Part shown: in pieces, positions 1-64,000 of the stretch
Numbering within the stretch: position 1 is the first letter of the stretch
How the letters are laid out: every line of letters starts with the position of its first letter
Assembly (NCBI GenBank): GCA_033391075.1
Contig: JAWPMV010000001.1
Span: forward strand, 6,758,001 to 6,822,000
From: Bacteroidia bacterium
GTDB taxonomy: Bacteria; Bacteroidota; Bacteroidia; J057
Direction: 5' to 3'
Length of the DNA: 64,000 nucleotides
The notes under the pieces: model-generated
Database searches by the model: none
Told to the model about the DNA's origin: nothing
The model's input: only the letters and a program-made list of their open reading frames with translations
Position numbers and translations under genes: made by a program

Positions 1-644
1 AAAAGGCCTTCCTCCAATACGATTTCAGCTTTCCTTGTACTATCTCCCTGACAATTAATGGGATAGGCCTGAAGTATCCTGACTGGTACAGGTCCGTTTA
101 ATACGAAAGCATTTGTATCAATATTCGCGCAGGCTATATTTCTTTCGAAATCAACCTGAAGGACTTTTGTACTACAGGAAGGTGATTTGGGGTTCACATC
201 AATGAGAGCAGCAATTGGATCTTCTATTTCAACCGACCACTGTGCGCGCCATCCCGTACAGGTAATATTTTCATCTGATTTCCAATGAATCGTCAGACAG
301 GATCCACTAGAAAAAACCAGGCCCGGAGATTGCACACCAGAATAGGGAACACCAATGAGGGGAGCCAGGGTATCTGGTCCATCAAATATCCGGAGTAAAT
401 CAAAATTAGATTCGGTACAAAATGAGGTGAAGATCAATTTGATCTGGCTGGCATCATCAATACAAATGTTGAAGATATATTCCTCATTATGGTCATAATT
501 GCCTTGTATATCTCCATTTCCACTATCCAATAATATTCCTTCACATTCCTCAACTCGCTGTGTGGACATATTATAGATCGTTTGGGCATTCCCATAAATG
601 AGAAACCCTGTTGATATACCTATCCATAATAAAATTCGCAACAT
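1..644 (-). CDS. Secreted CUB-domain protein, 3' part outside the window
   Basis: Reading the minus strand from the ATG at 644 gives an uninterrupted frame to the window edge (about 214 residues, no stop). It begins with a Sec-type signal peptide (MLRILLWIGISTGFLIYGNAQ). Residues about 34-138 resemble a CUB domain: paired cysteines, a NYDHNEEYIFNICIDD strand, FDLLRIFDGP, and a C-terminal TGWRAQWS. After it comes a region reading LQVDFERNIACANIDTNAF, like the Ig-type modules of large Bacteroidota surface or gliding-associated proteins. Such proteins are usually very long and end in a T9SS sorting domain, but that end lies outside the window. Function is unknown; an adhesin or surface role is inferred. 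Confidence 0.75.
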   Translation of the reverse strand, partial: MLRILLWIGISTGFLIYGNAQTIYNMSTQRVEECEGILLDSGNGDIQGNYDHNEEYIFNICIDDASQIKLIFTSFCTESNFDLLRIFDGPDTLAPLIGVPYSGVQSPGLVFSSGSCLTIHWKSDENITCTGWRAQWSVEIEDPIAALIDVNPKSPSCSTKVLQVDFERNIACANIDTNAFVLNGPVPVRILQAYPINCQGDSTRKAEIVLEEGL

Positions 645-889
645 ATTGTGTTCCTGAACAGGCCAGATACACAAAGCATATAGAAGGGATTCTCTAAAGT
701 AAGCAGAGCACCAGAAACTTACGAATCATTGATAGTCAAGCTCTTTCAATGAATAGCTAGAAGAATTTTTACCCCCTATTATCCAATTTTACGGATTTAT
801 GTTTAAGAAGAAGAAAAAAATCGGCTCTCAGTAAATGTATTTCACGATTATGAAATAAATTAACTATTCGTTCAATTTTTAATGCATAA

Positions 890-920
890 AAAAATCCTCT
901 GCGAAAACAGAGGATTTTTA
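890..920 (-). terminator. Hairpin terminator of the SH3-like protein gene
   Basis: AAAATCCTCTG and CAGAGGATTTT form a stem with a CGAAAA loop, about 20 bp past the stop codon of the minus-strand gene ending at 938. On the minus strand the stem is followed by a T-run, as in an intrinsic terminator. It could also work in the other direction. The rest of the 645-937 gap shows no gene. Confidence 0.8.
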
Positions 921-937
921 TTTTTTCTAACAGCTCG

Positions 938-2341
938 CTAATTGTTGAGATAGCGTATGTTATCTTCTACAATACGAGATAGGGGAGAAGTGGCAAAACC
1001 AGGCACATATTTAATGGCTTCCAGCTGACTCCGTAAATCTCTATCAGAATAGGTATTCAGTGCGGTATGCAATAAAGTCGCAATTTGAAGATCTTCTTCT
1101 TCAATACTGATATTCCCGAGGCTTTTTATCCAGGCGGATTTTTGCCCGTTTCGACTGACTGCTTTAACCATACCTTCTCTATAGTCTTCTAAAATGACTA
1201 ATTCGCCAGCCTTGAAAAGCACAGCATTTCTGTCATTATTCCGCATATTGATTTTTGGGTATCCGCGGGTATTTTCCAATAAAACCGCAAGCTCTCCTCT
1301 TTGAACAATTGCTTCAGATGGAACCCATCCTGTTCTACCTCCTCTAACTTCCACCTTCATATAAGATTTTCCGCCTTTCACGACAGGAGCTTGAGATGGA
1401 ACGCGAAGTGCATATTCTCCAAATCCTAAACTTTCACCCGTCAAGCTTTTTACTCCGGGCTTATCCATCAATTCAATTCTTTCATTTTTCGCGATCAAAT
1501 CACCTTCCAATAAAGGTTCTCTTTGTCCACGACTAATTTGCCTGTAATTTCCTCTACTCACTCGCGCATTTGCATATTCTTCTGCATAACGAGCTCTTTC
1601 TTCACTGAAGGTATACAGGATGTCATTTTCTCGCTCGCGCGGATTGGAACGATGATTACCCACAAATTTGATGTAATCAATTGGATTTACATCGGTGATG
1701 TTTCCTACATAACCGTAAGGCTCACCTTCTTTATCGTAGGTAGGATTGGGCTTAAACTTGGGATATTTTGAGTATTCGTCTCCGTCCGCATATTGTCGTG
1801 AAAAACCGGGACTGGGCTCTGGATTTCTTTGCCCACGATCTACTTCAGCAATATCTTTTGAAAAGCGAATCACATTGGTTTTTCTCCAGGGAGAAGCATT
1901 TACTCCTCTGGCATTTTGGACATAACGATCTCTCCGGTCGAGATCCAGATCATAAGCCAGATCGGCAAGAACTACTTCCAGGCCTTCTGCACGGGTATAA
2001 AAATTTTCAATAAATCTTTCTTTGGAGGTCCAATCGAAAGCAGAAAAATAAGAAGCACATTTATCGTAATAAGAACTGGCTTTATAGTAAGCCTCTTCAT
2101 CCGTCAATGAATTGGAATGATAGGCATCTACCGCCAGAAAATAATACAGGATCATATTGAATTTTTCGGAGGGATATTCGCAGCGTCTATCCAATCTGTC
2201 AAGCAGATCCATATCAACCATATCACCTGATTGATATTGCTCGAAATAGGCTTCTAATTCGCGCTCATATATGAGACATTCTCTGGAAAAAGCAGAAAGG
2301 CAAAAACATGAGATAAACAGAAGAACTAGTATTTTTCGCAT
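938..2341 (-). CDS. Secreted protein with tandem SH3-like domains
   Basis: 467 residues starting with a signal peptide (MRKILVLLFISCFCLSAFSR), so periplasmic or surface-exposed. The N-terminal half (about 20-140) is rich in Tyr, Asp and Glu and probably helical; residues about 140-260 are low in recognisable motifs. The C-terminal half has two stretches resembling bacterial SH3 modules: about 280-345 (RIELMDKPGVKSL ... GRTGWVPSEAIV) and about 350-410 (KINMRNNDRNAVLFKAGE ... KSAWIKSL). SH3b modules commonly bind cell-wall peptides or act as spacers. There is no catalytic domain. It is transcribed alone and has its own terminator. The specific role is unknown. Confidence 0.75.
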   Translation of the reverse strand: MRKILVLLFISCFCLSAFSRECLIYERELEAYFEQYQSGDMVDMDLLDRLDRRCEYPSEKFNMILYYFLAVDAYHSNSLTDEEAYYKASSYYDKCASYFSAFDWTSKERFIENFYTRAEGLEVVLADLAYDLDLDRRDRYVQNARGVNASPWRKTNVIRFSKDIAEVDRGQRNPEPSPGFSRQYADGDEYSKYPKFKPNPTYDKEGEPYGYVGNITDVNPIDYIKFVGNHRSNPRERENDILYTFSEERARYAEEYANARVSRGNYRQISRGQREPLLEGDLIAKNERIELMDKPGVKSLTGESLGFGEYALRVPSQAPVVKGGKSYMKVEVRGGRTGWVPSEAIVQRGELAVLLENTRGYPKINMRNNDRNAVLFKAGELVILEDYREGMVKAVSRNGQKSAWIKSLGNISIEEEDLQIATLLHTALNTYSDRDLRSQLEAIKYVPGFATSPLSRIVEDNIRYLNN

Positions 2342-2477
2342 TTTTATGTGATTGTCAGGTCTTTATTATCCGGAAAAAATATTACTTATTCTTGAACAAT
2401 ATACATACTTATCCTTTTTAAGGACTAAATATTGTAGATATTGCATGCTTTGCGTAAGAAATCAAGTCAAATCGTCT

Positions 2478-2999
2478 TTATTCTACTATGACTATTTCAG
2501 CCTGTCTTTGGTTTTCGTATTGATTCAGAGGATCTCCATTCAGGAAATACCTGATATACTGCCAATATTGACGGCACTCATCTAATGAAACGAGAAATTC
2601 CACCCGTAGCGTATCTTGACCAAAGGTATCTTTCTTAATAAAGTAATTGAAAGACAAAGGATTGGCGAATAAAGCTGCTCCGTTTACGGCCTGATTGGTT
2701 AGTTGAATATAGCGCTCTGTGAAATTGAATGGGCCAAATTTTCCATCCTTATATCCGGGAGTGATCAGTTCATATTTTGGACTTGAACTCTCTCCACCGG
2801 TGGTATCTAAAAAGACGATGATTCCATTTTGGTTATAAATGGATTCCAGATAATTGGTCCCCGAAGGATCCTTATATTCTACCGTAAAAAATTCTCCCCC
2901 GATTTCATCACTATCAGCTGCATCACAGGCTTCTTCGCATGATGAAAAATGAATAGAAATAATAGCAATGAAAATTAGCAGAATGTAGTTTTTATTCAT
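2478..2999 (-). CDS. Putative lipoprotein
   Basis: 173 residues from the ATG at 2999. The open frame extends 39 codons further upstream, but the start at 2999 gives a clean lipoprotein signal peptide (MNKNYILLIFIAIISIHFSSC) with a Ser-Ser-Cys lipobox followed by acidic residues. The mature part has no recognised domain; it is beta-rich with patterns such as FTVEYKDPSGTNYLESIY and ends DECRQYWQYIRYFLNGDP. It probably sits in the outer membrane or periplasm. It is a single gene divergent from fabH. Function is unknown. Confidence 0.7.
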   Translation of the reverse strand: MNKNYILLIFIAIISIHFSSCEEACDAADSDEIGGEFFTVEYKDPSGTNYLESIYNQNGIIVFLDTTGGESSSPKYELITPGYKDGKFGPFNFTERYIQLTNQAVNGAALFANPLSFNYFIKKDTFGQDTLRVEFLVSLDECRQYWQYIRYFLNGDPLNQYENQRQAEIVIVE

Positions 3000-3206
3000 G
3001 ATGGGGTGATTTTCAGAGGTTTCCGTCAGTGTAGATACAACAGAAAAAATACTTAACCTACCTAAACACGCTAATATATAAAAAGTATTGTCCTTTGGGG
3101 GCGAAAGTCTTTTCAAAAGCTTAATATTTTTCTTACTGGAATAGGCATTTTGGCCTAAGGAATCTCTAAAACTAATCCCTAAATTGGGCGCCTAAGATTG
3201 TGCCCT

Positions 3207-4193
3207 ATGTATGCAAAAATTACCGCCCTCGGGTCTTATGTGCCTCAAAAGATCGTCAGAAATGCCGATCTGGAAGAATTGGTTGAGACTAATGATGAGT
3301 GGATTCAAAAAAGAACAGGTATCAAAGAGAGAAGGTTTGCAGCTGAGGATGAGTTCGTTACAGAAATGTGTGTAAGTGCAGCTCAATGTCTGGCTGAAAA
3401 AAACCAAAAAAATCTCGAAGATGTTGACTTCATTATTGTCGCTACGATTACCGGTGAACATGTGATGCCAAGTGTCGCCAGCCAGGTCCAGCATAAACTC
3501 AATATCAAACGTGCTGGATCCATAGATTTAGGTGCTGCTTGTGCCGGATTTGGATATGGATTGACCATTGCAAGAGGATTAATTTCCATTGGTGCCTTTA
3601 AAAAAATCCTGGTTTTCGGTGCGGAAGCGCTTTCCAAGCATTTGGATTTTGAGGACAGAACTACTTGTGTTCTTTTTGGAGATGGTGCTGGCGCTGCTTT
3701 GGTAGAAGCCTCTGAAGAAAATGGCTTTTTCGGGACGGTTTCTGGAACAGAAGGAGAACTTGGACATGTCCTATATATCTCTACCATGACCAATCATATC
3801 AATGGTTTTGAGGTAGATCCCAAAAATAAAGTGGTACAAGATGGTAAAAAGGTTTTCAAATGGGCCGTTTCTACTGTTAGTCGGGAAGTGAGAAATCTAC
3901 TCGAGAACTCAAATCTGGATATTTCAGATATTGACTGGTTTATCCCGCATAGTGCAAATGCCCGTATCATTGATGCCATTTGCCGGGATTTAGGATTCCC
4001 GAGAGAAAATGTATTTGAAAGTGAGGTGGTTTTTGGAAATACTTCTTCTGCCAGTATCCCGCTTGCCTTATATGAAGGTTGGAAAAGTAAGCGTCCTAAA
4101 AAGGGCGATAAATGCCTGCTGATTGGTTTCGGTGGGGGAGTTACTTTTTCCGGGACCGTTTTCTCCTGGGATATTGATGAGTTTCCGGGATAA
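3207..4193 (+). CDS. fabH: Beta-ketoacyl-ACP synthase III
   Basis: 328 residues from the ATG at 3207; an earlier TTG at 3198 would add only three residues and is unlikely. KAS III condenses acetyl-CoA (or another acyl-CoA) with malonyl-ACP to start type II fatty-acid synthesis in the cytoplasm. The catalytic triad is visible at the family positions: Cys112 in GAACAGFGYGL, His248 in IPHSAN and Asn278 in FGNTSSAS. The C-terminal glycine-rich GFGGGVTFSG is also present. Length matches the family. The gene stands alone, without plsX, fabD or acpP neighbours. It converges on the lipoprotein gene at 4350 with a palindromic repeat between the two stops. Confidence 0.95.
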   Translation: MYAKITALGSYVPQKIVRNADLEELVETNDEWIQKRTGIKERRFAAEDEFVTEMCVSAAQCLAEKNQKNLEDVDFIIVATITGEHVMPSVASQVQHKLNIKRAGSIDLGAACAGFGYGLTIARGLISIGAFKKILVFGAEALSKHLDFEDRTTCVLFGDGAGAALVEASEENGFFGTVSGTEGELGHVLYISTMTNHINGFEVDPKNKVVQDGKKVFKWAVSTVSREVRNLLENSNLDISDIDWFIPHSANARIIDAICRDLGFPRENVFESEVVFGNTSSASIPLALYEGWKSKRPKKGDKCLLIGFGGGVTFSGTVFSWDIDEFPG

Positions 4194-4214
4194 GATTTTG
4201 ACAGCATAATCGCT

Positions 4215-4337
4215 GTCATCTCAAGGGTTGGCTGTGGATAGGACTCAGCGAGTCGAGAGATCTTGTATTTTTGCAATGTTAAATAATACACGATCTCTTA
4301 GCTCTCATTCTCTCTCTCATCCAACCTTCGAGATGAC
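4215..4337. repeat. Palindromic intergenic element, GTCATC...GATGAC family
   Basis: A 123-bp imperfect palindrome between the convergent stops of fabH and the lipoprotein gene at 4350. The outer arms are GTCATCTCAAGGGTTGG and CCAACCTTCGAGATGAC; the inner arms contain GAGAGATCTTGTATTTTT and AATACACGATCTC. The design matches the units at 56369-57510 (GTCATCTC, then GAGAGATC.TGTATTTT, then GATC, then GATGAC), so this is a diverged single copy. It may act as a bidirectional transcription end or be a non-autonomous repeat. Confidence 0.7.
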
Positions 4338-4349
4338 CATTTCTTTCCT

Positions 4350-4838
4350 CTACTGCCTCGTACCCACAAAAAACTCAAAATCAGAGACGCCATTTTTCAC
4401 GATTTCCAGGGCAAAAACCAGTTCGCGAATATCCTGATCATATCGGCCATGGGCATCTTGTTGCACACTATTCAGGGAAAAGGGAGTTCCTGAGACGCTT
4501 CCTTCTGCAAATTGCTCACTATTGAAAGTCAACATGACTCCTTCAGAATTGATAAAACCCAAAGGAGTAATCGTTAAACTAGCCGTAAAACTCATACTAT
4601 CGATGGGGCTTTGGTCCGGATAAATCTGTGGAATGAGTCTCACAGAAGTATCGTCTATTTTTTCTACTAAAAATTCCTGGTTATCCACATCATTAGCATC
4701 AGGAGATCCTATTTTGAGGGTAACAGTTCCAGAATATCTTCCTACAATTTGTGTAGTAAGGTCAGAATTTTGTGGATTCTCTTCACATGAAACAATAAAT
4801 AAGAGGGGGAAAAGGAGCAGATAAGTCAGATATCTCAT
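4350..4838 (-). CDS. Putative lipoprotein, last gene of kinase/nucleotidyltransferase operon
   Basis: 162 residues with a lipoprotein signal peptide (MRYLTYLLLFPLLFIVSC; lipobox Ile-Val-Ser-Cys followed by EENP). The mature part looks like a small beta-barrel or lipocalin-like module: QIVGRYSGTVTLKIGSP near the start, then alternating strands ending FALEIVKNGVSDFEFFVGTR. No enzyme motif was seen. It starts 7 bp downstream of the nucleotidyltransferase gene and is probably its co-transcribed neighbour. Function is unknown; an envelope role fits the operon. Confidence 0.7.
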   Translation of the reverse strand: MRYLTYLLLFPLLFIVSCEENPQNSDLTTQIVGRYSGTVTLKIGSPDANDVDNQEFLVEKIDDTSVRLIPQIYPDQSPIDSMSFTASLTITPLGFINSEGVMLTFNSEQFAEGSVSGTPFSLNSVQQDAHGRYDQDIRELVFALEIVKNGVSDFEFFVGTRQ

Positions 4839-4845
4839 GGATTGC

Positions 4846-5577
4846 TTATGAATTTGTTTTCTTTAAATACGCTGTGGCCAATGGGAGGTTTTCGGGTTTT
4901 CCAACATCAAACCAATTTGAGCTATCATGTTGATAGCCGATGATCTTTTTTTGAGCGGCTAAACGAAGGTAGACCTCAATAATGGAAAACTTTCCTTCTT
5001 CAATAATTACGTCTAAAAATTCCGGATTTATCAGATGAATACCACTAAAAGCTAATCTCCGAATTTCTCCCATTGGATTACGAGCTGGACGAACTTCACT
5101 CGTCTTTATATTTTCCCAACCCGTTAGCTGATTCGTTTCATCAAAGTGAAGATACCGGCTGGTATTTCGTTCAGAAACTGCCAGGCTGGCAAGTGCATCT
5201 TGCTCTGTATGAGATTTTATAAAAGCCTGAATATCAAGGTCTGAAATGATATCAGCATTGTGAATTAAGATGGGATCATTTCCTTGAAGGAGATCTTTCG
5301 CAAATTTCAATCCTCCGCCCGTTTCCAACAAAAATTCACGTTCATCAGAAATTCGAATATCAATATCGAAGTTTTCTTTTCTCTCTAAGAAAGCCTCAAT
5401 TTTATCAGCAAAGTGATGGACATTTACTACGACTTCCCTGATCCCATTCTCACGGAGCTTGAGAATGACCCATTCCAATAAGGGTTTTCCAAAAACTTCT
5501 ACCAGGGCTTTGGGGCGGTCATTGGTGAGTGGGCGAAGCCGTGTTCCCAGGCCCGCAGCAAATATCATGGCTTTCAT
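4846..5577 (-). CDS. Sugar-1-phosphate nucleotidyltransferase (MurU-like)
   Basis: 243 residues, NTP_transferase fold. The pyrophosphorylase signature is at the N-terminus: MKAMIFAAGLGTRLRPLTND followed by RPKAL (G-x-G-T-R ... P-K). A metal-binding region reads ILIHNADIISDLDI, and the C-terminus carries WFDVGKPENL. This class joins a nucleotide to a sugar-1-phosphate. The closest described pairing is MurU (MurNAc-1-phosphate uridylyltransferase) with the anomeric kinase AmgK in cell-wall recycling. The gene upstream here, 6 bp away, encodes an AmgK-type kinase, which supports MurU-like function. A mannose- or glucose-1-phosphate enzyme remains possible. Confidence 0.85.
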   Translation of the reverse strand: MKAMIFAAGLGTRLRPLTNDRPKALVEVFGKPLLEWVILKLRENGIREVVVNVHHFADKIEAFLERKENFDIDIRISDEREFLLETGGGLKFAKDLLQGNDPILIHNADIISDLDIQAFIKSHTEQDALASLAVSERNTSRYLHFDETNQLTGWENIKTSEVRPARNPMGEIRRLAFSGIHLINPEFLDVIIEEGKFSIIEVYLRLAAQKKIIGYQHDSSNWFDVGKPENLPLATAYLKKTNS

Positions 5578-5583
5578 AGGAAA

Positions 5584-7035
5584 CTAATTTTGCCAGTTTT
5601 TTCTCTCCTGTTCTATATGAGTCAGATTTATACTCACATCATATTTCTTTTTCAGATGTGCTGCCAATTGATCAGCACAAAAGACCGAACGATGCTGTCC
5701 ACCTGTACACCCAAAGTTTACCATCAAATGATCGAATCCTCTGGATAAATATTTTTCAACTGAAGAATCAACCAAAGTATAGACATGCATCAGAAAAGCA
5801 TCGATCTTACTATTCTTTTTTAAGAAGTCGATGACATCCCGATCTCTTCCGGTTTGTTTCTTATAGGGTTCATAGCGACCGGGATTATGTATCGCCCGAC
5901 AATCAAAAATAAAGCCTCCTCCATTTCCAGATGGATCTGCAGGAATTTCATTTTTATATGAAAAACTATTTATAGTAACTGTTAGCGATTGATTTGCAGG
6001 ATCAGGTTTACCAAATAATTGTAACTCCTCTGATTCTGTAATCGCTATGAGGGCTTTATTTAGTTCCGGAACTTCTATGGGCAATTCTATCTTCTTCAGA
6101 ATAGCCTTTAAATTCTTTATTGCGAAAGGAATACTTTCTAGAAAATGTGGTTTTCTTTCATAAAAACCTCTGAATCCATAAGCTCCCAGTACTTGTATGG
6201 TCCGAATCAATACATAAGCGTAATAGAATTTTCTAAATTCTTCGCGATCAATAGAAACATAACTTTCTACCTCATCCATATAATGCAACAACAATTCTTC
6301 CCGAATTTCTTCTGGAATATTTGCTTTCGCCTGGTATAGCAAAGAAGCCAAATCATATTGAAGTGCTCCTTTCCTCCCTCCCTGATAATCTATAAAATAG
6401 GGCTTACCCTCGTGGAGCATAATATTTCTTGCCTGAAAATCTCGATACAAGAAATAATTAGTATTGGTTTGAAGCAGGTAACGGTAGAATTTTTCAAAGT
6501 CATTTTCCAGCAATTGCTCATCAAAAGGAATTTTGGCCAATCGCAGGAAGTAATACTTAAAATAATTCAGGTCCCATTGAATAGATTGTTCATCAAACCG
6601 GGCTCGCGGATAACAGACTTCATAGTCTAACCCTTTTCCCGCTTCTACCTGGATATGCGCCAGGCAACTCAATGCTTCTTTATAAGTAGGCAGAATATCC
6701 ATGGGGAAATCTCCTCCATTTCTCAATTCATGCAAATGAGCAAATAAAGTAGTATCTCCCAGATCTTCTAATAAATAGATATGCTGAGAAAGATCTTCTG
6801 CATAGATCTTCGGGACGGGAACCCCTTTTTCCAAAAAGTGTCGAGTGAATGTCAGGAAGGCGGTATTTTCTTTCAAATTGGCATTATAAACACCTATCGC
6901 CTGTTGATTATCACTTATGATTCGATAGTATTCTCGATAAGAGCCGGAAGGTTGAAGGGGAATGAAAGATACGGCTTTCTCATTGGCCCATCCTTTAAAC
7001 AGTTCCCTCAGCAATAGTTCTTTTTCCTTGTCCAA
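5584..7035 (-). CDS. Fusion of AmgK-type sugar kinase and RapZ C-terminal domain
   Basis: 483 residues in two parts. Residues about 1-330 are an aminoglycoside-phosphotransferase/AmgK-type kinase: the catalytic loop YRDFQARNIML at 197-207 (Asp199, Asn204) and metal-binding IDYQGG at 215-220 (Asp216). Residues about 350-483 match the C-terminal domain of RapZ: NSFSYKNEIP, FIFDCRAIHNPGRY, TGRDRDV and the diagnostic FGCTGGQHRSV at 441-451. The RapZ N-terminal P-loop domain is absent. In enterobacteria the RapZ C domain binds glucosamine-6-phosphate and controls GlmS synthesis. AmgK phosphorylates MurNAc/GlcNAc at the anomeric carbon. A kinase regulated by, or coupled to, amino-sugar sensing is inferred. 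Confidence 0.85.
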   Translation of the reverse strand: MDKEKELLLRELFKGWANEKAVSFIPLQPSGSYREYYRIISDNQQAIGVYNANLKENTAFLTFTRHFLEKGVPVPKIYAEDLSQHIYLLEDLGDTTLFAHLHELRNGGDFPMDILPTYKEALSCLAHIQVEAGKGLDYEVCYPRARFDEQSIQWDLNYFKYYFLRLAKIPFDEQLLENDFEKFYRYLLQTNTNYFLYRDFQARNIMLHEGKPYFIDYQGGRKGALQYDLASLLYQAKANIPEEIREELLLHYMDEVESYVSIDREEFRKFYYAYVLIRTIQVLGAYGFRGFYERKPHFLESIPFAIKNLKAILKKIELPIEVPELNKALIAITESEELQLFGKPDPANQSLTVTINSFSYKNEIPADPSGNGGGFIFDCRAIHNPGRYEPYKKQTGRDRDVIDFLKKNSKIDAFLMHVYTLVDSSVEKYLSRGFDHLMVNFGCTGGQHRSVFCADQLAAHLKKKYDVSINLTHIEQERKNWQN

Positions 7036-7331
7036 AGTATGTTTCTATATATAAGATTGCAAACATACGTTTTTTATCGGGCTATTGGTAACGCTGTGCA
7101 GGAATCAAATACCTATGTAATTTATTCAACAATTAAAACTTTATATGCTGGAATAACCAAATGCGAAGATAACCAGACGTTATACCGTTTTTTCGTCCAG
7201 ACGTACCATTGAAGTTGTATTTAAGCCCATTGGTTCATATTCAGAGAATTGCGTGATTATTAATCCTACTTTTATGATGTAAGAAAACCATAGGAAAACA
7301 AACATTTATTCACCCTCTAGCAAAACGCATC
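7036..7331. other. Divergent intergenic region
   Basis: A gap between divergent genes. Besides the -7 box at 7060 it holds a direct repeat of CCAGACGT at 7173-7180 and 7197-7204, 24 bp apart. No ORF or RNA was recognised. Confidence 0.5.
7060..7067 (-). promoter_or_regulatory. Possible -7 box of the kinase/RapZ-C operon
   Basis: On the minus strand this reads TATGTTTG, matching the Bacteroidota -7 consensus TAnnTTTG, 25-32 bp upstream of the ATG at 7035. No convincing -33 TTG was found at the usual spacing, so the call rests on one box. Confidence 0.4.
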
Positions 7332-7742
7332 ATGACTCACCAAATAACCTCGATTGATGACTACCTGAATGAAACCTCGCAGTTAGCCAAAAAAAATCAA
7401 TCCAGACGAATTATATTGTTCTGTACTTTATTTTTAGCTGTTATCAGCCTGGGATTCGGAATTTACACTTCTACCGAAGTTATCCAACATCCTGATAATC
7501 AAAATAATATGTCTGTGGTTCCTGTTTTAGATCAAACAGAAGCCAAATTTGGAAAAGTATATCTCGCATTCGATCCGGATGAATTGAATGGGGTAGAGGA
7601 TATAGAAGTATTTCTTGCTAAAAGAAATGGAGAGGATATAGAGGGTGAAAAAGGAAACATTGGATTTCCTGAAGAAAACTGGACCGACGATCAGGTAAGA
7701 AACCAGATTGTAATTAAAGGAAATTACTTCGCTGGCCAGTAG
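7332..7742 (+). CDS. Small single-pass membrane protein of unknown function
   Basis: 136 residues. A basic stretch (KKNQSRR) precedes one membrane helix at about 24-45 (IILFCTLFLAVISLGFGIYT), giving an N-in topology with an acidic extracytoplasmic domain of about 90 residues (for example DPDELNGVEDIEVFLAKRNG). No family is recognised. It is monocistronic, followed 32 bp later by a strong terminator, so it is probably a real expressed gene. Function is unknown. Confidence 0.6.
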   Translation: MTHQITSIDDYLNETSQLAKKNQSRRIILFCTLFLAVISLGFGIYTSTEVIQHPDNQNNMSVVPVLDQTEAKFGKVYLAFDPDELNGVEDIEVFLAKRNGEDIEGEKGNIGFPEENWTDDQVRNQIVIKGNYFAGQ

Positions 7743-7774
7743 TCAAAAAGAATATTAATTAACCAACAAATATG

Positions 7775-7808
7775 AAAAGCCTGCACCATGGTGCAGGCTT
7801 TTCTTTTT
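7775..7808 (+). terminator. Strong intrinsic terminator
   Basis: A perfect 28-bp palindrome (12-bp arms AAAAGCCTGCAC and GTGCAGGCTTTT around CATG), followed on the plus strand by CTTTTT. It ends transcription of the small membrane protein gene and, read the other way, also lies 21 bp past the stop of the acyl-CoA dehydrogenase gene, so it may serve both convergent genes. Confidence 0.9.
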
Positions 7809-7828
7809 ATATCAAAAAATGCTTCTGA

Positions 7829-9634
7829 TTAAATCACCCATTCTTTTTCACCAAAAATTGTAAGGACCTCATTGTCTTTGAGTCTTTGTTCAAGTCCCAG
7901 TGTTTTGGGTACTTCATAGTGGAAGAAGAATTTCATGGTATGAATCTTACTTTCCAGGAAGTTCAAATCATCTCCCTGTGGATTTTGGGTAAGCATGGCT
8001 TCTTTCGCCTTGATCCCCTGAATCAACCATTGCCATGCAACAGAAATGATAGATGCCATTTCCATAAATAAATTCGCATCAGCCAGAAAGCGATCAATTT
8101 CTCCTTTCATCGCAAATCCTACCAGGTGCATGGTTACTCCCTGAAGTCTCTGCATTTCTTCAGCCAATTTATCCGCATAAGGTTTCAAATCATCATGCGT
8201 CTTTGCGGTTTCAATGGTTTGAGTTACCTCAGCCATGAAATACCTCAAAGCTTTGCCCTGCTTCATGGTTACCTTTCTTCCCAACAAATCCATGGACTGA
8301 ATCCCGGTAGTACCTTCATAGATCGGATAAATTCTGATATCACGATAATAATTTTCCGCTGGAAAATCTTCGCAAAATCCTCCCCCTCCAAATACCTGAA
8401 CAGCAGTACTGATAGAAGTTACCCCAAATTCTGAGGGATAGGTTTTTACCATAGGAGTAAGAAGTTCCAATAAGAATTCATATTTCTCTTTTTCCTCTCC
8501 TTCGGTATTATGAGCCAGATCGGCATACTTAGCAGCTTGCATCACCAAACTCAATCCTCCTTCCATAATAGCCTTTTGCAAAAGAAGCATTCTCTTCACA
8601 TCGGGATGCTGAATAATATTTACCTGAGGCTTGGAAAGATCACGCTCCATGATGTATCGACCTTGCGGGCGCTCATTGGCATAATGCAATGAAGCATAAT
8701 AGGCAGCAGATGCTACAGCAGAACCACCAAGTCCAACAGAAATCCTGGCTTCATTCATCATTTGGAACATATAGGAAAGACCGCGATGTTCTTCTCCGAG
8801 CAAATGTCCTACACAATCATCCTTTTCTCCATACATCAAATGAAGAGCCGGGGTTCCTTTTTGCCCAAGTTTGTGATAAACACCGGCAGTTGTTACATCA
8901 TTAGAAACCCAATTACCTTCTCCTTCTTCTCTAAATTTTGGAACAATGAAAAGTGAGATCCCTTTTGTTCCAGCTGGAGCTCCTTCGATTCTTGCCAGGG
9001 TAAAGTGAATCACATTGTCTATATCTGAATAATCGCCGGCAGAGATATAAATCTTTTGTCCTTTTATTTTATAGGTGCCATCTGGCTGAGGATAGGCAAC
9101 TGTCGTAATATCAGAAAGTGAACTTCCGGCTTGTGGTTCGGTCAAAGCCATCGTTCCCTGCCATTTTCCTCCATACATATTAGGAAGGTAGTAGGCTTTC
9201 TGTTCATCTGTACCAAAAGAAACCAAAAGGTTGGCAGCTGCAGAAGTCAAACCGGAAAATAACATGGCGCCATTGTTGGCTGCTGACATAATAAATCCTA
9301 CTGCGGCCAGAAGCATCGCAGGACTTTGCATTCCTCCCAAATCCATAGGCGCACTCATCCCTATCCATCCCCCTTCTGCCATAGCATCCAACATAGGTCG
9401 CACACTGTGATGTACTTTTACTTCACCATCTACCAATTCAGGAGGATTCCGATCCATATCCTCATAATGAGGAAAAAGGTATTTGTCTGATAACTGCTTG
9501 GCAGCATCCAACATCATATCTAAAGACTCAGCATCGAAGTGCTCAAATTTTGGGTAGTCCGTTAGTTCATTGATATTATGCACATCATTCAACATGAAGC
9601 GCAAATTTTTCATACTGACGTATTTTCTGGCCAT
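7829..9634 (-). CDS. Acyl-CoA dehydrogenase, large C-terminally extended type
   Basis: 601 residues, longer than the usual 380-400. FAD-dependent desaturation of acyl-CoA, the first step of beta-oxidation. Seen motifs: MALTEPQAGSSLSDI (FAD/substrate loop), IYISAGDYSDIDN, RISVGLGGSAVASAAYYASL and, near residue 440, YEGTTGIQSMDLLGRKV, which holds the catalytic glutamate in the large FadE/AcdC-type enzymes. The last 150 residues are a helical extension typical of that subgroup. It is divergent from the enoyl-CoA hydratase gene across about 120 bp, so both are probably part of fatty-acid degradation. Confidence 0.9.
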   Translation of the reverse strand: MARKYVSMKNLRFMLNDVHNINELTDYPKFEHFDAESLDMMLDAAKQLSDKYLFPHYEDMDRNPPELVDGEVKVHHSVRPMLDAMAEGGWIGMSAPMDLGGMQSPAMLLAAVGFIMSAANNGAMLFSGLTSAAANLLVSFGTDEQKAYYLPNMYGGKWQGTMALTEPQAGSSLSDITTVAYPQPDGTYKIKGQKIYISAGDYSDIDNVIHFTLARIEGAPAGTKGISLFIVPKFREEGEGNWVSNDVTTAGVYHKLGQKGTPALHLMYGEKDDCVGHLLGEEHRGLSYMFQMMNEARISVGLGGSAVASAAYYASLHYANERPQGRYIMERDLSKPQVNIIQHPDVKRMLLLQKAIMEGGLSLVMQAAKYADLAHNTEGEEKEKYEFLLELLTPMVKTYPSEFGVTSISTAVQVFGGGGFCEDFPAENYYRDIRIYPIYEGTTGIQSMDLLGRKVTMKQGKALRYFMAEVTQTIETAKTHDDLKPYADKLAEEMQRLQGVTMHLVGFAMKGEIDRFLADANLFMEMASIISVAWQWLIQGIKAKEAMLTQNPQGDDLNFLESKIHTMKFFFHYEVPKTLGLEQRLKDNEVLTIFGEKEWVI

Positions 9635-9677
9635 CTATTTTTTGTTTGTTAATTATGTTATAAGAAATGCGTTTTGA

Positions 9678-9685
9678 CAAAGATA
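9678..9685 (-). promoter_or_regulatory. Possible -7 box of acyl-CoA dehydrogenase gene
   Basis: On the minus strand TATCTTTG (TAnnTTTG), 44-51 bp upstream of the ATG at 9634, within an AT-rich divergent promoter region. A TTTG lies further upstream than usual, so the -33 element is uncertain. Confidence 0.35.
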
Positions 9686-9757
9686 GAAAAAATGGAAAAT
9701 ATTATAAAGTCCAAATTTTCCTGTATATTATACCGCTGTAAATCCTAATTGTTTTCT

Positions 9758-10549
9758 ATGTCTACAATAATCAGTGAAGGCCCGCTACTTGTATCCCTGG
9801 AAAATGGAGTAAAGACCATTATCTTCAATCAACCTGAAAAGAGAAACGCAATCAATTCGAAGATGTCAACTCTTTTTAGAGATGCAGTTCTCGCATCCGA
9901 ACATGATGATTCCCGAGTGATCGTCATTACAGGATCCGGAGATCATTTTTGCGCGGGTGCTGATTTAGCTCCCTCTTCTTCAGGGGGTGAATTTGACGTA
10001 AGCCAATTTTTACGAAGCACATATAATCCACTGGTTACTGCAATACGAAATATGGACAAACCTTTTATTGCTAAGGTAAGAGGTAATTGTGTAGGAGCTG
10101 GATTTAGTTTTGCCCTGGCTTGTGATTTGTTATACGCTTCGCCTGATGCAAAGATGAGTCAGATCTTTACGAAGATTGGTTTATCCAGTGATGGCGGCGG
10201 CGGATATTTTCTCCCAGAAAAAATCGGATATCATAAGGCTTTTGAACTAATGGCTCTGCATGAAATAATTACAGCAGAGCAGGCAGAAAAATTAGGGATT
10301 ATAAATAAGGTAGTAGCTGCAGGAGAACTGGATGATTATGTAGATGGTATTGTAGATAGACTCATAAATGGGGCCTATTTAGCTATTCAACGTACAAAAT
10401 CTAATCTCCGCGCCGCTATGAGTCAAGGACTTGAAGCCGCTCTCGAACAAGAAGCTGATAATCAGGGACTTAACTTCAAATCAAAGGACTTTTTTGAAGG
10501 GGTTGCGGCCTTTTTACAGAAAAGAAAAGCCAATTTTAAGGGAGAATAG
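9758..10549 (+). CDS. Enoyl-CoA hydratase/isomerase (crotonase family)
   Basis: 263 residues from the ATG at 9758; the TTG nine bases upstream gives a poorer start. Crotonase-fold enzymes hydrate or isomerise enoyl-CoA. Visible motifs: NQPEKRNAINSKM, HFCAGADL (oxyanion hole), KVRGNCVGAGFSFALACDLL (oxyanion hole, N-terminal helix) and KIGLSSDGGGGYFLPEKIG. The Asp in SSDGGGG sits where PaaG-type isomerases carry their acid, whereas hydratases have Glu, so isomerase activity is possible. It pairs with the divergent acyl-CoA dehydrogenase as a beta-oxidation module. Confidence 0.9.
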   Translation: MSTIISEGPLLVSLENGVKTIIFNQPEKRNAINSKMSTLFRDAVLASEHDDSRVIVITGSGDHFCAGADLAPSSSGGEFDVSQFLRSTYNPLVTAIRNMDKPFIAKVRGNCVGAGFSFALACDLLYASPDAKMSQIFTKIGLSSDGGGGYFLPEKIGYHKAFELMALHEIITAEQAEKLGIINKVVAAGELDDYVDGIVDRLINGAYLAIQRTKSNLRAAMSQGLEAALEQEADNQGLNFKSKDFFEGVAAFLQKRKANFKGE

Positions 10550-10562
10550 GGAATTTCCCTCA

Positions 10563-10716
10563 AAAACAGGCTCTGAGAGTAATTTGAGCCGTATATATAC
10601 CTTTCTTCGTTTTTATCACTCAAATCTCAGGCCCATTTTTATATAAAAAATGGGCCTGAGATTCTTTTATATTTTGGGAACCTGAGCCTATATACAGCTT
10701 GTAAGAATCTCAGGCC
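10563..10716. repeat. Composite inverted copies of the CCTGAGAATC intergenic repeat
   Basis: Two related units in opposite orientation. The first runs from CTCTGAG at 10571 to TCTCAGG at 10625-10631. The second has perfect 10-bp ends, CCTGAGATTC (10655-10664) and GAATCTCAGG (10705-10714). Their junction is a hairpin with an 18-bp perfect stem (10623-10640 with 10646-10663, loop ATATA). The lead-in CTCAAAAACAGGC matches the copy at 25637. It may serve as the terminator of the enoyl-CoA hydratase gene. Confidence 0.75.
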
Positions 10717-10739
10717 GAATAGTGAAAAAATCCTACCCC

Positions 10740-11376
10740 CTCAATTTTCGATGAAAGTCAATAGGCAATGCACTTATCCACAGTAAAAATGATAAGTGTC
10801 ACAAAGGCCTGAAAATCAGCAAATAAAATTCCACACTAAATTCCGGGAAAATGTGAGTAAGCATCAATGATGTTTAAAAGGCTTTTCCACAATTGGCTTA
10901 TTTTTCAACATTTCGGTGGAAAAGTAAAAGTTATCCCGATCGGCGGTGGATTACCAAAATTTTCTACACAGGGATATCAACCGAGCAAGTGTGACTATTT
11001 TTCAATTTTAACTTTATCCACTCATATGTTGATATGTAGATAAGTCTTAAATAATTTTTCTGAAAAATATTTTTTCTCTCATGATTTTATTGCCTTCAAA
11101 TTGAGAACCCTAAAATCAGCATCCTTAATAATGAAGCATTTAGCTTCATCTCATCCACCAGATGGAATACTTTTTATCTTAACTCAATCTTAATTGAAGA
11201 CAAAATTTTACTTAAAGAGGATTTGTGGAAAGAGCTTGTGAAAAAGTGGAAATTCAATGAATCAAGGAAAAATGAAAAAAGTTATCCTACTTATCCACAG
11301 CTATAACTCTTATACTATATTTATTTATAAAAAGAAGAAGATAATAATAGGGAAGTAAGACATTCATAAGAATTTG
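10740..11376. other. Candidate replication origin (oriC), DnaA-box cluster
   Basis: A gene-free, AT-rich stretch with two exact DnaA boxes TTATCCACA (10774-10782 and 11291-11299) and near matches TTTTCCACA (10883-10891), TTATCCACT (11014-11022), and TTATCTACA on the minus strand (11035-11043). TTATCCTAC (11282-11290) abuts the last exact box. An AT-rich run follows at 11044-11090 that could be an unwinding element. A small hairpin (ATGAAGC/GCTTCAT, 11131-11149) is also present. Downstream genes from thiL to the methyltransferase all run away on the plus strand, and parS-like sites lie 7 kb away. Only a search and a GC-skew plot could confirm it. Confidence 0.6.
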
Positions 11377-11384
11377 TACCTTTG
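11377..11384 (+). promoter_or_regulatory. -7 box of thiL
   Basis: TACCTTTG fits the Bacteroidota -7 consensus TAnnTTTG and lies 23-30 bp upstream of the thiL ATG. The -33 element is not clear. Confidence 0.5.
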
Positions 11385-11406
11385 ATGCATCAAGTCTTAA
11401 CATCCT

Positions 11407-12489
11407 ATGTCATCAAACGAATCTGCGCTGACGGATATCTCCAATCTCGGAGAATTCGGTCTGATAAAATACCTCACGCGAAATTCCAAGTTCAAACATC
11501 CCAATGTCCTGAAGGGAATCGGAGATGATGCAGCTGTGATCAAAAATGGGAATGGAATGGCCGAAGTCATTTCTACCGATTTACTGCTCGAAGGAATTCA
11601 TTTCGATTTGGCCTATATGCCACTCAGACATCTGGGCTACAAATCTGTAGTCGTAAACCTCAGTGATATTTTTGCGATGAATGCAATTCCATATGGAGTT
11701 ACAGTTTCTATTGCTGCCAGTAATCGATTTCCTGTTGAAGCCCTGGATGAATTGTATGAAGGGATCAATTTAGCTTGTGAAAAATATGGGGTTCAATTGA
11801 TCGGAGGAGATACTTCCAGTTCCCGACAAGGATTACTTATTTCTATTACGGCAATGGGCCGAGCGAAAGAAGAGGATATTGTTTATCGGAAAGGAGCTCA
11901 AAAGCAGGACCTCATCTGTGTTACTGGAAATTTGGGTGCGGCTTATGCCGGCTTTTTGGTTTTGGATAGGGAGAAAGCTGTTTTTCAAAAATCTCCGGAA
12001 AGTCAACCAGATCTAAGCGATTATGATTATGTCGTCGGTAGGCAATTGAAACCAGAAGCCAGGGGCGACATTATTCAAAAATTAGCATCAAGTGGCTTGA
12101 AGCCAACTTCTATGATGGACATTTCTGATGGTCTTGCTAGTGAATTACATCACATCAACAAGCATAGCGAAATGGGGGTGTCTATTTATGCACATAAGAT
12201 ACCGATTGATTACCAAACCGTTTCTGTGGCTGAAGAGTTCAAAATTAGCCAGACCATGTTTGCCATGAATGGGGGAGAGGACTATGAATTGTTGATGACA
12301 TTGCCTTTGCAGAGTTTTGATAAGCTAAAATCCATTCCGGAAATATCTATCATCGGTCATATCACTGAAGACAAGAATCAGGTGGATATTATCCTGGAAA
12401 ATGGTTCTGTTGCTCCTATCGAAGCCCAAGGCTGGCAACATTTTGATAATGCTGAAAAAATCGATCAAGAACCTACTGATAATCAGTAA
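11407..12489 (+). CDS. thiL: Thiamine-monophosphate kinase
   Basis: 360 residues. ThiL phosphorylates thiamine monophosphate to the active cofactor thiamine diphosphate, using ATP, in the cytoplasm. Family motifs: FGLIKYLTR near the N-terminus, GIGDDAAVI (metal and phosphate binding), STDLLLEGIHFDL, VVNLSDIFAMNA, LIGGDTSSS, MMDISDGLASELHHI and MNGGEDYELLMT. Length is near the family norm. It is the first gene on the plus strand after the candidate origin and is followed 18 bp later by xth, so the two are probably co-transcribed. No thi biosynthesis gene is nearby. Confidence 0.95.
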   Translation: MSSNESALTDISNLGEFGLIKYLTRNSKFKHPNVLKGIGDDAAVIKNGNGMAEVISTDLLLEGIHFDLAYMPLRHLGYKSVVVNLSDIFAMNAIPYGVTVSIAASNRFPVEALDELYEGINLACEKYGVQLIGGDTSSSRQGLLISITAMGRAKEEDIVYRKGAQKQDLICVTGNLGAAYAGFLVLDREKAVFQKSPESQPDLSDYDYVVGRQLKPEARGDIIQKLASSGLKPTSMMDISDGLASELHHINKHSEMGVSIYAHKIPIDYQTVSVAEEFKISQTMFAMNGGEDYELLMTLPLQSFDKLKSIPEISIIGHITEDKNQVDIILENGSVAPIEAQGWQHFDNAEKIDQEPTDNQ

Positions 12490-12507
12490 TTTAATCTGAA
12501 AATTGAG

Positions 12508-13278
12508 ATGGCAAAGAATATCATTTCTTATAATGTAAATGGAATCCGGGCAGCTGCTCGGAAAGGTTTTTTGGATTGGCTCAAAGAAGAGGATCCAGAT
12601 ATTGTTTGTTTGCAAGAAAGTAAGGCTCAACCTGATCAACTGGATGAGGAAGTTCGAAATCCAGAAGGATATCATGCGTATTGGTATTCCGCTGAGAAGA
12701 AAGGCTATAGTGGGGTAGGGATTTTGACCAAAGAAGAACCCAAACATGTCGAATATGGGTGTGGAATTGATGCCTATGATAAAGAAGGCCGAGTGCTTCG
12801 AGCTGATTTTGAAAATTTTTCGGTCATTTCCGCTTATTTCCCTTCTGGTTCCAGTGGATCTCCCCGACAGGCTGTAAAAGAAGCTTTTTTGGAAGATCTG
12901 TTTGTGTATATCTCCGAACTGAAAAAATCTTATCCCAATCTGATCATTTCCGGGGACTATAACATTTGCCATCAGGCGATTGACATTCACGATCCGGTCA
13001 GAAACAAAAAATCATCCGGATTTCTTCCGCATGAAAGAGAATGGGTAACAAAATTTCTCGATTCCGGATTTATCGACTCATTTCGCAAGTTTAATCAGGA
13101 AGGAGACAATTATTCCTGGTGGAGTTTGAGAAGTAGAGCTCGTGATAGCAATAAAGGATGGAGAATCGACTATCATATGGTCTCATCACCTTTGGATGAT
13201 AAAATAATAGGGGCTGACATTCTTCCAGATGTTAAGCACTCGGACCATTGCCCAATCAAAGTAATTCTCGACCTCTAA
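12508..13278 (+). CDS. xth: Exodeoxyribonuclease III / AP endonuclease
   Basis: 256 residues, endonuclease/exonuclease/phosphatase fold. It cuts DNA at abasic sites and trims 3' ends in base-excision repair. Active-site motifs in order: SYNVNGIRAAARKG (Asn), CLQESKAQ (metal-binding Glu), SGDYNICHQAIDIHDP (Asp and Asn of the catalytic centre), RIDYHMVSS, and C-terminal HSDHCPI (catalytic Asp-His pair). Length matches ExoIII/ExoA. It sits directly downstream of thiL and upstream of a 400-bp non-coding gap. Confidence 0.95.
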   Translation: MAKNIISYNVNGIRAAARKGFLDWLKEEDPDIVCLQESKAQPDQLDEEVRNPEGYHAYWYSAEKKGYSGVGILTKEEPKHVEYGCGIDAYDKEGRVLRADFENFSVISAYFPSGSSGSPRQAVKEAFLEDLFVYISELKKSYPNLIISGDYNICHQAIDIHDPVRNKKSSGFLPHEREWVTKFLDSGFIDSFRKFNQEGDNYSWWSLRSRARDSNKGWRIDYHMVSSPLDDKIIGADILPDVKHSDHCPIKVILDL

Positions 13279-13677
13279 AATCTTTCTGATACAGGCTTTC
13301 TTTTCCTCAATAAGAAAACAATACGCCTTTATCGGCTACTTGGCTTGATTTCCTAGCCCCAGTTCAAAAAAAAATCTGAATTACAAATGCACTCCCTTAT
13401 TCCTCGCGAATAAGGGAGTGTTGGCTTGAGACGGTGGGTTTTCTATACATTCCCAAAGATTTTTCCCTTGATTTCGTCGATCAGGACAAAAATAATGGAA
13501 GAGCCGTTTGCTAAAATGCTGACAAGTTCTGAAATTTATATACTACGGATTTCACACAATACTATTTTTAAGGCCAACTTGACTCTTTCTCTCTCGTAAG
13601 GGAATAGTAGCTAGCCTTATATTTTTTGTGTTTAATTTCTTTTGAAATTATCATTGTCCGTTTTAGAGCAACCTACA
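13279..13677. other. Intergenic region with a perfect hairpin
   Basis: It contains a 13-bp perfect hairpin at 13390-13420 (CACTCCCTTATTC, loop CTCGC, GAATAAGGGAGTG), preceded by a run of eight or more A residues. No T-run follows on the plus strand, so it is not a classic terminator, although it could still end the thiL-xth transcript. Nothing else was recognised before the DUF4175 gene. Confidence 0.6.
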
Positions 13678-16600
13678 ATGCTTATGCCCCAGGAAAAAAA
13701 TCTTCTCGACCAGCGCTTGCAGGAATTTCGTTCGCAGTATTACAAAGACAGGATCCTGCGCGGTTCCTTACTACTCGCCTTATTGGTCAGCTCCATGCTG
13801 TTTGTGGCATTATTGAGTGAAGGACTCTTTGGCTTCTCCTCCAGTATCAGAACTACAATTGTTTATGGACTTGGAGGAATTTTTCTTTTGGTCCTGGGAT
13901 GGATGGTCATTTGGCCTTTGACCAAATTATTCAAACTCACCCATACCATTTCCGATTTTCAGATCGCGGATATGGTGAGTCAACATTTCCCAAATATCAA
14001 TGATAAACTGACCAACCTCCTGCAGCTGAAAAATAGTAATCGGGAAGACAATGCGCTGGTGCAGGCGGCCATCAATAAAAAAACAGAAACTATTACGCCG
14101 GTTCCTCTTAAGTCTGCAATTGACTTAAAAAAGAATCGAAAATATGTTGGCTACCTTGGAGTGCCGATGCTTTTGTTCCTATTGACCTTCGTTTTCAATA
14201 GTTCTTTCCTGGGGGAAAGTAGTAAGCGGATGCTCAATTATGACAAAGAATTTTTACCTCCTCCTCCTTTTAATCTTCAACTCAGTGATATCCCGACTTC
14301 TTTGGTTGCAGGTCAGGACTATACTTTCGAAGTAAAAGTTGATGGAGACAGATTGCCTGCTGAATTATTTGTGTTCATTCGAAATGATGCTGAAGAAAAT
14401 TCCGAATTCATCGATTTCAACCTGACGGCAGAAAATGCCGAGACTTTTACTTATACCCTGAGCAATGTAAAAGAAGATTTCTCTTTCAGAATCGGGAATG
14501 AGGCTGTGAGTTCTGAAATCTATCCGGTAGAAGTTTTGAAGAGACCTTCTATCAAAAATTTCAGAGCCATTGTTCAATATCCAGCCTATACAGGTTTGGG
14601 AGTAGAAAAATTGGCAGATAATGTGGGCGACTTCAAAGTGATCAAAGGATCCAGAGTAACCTGGGAACTTTTGCCTCAGGGAGACTTGGCTGAAGCCTGG
14701 TTTGTAGGAAAAGATAAGATTGCTTTCGAAGAAAAAGATAATGAGACATATAAAGTGAGTCAGCGGATGATGAAAGACCTCGAGTATTTCATTTCGCTAA
14801 ATTCAGTAGAAAATATTGCTAACATAGATACCGTTCGCTACAAAGTGAACATTCTGAATGATCGCTATCCTTCTATCTATGTTTTCAAGCCCAATAATGA
14901 TTTCAAAGTTGACCTTGATCCGGTCATGCCTTTGGATCTCGAGATCGCAGACGATTTTGGTTTCAGTAAAATGAAACTCTTCTATCGTTTTGTAAAATCT
15001 GGAGGAACCAGTGAAGTAAGTGCAGAATTCAAAGAATACAATTTGGATATCGATGCCACTACTTTGCTACAGCCTTTGGGCTATCAAATCGATCTGACGA
15101 GTCTGGGTCTGGCCGAAGGGGACGAACTTGAATATTATATTGAAGTTTGGGACAATGATGGAATTTCCGGTGCCAAATCTACGACCAGTGCTACTTATAA
15201 AGTTCTTTATCCAACCCTGGATGCTCGTTATGACGAAGTCAATGAAAGTCAGAACGAAGTCAAGGACGATTTGAAAAATTTGAAGGAAAAAGCAGATGAG
15301 TTGAACCAGGCATACAAAAAAATGCAGGAAAAACTCCTTGAGCAGAAGAAATTATCCTTCGATGATAAAAAAGAAGCACAGAGAATGTTGGAAGAGCATC
15401 AGAAAATGCTCGAAGAACTGAAGGAGACTCAGCAAAAATTTGAAGAGACCATCGATAAAATGGAAGAAAATCAGATGGTGTCCGAAGAAACCCTCGAAAA
15501 ATATGAGGAGTTGAATGAATTTTTGGAAGAGATGGATAATCCAGAGATTGAAGATTTGTTAAAACAGATCGAAGAGCAGATGGAAAACCTCAATCCAGAG
15601 GATATTCGCGAGAAACTAGAGCAGCTTCAGTCGAATGAAGAAGATATCAAGAAGTCTTTGGAGCGCACATTAGAGCTTCTAAAGCAATTGGAGGTACAGG
15701 AGAAGGCAGATGAGATTAGAAACAAATTGGATCAGTTAGAAGCCAAACAAGAGCTCTTAAATGAGAAGTTGGAACAGTCTGACGAAGCAGATGAAATGGA
15801 GAATTTGGCTGAGCGTCAGGAAGATTTAGAGGAGCAAATGGATGGCATCAAGGAAGACATGAAGGAGCTGGAAGATCTCAAAGAAAATACTGAGACTCCG
15901 GATGAAGAGAAAATGGATGAGCTTAACAAGGATGCCGAAGAAGCTCAGGATGAAATGGAGAAAGCGGCAGAGCAAATGAAGGAATCTGCGGAACAGCAAA
16001 AAGACGGTTCCAAAAAAATGAAGAAGCAGTCTCAGCAGATGAAGCAAAATGCTTCTGAATCTCAGAAGAAGGCCAAGCAAAAAATGCAGAAAATGCAGGA
16101 GCAGCTTTCGGAGATGCAGATGAATATGCAGATGCAACAGGATCAGCAGAACCTTGAGAATCTTCGTGAACTATTGGAAAATTTATTGAAACTGTCTTTC
16201 GACCAGGAGGACTTGAGAGATGATGTAAGGGAGTTGAAATACGGAGACCCTTCTCTAAAAGATAAGAGTCAGAACCAAAAGAAATTGCAGGATGATATGG
16301 GATTGGTAAAAGACAGTCTTGAGTCTTTGGCCAATAAGATGTTCCAGATTCAGAAGTTTGTATTGGATGAAAGCAAAAGTATTGAGGACAACATGAAGCG
16401 TTCTCAAACCTTCTTCCGAAACAAGCAGATCCCTATGGTTAACTACCATCAGCAGTCTGCCATGACCAGCATCAATAACCTGGCGAATATGCTATCCGAT
16501 GTCATGAAGCAATTGCAGGAGCAAATGAAAAATGCGCAAATGGGTCAGGGCATGTGTCCGAAACCTGGAGACAAACCCGGCATGCAGCAAATGGGTCAGG

Positions 16601-17097
16601 AGCAAAGAAAGTTGAATCAGCAGATGCAGCAGATGAAACAAAATGGTGGAGAGATGGATGGTGAGAAGCTGAAAGAAATGGCTGCAAGACAGGAGGCAAT
16701 TCGTAAGAAACTAAAGGATGCCCATGACCGTATGAAGAGGGGAGAAGATGGAAAACCGCTGGGAGATATGCAGAAGATCATGCAAGACATGATTCAATCT
16801 GAAACAGAACTACTCAACAAACAGTTAACTAATCAGATGCTGAAGAGACAGCAGGATATCCTGAGTCGTCTGCTTCAGGCTGAGCAGTCTGTGAGAGAGC
16901 GGGAGTTGGATGATAAGAGAGAGTCGAAAACGGCTCAGATCAAAGACAGGAAAAGCCCGGAGGAACTATCTCTGGAAGAGTATAAGAACAAGATCAGACA
17001 GGAATTATTGAAGTCCAATAAATTGGAATATTCTAACGATTTCCTCATTTTGATCGAACAATATTATAAAAAGCTTGAAGGAGCGAATGAGCAGTAG
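13678..17097 (+). CDS. DUF4175-type membrane protein with long coiled coil
   Basis: About 1139 residues from the ATG at 13678; a TTG 36 bp upstream is a less likely start. Two membrane helices near the N-terminus (about 30-55 and 60-85: LLLALLVSSMLFVALLSEGL and YGLGGIFLLVLGWMVIWPL) and a third near 160-180. Residues about 200-520 look like beta-rich extracytoplasmic repeats. From about 520 to 1090 the protein is a Glu/Lys/Gln/Met-rich coiled coil (for example MQKMQEQLSEMQMNMQMQQ). This layout fits the DUF4175 family of Bacteroidota and Proteobacteria, whose role is not established. The stop overlaps the start of the next gene. Confidence 0.8.
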   Translation: MLMPQEKNLLDQRLQEFRSQYYKDRILRGSLLLALLVSSMLFVALLSEGLFGFSSSIRTTIVYGLGGIFLLVLGWMVIWPLTKLFKLTHTISDFQIADMVSQHFPNINDKLTNLLQLKNSNREDNALVQAAINKKTETITPVPLKSAIDLKKNRKYVGYLGVPMLLFLLTFVFNSSFLGESSKRMLNYDKEFLPPPPFNLQLSDIPTSLVAGQDYTFEVKVDGDRLPAELFVFIRNDAEENSEFIDFNLTAENAETFTYTLSNVKEDFSFRIGNEAVSSEIYPVEVLKRPSIKNFRAIVQYPAYTGLGVEKLADNVGDFKVIKGSRVTWELLPQGDLAEAWFVGKDKIAFEEKDNETYKVSQRMMKDLEYFISLNSVENIANIDTVRYKVNILNDRYPSIYVFKPNNDFKVDLDPVMPLDLEIADDFGFSKMKLFYRFVKSGGTSEVSAEFKEYNLDIDATTLLQPLGYQIDLTSLGLAEGDELEYYIEVWDNDGISGAKSTTSATYKVLYPTLDARYDEVNESQNEVKDDLKNLKEKADELNQAYKKMQEKLLEQKKLSFDDKKEAQRMLEEHQKMLEELKETQQKFEETIDKMEENQMVSEETLEKYEELNEFLEEMDNPEIEDLLKQIEEQMENLNPEDIREKLEQLQSNEEDIKKSLERTLELLKQLEVQEKADEIRNKLDQLEAKQELLNEKLEQSDEADEMENLAERQEDLEEQMDGIKEDMKELEDLKENTETPDEEKMDELNKDAEEAQDEMEKAAEQMKESAEQQKDGSKKMKKQSQQMKQNASESQKKAKQKMQKMQEQLSEMQMNMQMQQDQQNLENLRELLENLLKLSFDQEDLRDDVRELKYGDPSLKDKSQNQKKLQDDMGLVKDSLESLANKMFQIQKFVLDESKSIEDNMKRSQTFFRNKQIPMVNYHQQSAMTSINNLANMLSDVMKQLQEQMKNAQMGQGMCPKPGDKPGMQQMGQEQRKLNQQMQQMKQNGGEMDGEKLKEMAARQEAIRKKLKDAHDRMKRGEDGKPLGDMQKIMQDMIQSETELLNKQLTNQMLKRQQDILSRLLQAEQSVRERELDDKRESKTAQIKDRKSPEELSLEEYKNKIRQELLKSNKLEYSNDFLILIEQYYKKLEGANEQ

Positions 17098-17515
17098 CAC
17101 AGAAACTAAAAAGTCATTGTTGAAAAAACTGGAACTGGAAACGAGGCCTGATGTAATTCATGACATAGAAGTGGCCATCGAAGAGATCAAAGAGAAGCTC
17201 AATTTCCAGGATGATGTATATGGGAATGTTATGGTAGCCGTTACAGAGGCGATCAACAATTCCATTTATCACGGCAATAAAGAAGACCAGTCAAAGAAGA
17301 TCTATCTGGACTTTGAAATGAAAAACGAGTATCGATTATTGGTACGGGTAAAGGATGAAGGAGAGGGATTTGATCCCGCTGCTTTGGCCGATCCTACTGC
17401 TCCGGAAAACCTGGAGAATATAGGAGGTCGAGGTGTTTTCCTCATGCAGCATCTGGCTGATGAGATCAAGTTTACAGATGAAGGGAGAGTAGTGGAGATG
17501 TGTTTTAACATCTAG
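17087..17515 (+). CDS. Anti-sigma-factor-type histidine-kinase-like ATPase
   Basis: 142 residues from the ATG at 17087, chosen because AAGGAG lies 4 bp upstream; it overlaps the preceding gene by 11 bp. The HATPase_c/SpoIIAB-RsbW type is shown by the N box VAVTEAINNSIYHGN, the G1 box VKDEGEGFDP and the G2 box GGRGVFLMQHLADE. Such proteins bind sigma factors or anti-anti-sigma proteins. No partner gene is adjacent, so the target is unknown. Translational coupling to the DUF4175 gene suggests a joint role, though it may simply reflect conserved gene order ahead of ybeY. Confidence 0.85.
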   Translation: MSSSTETKKSLLKKLELETRPDVIHDIEVAIEEIKEKLNFQDDVYGNVMVAVTEAINNSIYHGNKEDQSKKIYLDFEMKNEYRLLVRVKDEGEGFDPAALADPTAPENLENIGGRGVFLMQHLADEIKFTDEGRVVEMCFNI

Positions 17516-17543
17516 TTCCGCTACTTATTTCAAGGACTACTGC

Positions 17544-17978
17544 ATGGAACAAAGCTTGGAATTCTTCTCACAAGAAATAGAGTTTACCTTAGATAAAGAG
17601 GATTCAGTTAGAGACTGGATCCTCTTTGTCATTGACTCTTATGACAAAAAAGTAAGCCAGATCAATTATATATTCTGCTCTGATGATTACCTCCTTGAGC
17701 TCAATAGGACCCACCTCCAGCACGATTATTATACCGATATCCTAACCTTCCCGTATGCTCCTGCAGGAGTAGAGGAACTCATCTCCGACATTTATATCAG
17801 TATAGACCGGGTAAAGGATAATGCCCATTCCTATGAACTTCCATTTATCGATGAGTTACATAGAGTGATGATTCATGGTGCCTTGCATCTCATTGGTTTT
17901 GATGATCATGGAGATGCCGCTAAAAAGGAGATGAGCGCAAAGGAAGATATGGCTCTTGCTCAACGCAAATTCCTCTGA
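17544..17978 (+). CDS. ybeY: Endoribonuclease YbeY
   Basis: 144 residues. YbeY is a zinc-dependent endoribonuclease involved in 16S rRNA 3'-end maturation and ribosome quality control. The family core LELNRTHLQHDYYTDILTFP is present, and the metal site reads HGALHLIGFDDHGD (His111, His115; the third ligand is Asp121 or His122, offset by one residue from the E. coli HGxLHxxGYDH spacing, a variation common in Bacteroidota). It follows the ATPase gene by 28 bp and is probably co-transcribed with it. The parS-like sites start 11 bp after its stop. Confidence 0.92.
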   Translation: MEQSLEFFSQEIEFTLDKEDSVRDWILFVIDSYDKKVSQINYIFCSDDYLLELNRTHLQHDYYTDILTFPYAPAGVEELISDIYISIDRVKDNAHSYELPFIDELHRVMIHGALHLIGFDDHGDAAKKEMSAKEDMALAQRKFL

Positions 17979-17988
17979 TATCCTCGTA

Positions 17989-18118
17989 TGTACCACGTGG
18001 AACATAAAGGCAAAGAACCTCTGAAAAGTATAGCCGGAAATCAGATGTTCCACGTGGAACAATCCTCCGTTTTATTGATGGAGTATCCTGTATTCTTTAG
18101 AATGTTCCACGTGGAACA
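17989..18118. promoter_or_regulatory. Three parS-like centromere sites at 57-bp spacing
   Basis: The 16-bp palindrome TGTTCCACGTGGAACA occurs exactly at 18046-18061 and 18103-18118, and with one change (TGTACCACGTGGAACA) at 17989-18004. Starts are exactly 57 bp apart. This is close to the bacterial parS consensus (TGTTTCACGTGAAACA-like) bound by ParB near replication origins. A flank resembling TTTTATTGAT...GTATCCTGTAT follows sites 2 and 3, so the 57-bp unit seems duplicated. No parA or parB gene is in the window. Confidence 0.85.
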
Positions 18119-19388
18119 TCAGCAGTTTTTATTGATAGTATCCTGTATATCTATTCCTTCATAGCTCCCATTCTGTTTCTCAATGTTCGGTCTGATAAAG
18201 AATTCCATCGATCTATGGCATCAAGTAAGACCAGGTATTCGGCTCCTTCCATATCCAAATTATGGGCATCCATGAGACAGAGGATGAATATAAAACCTCT
18301 TGTATATCGCTTGATCTTGAAGCCTCTGCAAAGGGCTTTTAGTAAACAATTGGATTGAGATGTAGGAGCATGGGAAGGAAGGATAGAGCCTGAGCATGCT
18401 TCCAAAAGGAGTAGAGAAACAGATATATCAAACAGGATAATATCAACGATTCACTTTAGGATAAGGATAGTTATAAAGAAACCTATAAGTAAGGAATTGC
18501 TTAAGAAGCTCATCGGTGATTCTGGCAATGAATAAATCCTATGGAAGTATTATCGAATACAAAGGAGAAGGTTCCGATAAAGAAGATTGAAATGCTCCCT
18601 TTTGAAGGAGATAGAATAAGCCTGAAATCTTGCATTAGGATTAATGAATAGTAATAGGAAGCTTTGACATACCAGGAAAAAAGGAAGCAGAATAAGAAGA
18701 AAGGATAGGAGTTAAAGCTGACTTTCTTCCTGAAAAGGGGAGGAGCAGTAAGAGCACAAGCAGAAGGAATAGCCAGAATATTGAAAAGAAAAATTTAACG
18801 GGAACACCCTAATAGGAAGATATTCTCAATAGGAAGATCTTGTGAAGCCAGAGTTAAACTTCTCTCTGCCTATAGTTCATTCCAGATATATCGTAGATAC
18901 CGGCAAAGTCAATAGATAAATCTTCCCTATAATTCTAGCTCAAATTATTCATCCTCGACTTGTTGAAAGCTAGAGTCTGAGTAGCACGAATCCTCACATA
19001 TAATCCTCCGGCTAACTTCCTCCAGATATAAAAAATCAGGGCTTCCAAAGGTCTAGAGGTATAGGTTTTTATAGTAGGTAGAATGAATCCAAAACACTGA
19101 ATTGCTCAGGATGCTTCGGGCGGGATTATTCTCGACTAATCGTTTCATGGTGAAATCGAAAGCTTCAGGAAAAGGTATTTAGTGAAATTAAATCCGGACA
19201 GAAATGGGACAAATAAAGATGCATTGCAATAGCGGGATAAAAGAGAAGTCTGCTATCGAACGAATATCTAAAGATGTTTACCCTAGCACCCTAGCACCCT
19301 AGCACACTTTATTGTCCCTCTCCTTCCCCTTTCAAAAAAAGCTCGTAATTTTGTGCTCCAATATTTTACAGTATAAACCAAGGAATAG
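18119..19388. other. 1.3-kb gene-free region upstream of mnmG
   Basis: No convincing gene. An 84-codon open frame on the minus strand (18151-18405) lacks any recognisable feature. From about 18370 to 18840 the plus strand is strongly purine-rich, with AGGATA recurring (near 18379, 18432, 18461-18471, 18707) and AATAGGAAGAT twice (18811 and 18828). Three tandem copies of CCTAGCAC lie at 19282-19305. Being between parS-like sites and mnmG, it may be an origin-proximal structural region. Confidence 0.5.
19346..19353 (+). promoter_or_regulatory. -7 box of mnmG
   Basis: TAATTTTG matches TAnnTTTG and ends 35 bp before the mnmG ATG. No -33 TTG at the usual distance was seen. Confidence 0.45.
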
Positions 19389-21251
19389 ATGTTTCCTGAA
19401 TATGATGTAGTAGTAGTCGGCGCTGGACATGCCGGATGTGAAGCCGCAGCCGCGGCAGCGAATATGGGAATGCGGGTAATGCTTGCTACCATGAATATGA
19501 ATACCATCGCACAGATGTCCTGCAATCCTGCAATGGGTGGAGTAGCCAAAGGTCAACTGGTTCGAGAGATTGATGCACTCGGAGGATACTCCGGCATCGT
19601 TACGGATAAGACCATGATCCAGTTCCGCATGCTCAACCGATCCAAGGGACCAGCCATGTGGAGTCCCCGTGCCCAAAGCGATCGCATGAGGTTTGCTGAA
19701 GATTGGAGATTACATCTGGAACAAATTCCGAATGTAGACTTCTGGCAGGAAATGATCACCAGTCTGGTCGTCAAAGAAAAAAGGGTAGTGGGAGTAAGGA
19801 CTCAATTGGGCTTGGATATCCCGGCGAAGACAGTAGTGCTTACAAATGGAACTTTCCTCAATGGTCTCATACATATTGGTGAGAGGCAGTTTGGAGGCGG
19901 TAGAAGCGCAGAGAGAGCCGCAGTCGGGCTGACAGCTCAGTTAGAGGAGATCGGCTTTGAGAGCGGCCGTATGAAGACCGGAACTCCGCCAAGGATCGAT
20001 GGAAGGTCTATTGACTGGGAGAAAACAGAAGAACAGCCAGGCGATGAAATCCCAGGGAAGTTCTCTTTCACCGATACAGAAGCACTCAAAGAACAAAGAC
20101 CCTGTCATATCACCTATACAAATCCTGAAACTCATGAGCTTTTGAAAGAAGGATTTGACAGATCTCCCATGTTCAATGGGAGAATTCGTGGTTTAGGCCC
20201 TCGCTATTGTCCCTCTATCGAAGATAAGATTGATCGTTTTGCTGATAGAGACAGACATCAACTCTTCCTGGAGCCGGAAGGATGGAATACCATCGAGGTA
20301 TATGTCAATGGATTTTCTTCCTCTCTGCCTGAGGATGTACAATACAAAGCCCTTCGTTCTGTGCCCGGTCTGGAAAATGCGCGTATGTTCCGTCCAGGAT
20401 ATGCAGTAGAATATGATTTCTTTCCTCCGACTCAGCTCAATCTGAGTCTGGAAACCCAATTGGTTGAAAATCTTTTCTTCGCTGGCCAAATCAATGGTAC
20501 TACTGGATACGAGGAAGCCGCAAGTCAGGGCCTTATGGCTGGAATCAATGCAGCCCGAAAAGTTCAGGAAGAGGATCCTCTCATTCTGCAAAGAGATGAA
20601 GCCTACATCGGTGTACTCATCGATGACCTGGTCAACAAAGGGACCAAAGAGCCTTATCGAATGTTTACTTCAAGAGCCGAGTTCAGAACTTTGCTCCGTC
20701 AGGACAATGCGGACCTCAGGTTGACAGAAATTGGTCATAAAATTGGATTGGCGAGTGAAGAGCGATACGAAAGGATGATTGAGAAGAGAGAATCAGTCAA
20801 AGAATTGAGAAGTACGATCGAAAAGACCTCTGTTTCTCCAGATGAACTCAAACCTTATCTCGAATCCATCCCATCTTCTCCTCTCAAGCAAAAAGTCAAG
20901 GCTATTAAGGTCTTGACACGTCCGGGAGTGAAAATTGAAGGATTGATTGCCGCTAGTTCTGATCTTCAGGAAAAAATACAGACTGAAAATTCCGATATAT
21001 TGGAACAAGTAGAGATTCAGGTGAAATATGAGGGCTATATTCACAAAGAACAGGAGCTTGCGAAGAAAATGATGAGGTTAGACAAAATTACAATCCCTGA
21101 TAATTTCGATTATTCGAAAATTCAGAGTTTGTCATCAGAATCTCGGGAAAAATTAGCTGCGCAGCGCCCGCAAAACCTGGGACAAGCCTCTCGGATCAGT
21201 GGAGTTTCGCCGGCAGATGTTTCGGTACTCATGGTTTTCATGTCTCGCTAA
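19389..21251 (+). CDS. mnmG: tRNA U34 carboxymethylaminomethyl synthesis enzyme MnmG (GidA)
   Basis: 620 residues. With MnmE it makes the cmnm5 modification on U34 of certain tRNAs, using FAD and methylene-tetrahydrofolate. The FAD-binding VVVGAGHAGCEAAAA opens the protein. The family block MSCNPAMGGVAKGQLVREID, the active-site region KTGTPPRIDGRSIDW, GPRYCPSIEDKI and FAGQINGTTGYEEAA are present, and the C-terminus has the helical MnmE/tRNA-binding domain. Length matches the family. mnmG is a classical neighbour of bacterial origins, in line with the parS-like sites just upstream. Confidence 0.97.
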   Translation: MFPEYDVVVVGAGHAGCEAAAAAANMGMRVMLATMNMNTIAQMSCNPAMGGVAKGQLVREIDALGGYSGIVTDKTMIQFRMLNRSKGPAMWSPRAQSDRMRFAEDWRLHLEQIPNVDFWQEMITSLVVKEKRVVGVRTQLGLDIPAKTVVLTNGTFLNGLIHIGERQFGGGRSAERAAVGLTAQLEEIGFESGRMKTGTPPRIDGRSIDWEKTEEQPGDEIPGKFSFTDTEALKEQRPCHITYTNPETHELLKEGFDRSPMFNGRIRGLGPRYCPSIEDKIDRFADRDRHQLFLEPEGWNTIEVYVNGFSSSLPEDVQYKALRSVPGLENARMFRPGYAVEYDFFPPTQLNLSLETQLVENLFFAGQINGTTGYEEAASQGLMAGINAARKVQEEDPLILQRDEAYIGVLIDDLVNKGTKEPYRMFTSRAEFRTLLRQDNADLRLTEIGHKIGLASEERYERMIEKRESVKELRSTIEKTSVSPDELKPYLESIPSSPLKQKVKAIKVLTRPGVKIEGLIAASSDLQEKIQTENSDILEQVEIQVKYEGYIHKEQELAKKMMRLDKITIPDNFDYSKIQSLSSESREKLAAQRPQNLGQASRISGVSPADVSVLMVFMSR

Positions 21252-21260
21252 AAAAGTCAC

Positions 21261-21412
21261 CCTGAGAATCGCATAAAAAATGCTTTCCCGGGTATTGATA
21301 CAGTAGCTTTTATTCTCAGCAAATAGGAGTTTCGTTTTTAGTCAACCTTTAGTGATTAAAATATTGATAATCAGTAGATTAATAAACATACCATAGAGTA
21401 TGTTTTTGCTGA
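21261..21412 (+). repeat. CCTGAGAATC intergenic element, copy A
   Basis: Starts CCTGAGAATCGCATAAAAAA, closes an outer pairing with ATTCTCAG at 21312-21319, and ends in a hairpin AACATAC-CATAGA-GTATGTT followed by T residues at 21386-21406. The head-to-hairpin distance (126 bp) is the same within 1 bp as in the copies at 29413 and 31478. It lies between the mnmG stop and the methyltransferase start. Confidence 0.75.
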
Positions 21413-21510
21413 TTTTAAATGGATTCTCCTGCAAGAAAACAGGCTGAAAATTACCTTGAATTTCAAATGACAAATCTCGTAAATTGCAAGGCCATAAAAA
21501 TTTTCGCAAT

Positions 21511-22431
21511 ATGTCAAATTCACTTTCTCAGAGCCGTATTTCTTATTCAACTTGTCCGATATGTGAGTCAGCCGAAATATCGGAAGTCCTGAAGGCCAAA
21601 GATTACACGGTATCGAAGGAAAACTTTTCTATTTGGCATTGCAACAATTGCCAGGCGAGATTTACCCAGGAAATTCCCGACCAAAATACCATCGGTCCCT
21701 ACTATCAATCTGAAGAGTACATTTCTCATTCCAATACTGACAAAGGACTGATCAATACCCTCTATCAGTGGGTAAGAAATTATACTTTGGTGAAAAAGCG
21801 GAAACTCATTAGTCGGCTTTCTAAAAAATCGAATGGCAATATTCTAGACATTGGTTGTGGAACAGGAGAATTTTTAGGCGCAATGAAAGATGCGGGTTGG
21901 AAGGTGCAGGGATTGGAGCCTGATCCTGGAGCCCGGGAACAAGCTCAAAAAAATCAGGGAATTTCGGTTTCTCCTTCTGAAGACTTATTCAATTTGGAAG
22001 ATAGGACTTATGATGTAATCACCATGTGGCATGTACTCGAGCATGTTCATCAGCTGCATGAGTATTTCGAAAAAATCAGATCTCTTCTAAAACCGGGAGG
22101 TCTGCTTATCATAGCTGTTCCCAATTTTAAATCCTTGGATGCTAAAGTATATGGGGAACATTGGGCGGCTTATGATGTTCCTCGGCACCTATACCATTTC
22201 AGTGCCCAGTCGATGAAGGAATTATTCAAATTTCATCAAATCGAGTTTCAGCAAATCAAGGCTATGCCTTTCGATGCATTTTATGTGAGTTTGCTGAGTG
22301 AGAAGTATAGACATGGAAATGTCCGTTTGGTTTCGGCAGGGATTACAGGACTTCGCTCCTTTCTCAAATCTTCCTTCCAAACAGATAGCTGTAGCTCTAT
22401 TTTGTATGTAGGCCAGAAGGCAAATGAATAA
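21511..22431 (+). CDS. SAM-dependent methyltransferase with N-terminal zinc-finger motif
   Basis: 306 residues from the ATG at 21511; nine upstream codons in frame are unlikely to be used. Residues about 10-50 carry two Cys pairs (CPICESAE and HCNNCQ), a rubredoxin-like zinc ribbon. The class I methyltransferase core follows: ILDIGCGTGEFLGAM (SAM-binding motif I), LEPDPGA (motif II acidic residue), MWHVLEHVHQL and LLKPGGLLIIAVPN. This layout is common in Bacteroidota and often follows mnmG. The substrate is unknown; surface-sugar or small-molecule methylation is possible. Confidence 0.85.
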   Translation: MSNSLSQSRISYSTCPICESAEISEVLKAKDYTVSKENFSIWHCNNCQARFTQEIPDQNTIGPYYQSEEYISHSNTDKGLINTLYQWVRNYTLVKKRKLISRLSKKSNGNILDIGCGTGEFLGAMKDAGWKVQGLEPDPGAREQAQKNQGISVSPSEDLFNLEDRTYDVITMWHVLEHVHQLHEYFEKIRSLLKPGGLLIIAVPNFKSLDAKVYGEHWAAYDVPRHLYHFSAQSMKELFKFHQIEFQQIKAMPFDAFYVSLLSEKYRHGNVRLVSAGITGLRSFLKSSFQTDSCSSILYVGQKANE

Positions 22432-22517
22432 TACTCAAACAATTCGTTTCATCCCGATCTCTGTCGAGAAACCTAATTCCTCCGGCTACCTTCTTTTCAT
22501 TTCAGTACAAAAAAATA

Positions 22518-23675
22518 TCAAAGCAAAGCCCGCTTTACCCTTTCCCCAATTCCTTCCAATCGATCCAGGCTTTCATTTGAAAAAACAAAGCGAACATATT
22601 TATTCGCACGTTCTGATCCCCAATTGATCATAGGAGTAGCAGCAATCTTCCCTATTTCCAATAGTCGTTTCGAAGCTTCAGTACTTTCCATTCCCAAAAC
22701 TGATACATCCAAAAATAGGGACCATCCACCCTGTGGTTTGATTAAGCGAAAATCTTTCAACTCCTCAAGAATCAAATCTCTTCGCTTTTGCAATTCTTCA
22801 TTCATTTCCTGGATTCCATCTTGCTCATCTTCCATTGCAACCGCAACTGCTCCCATCGCAATTCCCGTTTGGCAAACCACATTGGAAATACTCACTCGGG
22901 CAACATCTGCCATAATTTCCTCCGGCCCCACAATCCAACCCACACGCCATCCAATCATCCGATATTCTTTCGAAGCAGCACCCACGGTAATGGTTTTTTC
23001 CCTCATTCCCTCAAATGAAGCCGGATGAATGACCGATAAGTCATCGAAAAGAATTCGCTCCATGGCAGAATCATAAATCAGCCAGCAATCTGCCTTTTTT
23101 ACAAAATCTGTAATAGCTTTCCATTCTCCCAGCTTTAAAACTGCACCACTCGGCATAGAAGGACTCATGATGAGTGCCGCCCGAATATTTTCTGTTGAAA
23201 TTTCTTCTAATTCTGCTGTATTCAGGCGCCATCCCTCCTCATTCGCAATTAGCGAAACAAAAACAGGTACTCCTCCTGCCAATCTTACCCTATTGATCAA
23301 ACCAACATAAGTTGGGTCTGTCATCAATACTCTATCACTCGTTTCAAGCGTAGCAAGTAATACATTCAAAATTCCCGAAAGACCTCCAGCGGAAATAAGA
23401 CACTCAGTTTTCCAATTGTAAGAATTGCCGGAAGTCTCAGAAACCAATCTTGCTGCAGATTTTCTTATGCTATCCAATCCGAAAAATGGCAAATAGCTAT
23501 TTGCATCATCATCCATGATGGCTTCTTTGCTGTAGGCGAGGGCAGAAGCGGGTGGGCGAATATCGGTATCCAGATTTTCCAAACGGAGAACTTCAGGATC
23601 AGAGAGACTATCGGCGAGATCTCCCATTTGTTCAACTCCAATTTTACTGATATGAGTTAATCTTGAAACGGACAT
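22518..23675 (-). CDS. Class I/II pyridoxal-phosphate aminotransferase
   Basis: 385 residues, fold type I. The PLP lysine lies in GAASKEYRMIGWRVGWIVGP near residue 236. Other motifs: SAGGLSGILNVLLATLE (cofactor phosphate loop), DPTYVGLINRVRLAG, MSPSMPSGAVL (Asn/Pro loop region, here with Ser-Met-Pro-Ser), IYDSAMERILFDD (the Asp that pairs with the pyridine nitrogen) and the C-terminal Arg in KYVRFVFSNESLDRL. It likely transfers an amino group between an amino acid and a keto acid. The substrate is not evident. It converges with the methyltransferase gene and has no operon partner. Confidence 0.88.
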   Translation of the reverse strand: MSVSRLTHISKIGVEQMGDLADSLSDPEVLRLENLDTDIRPPASALAYSKEAIMDDDANSYLPFFGLDSIRKSAARLVSETSGNSYNWKTECLISAGGLSGILNVLLATLETSDRVLMTDPTYVGLINRVRLAGGVPVFVSLIANEEGWRLNTAELEEISTENIRAALIMSPSMPSGAVLKLGEWKAITDFVKKADCWLIYDSAMERILFDDLSVIHPASFEGMREKTITVGAASKEYRMIGWRVGWIVGPEEIMADVARVSISNVVCQTGIAMGAVAVAMEDEQDGIQEMNEELQKRRDLILEELKDFRLIKPQGGWSLFLDVSVLGMESTEASKRLLEIGKIAATPMINWGSERANKYVRFVFSNESLDRLEGIGERVKRALL

Positions 23676-24075
23676 ACAAATTGACGGTTAGAAATGAGCT
23701 AAATGATTGCTGAACTTAGGCTTGAATGAAAATAATAATTTTTATTTCCCGGAACTCATAGCTGGAACGTTCTTCGCTTTTCCTTGATTTCCGAAAAGGG
23801 GGGAATAGAAAGTGAAATTGATGATTTAGCATATGAATATGTAATACTAATACTCTCCCTAAGCACTAGCTTTTGAATTTTGGTGGCAGGGAAGGGATTT
23901 ATAAGCTGGTATAAAAACTTGCCCGTTTTTTTGAGGCTGTTTTCTGTAAAAAGGCTTCCCCGGGACTATTATTAGCTCTAGAAAAGTTTAAAGATTAAAT
24001 TCTGGATAAAATTTCATTTTCCTCTAACAGATTCACTTCATCTCCGTTCAACAAGAGAGAATCTAATAGGGAAAT
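23676..24075. other. Divergent intergenic region, possible degenerate repeat
   Basis: Holds no gene. On the minus strand about 23955-23830 reads AAACAGCCTC, then AAAACGGGC, TATACCAGCTTATAAATCC, and ends near ACATATTCATATG, loosely matching the order of the CCTGAGAATC elements. Similarity is weak and could be chance. Confidence 0.3.
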
Positions 24076-24570
24076 ATGAACGAAAATTATTCTCTCCCGG
24101 CTCAGACCCGGATAGGACATGTGCACTTGAAAGTAGCTGATCTGGATAGGTCGATGGATTTTTATTGCGGCTTATTGGGCTTTGAGTTGATGGCAAAATA
24201 TGGAACACAAGCTGCTTTTATTTCTGCAGGGGGATACCATCACCATATCGGCCTAAATACCTGGTTTAGTAAAGATGCTCCTCCCAATCCCAAAAAATCT
24301 GTCGGACTTTTTCATACGGCTATCCTTTATCCTACACGAAAAGACTTAGCGGAGATTTTCCTAAGACTCAATGAGCATAAATATCCATTTTCAGGTGCAT
24401 CAGACCATGGAGTATCTGAAGCGCTCTATTTGGATGATCCGGATGGAAATGGGGTAGAACTTTATTGGGATAAACCTAAAGATCAATGGCCACTCAATTC
24501 CGACGGCTCTATACAGATGTACACCAAGGCCCTGAATTTGCAGAGTTTACTTTCTGAATTGAAAATATGA
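24076..24570 (+). CDS. VOC-family (glyoxalase/extradiol dioxygenase-like) protein
   Basis: 164 residues with two beta-alpha-beta-beta-beta modules. Putative metal ligands: His in IGHVHLKVADLDRSMDFY near residue 15, His in LFHTAILYPTRKDLAEIF, and Glu in DDPDGNGVELYWDKP near residue 137. This pattern resembles catechol-2,3-dioxygenase (CatE-type) proteins, which are often annotated from homology only. A ring-cleavage or glyoxalase-type reaction cannot be decided. It is followed 50 bp later by the phosphoesterase gene, possibly co-transcribed. Confidence 0.85.
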   Translation: MNENYSLPAQTRIGHVHLKVADLDRSMDFYCGLLGFELMAKYGTQAAFISAGGYHHHIGLNTWFSKDAPPNPKKSVGLFHTAILYPTRKDLAEIFLRLNEHKYPFSGASDHGVSEALYLDDPDGNGVELYWDKPKDQWPLNSDGSIQMYTKALNLQSLLSELKI

Positions 24571-24620
24571 GCTTTTACGATGATTTATTAGCACTTTGTA
24601 TATAGACAAAGCCCAAAATC

Positions 24621-25619
24621 ATGAATCGTCGAAATTTTCTTCAAAAAACTGCTATAACTACTACTTGCCTAAGTCTTGCTAATCTTTCCTGGATAGGAGA
24701 GGAGGAAAAAATCCGATTTGGGATAGTGGCCGATGCGCATCAGGATCTCATGCCTGATGTAGAACAAAGAATGGAGCTCTTCATAGAATCTTCTTCTAAT
24801 GCGAATAGCGATTTCATCCTTCAGCTCGGAGATTTCTGCCATCCCATAGAGAAAAATCGGAATTTCATGAAGATATGGCGTTCGTATGAAAAGCCTTCTT
24901 ATCATGTCCTGGGAAATCATGATATGGATTTGGCTTCGAAAGCAAAAACCCTGGATTTTTGGGAGATGCCGGCTCGCTATTATTCATTTGAACAGGGAGC
25001 CTTCCATTTTATCGTGCTAGATGGCAATCTTATCAATCAGGATGGAAAATACTCAGATTATGATACCGCCAATTTTTACATAGATAGCGGATTGCGAACC
25101 TGGATGGATCCTGAGCAATTGGAATGGTTGAAAGATGACCTTCGGAAAACGGATAAGCCTACCATTGTCTTTTCTCACCAAAGTCTGGTCAACGATCTTT
25201 GGGGAATCAAGAATAGAAGCATAGTTCAACAAATTTTTGAGGAAGAAAATGAGCGTTTTGGCAAACAGAAGGTCCTGGCCTGTTTCAATGGACATAATCA
25301 CATCGACTACCTTCGAAAATTAAATGGCATTTACTATATCGACATCAATAGCCTCAGTTATCAATGGTTGGGGCAAAAATATTTGTGTAAAACTCGCTAT
25401 TCGCAAGAAGTATATGATGCCTATCCCCTTATGGATAGAATGGCTCCATATCAGGATCCCATTTTTGGTTTGATAGAAATAGATGCTGAAAATATCCGGA
25501 TAAAAGGCAGGATGGGGAAATATATTGGGCCTAGTCCTCAATCTCTTGGATTAGATGATGAAATCTATGGATTTCCCTTTACGCCTCATTTGTCATCAAG
25601 GGAATTGAAAAGGAAATGA
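24621..25619 (+). CDS. Exported metallophosphoesterase with Tat-type signal
   Basis: 332 residues. The N-terminus NRRNFLQKTAITTTCLSLA has a twin-arginine signal (RRNFLQK), implying export of a folded metalloenzyme. The calcineurin-like phosphoesterase motifs follow in order: GIVADAHQDL, QLGDFCHP, GNHDMDLA, VFSHQSL and ACFNGHNHID, which provide the two-metal site. The long insert with WMDPEQLEWLKDDL is typical of secreted phosphodiesterases. The substrate is unknown. It may be co-transcribed with the VOC gene upstream. Confidence 0.88.
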   Translation: MNRRNFLQKTAITTTCLSLANLSWIGEEEKIRFGIVADAHQDLMPDVEQRMELFIESSSNANSDFILQLGDFCHPIEKNRNFMKIWRSYEKPSYHVLGNHDMDLASKAKTLDFWEMPARYYSFEQGAFHFIVLDGNLINQDGKYSDYDTANFYIDSGLRTWMDPEQLEWLKDDLRKTDKPTIVFSHQSLVNDLWGIKNRSIVQQIFEEENERFGKQKVLACFNGHNHIDYLRKLNGIYYIDINSLSYQWLGQKYLCKTRYSQEVYDAYPLMDRMAPYQDPIFGLIEIDAENIRIKGRMGKYIGPSPQSLGLDDEIYGFPFTPHLSSRELKRK

Positions 25620-25636
25620 CCGGAATCTAAAACTCC

Positions 25637-25775
25637 CCTCAAAACAGGCCCTGAGAATCTGATAACTGATACATAGGCCAGCAGCCAGATATTCGTTTAA
25701 TTCTCAGTCCCCATTTTCGCTGATTTTCGAGTAAAATAGATAATAATCATCCTCAATGAGGATAAAACCGCTTTA
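25637..25775 (+). repeat. CCTGAGAATC intergenic element, copy C (divergent)
   Basis: Starts CTCAAAACAGGCCCTGAGAA, closes with ATTCTCAG at about 25700-25707, and ends in a hairpin ATCCTC-AAT-GAGGAT (25750-25764) about 100 bp after the head, shorter than the 126 bp of the other copies. It lies between convergent stops at 25619 and 25809. Confidence 0.6.
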
Positions 25776-25808
25776 AATGCTGCGTATAGGCATGTATTTA
25801 TAGAAAAC

Positions 25809-27293
25809 TCAATTTCTCCGAAACTCAATTTCTTCCTCTTTCCCCCAATTCTCCTCCAATAAATCTTGAGTCTGTCCTTTGAGGTATTTGTTGAAAAAGG
25901 CGAGTAGATATCGATTGCTGATTTCTGTAATCTCCTTCGCATCTCTTGAACCCAATTGGCCAAGCTGTAAAAATCCATGATCCCGAAAATTGGAATGCAT
26001 GCTTCCGTCTATGCGAATTCTGTATACCTCCGTTTTCGATAGCTTCATCAGCTGATCTTCGTATTTGGTCTGCATTTGCTCTCTTTCTTCAAATGTCTCT
26101 TTTCCAATGCCCGCTATCAGGAGTTCCTTCCAGCTAACTTCCTTTCGATCTGATTGGACATACATAAAAGGAGTTTGAAAATGCGTATTAGCAGGTAATT
26201 CCATCCAATCCCATCCATCCAAATTTACACCTGCTCTTATCTCCGGATAATTCGTACACAATTCTCCTACAGCTGCACCTCCTATGGACCATCCAAAAAG
26301 GCCTATATTTTCAAAATCAATTCGATTGTAAAAAGAAAGACTAGAATCCTGACTCATTTTCCTGACTTTTTCCAGGCTGGTAAGCATATCCTGAAGTCGA
26401 ACTCCCAAAGAAATCTTTCTCATAAATTCCTCTTTCTTCAAATCTGAAAAGTCTGTATCAAAATCAAAAGCTTTAATCTTTCGGCCATCTGGAAATTGAG
26501 TATCAACTAGAAAAGTATGATCTATAGCCAATACGAAATAGCCATGACTTACCAATTCTTCAATTTGCTGGGTATTTGAGAATCTGTTTCCTCCAGCCCC
26601 GGAAGAGTAAATGATCAAAGGAAATTTCTCTTCATTATCGACCATGGATTCATTTTCGATTGATTGCGTCTTTAGCCTTTTGGAGTTGGGATAAAAAGAG
26701 GAAATCAATCTGCTCTGCTTTTTTATAGGAAAGGAAAATTGCAGCATCAATTCCCGAAAATCGGACTCCTTTGTTGTAAGAATCTCTTTTCTATCTGAAT
26801 CTATGAAATGAAAGGGGCTAGTTCCGACAGCATAAGAGCCAGAGGGTCCTGGAAATTGTTCCTTAACAGGAAAATCATTCAAAACTCCAATCATTCCTGC
26901 TAGCAAAAAAGGAATAATCAACATATTCCAATTCTTTCTATCAGTATCAGGCGCATACCATTGAGTATGAAAAATTCCCAAGAGAATGAAACTGATCATG
27001 GCTAGTGCCAAAAATTCTTTTCCATTTAAGAAAGCAATAGGGGAGAATGGCAAAAAGTGAAGAATAGCAGCTGCCAATACTGAAAACAATCCATATCCTG
27101 CCAAAAAAGGAGCTGCTAAAGTTCGGAAACTTTGCTTTTCTCTAAATGCAGACCATAAAGCAAATAGACAAAAGTATAGGGTAGTGGAAATAAGATATAG
27201 CTTTTGATGATCCCAGGGCATTAGGAAAATAAAGATCATCAGGAAGATCCAAATGGCAAGTATGCCCAGATATGACCGAATAATATTAGCCAT
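25809..27293 (-). CDS. Membrane-anchored PAF-acetylhydrolase-like esterase
   Basis: 494 residues. The N-terminal 130 residues form about four membrane helices (YLGILAIWIFLMIFIFLMPW and following). The rest is an alpha/beta hydrolase like platelet-activating-factor acetylhydrolase: IIYSSGAGGNRFSNTQQI (oxyanion), HGYFVLAIDHTFLVDTQFPD, nucleophile motif GWSIGGAAVGEL near residue 335, acid region INLDGWDW-like, and His in DGSMHSNFRDHGFL. Plain PAF-AH proteins lack the multi-helix N-terminus, so this is a membrane version, a layout seen in some Bacteroidota and Firmicutes. The likely substrate is a short-chain acyl ester or oxidised phospholipid; this is inferred. Confidence 0.82.
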   Translation of the reverse strand: MANIIRSYLGILAIWIFLMIFIFLMPWDHQKLYLISTTLYFCLFALWSAFREKQSFRTLAAPFLAGYGLFSVLAAAILHFLPFSPIAFLNGKEFLALAMISFILLGIFHTQWYAPDTDRKNWNMLIIPFLLAGMIGVLNDFPVKEQFPGPSGSYAVGTSPFHFIDSDRKEILTTKESDFRELMLQFSFPIKKQSRLISSFYPNSKRLKTQSIENESMVDNEEKFPLIIYSSGAGGNRFSNTQQIEELVSHGYFVLAIDHTFLVDTQFPDGRKIKAFDFDTDFSDLKKEEFMRKISLGVRLQDMLTSLEKVRKMSQDSSLSFYNRIDFENIGLFGWSIGGAAVGELCTNYPEIRAGVNLDGWDWMELPANTHFQTPFMYVQSDRKEVSWKELLIAGIGKETFEEREQMQTKYEDQLMKLSKTEVYRIRIDGSMHSNFRDHGFLQLGQLGSRDAKEITEISNRYLLAFFNKYLKGQTQDLLEENWGKEEEIEFRRN

Positions 27294-27383
27294 GTGTTTC
27301 CATAATGGATTGGATTCAAAAAGCTACAGGAAAATAGCAAAAGCGATGAAGAATAAGTATCATCGTAGCAAAATGAGCATTCC

Positions 27384-28091
27384 ATGAAAATAGGAATCTT
27401 CACAGACATACACGCTAATCTGCCCGCTTTAGAAAAATCTCTTCAATTTTTTGAGAAGGAAGGATGTGACCAAATCATCCATATCGGAGATATGATCGGC
27501 ATTGGGCCCTATCCAAAAGAATGTCTAGAACTAGCCTTTACTTATCCTAACCTGGAGTGCGTCATGGGAAATCATGATTATTACTTTGCGCATGGATTGC
27601 CGGATAAAAATTGGATGAGCGAGGAAGAAATCGCCCATCAAAACTGGACGCATGATCAACTCAAGGATGAGTTAAAAGAAGAAGTGGCTAAATGGCCATT
27701 TCAGATTGATATCCAGCTAAAGGATGATTACAAAATTTCATTTCTTCATTATGCGCTAAAGGAAAATGGGTGGGATTTTAAGAGCATAGCAAAAGATCCT
27801 GATGAAAAGTCAATGGACGAAGTCTTTGCCGAGGTAGATGCGAATCTCATTTTGTTTGGTCATCACCATATCTATCACTATTTCAAAACTCAAAAGGAGT
27901 ATTTCAATCCTGGATCAGCAGGCTGTTGGAATAAACCCATTGCAAGGCTTGCCATACTTCAGTTGAAAGAGGGAGAACTAGATCTAAAACGAGTTTTTTC
28001 TCCTTACAAAGATGGAGATTTGATGAAGGCATTTGATGATAGAAAGGTTCCAAGTCGAGATTTTATCAGAAAGGTTTTTATAAATAGATAA
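27384..28091 (+). CDS. Cytoplasmic metallophosphoesterase (YfcE-like)
   Basis: 235 residues without a signal peptide. Motifs in order: GIFTDIHANLPALEKSL, HIGDMIGIGPYP, MGNHDYYFAHG, ISFLHYAL and LFGHHHIYHYF, forming a two-metal phosphodiesterase site. The residue pattern matches the small YfcE/MJ0936-type enzymes. The substrate is unknown. The next gene begins 4 bp after the stop, so it is probably co-transcribed with the agmatine-deiminase-like gene. Confidence 0.88.
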   Translation: MKIGIFTDIHANLPALEKSLQFFEKEGCDQIIHIGDMIGIGPYPKECLELAFTYPNLECVMGNHDYYFAHGLPDKNWMSEEEIAHQNWTHDQLKDELKEEVAKWPFQIDIQLKDDYKISFLHYALKENGWDFKSIAKDPDEKSMDEVFAEVDANLILFGHHHIYHYFKTQKEYFNPGSAGCWNKPIARLAILQLKEGELDLKRVFSPYKDGDLMKAFDDRKVPSRDFIRKVFINR

Positions 28092-28094
28092 AGC

Positions 28095-29399
28095 ATGAAA
28101 TTTCTATATATTTTATTTTTTTCTATAATTTTTGTTTCCTGTAAGTCTCCTGAAAAAGAAACTATGAAAAATCGAGACTATTTCATGCCTGCAGAATATG
28201 AAGAACATGAAGCTGTTTGGCTGGGCTGGCAGGAGTTTCCTCCGTATCGCCAGGCTTTTTTGGATGTAGCAACGGCACTTATGGATAGAGTAGCTCTGAA
28301 AATGATTGCCAATGATGAACTTTCTCTGGAAAATTTGAAAGATGCGTTAGGGGAAAGGGATTTGGATACAAATAAAGTCGAGTTTTTTATCATGGAAGAT
28401 AATCGACTTTGGATGAGAGATCATGGAGCGACATATTTATTGAATGAGGCTGGGGAGAAAGCGATTGTTGATTTTCAATGGTCGGCTTATGCCTTTTATG
28501 ATTTTCAATTGGTGAAGCAAAAGGGAAATAAAAAGAAAGCCCAGGAAGAGACCGATAAAGAATTGGCAAAAAAGACAGGAATCATTGACCGTAAGATGGC
28601 TGAATCAGCAAATCTTCCCATCATCGATACGGATGTGGTGATGGAGGGGGGATCTATAGAGGTAAATGGAAAGGGGACTTTGATCTTGTGTGAGAAAGTT
28701 ACCTTTCAACGAAATCCAGGAAAGACTAAAGAAGAATTAGAATCAGCATTCAAAGATGCCCTGGGAGTAAATCATATCATTTGGCTTCCAGAAGGTCTGG
28801 CTGATGATCCTCATTTTTTCAGTCAGATTGAAGGCGATTTATATGGATATGGAACAGGCGGACATACGGACGAATTTGTTCGATTCATTGATGATAATAC
28901 GGTATTTCTGGCTTGGGTAGAAAAGGAGGAAAAAGATGAAAACCCCATCAATCGTATCAATTATGAAAGAATGAGCAAGAATCTGGAAATATTGGAAGCT
29001 TCTACAGATCAAGATGGAAACCCCATAAAGGTCATCAAAGTAGCTATCCCCGATCTCTCCTTTCAGGAAGTAGAGGTAGTAGAAAAAATGGAAGGGGAAT
29101 ATGATTTAAATATTCCACTGGAAATGATCGGAAAGTCAGATAAAGAATTACAATTGGGAGATAAACTAAAGCGGGTACCAGCATCCAGTTATTTAAACTA
29201 TTTGGTCACAAATGGGGTAGTGCTGCTACCGACTTATTTATCAGAAACAACCTCAGCAGAGAAGGAGGCCAAAGTAAAATCTCAATTTCAAAAAGCCTTT
29301 CCTGATCGAGATATCATCTTCTTAAATGCTATGAAGCTCAATTATTTTGGCGGAGGCATTCATTGCATCACGCAACAAGAACCCAAATCAAAAAAGTAG
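28095..29399 (+). CDS. Agmatine deiminase / bacterial peptidyl-arginine deiminase-like lipoprotein
   Basis: 434 residues. It starts with a lipoprotein signal (MKFLYILFFSIIFVSC). The rest matches the PPAD/agmatine deiminase fold: AEYEEHEAVWLGWQ, LWMRDHGATYLLN (guanidinium-binding Asp), VVMEGGSIEVNGKGTLILC, GYGTGGHTDEFVRF (catalytic His-Asp) and NYFGGGIHCITQQEP with the nucleophilic Cys near residue 422. The family hydrolyses agmatine, or in some members peptide arginine, to release ammonia. The lipobox argues for the periplasm, unlike cytoplasmic agmatine deiminases. A partner N-carbamoylputrescine amidase gene is not in the window. Confidence 0.88.
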   Translation: MKFLYILFFSIIFVSCKSPEKETMKNRDYFMPAEYEEHEAVWLGWQEFPPYRQAFLDVATALMDRVALKMIANDELSLENLKDALGERDLDTNKVEFFIMEDNRLWMRDHGATYLLNEAGEKAIVDFQWSAYAFYDFQLVKQKGNKKKAQEETDKELAKKTGIIDRKMAESANLPIIDTDVVMEGGSIEVNGKGTLILCEKVTFQRNPGKTKEELESAFKDALGVNHIIWLPEGLADDPHFFSQIEGDLYGYGTGGHTDEFVRFIDDNTVFLAWVEKEEKDENPINRINYERMSKNLEILEASTDQDGNPIKVIKVAIPDLSFQEVEVVEKMEGEYDLNIPLEMIGKSDKELQLGDKLKRVPASSYLNYLVTNGVVLLPTYLSETTSAEKEAKVKSQFQKAFPDRDIIFLNAMKLNYFGGGIHCITQQEPKSKK

Positions 29400-29408
29400 A
29401 GAAAAAAA

Positions 29409-29563
29409 ACAGCCTGAGAATCGCATAAAAAAAGCTCTCTCAGGTATTGGTACAGGCTATAAAATTCTCAAAGGGATTTTTAGGCACTAAAATATGCTTT
29501 TTTATTCGTTAAATATCTGAAAATCAATTATTTATAACACATACCAACCTGTGTGTATAATTC
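29409..29563 (+). repeat. CCTGAGAATC intergenic element, copy D
   Basis: Starts CCTGAGAATCGCATAAAAAA at 29413, with GGTATTGGTACAGGCT in the middle and ATTCTCA closing at 29464-29470. It ends in a hairpin region ACACATACC...TGTGTGTAT at 29538-29557. The head-to-hairpin distance is 127 bp. It lies upstream of a methyltransferase gene, as does copy A. Confidence 0.75.
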
Positions 29564-29650
29564 CTTTTTTGCTTGGCGTAATTTGCAGATTTTGGGCTTT
29601 TGGAGGAAAAATGGGAAGGAATTGTGCAGATTTGTATAAAATCAACAATC

Positions 29651-30295
29651 ATGAAAGACAAACAAATCTCCTACTATGCTCAGCGAGCGCATGAGTATGA
29701 AAAAATCTACCACAAAGCAGAGCGGCAGGAAGACCTCAGAAAATTGGAATTATTGTTACCCCAACTGGTAAAGACAAAAAGCGTGCTGGAAATTGGATGT
29801 GGTACAGCTTATTGGACTCAGTTCATGAGCCAAACAGCAAATTCAATCCTGGCAAGTGATATAAATGAATCTGTACTGGAGATCGCCAAAACGAAATCTT
29901 ATCCAACTAATCCGGAATTCATCTTAGGAGATTATGAGCAGCTCGATGAATTGGAGGGACAATTTGATCTCATTTTTGCCGGCTTTGTTGTATCTCATAT
30001 TCGAAGAGAACATCTGGAAAATTTCATTTCTCGCCTTAGCTCGAAACTCAAAAGGGGAGGGGAGATCATTTTTATGGACAATGTTTTTGTTGAAGGGAGT
30101 AGTACACCCATTTCGGAAAGTGATGAATGGGGAAATACTTTTCAGGAACGGAAATTAGATGATGGAAAGGCTTTTAGAGTTTTGAAGAATTTCTATCAGA
30201 AAGAAGATTGGAAGAAACTCTTGAAGAAGCCTGTTGAATTTAACCAATTGAAATTCACCTATTTTTATCTCCTTCAGATCAAGCATGTAAAATGA
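29651..30295 (+). CDS. Class I SAM-dependent methyltransferase
   Basis: 214 residues from the ATG at 29651; the open frame extends 17 codons further upstream, but MKDKQISYYAQRAHEYEKIY is the typical start of this family. SAM motifs: SVLEIGCGTAYWTQFM (I), LASDINESVLEIAK (II), FDLIFAGFVVSHIRREHL and LKRGGEIIFMDN. The fold is complete. The substrate is unknown. No relation to the zinc-finger methyltransferase at 21511 beyond the shared fold. Confidence 0.85.
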   Translation: MKDKQISYYAQRAHEYEKIYHKAERQEDLRKLELLLPQLVKTKSVLEIGCGTAYWTQFMSQTANSILASDINESVLEIAKTKSYPTNPEFILGDYEQLDELEGQFDLIFAGFVVSHIRREHLENFISRLSSKLKRGGEIIFMDNVFVEGSSTPISESDEWGNTFQERKLDDGKAFRVLKNFYQKEDWKKLLKKPVEFNQLKFTYFYLLQIKHVK

Positions 30296-30457
30296 GTATG
30301 CTGATAGGAGGAGCAGCTGACCTCTACCCAAAATCTGTGGAAACATACTATGCATACAGACCTTCTTTTTGGAAGAAGTTGAGAGAATAAAAAGAAATTG
30401 ACAGGATATATCGTATAAATAAGATAAATTCTAAAATTGGAATTTGATTGCTCTCTT

Positions 30458-31498
30458 ATGAAGTGGAAATATATAAAAATAGGGATATTGGTTCTTTTGG
30501 CCATACTCATTATCGTTCCTGCTTACCAATATTATGGATCGATTGATTGGGCGAAGAAGCATAGTGCGAAAATAAATGCCCTTCCTGTTTTGGGACAGGC
30601 AGATGACAGCGGTTTATTTCGCCTTCCAGTAGGAGATTTTGAGTTTTTTGCACGAGTTGCAGGTCTTCAAAATGACGGACCTGGATTAATTCTTCTTCAT
30701 GGCTTCCCTGAATCTTCAATTGCCTGGGATCCTTTGCTGGAAAAAGCCGCCGCCGAGGGATTTCGAGTCATTGCTTTTGACCAAAGAGGCTACAGTCCAG
30801 GTGCTCGGCCCGAGGAGTTAGAAGAGTATCATATCGATAAATTGACTGAAGATGTATTGGCGGTAGCAGATAAAGTAGGCTTTGATCAATTTCATTTAGC
30901 CGGACATGATTGGGGATCTGCTGTGGGTTGGAATGTGAGTATGAATCATCCGGAAAGGGTACTTTCCTGGTCAGCTTTATCTATTCCTCACATCGGGCTG
31001 TTTTTTGATGCGGTGCTCACGCATCCCGAACAACAGAAACGGAGTAGCTACATTCATCAATTACGAATACCCATTATCCCCGAATATATGTTTGTGTCCA
31101 ATGGACAAAAACGTGTTCGAGAAGGTATGGCTAAAATTCCCGCTAAATATCTGGACGAATATCTCGCTATCCAGGCAGAAAAAGGTGCAACAACGGCTAT
31201 GCTAAATTGGTACCGTGCGCTAGAAATAGATGAAGTTGAGGGGATTGAAAGCTTAAAGCAAAAAATCAAAGTTCCGACTTTATTTATTTGGGGAACGGAA
31301 GATGGAGTAGTGGCCCCGGAAATTATCCCCGATCAAAAAGAATTGATAGAAGCTCCTTATGAGGAAGTAGCATTAGAAAGCGGTCATTCTCTTATGCAAT
31401 TTGAAGAAGAAGCTGTAGTCCGTGCAATCTTATCTCACCTCAAACGAAACTCATCAGAAAAATCAAGCGAAAATAGCCCTGAGAATCTCATAAAATAG
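30458..31498 (+). CDS. Epoxide-hydrolase-like alpha/beta hydrolase
   Basis: 346 residues from the ATG at 30458, with an N-terminal membrane anchor (IKIGILVLLAILIIVPAYQY). Motifs: LLHGFPESSIAWDPLL (oxyanion), FDQRGYSPGARPEE, GHDWGSAVGWN (Asp nucleophile position, typical of epoxide hydrolases and haloalkane dehalogenases), LFIWGTEDGV (acid) and ESGHSLMQFEEE (catalytic His). An Asp nucleophile argues against a serine esterase. The last 11 residues (SENSPENLIK region) are encoded inside the intergenic repeat that starts at 31478, which also supplies the stop codon. Confidence 0.85.
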   Translation: MKWKYIKIGILVLLAILIIVPAYQYYGSIDWAKKHSAKINALPVLGQADDSGLFRLPVGDFEFFARVAGLQNDGPGLILLHGFPESSIAWDPLLEKAAAEGFRVIAFDQRGYSPGARPEELEEYHIDKLTEDVLAVADKVGFDQFHLAGHDWGSAVGWNVSMNHPERVLSWSALSIPHIGLFFDAVLTHPEQQKRSSYIHQLRIPIIPEYMFVSNGQKRVREGMAKIPAKYLDEYLAIQAEKGATTAMLNWYRALEIDEVEGIESLKQKIKVPTLFIWGTEDGVVAPEIIPDQKELIEAPYEEVALESGHSLMQFEEEAVVRAILSHLKRNSSEKSSENSPENLIK

Positions 31499-31622
31499 AG
31501 CTGTTCGGGTAATGGTCCAGTTCGGAAAAATCTCAGGCTGAATGTGTCCACGGAAATAACCACGTTTTTGTTTCAACTATCTCTTTATCAATACTTTAAA
31601 GTAAATACCTTCTGGTATGTAT
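31478..31622 (+). repeat. CCTGAGAATC intergenic element, copy E
   Basis: Starts CCTGAGAATCTCATAAAATA inside the hydrolase gene (stop at 31498), with GGGTAATGGTCCAG and TCTCAGG closing near 31531-31537. It ends in a hairpin ATACC-TTCT-GGTAT at 31605-31618. The head-to-hairpin distance is 126 bp. It lies between convergent genes. Confidence 0.75.
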
Positions 31623-31663
31623 ATATCAATTCTTGCTTCAATTCTCCTGCAAATTTCAGCTTT

Positions 31664-32884
31664 TTAGCCCATTTTCCACCAGGAATTGATAACATTTTTC
31701 CAATCCTGATTTGCACAGTGATTGAGTTGAATTTCTTCACAGCCATTAAAGCGGGCATAAGCTTCTAGGGCCTCTCGAAGACTTGTGTAAAAGTGCTCAC
31801 TTTCATCCGAAAAATTCTCTTCCTTCCAAAGATGCTGAATCAAGAAGATTTTTTGCTTTCGATCCGCCTTGACATCCACCCTTCCTGCAAATTCATCCCC
31901 CCATAATATAGGCAAGGAGTAGTATCCAAACTGTCGTTTTTTCTGAGGGACATAGACCTCTATTTGATAGTTGAAATTGAAGAAATTACTTAGCCTCTTT
32001 CTTTGTATGACTGAATTGTCGAAGGGATTGAGTAAATAAATCTTTTTATTTACGATTCGTAATACTTTATTGTCAAAATTATCAGAAAGTATGTAAAAAG
32101 GATCACTTTCTAATCCTTTGATTTTCAATTGAATAATCTCCTTACCCTCTATTTTCTCCTGGATCCTACGCTTTATCGAAGCTTTTATCCCTCTTCTTAG
32201 GTAATTGATCTCCGAAATCTGTGCTAAACCATGTGAATCGAGGGCTCTTTTTATCAGGTAATCAGCCATCTCATCCTCACTGGGTTCGCTCCTGTCTATG
32301 TGCTCAGGAAGGGTCCTTTCTGTCAGGTCAAAAACCTTCTGAAATTTCTTGCGCTTAGAGATCATAAGCTCTCCTTCAATGAATAATTGTTCCAACGCAA
32401 TTTTTGCAGGTTTCCAGGTGTACCAGCTAGGCTTTGTTCCCGAAGGATTTCCGAAATTTTTGGATTGCATAGGCCCCTCAGCTCGAATACGATCAAGGAC
32501 ATACTTCCTCATTTTGTGATCTCTTTCAAACCAGTGTTTATCCATGGCCTTTACCTGATTTTTTTTCCAATGGCTGTATCGAAAATCTTCAATGGGTAAA
32601 AAGGCTGCAGCATGGCTCCAGTATTCAAAAATCTCCTTATCCTTTTCCAGCAATCTCCATATCATATCCGGATGATAATCTGGAACGCGGGTCCAAATCG
32701 TATGGTGATGCGCACGTTGAACTACAGATATCGTATCGATCTGTATGTAGCTCAATTGCCGGATGGCCTGTAAGGCTCCTCTTTTTCCTTTGTAAAATTT
32801 TTGGCCCAATAATCCCTGTGCTTTGAGGGCAATTCTTCTTGCCTGCTTTTGGGATATCTCTATTTCCTGTGTATTTTTTATCAA
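31664..32884 (-). CDS. YcaQ/AlkX-type DNA glycosylase (HTH_42 family)
   Basis: 406 residues. YcaQ (AlkX) is a DNA glycosylase that unhooks interstrand crosslinks and removes bulky alkylated bases. The family signature is clear near residues 45-70: QLSYIQIDTISVVQRAHHHT, whose Gln-x-Asp is the catalytic motif. Then WSHAAAFLPIEDFRYSHW and tandem winged-helix regions, and a C-terminal GYYSLPILWGDEFAGRVDVKADR. Length is typical. It converges on the hydrolase gene with repeat E between them and faces the DUF1801 gene across 12 bp, so promoters overlap there. Confidence 0.88.
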   Translation of the reverse strand: MIKNTQEIEISQKQARRIALKAQGLLGQKFYKGKRGALQAIRQLSYIQIDTISVVQRAHHHTIWTRVPDYHPDMIWRLLEKDKEIFEYWSHAAAFLPIEDFRYSHWKKNQVKAMDKHWFERDHKMRKYVLDRIRAEGPMQSKNFGNPSGTKPSWYTWKPAKIALEQLFIEGELMISKRKKFQKVFDLTERTLPEHIDRSEPSEDEMADYLIKRALDSHGLAQISEINYLRRGIKASIKRRIQEKIEGKEIIQLKIKGLESDPFYILSDNFDNKVLRIVNKKIYLLNPFDNSVIQRKRLSNFFNFNYQIEVYVPQKKRQFGYYSLPILWGDEFAGRVDVKADRKQKIFLIQHLWKEENFSDESEHFYTSLREALEAYARFNGCEEIQLNHCANQDWKNVINSWWKMG

Positions 32885-32896
32885 AGCCTTAGATAA

Positions 32897-33277
32897 ATGA
32901 GTAGTGTAGAAAGCTATATAGAAAATCTTGCCGAAGATCGAAAATCAGCCATTAATTCTATCCGGGATCGACTCATGCACCACCTTCCCGAAGGCTCTCG
33001 GATCAATATGGATTATCGGATGCCGACCTTCATCGTGGATGAGCATATCCTTTTTGCCCTGGCCAGTCAAAAACATCATATGGCCCTTTACGTTATGCCC
33101 TTTGATTTGTTGGATGATTTGAAGGATGACTTAGCCCATTTCGATGTGGGCAAGTCTTGTATTCGTTTTCGCAAACTCAGCGATGAACGCATGGAATCAC
33201 TCAATCGGATCATTCAATACGTAGTGGCGAATCAGGACCAAAGCGAAAATTACAGGCGTTACCCAGCGAAATCATGA
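32897..33277 (+). CDS. DUF1801 / YdhG-like protein
   Basis: 126 residues matching the DUF1801 (YdhG/Fra-like) fold: YIENLAEDRKSAINSIRDRL near the N-terminus, INMDYRMPTFIVDEHILFAL in the middle and IRFRKLSDERMESLNRIIQY near the end. Members include a B. subtilis frataxin-like iron chaperone, but most are uncharacterised. It starts a run of five closely spaced plus-strand genes and overlaps the next gene by 4 bp (ATGA). Confidence 0.85.
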   Translation: MSSVESYIENLAEDRKSAINSIRDRLMHHLPEGSRINMDYRMPTFIVDEHILFALASQKHHMALYVMPFDLLDDLKDDLAHFDVGKSCIRFRKLSDERMESLNRIIQYVVANQDQSENYRRYPAKS

Positions 33278-33807
33278 GAATGAAATTTGGCAGCCTATAT
33301 TTTTTCATACTCATTGCTATAATTTTGTTCTCCGCCCAAAATTTATCAGCTCAAAAAGAAAGGTATTGGGGGAGAACCTCAATTTCACTTAATGCCAAAC
33401 AGGCTTATTATAAAATAGTTGTTTATCAAAAGGAGAATTTATCCTTCTTCTTTGACTTACAGGCATTTAAGGAGTATTGCTATAAAGAAGAATATATAGA
33501 CCAAAATAATAAAAGGATCGTTCAGGTATTTCAGAAAATGGAGGAAGAAATGAAAGGAGATACTCTTTTTCTTAATCCTTATACATCGATTTCTCCTATA
33601 AGCGGATTAACGTATAATTTTTTGAATAAAAAGATTCGATCAGGAGATCTAATGATATACGATCGGAAAACAGGACGATGGGAAACCAAACTGATTCGTA
33701 AAAACTTCAGGTACTATTGTGGAACTAGGTGCGGTCGGGGAGGAAAAAAATATTTTCTTAGTAGTACAGGTCAGGAGGTTTTTGAATGGATAGAGTTTGT
33801 TAATTGA
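33274..33807 (+). CDS. Secreted protein of unknown function
   Basis: 177 residues. The ATG sits in an ATGA overlap with the DUF1801 stop, indicating translational coupling. The signal peptide is YFFILIAIILFSAQNLSAQ. The mature part is basic and aromatic (AKQAYYKIVVYQKENLSFFF; RYYCGTRCGRGGKKYFLSS) with two cysteines that could form a disulphide. No known domain was recognised. Function is unknown. Confidence 0.65.
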   Translation: MRMKFGSLYFFILIAIILFSAQNLSAQKERYWGRTSISLNAKQAYYKIVVYQKENLSFFFDLQAFKEYCYKEEYIDQNNKRIVQVFQKMEEEMKGDTLFLNPYTSISPISGLTYNFLNKKIRSGDLMIYDRKTGRWETKLIRKNFRYYCGTRCGRGGKKYFLSSTGQEVFEWIEFVN

Positions 33808-33821
33808 ATGAAGTGTAGAAA

Positions 33822-34691
33822 ATGGAAAGCTACAAAGTCATTCCCTTTCGATGGAATGTAGATAAGCTAAACGAACTGGGCTCTTTACTCGATTATTCAA
33901 GCATAAAGCTGGATGATGAATTTCTCGGTGAATTGATTTCATCCGCAGCTCGCATACTCGCATTTTCCGGCAATGCCTATTGCTATTTCGTAGGAAGATC
34001 ACCCGAAAACTATTTCGATCTACTTACTGCTGCTTTTTATGAGCAGAAAAACCTACGAGATCGGATCAATCTTTTTCAATTCTCTCGAGGCTATTCGACT
34101 TTCGAAGAACTCCTTGCTCAAAACAAAACTGAAGTCGAAAGCCTCTTTTCCTATATGAAAGAGATCGGTTTATCTCCCCAACAAATTCTGGGAAGAAAAG
34201 AGAAAACGGCTTTCATCGACCTGGTTTATTCTGGCAGCACTTTCGAAGCATTGCTCTCTTTGTATAAATACTGGACCGAAAGGGAAAAGGAAAATTGGCC
34301 GGAAGTGCGGAAGAAAATGCGAATCGTGGGGATAACAGAACGGACCAAAAACAGCCCCAATACCTGGCGTTGGCAGCAACAAGCGGATTGGATAGATCTT
34401 ATTGGAGAATCCCGAGTGAAAAATGTGTCCATCACTTATGGGCTTTGGACCTATTTGGGAAATCATCAAAGTAAGACGACCCTTTCACATCATCCCGATA
34501 AGTGGGGAAAGGAAGCTGCTGAAAAACCGGAAAGAAGTACTTATAATCGGGAGGGCTTACAAATTGCACGGAAAATATTTCTGTTAGGGAGAAGTAAAAA
34601 GGGCCGAGAAGAACTACGTAGGCAGCTGATCAAACAAAATGAGATGAAATTTGATTGGTTTAAAGCTTATCAGCAGGCATTAAAATCTTAA
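33822..34691 (+). CDS. Uncharacterised protein with phosphoribosyltransferase-like motifs
   Basis: 289 residues, no signal peptide. Two segments recall PRTase folds: YCYFVGRSPENYFDLL near residue 65 and AFIDLVYSGSTFEALLSLY near residue 130, the second resembling the PRPP-binding loop (hydrophobic strand, Asp, then a Gly/Ser/Thr loop). Two aspartates usual in PRPP sites are not both present, so this is a tentative fold assignment. The remainder is helical with many charged residues. It is closely spaced with the ASCH-like gene downstream (3 bp gap). Function is unknown. Confidence 0.6.
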   Translation: MESYKVIPFRWNVDKLNELGSLLDYSSIKLDDEFLGELISSAARILAFSGNAYCYFVGRSPENYFDLLTAAFYEQKNLRDRINLFQFSRGYSTFEELLAQNKTEVESLFSYMKEIGLSPQQILGRKEKTAFIDLVYSGSTFEALLSLYKYWTEREKENWPEVRKKMRIVGITERTKNSPNTWRWQQQADWIDLIGESRVKNVSITYGLWTYLGNHQSKTTLSHHPDKWGKEAAEKPERSTYNREGLQIARKIFLLGRSKKGREELRRQLIKQNEMKFDWFKAYQQALKS

Positions 34692-34694
34692 GCT

Positions 34695-35273
34695 ATGTTG
34701 TTCAAACAGAAAGATTTAGCATTGATAAAAAGCGGGGAGATACAACTGGCTTTTAGAAAATGGAAAGGAGTGAGGGCAAAAGAAGGTTCTTTGATTAAGA
34801 CTTCGATAGGTGAGTTAAAAATTCTTTCTGTGGATGAAATAGAGGAAAATGAAATAAGCGAGCAAGAGGCAAAAGCAGCTGGATATCAATCGAAAGAGGC
34901 CCTTCTGGAAATCCTTCAAAAACGAGAGGAAGGTCTTATTTATAAAATTGCTTTGGACTATCATGGAGAAGATCCACGTATTGCCCTTCGTAATCAGGAA
35001 GAATTTTCCACTAAAGAATTTGAGGAATTGAAAAAGAAGCTGGAGAAAATGGATGCAAGGAGTAAAAGTGGAGCCTGGACCCTGAAGATTCTACGCGCTA
35101 TCCAGGAAAATCCGGAACTTAGGGCTGCTGATCTGGCCAAGCTCACAGGAAGAGAGAAAGATTGGCTTAAACCCAATATTCGGAAGCTGAAAAATCTGGG
35201 TTTGACCATAAGTCTGGAAATTGGGTATCGGATATCAAATAGGGGAGAAGCTTATCTAAAAAGACTGAATTAA
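34695..35273 (+). CDS. ASCH-like domain protein with C-terminal winged helix
   Basis: 192 residues in two parts. The N-terminal 80 residues (IQLAFRKWKGVRAKEGSLIK ... LKILSVDEIEENEISEQEAK ... AAGYQSKEALLEIL) resemble ASCH/PUA-like nucleic-acid-binding modules. Residues about 120-192 look like a winged helix (LKILRAIQENPELRAADLAK ... LTISLEIGYRISNRGEAYL), with recognition-helix-like basic residues. An RNA- or DNA-binding regulator is inferred. It follows the PRTase-like gene by 3 bp and precedes the SRPBCC gene by 12 bp, which suggests one operon. Confidence 0.65.
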   Translation: MLFKQKDLALIKSGEIQLAFRKWKGVRAKEGSLIKTSIGELKILSVDEIEENEISEQEAKAAGYQSKEALLEILQKREEGLIYKIALDYHGEDPRIALRNQEEFSTKEFEELKKKLEKMDARSKSGAWTLKILRAIQENPELRAADLAKLTGREKDWLKPNIRKLKNLGLTISLEIGYRISNRGEAYLKRLN

Positions 35274-35285
35274 TCATCAAATATT

Positions 35286-35735
35286 ATGGTCGACGTATTC
35301 ACAGAAATCAAAATTGACAGGCCTCTTGAGGAAGTTGCCAGCTATGCTTCCAATCCCGAAAATGCTCCGGAATGGTACGTCAACATAAAATCAGCAGAAT
35401 GGAAAAGTGCTCCTGAAATTAAATTAGGAGCTCAAATAGCCTTTATTGCACATTTTCTCGGGCGAAAGCTGTCTTATGTATACGAGATCGTAGAATTGGT
35501 TCCCAATGAAAAAATGGTCATGCGTACAGCAGACGGACCTTTCCCTATGGAAACTACATACGAATGGGAAGCCCTCGATGAAAACCATACGCGCATGAGC
35601 CTAAGGAATCGAGGAAAGCCTTCGGGATTTTCAAAACTTTTTGCTCCCATGATGGCGAAAAGCATGCGCAAGGCAAATGAAAAGGATTTGAGGATGATAA
35701 AGAAGATTCTCGAAGAAAAAGAAAAAAATAAGTAA
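35286..35735 (+). CDS. SRPBCC-family (START-like) ligand-binding protein
   Basis: 149 residues. The helix-grip fold is suggested by VDVFTEIKIDRPLEEVASYA (first strand and helix), ENAPEWYVNIKSAEW, FLGRKLSYVYEIVELVPNEK, and TTYEWEALDENHTRMSLRNR, ending in a long C-terminal helix. Family members bind hydrophobic ligands or act as cyclases. It is the last gene of the closely spaced set starting at 32897. Ligand unknown. Confidence 0.82.
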   Translation: MVDVFTEIKIDRPLEEVASYASNPENAPEWYVNIKSAEWKSAPEIKLGAQIAFIAHFLGRKLSYVYEIVELVPNEKMVMRTADGPFPMETTYEWEALDENHTRMSLRNRGKPSGFSKLFAPMMAKSMRKANEKDLRMIKKILEEKEKNK

Positions 35736-35804
35736 GCAGTGTTTTCCTTTTCTGAATTTTTGTCGTTCATAAAATAAACACAAGAATTCTTTTAAGCGAA
35801 AACC

Positions 35805-36746
35805 ATGAAAACACAATTTAGCTTTCTACTTATTATCCTGTTTCCTCTTTTTTCTAGTAGCCAAAATTTTGCCAGCAATGATACCGAATGGGTTTATGAT
35901 GATTCTGGCTTTTGGGCTTCAGGCATTTCTACCTTTTCCTTTGATTCTGATACTACGATCGCCAGCCGAACAGTAAAAAAATTCAGGCGAGACGTACAGT
36001 CGTATTTCAATGGGACAACCGATACCATAAGAAGAGAATTATTCCCTGTTTATTATTATGAGAACAATGGGATCGTAGAGTTCTCCAGAAATGCCATAAA
36101 CTTTGATACCTTATTAAATTTTCAGGCAGACCCGGGCCAAAACTGGATAGTTTATTTTGGCTACAATCCCAATAACAATTTTCAAGCGACAGATTCCTTT
36201 ATGATAACGGTCATAGATACCTTGAGTATCAATATGTCAGGGCAAAATGTTTTTGCCCAGGCGCTTTTATACGAATTTGAAAATGATGGAAGGACGTTCA
36301 GCCTGCAGGATACTGCTATTGAAAATATTGGTTTACAAAGGGCATTTATTTCGCCAGAGGATCGACTTTTATCAAACATTATCGCTGATGGATCCATTCT
36401 CACCCTACGCTGTTTTAAAAACCCGCAATTCGGGATCGTTGATTTTGAAAATGATGCTGACTATGGCGATTTCAATTATGACTGTACTCAGTTGAGCACA
36501 AGTATTTCGGAAGAAATAATTCAAGAACTAATAAATGTATATCCAAACCCTGCTTCTCAGCGCTTGCAAGTAGAAAGTAAATGGAACAAAGAGCTTTCAG
36601 TAGAAATTTTTGACTTGAGTGGCAGAAAACTGAGAGAAGCTATTATATCTGAAGGACTAACAGAAATTGATATTTCTCTTCTTTCGTCAGGTATGTATGT
36701 GCTTCTTTTGGATCAACAATACGCAAAAAGATTCTTTAAAGAATAG
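35805..36746 (+). CDS. T9SS-exported protein, paralogue 1 of a pair
   Basis: 313 residues with a signal peptide (FSFLLIILFPLFSSSQ) and a C-terminal type IX secretion sorting domain of about 80 residues (NVYPNPASQRLQVES ... EIFDLSGRKLREA ... LLSSGMYVLLL ... RFFKE). It is exported across the outer membrane and probably anchored to it. The middle, starting NDTEWVYDDSGFW, has no known enzyme motif. The neighbour at 36888 shares the same layout (NDAQWVYNFHG; DTLYNF matching DTLLNF), indicating duplication. Function is unknown. Confidence 0.82.
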   Translation: MKTQFSFLLIILFPLFSSSQNFASNDTEWVYDDSGFWASGISTFSFDSDTTIASRTVKKFRRDVQSYFNGTTDTIRRELFPVYYYENNGIVEFSRNAINFDTLLNFQADPGQNWIVYFGYNPNNNFQATDSFMITVIDTLSINMSGQNVFAQALLYEFENDGRTFSLQDTAIENIGLQRAFISPEDRLLSNIIADGSILTLRCFKNPQFGIVDFENDADYGDFNYDCTQLSTSISEEIIQELINVYPNPASQRLQVESKWNKELSVEIFDLSGRKLREAIISEGLTEIDISLLSSGMYVLLLDQQYAKRFFKE

Positions 36747-36887
36747 CAGATAATATCCAAAAAGAACAAATTGAAGAACCTATTCATTTGCCAAAAAGCA
36801 GATATTTAATACGTAATCGAAGTAAGCACTCAGCCATTTAAAAAATAGGCAATGGTACTTTTAAGATCTATCCCTAATTAAAATCTA

Positions 36888-37838
36888 ATGAAAACTCTAC
36901 TACCCCTTTTATTTCTTTTATCTTTTTTTCAAAGCTCTTTTTCCCAGAAGTTTGTCAGAAATGATGCCCAATGGGTCTATAATTTTCATGGTGCCCATGG
37001 GGTTGGATATACCCTTATTTCCTATGAACAGGATACTGTCATTGGGAACAAAACTGTAAAACAATTTGGAAGATTTCATACCCAGGCATTTAGTGTTACC
37101 GATACCATAAACATAAGAACGGGAGCTATATTCTTATTTGAATCAAATGGTATTGTTGAATATTCTATAGAGGGGATGGATTTTGATACCTTATATAATT
37201 TCAATGCAGCTTTAGGAGAAGTATTTGATGTGGATAGCCTATTTACTGAAAGAGATACGGGATTATACCATTATTCAACCATTTTTTCGACAGTAACTGA
37301 TACTTTTTCTTATCAGATAAACGGAGAAAGTCTTTTTGCCAAAGAGATTGAATATGAACAACAATACTTTGATGGCCGCCAGGATGGTATTTCTCATGAC
37401 ACGCTGGTGCAATATCTTGGCTTGATGCGAAGATATATCGATCCTGCAGATCTTAGTCGAAGAGTGGTAGATGGGGGAGAGGGAGGCTATTTGCGCTGCT
37501 ATAAAAACAATGACTTAGGAACTACCGAATCACCAGGCCGGGGAAACGTAGGCTCCTTTGTGTATGATTGTGAAGATTTAGTGGCTACAACTTCTATAAA
37601 GAATGCCATAGCAAATCTTTATATTTCTTCTTTTCCTAATCCTGCGAAAGAAAATTTAAAAGTAAAAAACACAACAAATCTGAGTTTATCAGTAGATCTC
37701 ATAGATGCACAAGGGCGGCAGCTTAAGCAGCTCAATATCCATCCAGGAGAAAATGAAATTTCAATTTCTCATTTACCTGCGGGCATTTATTTTTTGATGG
37801 TTGAAAGGGGAGGATTTCAGAAATTCTGGAAAGAATAA
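36888..37838 (+). CDS. T9SS-exported protein, paralogue 2 of a pair
   Basis: 316 residues, paralogous to the gene at 35805: signal peptide (LLPLLFLLSFFQSSFS), an N-terminal NDAQWVYNFHG segment, a cysteine-bearing LRCYKNNDLGT segment matching LRCFKNPQFGI in its sister, and a T9SS sorting domain (SSFPNPAKENLKVKN ... DLIDAQGRQLKQL ... LPAGIYFLMVERG ... FWKE). No function is recognised. The stop lies 2 bp from the convergent mqnD stop. Confidence 0.82.
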   Translation: MKTLLPLLFLLSFFQSSFSQKFVRNDAQWVYNFHGAHGVGYTLISYEQDTVIGNKTVKQFGRFHTQAFSVTDTINIRTGAIFLFESNGIVEYSIEGMDFDTLYNFNAALGEVFDVDSLFTERDTGLYHYSTIFSTVTDTFSYQINGESLFAKEIEYEQQYFDGRQDGISHDTLVQYLGLMRRYIDPADLSRRVVDGGEGGYLRCYKNNDLGTTESPGRGNVGSFVYDCEDLVATTSIKNAIANLYISSFPNPAKENLKVKNTTNLSLSVDLIDAQGRQLKQLNIHPGENEISISHLPAGIYFLMVERGGFQKFWKE

Positions 37839-37840
37839 TA

Positions 37841-38650
37841 CTAGGCATAGAGCCCCATTCCTTCCCCAACTTCCAGCACTTTGGCAACTGCTTTTCGGCC
37901 TTTTTCGCCTAAAGAAAGGGAAAACTCATTTACATAGAGATCAATATGCGCTTGCATAACTTCGTCTTCCATTTCCTGGGCATATTCCCGGACATAAGGC
38001 ATAGATACTGAAGGGTATGTAAAAGCATGTTGTACACTTTCGCGCATATGTTTTTGCAGCACTTCAAAAACTTCAGGACCAAGGGATTTTTTGGCTACAA
38101 TGGCTCCTAAGGGGATAGGAAGGGAAGTTTTTGCTTCCCAATGTTCGCCTAAATCCTGGATGAGTCGGAGTCCCATTTTCTGGTAAGTAAAGCGATTCTC
38201 ATGAATGATCACTCCGGCAGCCACTTTATCCTCCAGAATTGCCGGCATGATTTCGTCAAAAATGAATTCCTTTTTGTGCTGAATTTCCGGAGCAAAATAT
38301 CCAAGAAGTAAATTGGCCGTTGTATTAGCGCCGGGAATACCGACGGGAAGATTCCTGTTGATGATTTCCTCGACGGTGAGTTCTTCTTTCGAAATGAGAA
38401 GAGGTCCGCAATTATGGCCGAGTGCACTGCCTGCATCAAGCAAACGATACTGATCTCTGAGTCTGCCATAGGTATTGTAGGAGATTTTCACCATATCCAA
38501 TTCCCCCTTCATGGCCATTTGATTGAGGTGGAAAATGTCCGCCATGACGATCTCGTATTCAATATCGCCTAGATCAATACGCTTGTGCGCAATGGCATCA
38601 AACATAAAGGTATCATTCGGACAGGTGCTAAAACCCAAACTAATTTTCAT
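37841..38650 (-). CDS. mqnD: 1,4-dihydroxy-6-naphthoate synthase (menaquinone, futalosine pathway)
   Basis: 269 residues. MqnD converts cyclic dehypoxanthine futalosine to 1,4-dihydroxy-6-naphthoate, the last dedicated step of the futalosine route to menaquinone. The family start ISLGFSTCPNDTFMFDAIAH is very distinctive; then FHLNQMAMKGELDMVKISYN, ALGHNCGPLLISK and VGIPGANTTANLLLGYFAPE. The fold is that of periplasmic-binding proteins. Length is typical. The other mqn genes are not in the window. Confidence 0.92.
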   Translation of the reverse strand: MKISLGFSTCPNDTFMFDAIAHKRIDLGDIEYEIVMADIFHLNQMAMKGELDMVKISYNTYGRLRDQYRLLDAGSALGHNCGPLLISKEELTVEEIINRNLPVGIPGANTTANLLLGYFAPEIQHKKEFIFDEIMPAILEDKVAAGVIIHENRFTYQKMGLRLIQDLGEHWEAKTSLPIPLGAIVAKKSLGPEVFEVLQKHMRESVQHAFTYPSVSMPYVREYAQEMEDEVMQAHIDLYVNEFSLSLGEKGRKAVAKVLEVGEGMGLYA

Positions 38651-38672
38651 CAGGAATCATATTTACTATATA

Positions 38673-38680
38673 CAAACTTA
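38673..38680 (-). promoter_or_regulatory. Possible -7 box of mqnD
   Basis: On the minus strand TAAGTTTG (TAnnTTTG), 23-30 bp upstream of the mqnD ATG at 38650. No clear -33 element. Confidence 0.4.
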
Positions 38681-38743
38681 GGCAAAAAAGCTTTGTTTTT
38701 AGCCAGGCTTATAGAAATGATACGAATGAGAAGAAATGGATAC

Positions 38744-39448
38744 CTAAATGAGGAGTTCTGGCATATTGGCTACCAATGGAATGGTATTGTCCTTGGGTTC
38801 TTTGCGAGGATCCAGGTGATAGGCGTAAATGTCAAAGTCTTTTTGGTGAGGCATCAGGTCTGTATAGCAGGAGTGAACGCCATCAGAAGGGGTGAAACAC
38901 ATTTCGTGAAAGACTCGGATTTTTTTCTGACTATTAAATTTTGCGAGATGCTCAAATACGATATCCGGGTTTCCGAGATCTCCAGAATAAGCAACTATTT
39001 CATCCTCATCCTCAAAGAGATAGGCATAGGATTGCATGTGCTGGATGTGCATCCCAAAAGTATCAATAGCACTAATACCTTCTACAGAGTCAAGGGGGAT
39101 AAAATCCACATACTTCTCGGGATGAGGCATCCCAAAGCTGATAAACCAGCCCAACAAATCTTGAAATTCTGGTGAAGGAATCAGGATTTTTGCAGGACGT
39201 GGACTTGGAAGGAGGTATTTGTGATGAAGAACGGTTGTAATCAGACTCCCCACATGGTCATCATGAAAATGAGTGAGCAGAATATAATCGATATGATTTG
39301 CGAGCTTGGATTCCCTGAGTTTTTTGTAGATGCTATTTCCACAATCGACCAGGATATTCTTACCACGGAAGCGAATGAATGCAGCAGAATTGCCATATTC
39401 ATATGTAAAAGCTCCACCAGTTCCCAAGAATTTAACCTCCATGATCAA
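38744..39448 (-). CDS. MBL-fold metal-dependent hydrolase
   Basis: 234 residues. The metallo-beta-lactamase fold is shown by VKFLGTGGAFTYEYGNSAAF at the start, the metal motif LTHFHDDHVGSL near residue 60, YSGDLGNPD (metal Asp) and HEMCFTP. RNase Z-like or phosphodiesterase members share this pattern; the absence of the RNase Z-specific exosite argues for a different substrate. ATG at 39448 or two codons later are both possible starts. It is divergent from the yicC gene. Confidence 0.82.
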   Translation of the reverse strand: MIMEVKFLGTGGAFTYEYGNSAAFIRFRGKNILVDCGNSIYKKLRESKLANHIDYILLTHFHDDHVGSLITTVLHHKYLLPSPRPAKILIPSPEFQDLLGWFISFGMPHPEKYVDFIPLDSVEGISAIDTFGMHIQHMQSYAYLFEDEDEIVAYSGDLGNPDIVFEHLAKFNSQKKIRVFHEMCFTPSDGVHSCYTDLMPHQKDFDIYAYHLDPRKEPKDNTIPLVANMPELLI

Positions 39449-39625
39449 ATTTGTTCGTTTCTAAGGCATTTGATTTTGTGCCCTGAACACTCCGAGATAC
39501 GCAATTTACAATGAGAAATTAAATTTTTTACTTCTTATTAAGATTATTCAAAACAAATCGACAAAATTAGGCTTTTCGTTGGAAGGGTATATTATTAACT
39601 TGTTGCCTAATTTTAAAAAATATCC

Positions 39626-40504
39626 ATGCTTCAATCCATGACGGGATATGGCTCGTCGACTCAGTCGAGTCAAAACTATTCAGTTACTATTGAACTTAAG
39701 GCCCTCAATAGTAAATACCTTGAACTTGTAATGAAATTGCCAAAGGTTTATGTCAAGTATGAACATAAACTCCGGAACATTCTATCCAAACGTTTGGGGC
39801 GTGGTAAGGTCCTGGTACTTCTAAATGTAGATGTACTCAATCCGGACAAACAACCCATCAAAATCAATCGCGCCCTAATCAAAGGCTATCTGACCGAATT
39901 CAAATCTGTAGCTGATGAGCTGGGGATGAAGGAAGATATCAGCCTGGAGTTTCTTTTGGGTTTGCCAGAAGTTATTCCTACTGAATCCGAGAATGAGGAT
40001 CCAGAGGAATGGGAATTGATCGAAAAGGCATTGGCAGAGGCGATTGAAAGAATGATCGAAAGTCGTGTCGAAGAAGGTAAATCCTTGAGTGCTGACCTTG
40101 ATAATCGGGTCAAAGGGATCAGGCATGAACTGGAAATCATCAAAGGGCTGGCTCCTAAGCGTATGGATATCATCAGAGAGAGATTGGATAAGTCTCTGGA
40201 TGAAATTCGGACGAAAGTAAAGGATCTCGATAAAAACCGATTTGAACAAGAATTGATCTTCTATATGGAAAAGCAGGACATCAATGAAGAGATCGTTCGG
40301 CTGACCCAGCACCTCAATTTCTTTGAAGAAATGCAGGCCCTCAATAAAAGCAATGGGAAAAAGCTGCAATTTATATCTCAGGAAATGGGGCGTGAGATCA
40401 ATACCATTGGCTCAAAAGCCAATAATGCCGACTTGCAGCGACATGTCGTTCGCATGAAAGACGAGCTGGAAAAGATCAAAGAGCAGGTGCTCAACGCGGT
40501 TTAA
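39626..40504 (+). CDS. yicC: YicC/YloC-family endoribonuclease
   Basis: 292 residues. It starts with the family hallmark MLQSMTGYGSSTQ, followed by YSVTIELKALNSKYLELVMK, and ends with the conserved helical domain KKLQFISQEMGREINTIGSK and ADLQRHVVRMKDELEKIKEQ. YicC-type proteins are endoribonucleases linked to small-RNA turnover in E. coli; in B. subtilis (YloC) similar activity is reported. Length matches. It is followed 10 bp later by the HsdR-N-like gene. In many genomes gmk follows yicC; here it does not. Confidence 0.9.
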   Translation: MLQSMTGYGSSTQSSQNYSVTIELKALNSKYLELVMKLPKVYVKYEHKLRNILSKRLGRGKVLVLLNVDVLNPDKQPIKINRALIKGYLTEFKSVADELGMKEDISLEFLLGLPEVIPTESENEDPEEWELIEKALAEAIERMIESRVEEGKSLSADLDNRVKGIRHELEIIKGLAPKRMDIIRERLDKSLDEIRTKVKDLDKNRFEQELIFYMEKQDINEEIVRLTQHLNFFEEMQALNKSNGKKLQFISQEMGREINTIGSKANNADLQRHVVRMKDELEKIKEQVLNAV

Positions 40505-40514
40505 TCTCATTTTT

Positions 40515-40946
40515 ATGCAGCTTTTATTCCCAACTCAACATCTAAAAATGGAGCGTAGGGAAGAACAGGACTATATATGGGGTATAGTCCGAAAGAAGTG
40601 GTATGTCTTGCAGCCAGAAGAACTGGTCAGGCAAGCTATGCTGGATTGGATGATTAGGGAGAAAGGGGTTTCGGCTTCTTTAATCAGCGTTGAAAAGGGG
40701 ATTAAATATTTAAAACTGCAAAAACGCTTCGATGTCGTAGTATATGACAATACAGGAAAAGCTTTCATCCTATGTGAATGTAAAGCTCCCGATGTTCCAC
40801 TCAGTCAGGATACCCTCAACCAAATCGCCCGATATAATGTCAGTATCAAGGCTCCTCATCTTCTTTTGACAAATGGACGGGAACTTTTGTTTTTTTCCCA
40901 AGAAGAAGGAAAATATGTACATAAAAAAGGGGGATGGTGGAAATGA
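40515..40946 (+). CDS. Stand-alone type I restriction HsdR N-terminal-domain protein
   Basis: 143 residues resembling the HSDR_N nuclease domain: PEELVRQAMLDWMIREKGVS, LQKRFDVVVYDNTGKAFILC (catalytic Asp), ECKAPDVPLSQDTLNQIARY (Glu-x-Lys of the PD-(D/E)xK site) and LLTNGRELLFFSQEEG. There is no helicase domain, methylase or specificity gene nearby, so it is not a complete restriction system. Such short HsdR-N proteins are common in Bacteroidota; their role is unknown. Probably co-transcribed with yicC. Confidence 0.85.
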   Translation: MQLLFPTQHLKMERREEQDYIWGIVRKKWYVLQPEELVRQAMLDWMIREKGVSASLISVEKGIKYLKLQKRFDVVVYDNTGKAFILCECKAPDVPLSQDTLNQIARYNVSIKAPHLLLTNGRELLFFSQEEGKYVHKKGGWWK

Positions 40947-40977
40947 AAAAGCCACGCACCGGAGACCGGCACGTGGC
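40944..40977 (-). terminator. Hairpin terminator of the T9SS gene at 40998
   Basis: On the minus strand GCCACG-TG-CCGG, loop TCT, CCGG-TG-CGTGGC, followed by TTTTTC. It lies 20 bp past the stop at 40998 and touches the stop of the convergent HsdR-N gene. Confidence 0.75.
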
Positions 40978-40997
40978 ATATAAAACAAGCGTTCTTA

Positions 40998-42257
40998 CTA
41001 TCTTCTAATTATAACTGTCTTTCCTTTTGATCTGAAATTCTCCGTTTCCAGACTTATATGGTAGATACCAGCTGGTATTTGGCTCACTTCAAACTCCGCT
41101 CTTCCTTCTATCAAACTCTTTCTGCTAATTTCTTTTCCCGTATGATCGAGGAGTTTTACATCCATGACTTCATCCGTAACAGGACTGCTGATTGAGATAA
41201 AGTCAGTCGCTGGATTTGGATATACCTTGTAGCTGAAGTTTCCATTTTCAAAGCTGAAATTGACACTTTTCAATTCGGAGTATTCAAACTGCCCATCGAA
41301 ATCGATCTGTTTCAGTCGGTAATAGTTCACTCCTTCCTGAGGATTGGTGTCGATAAAGCGATAGTTTGTTTTACCGTAGCTATTACCGGCTCCTTCCACG
41401 CTTCCAATGCTTGAGAAGATTATTCCGTCTTGAGATTTTTCGATTTCAAAACGATCATTATTCAATTCTAGTAGCGTTTCCCAGTTCAGTACCGCTCCGA
41501 AATCGTTGGCTTCTACTTCAAAGTAGCTAAACTCTACCGGCAAGGTATTGGGGACCAGGAAATTGTTGATCAGACAAGGATCGAAAAAGAAAGAAAACAT
41601 TCGATCCGTAGCATCTGAAAGATCTCCGTATATATCTCCATCATCGATGATGCGAGTTCTGATCACAAAGGAGGAAGTTCCTCCAAACTCAAGATATACC
41701 ATGTGTTGGGTGTCATCCGTGGTGATTCCGGGTAAGTTATCCACGGAAGCTGCTTCAAAGATAGTCATAGTGGCGGTAGACTGATCTGACAGATTCAGCT
41801 TTGAATTTGTTTCTATGGTATATGCATTGAAGTTGCTGAATCCTACAGATTCTCTCATTCTATGTGAATCTCCATCCACATCAGCAGCAGTAATCGTCCA
41901 ATTGTTTACTACATAAGGAGTCGAGCTATTGGCCTGAACGAAGGTAATTTCGAAATCCATGTAGCCTTCAGTCCCATTATTGTTTTGGGTAGTCAGATTT
42001 ACTTGTGGTTGAAAAGCTAGTTGATCTCCGGTATCAATAAGGTCGATGGAATATAAACTCGTGTTGCTTGAGCCAATGATCTGAACAACAGCATCAACTC
42101 CGGGCAGGACAGAGGGGAATCGGTAAGTGTTAGAGGCTTCCCAGGAGGGATTTGAGAAGTCGAGTTCTGGAATGTCCAGGCAAGTTTGCGCCTGTAGATG
42201 AGAATTGAATAGAAGAAAGCTAGAGATAACGAAAATAAACTTCGCAAAAATCTTCAT
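40998..42257 (-). CDS. T9SS-exported protein with CUB-less beta module, paralogue 1
   Basis: 419 residues, signal peptide ending LLFNSHLQAQ, then a conserved start CLDIPELDFSNPSWEASNTY. The middle resembles a cell-adhesion or Ig-like beta module (INFEITFVQANSS-type strands, DDGDIYGDLSDATDRMFSF with a Cys). The T9SS sorting domain follows LPVEFSYFEVEANDFGAVLN (YKVYPNPATDFISISSP ... LDHTGKEISRKSL ... IPAGIYHISLE ... KTVIIRR). The gene at 42596 is a close paralogue. A -7 box TACCTTTG on the minus strand lies 31-38 bp upstream (42288-42295). Function is unknown. Confidence 0.85.
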   Translation of the reverse strand: MKIFAKFIFVISSFLLFNSHLQAQTCLDIPELDFSNPSWEASNTYRFPSVLPGVDAVVQIIGSSNTSLYSIDLIDTGDQLAFQPQVNLTTQNNNGTEGYMDFEITFVQANSSTPYVVNNWTITAADVDGDSHRMRESVGFSNFNAYTIETNSKLNLSDQSTATMTIFEAASVDNLPGITTDDTQHMVYLEFGGTSSFVIRTRIIDDGDIYGDLSDATDRMFSFFFDPCLINNFLVPNTLPVEFSYFEVEANDFGAVLNWETLLELNNDRFEIEKSQDGIIFSSIGSVEGAGNSYGKTNYRFIDTNPQEGVNYYRLKQIDFDGQFEYSELKSVNFSFENGNFSYKVYPNPATDFISISSPVTDEVMDVKLLDHTGKEISRKSLIEGRAEFEVSQIPAGIYHISLETENFRSKGKTVIIRR

Positions 42258-42595
42258 GAATCCTTTTTTTGTTTTTTGATGATGTTACAAAGGTAGGGGA
42301 GGAGATGTAAGATTTTGCCGAAAAACTGATGATCAGAGAGAATTATCGCACGAACAATATATTTTAATGTTTGAATTGTACTATGTTTCTAACAATCCAA
42401 TAAATGTACTAAATAACTGTATTTATGCACTATACATGCCTATATAGCCCGCATGGGCATATAGGGAGCAATAAAAGCTACAAAAAGAGGCAATAGACTT
42501 ACATCCAGACATAGAAGTAATAAAAAAGTCGCAGATGTTATCTGCGACTCTAGTGAAAGATCTATTTAATTAAAAAACTTTTAATCTAACTAATT
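42258..42595. other. Intergenic region between T9SS paralogues
   Basis: Holds the -7 box at 42288, a bulged hairpin CCTATATAGCCC-GCAT-GGGCATATAGG at 42439-42465, and a terminator at 42527-42549. The rest shows no gene. Confidence 0.6.
42521..42549 (-). terminator. Intrinsic terminator of the T9SS gene at 42596
   Basis: AGTCGCAGAT, loop GTT, ATCTGCGACT: a perfect 10-bp stem, followed on the minus strand by TTTTTTATTA. It lies 47 bp past the stop codon of the gene at 42596. Confidence 0.9.
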
Positions 42596-43852
42596 CTATC
42601 TAATGACAATCTTGTGCGTAGGGAGATAATAATGACTGGATTGCAAGTCGAGCTGATAAATGCCTGCAGGTAGACGCTGTACATCAAGAACATTGATTCC
42701 CGATCCCATATCCTGGCGCATGACCAATTGGCCTTGCTGGTTGAAGATCTTAATAAATGAATCACTGAGGTCTCCATTACTGCTGATATGTAAATAGTCA
42801 GTAGCTGGATTAGGATAAACCTTCATTTGTACCAAATCCTTTTCAACCGAATAAAAGACTTCCTGAGTTGAGGAGTAATTAAATTCCCCATCGAAATCGA
42901 TCTGTTTTAAACGGTAAAGGATTTTGCCGAATACTGGATTAGTATCAATGAATTGATAGGCTTGTGTTTCATCGCTATTACCATATCCCAAAACCATCCC
43001 AATCTGCTGAAAATTCTCTCCATCAAAAGAGCGCTCAATTTCAAAACGATCATTGTTGATCTCAAGTGCTGTTTCCCATTTCAATTCAACTTTATCATCT
43101 AGCTTTTGGGCAGAGAAGAAGTTGTACTCCACAGGAAGGGTGAGAGGATTGCTGTAGCAATTGATCAGGCAGGGATCAAAGTTAAAGGAGAATAAGCGCT
43201 GACATGACTTGGAAGGAAGCACATCACCATCATCGATGATGCGGGCTCTTACTATAATTGACGAGCCACCATTGTAATCGAATAAAACGCTATTACTTGT
43301 CGAGTGTGTGGCAATTCCTGATAGTTGATTATAATTTGAAGTTTCAAAACTCGTCATATTCGTCGCAGCATTGCTTGAATAATTGAGTACTGAGTAGAGT
43401 CCATCGAGGGTAAAGGTACTGAAATCGCCCAGGCCCACAGATTCTCTAAGACGATAGTCGTCTCCATCTACATCAACAGCAGAAATAACGAAAGGGTCCA
43501 TATCAATGGGCGTTTCTGTCCCTGTATGAACAAAATCGATTCGAAAATCGATATATGCTTCTGTTCCTGATGGATCTTGGCTGAGAATATTTACGGTTGG
43601 CTGAAAGGCATTGCTGACACCATCTCTGGTATCATCAATATAGACCAGGCTTGCATTGAAGCTGGAATGGATGCTAACAATAGCATCTGCAGTTGAATTA
43701 ATTTGGGAAAATCGATATGTATCGCTTGTGCCGGTTACAAGGCTTGGGTTGCTAAAAACGAGTTCTGTTATGGCAGTGCATTGGGCCTTGAGAGAAATGG
43801 CGAAGCTCAAACATGCAAGGAATAGGATCACTTTGCGAGTAAGGGCACTCAT
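42596..43852 (-). CDS. T9SS-exported protein, paralogue 2
   Basis: 418 residues, clearly paralogous to the gene at 40998: signal peptide ILFLACLSFAISLKAQ, CTAITELVFSNPSLVTGTSD, FRIDFVHTG, RARIIDDGDVLPSKSCQRLF (the same DDGD block) and FDPCLINCYSNPLTLPVEYN. It ends in the T9SS sorting domain (MKVYPNPATDYLHIS ... KIFNQQGQLVMRQD ... LPAGIYQLDLQ ... HKIVIR). A TACCTTTA sequence at 43886-43893 occupies the position of its sister's -7 box. Both genes read the same way with a terminator between them, so they are separate units. Confidence 0.85.
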   Translation of the reverse strand: MSALTRKVILFLACLSFAISLKAQCTAITELVFSNPSLVTGTSDTYRFSQINSTADAIVSIHSSFNASLVYIDDTRDGVSNAFQPTVNILSQDPSGTEAYIDFRIDFVHTGTETPIDMDPFVISAVDVDGDDYRLRESVGLGDFSTFTLDGLYSVLNYSSNAATNMTSFETSNYNQLSGIATHSTSNSVLFDYNGGSSIIVRARIIDDGDVLPSKSCQRLFSFNFDPCLINCYSNPLTLPVEYNFFSAQKLDDKVELKWETALEINNDRFEIERSFDGENFQQIGMVLGYGNSDETQAYQFIDTNPVFGKILYRLKQIDFDGEFNYSSTQEVFYSVEKDLVQMKVYPNPATDYLHISSNGDLSDSFIKIFNQQGQLVMRQDMGSGINVLDVQRLPAGIYQLDLQSSHYYLPTHKIVIR

Positions 43853-44043
43853 TTTTTCGTAGGTGTTTGGTGTTGGAATTCATGATAAAGGTAATTCTCT
43901 AAATATGAGATAATCGACTCCTTTCACCTGAATAGCCTGTATTTCAACCTCAACCACTTATTTCTGCTCCCCAATAGAATTTTTTCGCAAAATGTTCAAT
44001 TTCTGATTATTTTATAAGTTGTATTATTTACGACACCTTAAAA

Positions 44044-47000
44044 TTATTGCCAACTGTAGCGAATCTTACTCCCATTTGTGGGGTCATTTTCGATATGAAG
44101 AAAGGTATCTATCTCCTGATGAAGCTCTTCAACATGAGAGATCACCCCAACTATGCGACTTTCCTTACGCAGAGATTTTAGGGTTTGAAAAATGATCTGA
44201 AGGGATTTCTGATCTTGTGAGCCAAATCCTTCATCCAAAAAGAAGAAATTTTGTTTGGTCATGGCTTGTTGCTGAACCTGATCCGCCAATGCAATAGCGA
44301 GTGATAATGCGGCTTGAAAGGTTTGTCCTCCAGATAAGGTCTTTACCGAACGCAATTGCCCATCATTGAGCATATCCCGGACTTCAAAACTATTACCTTC
44401 TGTAGGCTCGAGGCTCAAACTTCCTCTCGTTAGTTTTCTGAATCGTTCATTGGCTGCCAGACATAGGTTTCTCAGGAAAATCGAGGATACATAATTCACA
44501 AAACCACTTTTGAAGAATAACTGCTTGAGGGTTCGGATATCTTCGGCTCGCAATTGAAGCTTTTGCAATTCCTTTTCTACCTCCGCTTTTCGTTTAAGCT
44601 CATTTTCTACTCGCTTGATTTCTTTCCGCTGACCGCCAATTTCCAGAGATATATCTTCTATTTTTTGACTTAATCCTCTCAATTTTTCATTCAATTCGTC
44701 ATATTTATCTAAATCAACCGAATTATTCTGAATTCGATCTACTAGATTTTTTAACGTATTCTTTGCTGTGAGTAAATCCTGTCTGAATTGATGAATCTGC
44801 TGTTTCTCCGAATCTATATTTATATTTTCTCCCAGCAATGACTCAATACTTTCCAGCTCCTTGAAGCTTGATTTTTTGAGTCTTTCCTCCAATTGGAGGT
44901 TGCTATCAGCCATTTTTCGGGTCAAACTTTTCTCCTGCTTCTCCAACTCTGCGATTTCTCCCTTTAAAACATCCACCCGAGACCTCTTTTGAAGGATTTG
45001 CTGCTCAGTGATGCTAAAAAGATCTTCTATGCCTTTGTAAAGTTCCTTTTCCTGCAAGGCATTTTTTTCAAGTTCCGTATTACTTTGATCAATAAATTTT
45101 TCTATCTCAATATGAACGATCTTTGCAATTTGAGATTCATATTGAATTCGTTCCTTTTCACGCAGTTTCTTGATTTTTTCTAATTCTGTCAGGTAGCGAT
45201 CCCGAGTTTGATCTTCTTTTTCTATGCTTTTTTCCAGGGCTTCCCATTCCTGGTTGAGGAGGTTTATCTGAATATCTGTAGCAGAAAGCTCTTGCAAAAT
45301 CTTTTGGCTTTGCTCTGGATTGCTTTTGTCAAAGTCCTTCCAGACAAATTGCGCCTCATGTTTATCTCTTTCCTGTTCTGACTTGCTCAAAACAGCCTCT
45401 GCCTCGATCTTTTTTTGCCTGAGTTTGGATTCTTTATCTCCCAGCACTTGCAGTTGTAGCTGTGCTTTTTCTTCCAATAATATTTGCTGCTTGCTAAGCA
45501 GGATTTGTTCCCGCAAACTTTCTACATCCAATTCTGTATCGGATGAAGTATAAGGAGAGGGGTGATGGACAGAACCACATAAAGGACAGGACTCGCCATC
45601 TTTCAATTCTTGGGCATATTTCAATAAATGTATTTGCCCCAATCCTGCTTCTAACTCCTGTTCATGCGCTTCATACTGCTTTTGCAGTTCGCTCAATCTT
45701 TGCTTACCAAGTTGAAGTAGTTGATCGGTTTCCAGTTTATACTGACTGATGTGAAGAGGCAGACTTTTTAATAAGGCTGCTTTTTCATCCGCCAGATCCA
45801 CTTCTTCTTTTTGGATTTCCTCGACTTGTTTGCGATTCAGTTCAAGTTCCTTCTCTCGGCTTTCTTTCTGATTAAACCAATCTTTGAGCTTGATAATTTG
45901 CTCCATTTCGGGCCTTTCCTCTCTCAGCTTTCTGATCTCAGCACTTTTATTGGTGAGATCAAGTCGCATTTGTTCCAGGTCCCTCTTTTGCTTATGAGTG
46001 AATTCCTCGCCATTTCCGATTCGCTCTTCCAGTTTGCCTATGTTTTGGGCAGATTCTTTGAGCTGTATGACCAGTTCAAATTCTTCTGCTCGTTTCAAAT
46101 ATTGCTCGCGGCTTTCATAATTTGTTTTTACTTGCTGAAAGGCTGCTTCAGCTTTTTCCAATTCTTTAATGTTTTCATCTCTATCCTCTCTTTTCAATTG
46201 GAGGTTCTGCTCATTTTTGGAGAAGGATAGCGCATCTTCTGCTCGTTTATCGAGTAGAGGTTTAAAGTCAACCAGACAGGATTCATAGTTTTTAAGCTTC
46301 TCTTCTCTTTGCTGAAAACTAGCTTCCTCATTTTCCAATCCCTGCACGAGCAACTTTTGCTTTTCCAGCTCTTCTCCAAGGGCTTTTATTTCCTCAAGCT
46401 TATTGAGTTCTTTTGCCAATTTTTCCTGCTCGGATTTTTCTTTTTGAAGTTGAGTTTCAAGCTCTTTCGTTTGGCTTTGCAAATTGCGAAGTGCCTCTTC
46501 TGTGATATTTTCGAGTTGCAATAAGAGGGTTTCCTGTCGGGTGATATTTTCTTTATTCTTATTGTCTAAAGAGACCGTTTTCCGATAGAGCTCAAATTTT
46601 TCCAGTTTAAAAATCTCTTTGAGCATGCGCGTTCGTTCCGTTTCTGTCAATTGCAGAAACTCCTGAAACTTGCCCTGTGGGATGATGATGGTTCTGCAAA
46701 AATTTTCATAAGACAGGCCCGTAATCTCTTCTGCATTTGTAAGCTTGGAGGGAATAAGCTGCTCCCCTTCATACTCATAGACCTTGCGCTCCATAGTTCC
46801 GACTTGCTCAAAACGTTTGGAGTTTCGTTTTCCTTCTACCGAAAATTTATAGCGCTTCTCTCCATGGCTGAAATCAAATTCGATGTACAATCTTTTTGAT
46901 TTCAGATTCATCATATTATAACCTCTTTTATCCTGTTGATTGAGGCGGCTGGATTGACCATAAAGGGCAAAAGTAATGGCTTCAAGTATAGAAGATTTAC

Positions 47001-47118
47001 CCGAACCGGTCGCACCAAAAATCCCGAATATTTGTGCCTGCGTAAGTTGAGTGAAATCAACTTCCTGCATGCCTTGATAGGAATATAGACCTTCTATTTT
47101 TAGGTGAATGGGAACCAT
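44044..47118 (-). CDS. sbcC: Exonuclease subunit SbcC
   Basis: 1024 residues, SMC/Rad50-like. Together with SbcD it forms an ATP-dependent nuclease that cuts DNA hairpins and blocked ends, important for palindromic repeats. Walker A is IFGATGSGKSSILEAI near residue 35; long coiled coils run about 180-500 and 530-880; the zinc-hook CPLC in GESCPLCGSVHHPSP is near residue 510; the ABC signature is LSGGQTFQAALSLAIALADQ, followed by Walker B FFFLDEGFGSQD. Length is typical of SbcC. It starts 11 bp after sbcD on the same strand. Confidence 0.95.
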   Translation of the reverse strand: MVPIHLKIEGLYSYQGMQEVDFTQLTQAQIFGIFGATGSGKSSILEAITFALYGQSSRLNQQDKRGYNMMNLKSKRLYIEFDFSHGEKRYKFSVEGKRNSKRFEQVGTMERKVYEYEGEQLIPSKLTNAEEITGLSYENFCRTIIIPQGKFQEFLQLTETERTRMLKEIFKLEKFELYRKTVSLDNKNKENITRQETLLLQLENITEEALRNLQSQTKELETQLQKEKSEQEKLAKELNKLEEIKALGEELEKQKLLVQGLENEEASFQQREEKLKNYESCLVDFKPLLDKRAEDALSFSKNEQNLQLKREDRDENIKELEKAEAAFQQVKTNYESREQYLKRAEEFELVIQLKESAQNIGKLEERIGNGEEFTHKQKRDLEQMRLDLTNKSAEIRKLREERPEMEQIIKLKDWFNQKESREKELELNRKQVEEIQKEEVDLADEKAALLKSLPLHISQYKLETDQLLQLGKQRLSELQKQYEAHEQELEAGLGQIHLLKYAQELKDGESCPLCGSVHHPSPYTSSDTELDVESLREQILLSKQQILLEEKAQLQLQVLGDKESKLRQKKIEAEAVLSKSEQERDKHEAQFVWKDFDKSNPEQSQKILQELSATDIQINLLNQEWEALEKSIEKEDQTRDRYLTELEKIKKLREKERIQYESQIAKIVHIEIEKFIDQSNTELEKNALQEKELYKGIEDLFSITEQQILQKRSRVDVLKGEIAELEKQEKSLTRKMADSNLQLEERLKKSSFKELESIESLLGENINIDSEKQQIHQFRQDLLTAKNTLKNLVDRIQNNSVDLDKYDELNEKLRGLSQKIEDISLEIGGQRKEIKRVENELKRKAEVEKELQKLQLRAEDIRTLKQLFFKSGFVNYVSSIFLRNLCLAANERFRKLTRGSLSLEPTEGNSFEVRDMLNDGQLRSVKTLSGGQTFQAALSLAIALADQVQQQAMTKQNFFFLDEGFGSQDQKSLQIIFQTLKSLRKESRIVGVISHVEELHQEIDTFLHIENDPTNGSKIRYSWQ

Positions 47119-47129
47119 AATAATGGGAT

Positions 47130-48350
47130 TTATTCTTCGTCCTCTGCCAGAACTTCTTTCAACAAAGCAAGAATACGCTCATTGGGTGCTTGCTCATGTT
47201 TGTAATGGAAATAGTCAGTGAATAGCTCTTTGATATCTTTGGATAGATCAACCTCTATGCCTTTGCTCAAGCCTAATTCGGGATTTGCGATGCGGGGAAT
47301 TATCGAGATAATCCCATCATGGCTTTCATGAAGGGCTTTTCTCTGATCTGCATTCAAATATTCATCTGAAATCAGGGTCAATTCTACCCAGCTATTGGGA
47401 TGCTCTTTCAACCAATTGATGGCCTCTTCCGTACTCTCTGCGGTATGGCGCAAGAGCTTTCTTCCTTTGGTCAAAGCGATACGTTCGCAGTTTGCAATTC
47501 CGCTATCTCCAAATTCGAGCAACATCACATATTTTTCCTGCCCGGCCTCACTCATAGAGTAGGCGAGGGGGCTACTGGAATAGACTACCGGAAAGGGTTC
47601 TTTCTGGACATATTGCTGACGGTGCAAATGCCCAAGAGCAGCATACTGAATTTCCTTGGGAAGATTTTCGGTGAAGATTTCCTGGGCACCTCCAATCGTA
47701 AGAATAGGCTTCTCATCATCGGGCTCCTCAGGTTTCACCTGCCCCTTCCGAATCATAAATAAATGCGTCATCAGGATATTCACCCCTTGATCATCACAAT
47801 ACTTTTTCGCCAATTTCCCCCAATGTTCTGAAAGGATCTGCCTGAGACTTTCCTCTGCCTTTTCATGGCCCAGATATTTTTTCAATCGGAGTTCATTAGC
47901 ATAAGGAGTAAGGAGTAAGCGAAGAGGCTTTTCCTGATGAGGAAGTTTTAATTCAATAAAACCTTCATCACTTTTCAAGACTTCAATTCCATTGGGTAGG
48001 GCAAAGGGACGAACTTTGCTATTGGGGTAGCCGGACAGAATGATTCCACATTCCTGGGCGAGGGGAACCGGAGCTTCAATTCGATCCGGAGAATCATGAT
48101 TTCCTGCAATACCTACCACTGCCCGCTGTCCATCATTGGCTAGTCGCTTGAGGGTTCTATAAAATAATTCCAGGGCTTCTATAGAGGGATTGATCTGGTC
48201 GAATAAATCCCCTGCGATGAGTACTGCATCTACGTTTTCCTTTTCTGCAATCTCGCATATTTCTTCCAGCACCTTTTTTTGCTCCTCCAGCCGAGAAACA
48301 TGATCGAGCCGCTTGCCCAAATGCCAATCTGCTGTATGCAATATTTTCAT
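47130..48350 (-). CDS. sbcD: Exonuclease subunit SbcD
   Basis: 406 residues. The Mre11-like nuclease subunit partnering SbcC. Motifs: ILHTADWHLGKRLDHVSRLE at the N-terminus, VLIAGDLFDQINPSI, GIAGNHDSPDRIEAP, ILMTHLFM and ALGHLHRQQYV, giving the two-manganese site. The C-terminal capping domain is present. The sbcDC order and close spacing are classical. The window is rich in palindromic DNA, a known SbcCD substrate, although that is a coincidence of position. Confidence 0.95.
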   Translation of the reverse strand: MKILHTADWHLGKRLDHVSRLEEQKKVLEEICEIAEKENVDAVLIAGDLFDQINPSIEALELFYRTLKRLANDGQRAVVGIAGNHDSPDRIEAPVPLAQECGIILSGYPNSKVRPFALPNGIEVLKSDEGFIELKLPHQEKPLRLLLTPYANELRLKKYLGHEKAEESLRQILSEHWGKLAKKYCDDQGVNILMTHLFMIRKGQVKPEEPDDEKPILTIGGAQEIFTENLPKEIQYAALGHLHRQQYVQKEPFPVVYSSSPLAYSMSEAGQEKYVMLLEFGDSGIANCERIALTKGRKLLRHTAESTEEAINWLKEHPNSWVELTLISDEYLNADQRKALHESHDGIISIIPRIANPELGLSKGIEVDLSKDIKELFTDYFHYKHEQAPNERILALLKEVLAEDEE

Positions 48351-48437
48351 ACAGCAAAATAGCTAAATGAATTTTCTAAAGATGGCTGTGAAAAAAAATG
48401 TGGATAATTTCGCAGGAAAGAAATTTCGACTAAAATC

Positions 48438-49670
48438 CTATGCCAGTTTCCTATAACTGATTTCGCTTAAGGTATCTTCCTGGAAAACCTCATTGGCTGC
48501 TTCCATAATCTCTTTTGCTCCTACTTCATTGATGGTTTTGAGGAAATCGGAGAAAGAGGTCAGTTTGCCAAAATCCAGAAGATCATTTGACATACCGAGC
48601 ATCTGTGTAAGCAGGTTTTCATATCCCAGGGTCAACTGTCCCGCCAATTGTTTTTTCGCCTGGCTCAATCGCAAACTTCCCAGGGGACTTTCCCGCAACT
48701 GTTTCAATTCTTTAAACACCAGTTTTCGGATCCGCTGGATGTTTTTGTCTTCACAAGCGAAGTAAATTCCCCACATGCCGGAATCCAGATATGGAGAATA
48801 GAAGGAATTGATGTTATAGCTCAATCCGTATTTCTCCCTGATATTCAGGTTAAGCCGCGAATTCATCGCGGGTCCTCCCAGCATATTGTTGAGTAAGAGG
48901 AAAGGAACATAGAGATCCTTTCTTAAGGCATAAGCCCTCCCACCAATAATGGTATGCGCCTGATCCGTTTCAATCTTTACCTTCTTTTCGCGAATAGGAG
49001 CAGTAATTGGACTCAATCTTTTTACCTCACCATTAGGTATTTCCAGGTGCTTGAGATATTTATCAATGATTTTCTCAACCTGTTTGGGTTTTACATTCCC
49101 CACGATTCCAAAAATGACCTGATCCTGCACAAAGGAATTACTCAAATGTTCTTTGAGTGCATCCTGCGTAATAGAGCGGATGCTGTTTTTGGTGCCCAAT
49201 ATCGGATGACCCAAACTATGCTTGGGAAAGATCAATTCATCAAAATCCTCAAAAATGGCCTCATCCGGCGAATTTCTATACATGTCAATTTCCTCCGAAA
49301 TGACCTGTTTTTCTTTATTGATTTCTTTTTCCGGAAAAGTAGAATGAAAGGTAATATCTGTCAGTAATTCACAGGCCCGATCAAAATAATCCGACATTAG
49401 AGAAGCATACAGACAAATCTTTTCTTTGCTGGTATAGGCATTTAGATCGCCTCCAACTGACTCCAGATAATTGAGAATATGGAAGGTTTTGCGCTTGGCA
49501 GTCCCTTTAAAAATCATATGCTCGATAAAATGAGCGATGCCCATTTTACCTTCTGTATCATCCCTGCTACCCGAATTGATCACATATCCGCAGTGGACTG
49601 TGCGCGTATAAGGTATGTATTTATACAGGACCCGTAGTCCGTTGTCTAGTTCGTAAGTTTGAATATCCAT
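48438..49670 (-). CDS. M16-family zinc peptidase (processing-peptidase-like)
   Basis: 410 residues from the ATG at 49670; six in-frame codons upstream look like untranslated DNA. The inverted zinc motif HFIEH lies at 47-51 (MGIAHFIEHMIFKGT), with the distal Glu in a NKEKQVISEEIDMYRNSPD region, and the C-terminal half shows RLNLNIREKYGLSYNINSFY. The layout resembles mitochondrial processing peptidase or bacterial M16 (PqqL/YmxG type). No partner M16 gene is adjacent, so it may work as a homodimer. Substrate unknown. Confidence 0.9.
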   Translation of the reverse strand: MDIQTYELDNGLRVLYKYIPYTRTVHCGYVINSGSRDDTEGKMGIAHFIEHMIFKGTAKRKTFHILNYLESVGGDLNAYTSKEKICLYASLMSDYFDRACELLTDITFHSTFPEKEINKEKQVISEEIDMYRNSPDEAIFEDFDELIFPKHSLGHPILGTKNSIRSITQDALKEHLSNSFVQDQVIFGIVGNVKPKQVEKIIDKYLKHLEIPNGEVKRLSPITAPIREKKVKIETDQAHTIIGGRAYALRKDLYVPFLLLNNMLGGPAMNSRLNLNIREKYGLSYNINSFYSPYLDSGMWGIYFACEDKNIQRIRKLVFKELKQLRESPLGSLRLSQAKKQLAGQLTLGYENLLTQMLGMSNDLLDFGKLTSFSDFLKTINEVGAKEIMEAANEVFQEDTLSEISYRKLA

Positions 49671-49861
49671 CACAAATCTACCACACAAAATAAGGGGAAT
49701 TGTAGGAATAATGCAGCATTATTTTCCCACAATTTCAAGGTATACGAGAATTTAGGGAAAGCTGTTTTTATTCAAAAGCGGGCTGTATCTTTTTTTGTAA
49801 AATTACATCAAAAGCATATAAGCTTTTCCCAATTCCTGATCCTTATGTAAATTGGAGCAGC

Positions 49862-52747
49862 ATGATTGCAGAAGAACAAGTAAGTGAGAAGCTCACAGAT
49901 CTCTTGCCAGAAGGCCAGGGATTGGAGCAAGAGTTGAATTCCCTGGCTCAAAAATGGGTTGAGGAAAGTCTTTTTGTATTGCTGGATAGTTACAAAGGTT
50001 TCTTTAAAAATGCACAGACCATTTTTGAAAGTAACTATGATAGCATCCCCAAATCTTTCACCTCATTAGGGACTGGCAGGATCAGAAAGATCGCATTCAG
50101 GACCCTCGAAGATTTGGAGGTGGTAGCTCAGGAATTCAAAGAGGTACAAATAGCTGTCATTGAGCAATACATCCAGGTAGGACTTGCTCATTATATGAAA
50201 GGTCTCGATGAACTTGTGAGAAAGGTCCCTGAGCAAGTACAGCTTACCTTCTCTGAAGATGATCTGCGGATTCATGAGGCCGATCCCGGTCGAATCAAAT
50301 GGAACAAACGCTGGAAGAATGTCAAAAAGAGCATAGGCATTTCTCCCAGGGAAGAGGTACTCTATCAGGTATTGCTGAAAGCAGAGATCAATCAGGTGTA
50401 TCTCAAAAACCTTCTTTCTTACCTGAAAGCTATAGGAACCAGCTCAGAAGAAATTTGCGATGAGTTTATCCTAAAAGTACAAGACAACTTTCATCAGATA
50501 GAACTCCTCTATGATGCCAAAGAAGGAGAAGAACATTTGCTGAAAACAGGACGCAAAAAGATTTCTTCCAATTTCGCCAGCCTTTTTTCTCTGCTTGATG
50601 ATTTTCAAAAGGGCTACTATACCTGGTTGGAAGAATTTCACTCTATTTTCCAATTCCGTTTCAATTCGGACATCAGAAAACCGGGCTTGAGCAAATTTGT
50701 AGACCTGGAAGGAAAAGAGGCACGACTCTGGGAAGAAGAGATCAAAAACTATCCGGCCAATTGGAACTATAATCAACATGTCTTCCATAACCACATCAAT
50801 GGGTCGATGGAGTTGTGGAAAATCCAGCTTCATCTGGGACGTGTGAGTGATCAGATTGAATCAGGCGTCAAGAAGAGCTTTCTGGAGATTTGCGATAAAA
50901 GTATTCAGAAGAATCGGGCGATGATCAAACGGGTGGAAGAAATCATACAGAAAGAAGAATGGGATAAATTGTCTCAGATGGGCACCCATATCGAAGATAT
51001 GGTTTTCTTCCAGCATGAGGGGATGATAGAAGAACCCATGGCTTCTCTCAGGTATGTCTCTGAGCGTATGCCTTCTTCTATTGAGTTGATTCCCATGGAA
51101 AACCTGGAAGCTTTCAAGGCGGGAAAAGTAAATAGAATCGAAACCCTGCCAATTGCCCTTTCCAGCATTGTCAATTTTGTCGTCCGGACTTTCTATATAA
51201 ATCCCATTGCTAACTATCTGCAGAAATTGCCGGATAGACTAAAGCGGGTTGGCTACCAGGTACAAAATAGCATCAACCTGATCTCCCTCAATTTGGTAGA
51301 TGAGGCAGATTCAGAAAAAGATCTTTATGACAAGAAGCGCCTGAACTCAGTTCTCAAGCGTTCTATCCAAAAACTGGAGAATGCACAAAAGCTTCTGGAT
51401 GAGATTGAAGCAGAAACGCGCTCATTTTTGGATGAAAGTGAATCCAAAACTCGCAGCGAACTTACCCCCAGAGAATTGGTGGATCATGCCGCTCAGTTTG
51501 ATCGGGAGATCAAAGATGAGGAACGTTATGAAGGATTGCTCTGGTTACTCAATGTGATCGGTACCTGGTTTAATAAGCAATATAAATTACTCGGAGCCCT
51601 CTGGACCAGTACACAAGATGAACTGGATTCGGTAGAAAGAGAATCTGCTGCTGCTCCTCGTGAAAATATCTACGCTCGTCTCCGCAGCTTTGTGGAGGAA
51701 GTAAGTCCGGTAGAAGCATTGGAAAAACTCATTCCTTATTACTATCGACAATTGTTTTTGGGAAGACCCAGTGTGAGTCGTTCATTTCTGCCTGGAAGAG
51801 ATAGAGAAATGGAGCAAGCCCGAGCGGCAGCCAGAAGGATGCAGAACAAAACGGGGGGAGCTATGATGGTATTGGGAGAACCCTTAACTGGTAAAACCAC
51901 TTTTTGCGAACATACTGCCGAGTATCTTTTTGAAGGTAAGGTCTATCGCATCAACCCGCCCTTAAATGGATCCATTTTACTCAAGGATTTTACCCATGCT
52001 TTCAAACAAGCCGTTCAGGGCAGTGGGAAAATTGAGCAACTGATTGAGTCAACTATACACGGAAGCGTATTTATTCTCAATGATTTGGAACGTTGGTGGG
52101 AAAGAAGCCCAAAAGGTTTTACGGTTTTGGATAAACTCGCCAATCTCATCGATACTTATGGCGATGAATATTACTTTATTATCAATTGCAATATTCACAC
52201 CTTCAACCTCATTTCTCGAATGGGAAATTTCTCTGAGCGTTTCATTACCAGCATCAGATTGGCACCCATGTCGAGGGAGAATATCCAAAGAATTCTACTT
52301 TCCCGGCATTACTCAAGTAGCCTGAAATTTATTTATAAGGGACAGGAAGAAAGCCTGCTTAGCAATCGTAAATTGAATAGGCTCTTTCGCAGATATGCAG
52401 ATATTTCAGCGGGAAATGTGGGCTATGCTTTTCTGATGTGGCTGGCAAATATGGAAAGCTTCAAGCAGGAAAGACTCACCATAAAAGAACCCAAATACCT
52501 GGACATGCCAACTTTGTATGATCCGGACTGGTTGATGATGATGTACCAAATCCTGATTCATCAGCGGCTTACCAAAGAGCAGATCAAACGCATATACAGA
52601 ACCAAAAGTTTGACAGAGATAGAAAACATCCTGGAAAGACTCTTGCGGGCGGGTTTAATTCGCATTCATCAAAACAATGCTTATACCCTCAGTCCCTACA
52701 TCTATCCTTATCTGGTAAGACAACTTTCTGAAAACAAAATGATATAA
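49862..52747 (+). CDS. Large P-loop ATPase with C-terminal winged helix, unknown function
   Basis: 961 residues. The first 600 are largely helical and charged, without known domains. A P-loop AAA-type ATPase follows: Walker A GEPLTGKTTF near residue 672, Walker B VFILNDLERW near 736, and a sensor-like FIINCNIHTFNLISRMGNF. The last 120 residues read like a winged helix (LTKEQIKRIYRTKSLTEIEN ... LERLLRAGLIRIHQN). The organisation recalls ORC/Cdc6-like or STAND-type proteins. The next gene, 12 bp downstream, encodes an MscS-type channel, so a joint role is suggested. No family name is offered. Confidence 0.75.
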   Translation: MIAEEQVSEKLTDLLPEGQGLEQELNSLAQKWVEESLFVLLDSYKGFFKNAQTIFESNYDSIPKSFTSLGTGRIRKIAFRTLEDLEVVAQEFKEVQIAVIEQYIQVGLAHYMKGLDELVRKVPEQVQLTFSEDDLRIHEADPGRIKWNKRWKNVKKSIGISPREEVLYQVLLKAEINQVYLKNLLSYLKAIGTSSEEICDEFILKVQDNFHQIELLYDAKEGEEHLLKTGRKKISSNFASLFSLLDDFQKGYYTWLEEFHSIFQFRFNSDIRKPGLSKFVDLEGKEARLWEEEIKNYPANWNYNQHVFHNHINGSMELWKIQLHLGRVSDQIESGVKKSFLEICDKSIQKNRAMIKRVEEIIQKEEWDKLSQMGTHIEDMVFFQHEGMIEEPMASLRYVSERMPSSIELIPMENLEAFKAGKVNRIETLPIALSSIVNFVVRTFYINPIANYLQKLPDRLKRVGYQVQNSINLISLNLVDEADSEKDLYDKKRLNSVLKRSIQKLENAQKLLDEIEAETRSFLDESESKTRSELTPRELVDHAAQFDREIKDEERYEGLLWLLNVIGTWFNKQYKLLGALWTSTQDELDSVERESAAAPRENIYARLRSFVEEVSPVEALEKLIPYYYRQLFLGRPSVSRSFLPGRDREMEQARAAARRMQNKTGGAMMVLGEPLTGKTTFCEHTAEYLFEGKVYRINPPLNGSILLKDFTHAFKQAVQGSGKIEQLIESTIHGSVFILNDLERWWERSPKGFTVLDKLANLIDTYGDEYYFIINCNIHTFNLISRMGNFSERFITSIRLAPMSRENIQRILLSRHYSSSLKFIYKGQEESLLSNRKLNRLFRRYADISAGNVGYAFLMWLANMESFKQERLTIKEPKYLDMPTLYDPDWLMMMYQILIHQRLTKEQIKRIYRTKSLTEIENILERLLRAGLIRIHQNNAYTLSPYIYPYLVRQLSENKMI

Positions 52748-52759
52748 AGGGGCAGGAAT

Positions 52760-53545
52760 ATGAATGAGCAAGTAATACCGATAGATTCGACTACCAATAT
52801 ATATTTGACGAAAGCCTATCCCTGGGTGGATTCGCTTTTATATAATCCGGGCCAGGTTTCGACTTTGACCTATATCAATCTCCTGTTTTTGGGAGCATTG
52901 CTTTTTGCCATATTCTTCCTGATGAGGAAAATGGTGATTCCTTTGATCAAAAGAAGAAGTATCAAATCAGCTTTTGAAAGAGCTCTGCCGGTTGTTGAGG
53001 CGATTACGGCCATTATTTTTTCCATTATCAGTATTTTCTATTTGGTTCTTCCTTATCCTTTATTGGGATTAATCATATTAGGAATCGTTATAGCTGGGAT
53101 TTGGGGCTTTTTGAAAGACTATTTTTCGGGCCTGCTCTTTCGATTTGCCGACAATTTTCATCCCGGCCATCGTATCAAAGTCGGAGAACAAAGTGGAGTG
53201 ATCAAGCATCTCGGAAGATTGGCCGTCGAGATAGAAGTAGAAAATGGAGAATTGCTCATTATGCCATACAATCGATTGGCAAATACTTCTCTATTAAGAG
53301 AATCTCAATCTGAAAAAGTCCTGAGTTATGCTTTTGAATTGGATCTTCCAGAAAAATTGAAACATCCCGATCCTAAAGTTTACCTCAGAAATAAAATTCT
53401 GAGTTTGCCCTGGTCAGTCGCTGCGAAAGATCCATTTTTAGAAAAAATATCCGTTGGAGACTCACGTCGGTATCGGGTTGTATTGTATGCATTGAGTGAA
53501 AAGTACTTCCCCTTGATGGAGGAAAAATTGAGGAAAGAGGTTTAA
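52760..53545 (+). CDS. MscS-family mechanosensitive channel
   Basis: 261 residues. Helices about 30-55 (YINLLFLGALLFAIFFLMRK) and 75-115 precede the MscS pore and beta domain: IWGFLKDYFSGLLFRFADNF (pore helix start), HPGHRIKVGEQSGVIKHLGR and VEIEVENGELLIMPYNRLAN, matching the MscS core. MscS-like channels release solutes on osmotic downshock. The protein is short, near E. coli MscS in length. It sits 12 bp after the ATPase gene and 25 bp before the M28 peptidase gene, so the three are probably one operon. Confidence 0.88.
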   Translation: MNEQVIPIDSTTNIYLTKAYPWVDSLLYNPGQVSTLTYINLLFLGALLFAIFFLMRKMVIPLIKRRSIKSAFERALPVVEAITAIIFSIISIFYLVLPYPLLGLIILGIVIAGIWGFLKDYFSGLLFRFADNFHPGHRIKVGEQSGVIKHLGRLAVEIEVENGELLIMPYNRLANTSLLRESQSEKVLSYAFELDLPEKLKHPDPKVYLRNKILSLPWSVAAKDPFLEKISVGDSRRYRVVLYALSEKYFPLMEEKLRKEV

Positions 53546-53570
53546 GCATTTCCTTCTATAAACTACTACT

Positions 53571-54797
53571 ATGAAAGAATCCTATACAGCCTATGTAGAG
53601 GGCGCAATTTCCCTTACCCGCCATGTTTGTCAAACCTGGACCAGTCGCTTGACTGGAAGTCAGGATTGCCTCGAAAGTGCTGATTTCATTGAGGTTGAAA
53701 TGGCCAAATGTAGCGATCGGGTAGAAAGCCAAAAATTTGAAGTGCATCCAGGAGCCTTTCTCGGGTATATCCGAATTTTGGTAGCGCTTTATCCCATCTC
53801 TCTTTTTGCTTTGTGGAAAGGTTATTATTTATTGCTGATGTTGCTGGGACTCTTTTCAGTTATCCTGGTAGTAGCCGAATTCTTCATTTACAAAGAATTT
53901 GTTGATCCTTTCTTCCCCAAAAAAATGGGAAAAAATGTAATGGGCATATTGGAACCAGAAGAGGAAGTCAAACAACAAATTATCATCAGCGGACATCACG
54001 ATTCTGCTCATATATTCAACTTTTTCGTCCACCAACCCAAACTTTATGCCCTGCGCGTACTCGGTAGTATGTCGGGGACTTTTCTTCTGGCCATCTTTGG
54101 TGTGCTATTTTTTCTCTGGGATTTTATGGGAGAAATTCCGGAAGGCATGATCCTGACCGCGAAAATACTTTTTGGCCTATTGGCAATCTTCGTGATTCAA
54201 ATGTGGTTTTTCTATTCCTCTAAAGGTACTCCCGGAGCTGGAGATAATATGGCTTCCTCAGCAACAGCGATGGAAGCAGGCAGATTTTTTAAGGACCAAA
54301 GAAGTGGAGGAAAAGGGCTCAAACATACTCGCCTGATTTTGGCAAGTTGGGATTCAGAAGAAGCCGGCCTGAGAGGGGCTCGTGCCTATGTGCGAGAACA
54401 TAAAGAGATCTTGCAAGCCATTCCGAGTTACAATTTCAATATCGAATGCCTTTACGATTCAAATCAGCTCTTCTATTTGACTACAGATATCAACGGCTTC
54501 GTACAATTATCTTCGGAAATGGCCCAGGAATGCAAAGATGTTTCTACGGAATTGGGATATGTTACGGATTTAAAGCCCATCGTTTTTGCAGCGGGGGGAA
54601 CGGATGCCGCGGAATTTGCCAAGGAAGGCATAGAAGCAACGACCATATTCGGCATGGGTTGGACACCGGAAACCAAATCAGATGCCTATCATACCCTTAA
54701 GGATACCATCGAGGCTGTCGATCCGAAAGCCATCGAAGCGACCCTGGATATCATCGCACATTATGTGAGGAAAAAGGATGAGGAAGTAAGCTCTTAA
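53571..54797 (+). CDS. M28-family membrane metallopeptidase
   Basis: 408 residues. Two or three membrane helices at about 66-105 (LVALYPISLFALWKGYYLLL) and two more at 160-210 are inserted into an M28 aminopeptidase fold. Catalytic residues: His in IIISGHHDSAHIF, Asp in GAGDNMASSATAM, Glu-Glu in LILASWDSEEAGLRGARAYV, and the C-terminal DAYHTLKDTIEAVD with His. A membrane-embedded M28 with transmembrane inserts is not the common secreted form. It may act on membrane-proximal peptides. Likely last gene of the ATPase-MscS set. Confidence 0.85.
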   Translation: MKESYTAYVEGAISLTRHVCQTWTSRLTGSQDCLESADFIEVEMAKCSDRVESQKFEVHPGAFLGYIRILVALYPISLFALWKGYYLLLMLLGLFSVILVVAEFFIYKEFVDPFFPKKMGKNVMGILEPEEEVKQQIIISGHHDSAHIFNFFVHQPKLYALRVLGSMSGTFLLAIFGVLFFLWDFMGEIPEGMILTAKILFGLLAIFVIQMWFFYSSKGTPGAGDNMASSATAMEAGRFFKDQRSGGKGLKHTRLILASWDSEEAGLRGARAYVREHKEILQAIPSYNFNIECLYDSNQLFYLTTDINGFVQLSSEMAQECKDVSTELGYVTDLKPIVFAAGGTDAAEFAKEGIEATTIFGMGWTPETKSDAYHTLKDTIEAVDPKAIEATLDIIAHYVRKKDEEVSS

Positions 54798-54924
54798 TCG
54801 AAGATTATTCCATATGTCTTGATTGCTATCAACTCCCGATGATCCTCAGGATGGGCGGATGAATAGCAGAGAAGACTTTGGTTTATTTGGTCCTATTCTT
54901 TATTCTCGAATTAGACGAAGGATC

Positions 54925-54945
54925 GCCCCTTTTCTAAAAAGGGGC
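54925..54945. terminator. Hairpin between convergent M28 and antiporter genes
   Basis: GCCCCTTTT, loop CTA, AAAAGGGGC. No clear T-run follows, so its termination strength is uncertain. It lies 14 bp past the antiporter stop on the minus strand. Confidence 0.5.
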
Positions 54946-54958
54946 AAAATCCTCAGAA

Positions 54959-56269
54959 CTAATTATCCTGAGAATATTTCTCTTCCACCAATTTGGATTG
55001 AAATCCTTTATAGATGCGATCTGCTGGAATCACCAAAGGATCTTCCTGCTCAGAAATCGGAACTTTCGCGCTATTCCTTCCATTCACAATCAGGGCAATA
55101 GCCATGATGATACTGGTTGCCATGATCACAAATAGTAAGATGCCATCATTGAAATTGTCAATGGCGATATCATCCGGAATGGAGATAAAGAGTAGAACAG
55201 TGATCAATCCTCGAGGTGCGATAAATAGCTGAGGGAAAGTATCCTTGATACCCATCAATCTGAAGATGATCCATCGGACCACATAGATAGAGAGGAGTAT
55301 TGTTCCCCCAACTTTCAGCACTTCCATACTTAACAGAGAAGCCAGGCTGATCGTTATACCGAATATCACAAAGAAGAAAGTCCGTACTACAAAAGCCGTT
55401 TCGACAGTAACCGTATGGAAATCTCCCTCTACTTTATGGATCGTTTCTTTATCCAGCCATTTGCTCAACCTTCCCCGGAAGAATAAGTGGCTATTGCTCA
55501 TGAATAGGCCAAATACCAGGATCATGATCAGCGGAGAAAGGTGATATGTCTTTCCTATTCCATATAATAATGTCAGGATAAAAATGAGGAGAAAGAGCTT
55601 TACATGAGACTTTATGTTCTGGAATAAAAAGATCAGAAGATAGCTGGCAACAAGAGAAATCCCTATCGTGATCAGAAAGCTGGCTCCGAAATTAAAGATT
55701 GCATCGGAATTGCCACTTTGCGGATCATGTTGGGCATGGATCAAAGCTTCTATGAAATAGAAGAGCATGATTCCCAGAATGTCTGAGAAAGTACTCTCAT
55801 AAATATGAAACTCTTTTTTATCCTGTACCAAACTTCCGACACTAGGGATGATGATGGCACTACTTAGGATGGAAAGGGGAGTTGCATATAACAAAGAAGT
55901 CATCCAATCGATTCCTTCAACGAAATAATGGATGATAGCCGCTGCTGCAAAAGTCGAAGCCAATAAGCCGACAAAGGCTCCCAATAAAGATTTCCAAATG
56001 GTCGGGAGTTTGTCCCGTGTCAATTCGAGTTCCAAAGCCGCTTCCAGTACGATCATGATCAGGCCGATGGTACCCATGACGCTCAGGATATCATTCAAAG
56101 GTGGCACAGATATACCGAATTGGTCTGCGGCAAATTTTAAGCCTATACCTGCGAAGATCAATAAAAGGACTGCAGGAATATTGGTTCTCTCTGAAAAGGA
56201 ATTGAAGAGAAATGAAAGGATCACTATTGCGGAAATAATAATGATCGATACGTTAGCGTCTATTTCCAT
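54959..56269 (-). CDS. Cation/proton antiporter (CPA family)
   Basis: 436 residues of almost continuous hydrophobic helices, about 12 (for example IIIISAIVILSFLFNSFSE, SLLGAFVGLLASTFAAAAII). The helix with LLYATPLSILSSAIIIPSVG has the Pro/Ser-rich signature region of the Na+/H+ exchanger fold, and TFSDILGIMLFYFIEALIHA supplies the membrane-embedded Asp. It resembles NhaP/KefB-type exchangers; the ion specificity is unknown. A C-terminal regulatory domain is short. It runs toward the M28 gene. The tandem repeat array lies upstream. Confidence 0.88.
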   Translation of the reverse strand: MEIDANVSIIIISAIVILSFLFNSFSERTNIPAVLLLIFAGIGLKFAADQFGISVPPLNDILSVMGTIGLIMIVLEAALELELTRDKLPTIWKSLLGAFVGLLASTFAAAAIIHYFVEGIDWMTSLLYATPLSILSSAIIIPSVGSLVQDKKEFHIYESTFSDILGIMLFYFIEALIHAQHDPQSGNSDAIFNFGASFLITIGISLVASYLLIFLFQNIKSHVKLFLLIFILTLLYGIGKTYHLSPLIMILVFGLFMSNSHLFFRGRLSKWLDKETIHKVEGDFHTVTVETAFVVRTFFFVIFGITISLASLLSMEVLKVGGTILLSIYVVRWIIFRLMGIKDTFPQLFIAPRGLITVLLFISIPDDIAIDNFNDGILLFVIMATSIIMAIALIVNGRNSAKVPISEQEDPLVIPADRIYKGFQSKLVEEKYSQDN

Positions 56270-56368
56270 ACTATTTAGATGTCGAAATCCAGCTAAAGAT
56301 ACTATAAAAGCTTGATATCAATAAAAGATCTCTTTGCTCTTCTATAAAGTCAACATTCCCCAATAGTT

Positions 56369-56644
56369 GTCATCTCGAAGCTTGGTTCCGCAATGGCTTG
56401 TGTGCTGAGAGATCTTGTATTTTGAATCGAAGTAAAAACAAGATCCTTCGGCGCTCATGTGTTATCGCGCCTTCCCACCTCAGGATGACAGATTCATTTG
56501 GCTTTCATCGTACAAAAACCTTGTCATCCCGGCCTTAACACAAGAGCCGGGATCTCTAGCAATCTCAATTATAGCTAGAGATCCCGGATATCTGATAGAT
56601 TCCAGGATGACAGATTTGTTTGGCTTTTCTCATACAAGCAACTT
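56369..56644. repeat. Diverged leader copy with inserted palindromic element
   Basis: A relative of the 154-bp unit starts at 56369 (GTCATCTCGAAGCTTGG), running to GGATGAC near 56490. A second palindrome follows at 56523-56611 with arms GTCATCCCGGC and GATGAC and inner arms GATCTCTAGC and GCTAGAGATC, like the GTCATCCCGG elements of other bacteria. The linker between them resembles the linker of the array. The copy spacing is 276 bp (154 plus 122). Confidence 0.75.
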
Positions 56645-57510
56645 GTCATCTCGAAGCTTGGTTCCGCAATGGCTTGTGTGCTGAGAGATCATGTATTTTG
56701 AATCGAAGTAAAAACCAGATCCTTCGGCGCTCATAGATCCTCGCGCCTTCCCACCTCAGGATGACAGATTTGTTTGGCTTTTCTCATACAAGCAACTTGT
56801 CATCTCGAAGCTTGGTTCCGCAATGGCTTGTGTGCTGAGAGATCATGTATTTTGAATCGAAGTAAAAACCAGATCCTTCGGCGCTCATAGATCCTCGCGC
56901 CTTCCCACCTCAGGATGACAGATTTGTTTGGCTTTTCTCATACAAGCAACTTGTCATCTCGAAGCTTGGTTCCGCAATGGCTTGTGTGCTGAGAGATCAT
57001 GTATTTTGAATCGAAGTAAAAACCAGATCCTTCGGCGCTCATAGATCCTCGCGCCTTCCCACCTCAGGATGACAGATTTGTTTGGCTTTTCTCATACAAG
57101 CAACTTGTCATCTCGAAGCTTGGTTCCGCAATGGCTTGTGTGCTGAGAGATCATGTATTTTGAATCGAAGTAAAAACCAGATCCTTCGGCGCTCATAGAT
57201 CCTCGCGCCTTCCCACCTCAGGATGACAGATTTGTTTGGCTTTTCTCATACAAGCAACTTGTCATCTCGAAGCTTGGTTCCGCAATGGCTTGTGTGCTGA
57301 GAGATCATGTATTTTGAATCGAAGTAAAAACCAGATCCTTCGGCGCTCATAGATCCTCGCGCCTTCCCACCTCAGGATGACAGATTTGTTTGGCTTTTCT
57401 CATACAAGCAACTTGTCATCTCGAAGCTTGGTTCCGCAATGGCTTGTGTGCTGAGAGATCATGTATTTTAAATCGAAGTAAAAACCAGATCCTTCGGCGC
57501 TCATAGATCA
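56645..57510. repeat. Tandem array of a 154-bp unit, about 5.6 copies
   Basis: Unit starts GTCATCTCGAAGCTTGG at 56645, 56799, 56953, 57107, 57261 and 57415, an exact 154-bp period. Units look essentially identical; the last differs by one base (TTTTAAATCG) and is cut off about 96 bp in, 13 bp before the stop of the spermidine-synthase-like gene. Each unit contains GAGAGATCATGTATTTTGAA, a GATCCTTCGGCGCTCAT block and CTCAGGATGAC, the same palindromic design as at 4215. Near identity indicates recent expansion or homogenisation. Confidence 0.9.
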
Positions 57511-57523
57511 TCGTACCATGAAA

Positions 57524-59128
57524 CTACTCCCACTGACTCCAACTCGACTCATAATACTGAACCAGCTTTTGATTGTGGATCTGATTGATTTCAACCTCCA
57601 AAGGCGAAGTATCCTCCGCAAACTCAAAGAGATTGATCAGCATGCCTTTTTTGAGGTATTTTAGCTGAAAGTCGGTCTTTCCTCCAAATAAAACCTTTCC
57701 GATTTCTGATTCTGCCTGCAGCTTCAAACTGTCTTTCAATTCCCCAGCATTTTTTAGCTTGCCCGGAACCTTCATGCCCAGGTTGAATCCCCATTGCCCA
57801 AAGGATGGTACATTGGCCGAGTAGGGGAGAACCACAGGAAAAACAGTTTCCAGGGTTTTATTGATACACCAGAAAGCCGGTCTCGCGAAATAGGGAGAAG
57901 TAGATTGTGTAACCACCACGCCACCTACACTCAAACGGCTATGAATGATCTCATAGAATTCCCGGCTGTAGAGTTTTCCCAGATCGGTATTATTGGGATC
58001 GGGCAGGTCGATCAAAATGAGATCATAGATCTCCGAACTTTGCTCCAAATATTTATAAGCATCCCGATTATAGATCTTCACTCGAGGATCATCAAAGGCA
58101 TTCTCATTGAGTTTGCGGAAAATAGGATGGCGTTTGCCCAAGCGGGTAATTTCCGGATCAAGGTCAATCACTGAAATGCTGTCGATCTGCTCGTGCTTTA
58201 GTAATTCCCTTGTTGCCAATCCATCGCCCCCTCCCAATATCAACACCTTTTCGAGATTGAGGGCAAGAGCTGCCGGAATATGGACCAATGGTTCATGATA
58301 GCGATACTCATCTCTGGAGGAAAACTGAATATTTCCATCAATAAAGAGTCGGGTATCCTGGTTTCTCTGGGTGATGACAATTCGTTGATAGGCCGATTGC
58401 TCACTCATCATGATGGGATCGCGATAGAGAAATTGCTCAAAGAAACCGGTGAGTTGCAGAGAATAAGAAAAACCGGTGATAAGCATGGCGACTATTCCTA
58501 TGCAAATCCCACCCAATAATTTGCTATGTTTTAGTTCTTCCTGAAAGAGATAAATATTCAAAATAGCAACTGCAATATTGAGCAGGCCGATCACAAAGGC
58601 CGTTCGCATGACCCCCAGCAAAGGAAGGAGAATCAATGGAAAGGCCAGAGAGGCGATCAATGATCCCAAATAATCAAAAGAAAGTACCTTGGCCATGGCA
58701 TCTTTCAGGCTCTCATATTGCCGTACGATTCGAGTAAGAAGAGGAATCTCCAAACCTATCAAAGTTCCTAATAAGCTGATGATGATAAATGCGACCAAAT
58801 AGAAATAAGGACTCAGCGAATAGACCACATATAATACCAGGGAGGAAAAGCCTCCCACCACCGCGAGTAAAATTTCAAATCGGATAAACCAGTCAAGCAG
58901 ATTTCTTTTGAAATACTTTGACAGAAAAGATCCTAGTCCCATAAAGGAGAGGAAAAGTCCAATCACAATAGAAAAGTGAAGGATGCTGCTACCCTGAAAA
59001 TAGGAGGAAATCGTACTGATCAGCAGTTCATATAAGATTCCACAAATGGCGATGATGAGTACCGATCCCAAAAGAATGGGAACCTTATTACTTTTTTCCA
59101 CGCCTGCTGATTTGGAAGATGAGGTCAT
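57524..59128 (-). CDS. Membrane spermidine synthase-like protein
   Basis: 534 residues. The first 210 residues form seven or so membrane helices (SVLIIAICGILYELLISTIS and others). Then a polyamine synthase fold: VLILGGGDGLATRELLKHEQ (decarboxylated SAM binding), SVIDLDPEITRLGKRHPIFR, YDLILIDLPDPNNTDLGKLY (catalytic Asp) and GGVVVTQSTSPYFARPAFWC. Fusion of a membrane domain to a SpeE-type domain is known in Bacteroidota and others; the aminopropyl acceptor is not established. The start overlaps the M48 gene by 41 bp. Confidence 0.88.
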   Translation of the reverse strand: MTSSSKSAGVEKSNKVPILLGSVLIIAICGILYELLISTISSYFQGSSILHFSIVIGLFLSFMGLGSFLSKYFKRNLLDWFIRFEILLAVVGGFSSLVLYVVYSLSPYFYLVAFIIISLLGTLIGLEIPLLTRIVRQYESLKDAMAKVLSFDYLGSLIASLAFPLILLPLLGVMRTAFVIGLLNIAVAILNIYLFQEELKHSKLLGGICIGIVAMLITGFSYSLQLTGFFEQFLYRDPIMMSEQSAYQRIVITQRNQDTRLFIDGNIQFSSRDEYRYHEPLVHIPAALALNLEKVLILGGGDGLATRELLKHEQIDSISVIDLDPEITRLGKRHPIFRKLNENAFDDPRVKIYNRDAYKYLEQSSEIYDLILIDLPDPNNTDLGKLYSREFYEIIHSRLSVGGVVVTQSTSPYFARPAFWCINKTLETVFPVVLPYSANVPSFGQWGFNLGMKVPGKLKNAGELKDSLKLQAESEIGKVLFGGKTDFQLKYLKKGMLINLFEFAEDTSPLEVEINQIHNQKLVQYYESSWSQWE

Positions 59129-61268
59129 AACTTATAGAATTCAACACATCAAACTCGTCTTTCATTTTGATCCATTTCGGGAAATTGAGTTTGGAGCTCC
59201 CTTTTTCGATATCATAGATCACCGTATAAAAGAAAGTATCATGTTGAGGACTAAAGTTGTAATATAGGGAATAAGGCAGGGCCGGGGGAAATAAAATTCC
59301 TCCACCAAGAAAGAGGGTTTTGTCCTTCCGCTTCTGTGCAATAGAAATCCCTCCTGTCCAGACGAAATATTTGGTTCCGTATTTTTTGCTCAGCCTTTGC
59401 ATATGATTGTGATTGATGCTCACCAGAGAAAGCTGATCATAGCGATTTTTTTCTTCCACCCATTCGGTCAGCAAACTCAAATCATTGAAGATATCTTCAT
59501 CTTCTTTTGTCAAGGAATGTTTGCTTAAAATCCGGTGTTTGAGTCCCAGTTTATTGGCGTGTTTTTCCAGAAGATCGATATAACTGATCTCGGCTTTTTC
59601 GGAGGAAAGGTATCGGACTGTCTTTTCCTTCCTCTCATCGATTCGCTGAAAACTGGGATTTACAAAGACCACATCTTTCAGCCCCAAACGAAATCCTTTC
59701 AGTTCGGCTTTCTTCTCACTATGAGCTTTTTTTCGGCCATATCCTTCTCCGCTTCTTGCTTTCCCCATCCGTAGATTTTCTCCCAATTCCTGTCGGAACA
59801 TCCGATCTTTCATCAGATCGCTAAAGGCAAATCGGATGTAATTATTGCTTTCAGGATTAAGACTGTCTCCAGCTATTTGGAACCAGGAAATGCTATCCAC
59901 AAAAAACTGCCCTAAATCCTGTAGAAGATCTCTACCCATCAGGATCAATTCCTTATCCTCGGGATATTTGATATGTTGCTGCCAGGTATGGAGACTTGCC
60001 AAAATGCATAACTCCTGATCAGGCATTTTATTTATGATGTGATTGAGTTGGCGGCTTTCCCCTCTTACTTCTTCATGATCTACATGAACATCCCAGAGCC
60101 TGCCCACACTGGCATATTTAGCCAAACCATACAAAGACTGCACAACGATCTTTTCCAGAAAAGGATCATCCGGAAAATCTTTCAATAAACTATAGGCACA
60201 ATAAATAGCCTTTTCATATTGTTGCCTTTGTAAGTAGAGGTAAGAACTTTCATAGCGCGCAACCTTCTGAATTCGTGCAAATCGCTCTTTCTCCAGTACC
60301 CAGATTTTTCCTTCTTTTTCTCCATGTTCGGCGATAGCCTCCCGAATGATTTCCTGCCTTTTCTCCGGACTGGGATGGGTGCTGAAAAATGAGAATTCCA
60401 GTTCTTCGTTTTCTCCACTGGAATTGAGGGAATCTTCCGTCAGATAATATTCGTCTGGAAATTTCAGGGTTTTACTTTCAAGGAAATCTCTTTCGAAGGG
60501 AATATTGGAAAAAGGCATTTCTGAATCTTTCAGGATATCAAATACCTCTATGGCTTCTTCATTTTCATAAGGAGAATTCAGGAAAAGCTCCAAACCGACC
60601 AAATCTGCTTCTTTTTCCTTATCCTGAGAGTAATTATTATTCTCAAGTATATCCGCAATATCACTCCGTTTTATGGGTTGGTCCTTTTTGAGTTGTACGC
60701 CCTTTTTATGGAGGAAAATATCCAGGGCATGCTGACGAGTAAAATGACTGATCTCATGAGTCAGGATATAGGCCAGTTGAGCTTCACTTCCCAATTGAGC
60801 GAGTAGGCCCAAATTGACAAATATTTTCCCATCTGTCGAGGTAAAGGCATTTACGCTTGGAGATTTTACGGTATAAATTTTAAACTTCTTTCTAAGTTCG
60901 GGATCCTCCTTCAAGAGAATATCTACAACCTCATTGAGGTATTGAGAAACGGGATCATTGTACAGAATCTTTCCACTGAGCAGCAATTCATTTACATAAT
61001 AATAACTGCCCTGATAGAATTGTTTTTTTGCATTTCTAACGCTCGCCTTATTATCGGAGATTTCATTGAGTTGACGCTCGTATTTCTCTCGGGAGGAGTA
61101 GAGGAAATCATCCGGAATCTTACCGGAGGATTGTAGGCGCTGATAGCTGTTTTGTGAAAATGCAGATGAAAAGAAAAAGAAAAAAGCCAAAGAAAGAGCC
61201 CATCGCGAATGGCGATTATATTTACCTGAGCAAATGGAGGAAGAGTTTCCGGGCTTATTTACAATCAT
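59088..61268 (-). CDS. Secreted M48-family metallopeptidase with TPR-like region
   Basis: 726 residues with an N-terminal signal peptide (WALSLAFFFFFSSAFSQ at about 23-39). The zinc site is LAYILTHEISHFTRQHALDI (HEISH at 171-175), with EKEADLVGLELFLNS carrying the third ligand Glu. Residues about 300-420 look like helical repeats (YLYLQRQQYEKAIYCAYSLL), as in BepA-type proteins. The C-terminal 200 residues are unassigned. It overlaps the PrcB-like gene by 14 bp at its start and the spermidine synthase gene by 41 bp at its end, so translation is coupled. Confidence 0.85.
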   Translation of the reverse strand: MIVNKPGNSSSICSGKYNRHSRWALSLAFFFFFSSAFSQNSYQRLQSSGKIPDDFLYSSREKYERQLNEISDNKASVRNAKKQFYQGSYYYVNELLLSGKILYNDPVSQYLNEVVDILLKEDPELRKKFKIYTVKSPSVNAFTSTDGKIFVNLGLLAQLGSEAQLAYILTHEISHFTRQHALDIFLHKKGVQLKKDQPIKRSDIADILENNNYSQDKEKEADLVGLELFLNSPYENEEAIEVFDILKDSEMPFSNIPFERDFLESKTLKFPDEYYLTEDSLNSSGENEELEFSFFSTHPSPEKRQEIIREAIAEHGEKEGKIWVLEKERFARIQKVARYESSYLYLQRQQYEKAIYCAYSLLKDFPDDPFLEKIVVQSLYGLAKYASVGRLWDVHVDHEEVRGESRQLNHIINKMPDQELCILASLHTWQQHIKYPEDKELILMGRDLLQDLGQFFVDSISWFQIAGDSLNPESNNYIRFAFSDLMKDRMFRQELGENLRMGKARSGEGYGRKKAHSEKKAELKGFRLGLKDVVFVNPSFQRIDERKEKTVRYLSSEKAEISYIDLLEKHANKLGLKHRILSKHSLTKEDEDIFNDLSLLTEWVEEKNRYDQLSLVSINHNHMQRLSKKYGTKYFVWTGGISIAQKRKDKTLFLGGGILFPPALPYSLYYNFSPQHDTFFYTVIYDIEKGSSKLNFPKWIKMKDEFDVLNSISYDLIFQISRRGKK

Positions 61269-61746
61269 CTACACGCTCTTCTACGTTGAATACGGCTTTT
61301 TTGATGTTTCCTTTTTCAATTTGAATTACGTGGTAAGGGTAAGTAATGGCCATAGTAGTCATACAGCCTTGTCCGGGAGAGCTTTTTACGACAGATGCAT
61401 AAACAGTTTCTCCGGCGATTTTGGTATCGGCGATCTCGATGGAATATCCGCCCGAGTTTTTTGTCCCCATACAGGCGGCAAGCACCGAATGCACAGAAAA
61501 GTTTATATCAGGTCTTTCGGGAGTCGGACTTTGATTGCTATTCGCTCGGCTCCAGAATTCTGCCCAATCAGAGGCATTGTTTATCAATATATTCTCTTCT
61601 GTATCCAGACCAGAGAAAGCAGCCTTGCTGATATCGGTAAATGAGATCGTACTAGCAGCATCAGGCGCATCCGACATGTTCTTTTTGCTCTTGCAGGAAA
61701 ACAGGCAAAGAGAAAGAATCAGTATGCTTAGGAAATAGGTCCTCAT
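61255..61746 (-). CDS. PrcB-like lipoprotein
   Basis: 163 residues with a lipoprotein signal (YFLSILILSLCLFSCKSKK). The mature part matches the PrcB C-terminal domain: NASDWAEFWSRANSNQSPTP, DINFSVHSVLAACMGTKNSG, GYSIEIADTKIAGETVYASV, and ITYPYHVIQIEKGNIKKAVF. In Treponema PrcB associates with the PrcA/PrtP dentilisin protease. Here the adjacent gene encodes an M48 peptidase, so a chaperone or inhibitor role for it is plausible but inferred. Confidence 0.75.
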   Translation of the reverse strand: MRTYFLSILILSLCLFSCKSKKNMSDAPDAASTISFTDISKAAFSGLDTEENILINNASDWAEFWSRANSNQSPTPERPDINFSVHSVLAACMGTKNSGGYSIEIADTKIAGETVYASVVKSSPGQGCMTTMAITYPYHVIQIEKGNIKKAVFNVEERVDDCK

Positions 61747-61769
61747 GAGTAAAGCTTGGTTTAGGTTTT

Positions 61770-61777
61770 CAAAAGTA
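61770..61777 (-). promoter_or_regulatory. Possible -7 box of the PrcB/M48/spermidine synthase operon
   Basis: On the minus strand TACTTTTG (TAnnTTTG), 24-31 bp upstream of the ATG at 61746. No firm -33 box. Confidence 0.4.
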
Positions 61778-61819
61778 AATTACAGAAAAAAGAACCTAAT
61801 GCAGAATTGTCCAGCGAAA

Positions 61820-63157
61820 TCAAGCTAAATATTCCTGCATGTAGGCATAGGTAGGAGTGAATTTTCCTTTCCATAATATGCAGGCATTCGCGATTTCCGG
61901 AGGAAGATTTGCTTCCTCGAATTCGACAGCTTGAAGATTTGCTTGTAGCAAAGGTTCAACTAAAGGCTCAAAATTTTCGGAGAACTGATTGGAGGCATCT
62001 GCTGGAAATTCACAAGGAAGATTGGTCACAGCCATTACAGCAAATCCCGTTCCGTCAAAGCCTCTTTTACTTTCATTAGTAAGAGGATTGTAGATAAAGA
62101 CAGGATCGTCTGTCCAGGTTTCAGCTGAAAACTGTATAGCTCCTTCCGGATCACAAGTTATATCACCAATTACTTCCAGTACTTGATTTTTCTGATACCA
62201 ATCCTTTGCCTGCTCTCTGCTGATCAATCGTGGATACTTCGGTGACCAAATGATGCAATTCATCCACATTGTGCAATAGGGATATACCTGGTCCATGTTG
62301 CTTTCGAATAGTTCGGGTTGTTGGAGGTATAAATGAAAGAGATCTTTATGGCTGAGTTTGCCATGCAAAGATTGATGAGAAGCTTTCAATCTATACATAT
62401 CCGGTATATCGAGTACTAGTTTGTAAATGAAATGTCGAGAGCCATTTTCAAAAGTATCTTTCAATTCAGAGAGAGAAATTTCCTTTGTCGGCAAGCGATC
62501 AATGATTTCCTGTGCGCCGGTACTAGTCTTTCCGTTTCCTAAAAATGCGATGATCAAAGGCGGCTTTGAGGCATTTGTTCCTGCTTTCTCAATTTGCGAA
62601 GCCAGATCATCCAGCTTTTCGTACAACTCTCCCATATCCTCATAGTCTACCGATTGTTTGAGTTGATTGGGCGGGAGAAAGTCGCTTCGCTTATCCAGGG
62701 TCCAAAGGCTATCGGCCATGCCTGCATAGCCCGCGAAATAGGTAAAAGCTGTTAGGACTCTGGGGCCGTTTACATGGGTAATTAATTCATAGTCGATCAG
62801 GCTACATTTCTTATCGACCAAAGCCTGAAGCATGGGGCGGTTTTTGATCTGGCCTTTGTGGGTATGACTAAAAAAGAAATAGCATTTTTCATCCAGCAGC
62901 TGAGCAATTTCTACCTCCTTCAATCCAAAAATAAAATCAGCAGAAGAAAGGTCTTCCTGGATGATTGCACCGGCTGCTTTATAGGCCTCATCTTTAAACC
63001 TTCTTTTCCTTTCTCCCGTCTTTGGATGAAGAGCAGATTGGACCAAACAAGTGTATCCTTTCTGGCTGATCTTTTGCAAGAGGGAAGGGGAGATGGCAAC
63101 GCGCTCTTCTCCTTTTTTGCTGAGATCTTCTCTCCGGATACCGATGCTGTATTTCAT
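61820..63157 (-). CDS. Lysine-ketoglutarate reductase-like (AlaDH/PNT N-terminal) protein
   Basis: 445 residues from the ATG at 63157; the frame reaches 63208, but that 17-codon extension lacks family features. The N-terminal half reads IGIRREDLSKKGEERVAISP, QSALHPKTGERKRRFKDEAY, AGAIIQEDLSSADFIFGLKE, CYFFFSHTHKGQIKNRPMLQ and CSLIDYELITHVNGPRVLTA, close to the lysine-ketoglutarate reductase domain of the eukaryotic bifunctional AASS protein. It likely handles lysine and 2-oxoglutarate to form saccharopine. The partner saccharopine dehydrogenase domain is not fused and not adjacent. Confidence 0.8.
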   Translation of the reverse strand: MKYSIGIRREDLSKKGEERVAISPSLLQKISQKGYTCLVQSALHPKTGERKRRFKDEAYKAAGAIIQEDLSSADFIFGLKEVEIAQLLDEKCYFFFSHTHKGQIKNRPMLQALVDKKCSLIDYELITHVNGPRVLTAFTYFAGYAGMADSLWTLDKRSDFLPPNQLKQSVDYEDMGELYEKLDDLASQIEKAGTNASKPPLIIAFLGNGKTSTGAQEIIDRLPTKEISLSELKDTFENGSRHFIYKLVLDIPDMYRLKASHQSLHGKLSHKDLFHLYLQQPELFESNMDQVYPYCTMWMNCIIWSPKYPRLISREQAKDWYQKNQVLEVIGDITCDPEGAIQFSAETWTDDPVFIYNPLTNESKRGFDGTGFAVMAVTNLPCEFPADASNQFSENFEPLVEPLLQANLQAVEFEEANLPPEIANACILWKGKFTPTYAYMQEYLA

Positions 63158-63254
63158 AGGGGGATTTTTCCGCGAATCTAAGGAAAAGCAGCTATTATAA
63201 GGAAGCATTTCTCCGGAACTTTCAACAAATCTGGAAAAGCTTTCAATTATAAGT

Positions 63255-63262
63255 TACTTTTG
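63255..63262 (+). promoter_or_regulatory. Possible -7 box of the gene at 63302
   Basis: TACTTTTG matches TAnnTTTG, 40-47 bp upstream of the ATG. A -33 element was not found. Confidence 0.4.
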
Positions 63263-63301
63263 TAATAAGCCAGAGTCAAAAAAACAATGTAATCAATAGA
63301 C

Positions 63302-63748
63302 ATGGAGGAAAAAGATTATAAAGTCGAAAATGTTGAGACTCCCGAGGAGCCAACAACCATGACAAAAGTCAAGAAAGGCGTAAAAGGATTTTTTCGCAAG
63401 TTTTTACTGTGGAGCCTGATCATACTTGTCGTAGGTGGAGCGGGATATCTGTCCTTCGCTCGCTGGGCCAATTTCAGTAGCGGAGCTCGTTCAGGGAAAG
63501 TGATAAAATTTAGCAAAAAAGGCGTAGTCTTCAAGACCTACGAAGGCGAGATAAATACCGGTGATTTTGCCGGAGGAATGTGGGAATTTTCTGTATATCC
63601 CGGAAATGATGATATTCAATCAGAACTTCAGGATGCGATGGAAAAAGGCTACGAAGTAAATGTAAAATATAGTGAGCGTTTTGTTAAGATTCCTTTCTGG
63701 GGAGATACCAAATACTTCATTTATGATGTTGACCGGGTCGTTCCATAG
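63302..63748 (+). CDS. Single-pass membrane protein, conserved in Bacteroidota
   Basis: 148 residues. Acidic N-terminus, then basic KKGVKGFFRKF, one helix at about 38-55 (LLWSLIILVVGGAGYLSFA) and a small beta domain with VIKFSKKGVVFKTYEGEIN, GMWEFSVYPGNDDIQSELQ, YEVNVKYSERFVKIPFWGDT. Similar proteins are found across Bacteroidota, often carrying an unhelpful dehydrogenase label without supporting motifs; no enzyme site is visible here. Function is unknown. A terminator follows the stop. Confidence 0.7.
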   Translation: MEEKDYKVENVETPEEPTTMTKVKKGVKGFFRKFLLWSLIILVVGGAGYLSFARWANFSSGARSGKVIKFSKKGVVFKTYEGEINTGDFAGGMWEFSVYPGNDDIQSELQDAMEKGYEVNVKYSERFVKIPFWGDTKYFIYDVDRVVP

Positions 63749-63778
63749 GTTATTTTTAGATTAACATTTCGTTAAAAC

Positions 63779-63826
63779 AGAGGGAATCCAATATTACGCA
63801 GGTATTAAGGATTCCCTCTCTGCCTT
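63779..63826 (+). terminator. Hairpin terminator after the gene at 63302
   Basis: AGAGGGAATCC at 63779-63789 pairs with GGATTCCCTCT at 63809-63819, with further pairing AATA/TATT inside. CTGCCTTTT follows. It separates this gene from the response regulator. Confidence 0.7.
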
Positions 63827-63915
63827 TTACAGGCCGATTTTTTCTCTCCAAAAATCCCCGCTTATCAAGACCCTAATTTGGGCTTGTTGAAACTTTATGC
63901 TGCTTTTATTTGTAT

Positions 63916-63923
63916 TAGGTTTG
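63916..63923 (+). promoter_or_regulatory. Possible -7 box of the response regulator gene
   Basis: TAGGTTTG (TAnnTTTG), 20 bp upstream of the ATG at 63944. The nearest TTG pair is 26 bp further up, longer than the usual 19-21 bp. Confidence 0.45.
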
Positions 63924-63943
63924 AATTGATTGCCTATATACCA

Positions 63944-64000
63944 ATGAGTGCACAGAAAATACTGATTGCGGATGATGAAAAAGATATCCTTGATCTGCTT
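63944..64000 (+). CDS. Response regulator, first 19 codons only
   Basis: ATG at 63944 opens a frame to the window end: SAQKILIADDEKDILDLL. The pattern (hydrophobic strand, then acidic Asp-Asp-Glu) is the start of a receiver domain, the acidic pocket that binds magnesium near the phosphorylated Asp. The output domain lies beyond the window, so the regulator type is unknown. Confidence 0.8.
   Translation, partial: MSAQKILIADDEKDILDLL

Follow-up and report, generated by a model that had tools for sequence, protein, structure and literature searches.

We found that one gene in the window (the whole stretch of DNA that was analysed, 64,000 nucleotides long) encodes an AmgK-like sugar kinase fused to the C-terminal domain of RapZ (RapZ-C), that a gene for a MurU-like enzyme follows it closely, and that this kinase / RapZ-C layout is widespread and not peculiar to this genome. 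With a little less than even confidence, we propose that the fusion is a bifunctional amino-sugar salvage enzyme, a phosphatase and a kinase in one chain, partnering its MurU-like neighbour. The features concerned are as follows.

5584..7035, minus strand: gene for the fusion of an AmgK-like kinase with RapZ-C, a 483-aa open frame with a TTG start (mechanical call)
6016..7035, minus strand: kinase part with APH fold (approximately residues 1-340), closest solved relative 3csv
6424..6447, minus strand: YRDFQARN, kinase catalytic loop, residues 197-204, D199 and N204 invariant in 37/37 and 63/63 aligned fusions
6376..6393, minus strand: IDYQGG, metal-binding motif, residues 215-220, D216 invariant in 37/37 and 63/63 aligned fusions
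5620..5985, minus strand: RapZ C-terminal domain, residues 351-472, by Pfam PF22740 (111 bits) and structure match to 5o5s
5914..5928, minus strand: GNGGG loop, residues 370-374, within a stretch of 5 residues that E. coli RapZ lacks in the pairwise alignment
5686..5709, minus strand: CTGGQHRS, residues 443-450, CX5R(S/T) anion-binding loop, equivalent to C247-S254 of E. coli RapZ
4846..5577, minus strand: MurU-like sugar-1-phosphate nucleotidyltransferase, 243 aa, beginning 6 bp downstream of the fusion

The preliminary description of this DNA had reported two kinase motifs and the RapZ-C hallmark in one 483-residue frame, naming no strand. All three lie in a single frame at 5584-7035 of the minus strand, with FGCTGGQHRSV at residues 441-451 of the 483-aa fusion, and the plus-strand reading of the same interval is interrupted by many stops. 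In the Pfam scan APH (residues 58-252; 37.3 bits, cut-off 23.2) and RapZ_C (PF22740, residues 351-472; 111 bits, cut-off 27) were the sole domains above cut-off. The RapZ P-loop domain, which had been described as missing, is indeed absent: the scan found no RapZ_N in the protein, and the genome has no match to PF03668 (RapZ_N, P-loop NTPase). The NCBIfam model for RapZ, NF003828, scored 98.6 bits against a cut-off of 244 and aligned over model positions 156-274 alone. For the kinase half, the AmgK models were the top NCBIfam families, at 68.9 bits of 550 (NF045759) and 61.5 of 500 (NF045698), scores far under the equivalog cut-offs. The APH catalytic residues (HRD-like Asp, Asn and metal Asp) are present there as D199, N204 and D216. 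A comparison with the PDB led to 3csv for the kinase half and to RapZ for the C-terminal part, and the AlphaFold2 model of the fusion reached a pLDDT of 93.9 and a pTM of 0.73. Judging from its family, the AmgK-like domain would phosphorylate MurNAc at C1.

These same observations bear on whether the fusion could be an RNA-linked regulator in the style of enterobacterial RapZ, with which it has the RapZ-C fold in common and in which, according to a passage of PMC9841335, RNA phosphates occupy the same pocket in E. coli. We regard this as very improbable, given that the RapZ_N domain is absent, that the tail of the window protein, LTHIEQERKNWQN, is without the basic cluster of the E. coli RapZ tail (consensus in a passage of PMC7525490), and that an Rfam scan of the window found no riboswitch or sRNA family at gathering score.

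The nucleotidyltransferase that had been placed 6 bp further on is the 243-aa frame at 4846-5577 of the minus strand. MurU is its best NCBIfam family, at 149 bits, short of the curated cut-off of 250 (NF045761), and its best PDB relatives are 4y7t and 8hhd, the latter named a MurNAc-1P uridylyltransferase; it also resembles HddC and mannose-1-P guanylyltransferases (NCBIfam). The amino-sugar salvage suggested earlier therefore stands as a family resemblance to AmgK and MurU, and not at the level of the curated equivalog cut-offs. Since the kinase and MurU scores are far below those cut-offs, a different sugar is conceivable. The same architecture could activate a hexosamine or similar sugar for surface glycans or LPS, with RapZ-C handling the 6-phosphate of that sugar, in line with the failure of every protein scanned to reach the AmgK or MurU equivalog cut-off and with the resemblance to HddC and the guanylyltransferases. 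We consider this unlikely: in the proteins scanned, NCBIfam ranks AmgK first for the kinase part and MurU first for the transferase, and 8hhd, which together with 4y7t heads the PDB matches of the transferase, is a MurNAc-1P uridylyltransferase. Right after the MurU-like gene lies a lipoprotein-like frame of 162 aa (4350-4838, minus strand), which had no match in Pfam or NCBIfam and is not a conserved neighbour in the compared loci. Elsewhere in the window, a 1151-aa protein (13642-17097, plus strand) carries a very long coiled-coil-like region rich in Glu, Gln, Lys and Met.

These architectures were looked for in 395 genomes of the phylum of the window (Bacteroidota, a group that here includes Ignavibacteria). 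The RapZ-C domain was detected in 49 genomes, in 37 as the fusion to the kinase (this genome included) and in 12 as a stand-alone protein of 133-165 aa; none of the 49 frames has the size of an ordinary RapZ. The presence of the same two-domain frame in 37/395 genomes argues that the fusion is not due to chance. Downstream of RapZ-C, 39 of the 49 loci (30/37 fusions and 9/12 stand-alones) have a MurU-like gene in the same orientation, at a distance of at most 175 bp in 38 of these and of 435 bp in one. Of the 12 stand-alone RapZ-C genes, 8 are preceded by a homologue of the kinase half of the fusion, and all 8 are followed by a MurU-like gene, so that the order kinase - RapZ-C - MurU persists even where the two domains are separate. 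The co-inheritance of the two domains, raised in the preliminary description, is thus found in 37 genomes as a fusion and in 8 as a split operon of the same order. In the other 10 genomes the fetched locus contains no MurU gene and a MurU-type match lies at another site; this is weak evidence, since such matches occur in 272/395 genomes and 12/14 controls, none at cut-off. Stand-alone RapZ-C away from both kinase and MurU was found at three loci (L066, L067 and L070). In all three orphan RapZ-C genomes tested, an AmgK-like kinase is encoded at another site (62.9, 51.6 and 27.9 bits, one of them weak, E 1.3e-6), according to a model that also matches in 2/14 controls. Past MurU there are no neighbours conserved across families, and some inside single families.

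In trees of the two domains, in which several branches are long or weak, the split state requires two changes. Split kinases fall among fused ones in the kinase tree, and 11 of the 12 stand-alone domains do so in the RapZ-C tree, with that of L049 basal beside the long E. coli branch. Within a single genus (g71), the two domains are fused in locus L048 (6305-7765) and occupy separate adjacent frames in L049 (6182-7603), which reflects either a recent change or an assembly frameshift.

The layout also occurs in other phyla. Searching named genomes confirmed at least 591 relatives. The best 80 loci, nearly all from metagenome-assembled genomes, comprise by record title 49 of Bacteroidota type, 3 from Ignavibacteria (one of them Melioribacter, which we take to belong to that class), 2 labelled only as 'bacterium', and 26 from Acidobacteria, Elusimicrobia, Calditrichia, Gemmatimonadota, Neomarinimicrobiota or Deferribacteres. 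A MurU-like gene follows within 200 bp in 46 of these best 80 loci; among the 75 loci whose downstream sequence exceeds 600 bp, it does so in 44. In one acidobacterial class RapZ-C is present in 113/116 genomes, with an ordinary RapZ-type copy in 112, a fusion-type copy in 33 and both in 32; these types were called from score and frame length, with the architecture unread, and three of the 33 fusion-type copies are short frames (G493, 336 aa; G498, 149 aa; G481, 79 aa). The coexistence of RapZ-type and fusion-type copies in this class indicates that the fusion is a separate domain lineage and not a disguised RapZ.

We then considered what the RapZ-C domain could bind. For comparison we used a 73-row alignment of the window protein with 72 of the 80 named loci, leaving out 7 interrupted by internal stops and 1 that lacks a stop codon, and a 63-row alignment (the window and 62 others) that further omits 10 overlong or short frames. 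Structure prediction of the pocket domain (AlphaFold2, 73 sequences, pLDDT 94.5) gave a model that matches the crystal structure of the C-terminal domain of E. coli RapZ, 5o5s, with a Z of 19.6 (1.4 A over 122 residues, 30% identity). The ligand pocket of E. coli RapZ is formed by H190, T248, G249, H252 and R253, as given in a passage of PMC5737377, with C247 near it according to part of PMC9841335. Five of these six residues, C247, T248, G249, H252 and R253, are kept as C443-T444-G445-G446-x-H448-R449. In alignments with E. coli RapZ, the position of H190 is a glycine inside an NPG[RK] motif, and a five-residue insertion of consensus GNGGG lies just upstream of the conserved FDCR...NPG stretch, in which G372-G374 reach at least 90% conservation in each of the four alignments. 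The earlier expectation of a conserved GlcN6P pocket thus holds for the phosphate-binding residues and fails for the full pocket. Given the loss of H190 and the added glycine-rich loop, a ligand other than GlcN6P is conceivable, and the modified pocket might accommodate a bulkier one such as MurNAc-6P.

The kept residues include C443-X5-R449-S450, a phosphate loop of the type found in protein tyrosine phosphatases (PTP), with the Cys present in 73/73 rows and the Arg in 72/73 (the window and its 72 named relatives). In the models it sits in a strand-loop-helix arrangement, where the strand ends at C443 and the helix begins at R449, and the pattern CxxGxxR[S/T] is absent from 599 neighbouring frames called mechanically, which amount to 195,529 residues. 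In the 63-row alignment D378, H448 and H473 are invariant and are candidates for a general acid, none of them singled out. The overall fold of RapZ-C appears phosphofructokinase-like rather than PTP-like (phosphofructokinases, Z 5.3-6.8). The comparison gave no convincing match to the PTP fold: matches other than RapZ were weak, with DUSP26 at rank 50 (E 0.99). The CX5R resemblance is therefore treated as local.

Khan and Görke described the RapZ pocket as homologous to the PTP phosphatase loop and suggested hydrolysis (PMC7199280). Passages of PMC9841335 state that the E. coli loop binds sulphate or malonate, that C247A and C247S abolish RapZ function, and that the density seen with GlcN6P looked 'chemically transformed'; the same source reports that variants of C247 and of the pocket also failed in a GlmZ pull-down, which its authors read as a loss of RNA binding. 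For YvcJ, the RapZ of Bacillus, NTPase and phosphatase activities have been reported in a passage that names no domain (PMC7525490). HpaP, a RapZ homologue going by the context in which it is cited, was not used as evidence.

The main rival of the phosphatase-kinase reading, and rated below it, is an allosteric sensor, in which RapZ-C would bind an amino-sugar phosphate (GlcN6P or a different one), leave it unconverted and switch the fused kinase, such that salvage follows the precursor pool. The E. coli protein binds GlcN6P with a KD of 186 nM, with no response to GlcN or Glc6P (excerpt of PMC7073468), and this binding runs via the C-terminal domain (excerpt of PMC9841335); five of the six pocket residues are conserved, and a regulatory domain fused to the enzyme that it controls is a common plan. 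On the other hand, the loss of H190 and the glycine-rich insertion leave GlcN6P not assured as the ligand, and the three stand-alone domains away from kinase and MurU would require a separate contact. We see the sensor as less likely than not. The distribution of the domain, to which we now turn, is also part of this comparison.

AnmK converts recycled anhydro-MurNAc to MurNAc-6P, and MurQ is the usual catabolic outlet of this product. In an anabolic route a phosphatase, MupP in Pseudomonas, is needed before AmgK and MurU can act, as set out in a passage of PMC5371407. Across the phylum, RapZ-C is present in 15/16 genomes with AnmK and without MurQ, in 17/256 with both, in 13/100 with neither and in 4/23 with MurQ alone. 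The fusion type of the acidobacterial class is found in 9/13, 16/86, 0/3 and 8/14 genomes of the same four categories, the last eight being G430, G447, G455, G462, G476, G483, G489 and G501. The difference between AnmK-positive genomes without and with MurQ gave Fisher p values of 5e-15 in the phylum and 4e-4 in the acidobacterial class, uncorrected for kinship: the 16 genomes represent 7 families, with the domain in 6, and 8 of the 16 belong to one family. Without the three short frames, the acidobacterial figures become 7/13 and 15/86 (hand arithmetic). This enrichment is not predicted by a pure sensor alone, and a distribution that tracks AnmK and MurQ also speaks against another sugar.

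For these counts MurQ was scored as absent in the phylum at E > 1e-40 (weakest present 1.2e-48, strongest absent 5.5e-12; 279 genomes scored present, 271 of them above the curated cut-off) and in Acidobacteria when there was no match at 1e-30. A partial AnmK match in G216 (1.2e-10) was scored as present, and one in G502 (6.5e-4, under cut-off) as absent.

The association is far from exclusive. Of the phylum's 49 genomes with RapZ-C, 17 gave no match to AnmK, a figure that counts in favour of another sugar, and the same is true of 8 of the 33 acidobacterial genomes with the fusion type. MurQ is also present in 21 of the 49, this genome included, which has matches to both AnmK and MurQ. Among 34 genomes taken from those of the best 80 named fusion loci, AnmK is present in 26, 24 of these with MurQ too, so that the module does not simply stand in for MurQ; the 34 overlap with the 395 (L097 lies in G216 and L103 in G156). 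A strict requirement for AnmK to supply MurNAc-6P was rejected on the strength of the 17 genomes lacking it. Searching the flanks of the 80 named and 49 phylum loci (about 6-7 kb per side or to the contig end) with four query proteins, with no positive control, revealed neither AnmK nor MurQ near the module. In two genomes of one genus, an orphan stand-alone RapZ-C gene is separated from the AnmK gene by roughly 10 and 16 kb (G306:C11 and G271:C2).

A different arrangement is seen where the kinase and transferase have another partner. NamZ is an exo-muramidase and should yield unphosphorylated MurNAc. The order AmgK-like - MurU-like - NamZ was found at L080 (44-3185) and also at L083, L084 and L085, all of genus g60 in family f19 of the phylum, a family with no member among the 49 RapZ-C genomes; these four scored highest among the loci outside the module and are not a random draw. 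As in the fusion loci, an AmgK-like kinase adjoins a MurU-like protein, unlike them with the NamZ muramidase in place of RapZ-C. Such a locus looks like salvage of free MurNAc, and since NamZ should give free MurNAc, no phosphatase would be needed.

Taking these observations together, we hypothesise the following sequence for the phosphatase-kinase reading. AnmK, encoded elsewhere in the same genome, would supply MurNAc-6-phosphate from anhydro-MurNAc. RapZ-C would bind the 6-phosphate in its CX5R loop and cleave it via the invariant Cys, the step that the unrelated HAD enzyme MupP carries out in Pseudomonas. The AmgK-like domain of the same chain could then phosphorylate the freed sugar at C1, and the MurU-like enzyme, as its family suggests, could form a UDP-sugar, presumably UDP-MurNAc. 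Hydrolysis of a 6-phosphate by RapZ-C, MurNAc as the sugar and UDP-MurNAc as the product are all points that we infer. The CX5R loop, with the distribution of AnmK and MurQ, makes a catalytic role fit somewhat better than the sensor setting recycling flux that had been suggested before. The occurrence of the fusion in 37/395 genomes with the split operon of the same order in 8 more is in keeping with catalysis, as is the absence of RapZ-C at 4/4 loci, of one genus, where AmgK-MurU adjoins NamZ. Against it stand the genomes without AnmK, those with MurQ, a general acid for which there are only candidates, a fold that does not look like that of a PTP, and E. coli RapZ itself, a GlcN6P sensor in which the defect of C247 variants was read as one of RNA binding.

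More tentatively, RapZ-C may originally have been a Cys-X5-Arg amino-sugar-6-phosphate phosphatase partnering kinase-type domains, and the RNA-sensing of E. coli RapZ a late re-use of an enzyme pocket. If the phosphatase-kinase reading is right, it would supply a missing peptidoglycan-recycling enzyme in several phyla, would explain the persistence of AnmK where MurQ is gone, and would make the question of catalysis in the pocket, raised by Khan and Görke and by Islam et al., testable on a protein free of RNA complications. Even if the domain is a sensor only, the conserved order kinase - RapZ-C - MurU ties RapZ-C to amino-sugar metabolism far beyond RNA regulation. We found no account joining RapZ and AmgK in the open-licence literature, and one may exist elsewhere.

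Three known systems are closest to the module described here. With RapZ (E. coli YhbJ; Bacillus YvcJ) the fusion has in common the C-terminal domain and the CX5R loop; unlike RapZ, it carries an APH sugar-kinase domain in place of the P-loop NTPase half, has no RNA-binding tail, has a Gly at the position of H190 and a glycine-rich insertion, and is paired with MurU. The AmgK-MurU salvage of MurNAc in Pseudomonas and Caulobacter, as described in passages of PMC5371407 and PMC13046382, uses the same kinase and uridylyltransferase families, which are adjacent here; it differs in that an extra RapZ-C domain or gene stands here between kinase and MurU and in that the scores are far below the equivalog cut-offs. 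MupP of Pseudomonas takes MurNAc-6P to MurNAc between AnmK and AmgK (passage of PMC5371407), the very step proposed for RapZ-C. Whereas MupP is a HAD enzyme, RapZ-C would be a putative phosphatase with a Cys-X5-Arg loop on an unrelated fold, and with no HAD domain above cut-off in the fusion, it at most works like MupP.
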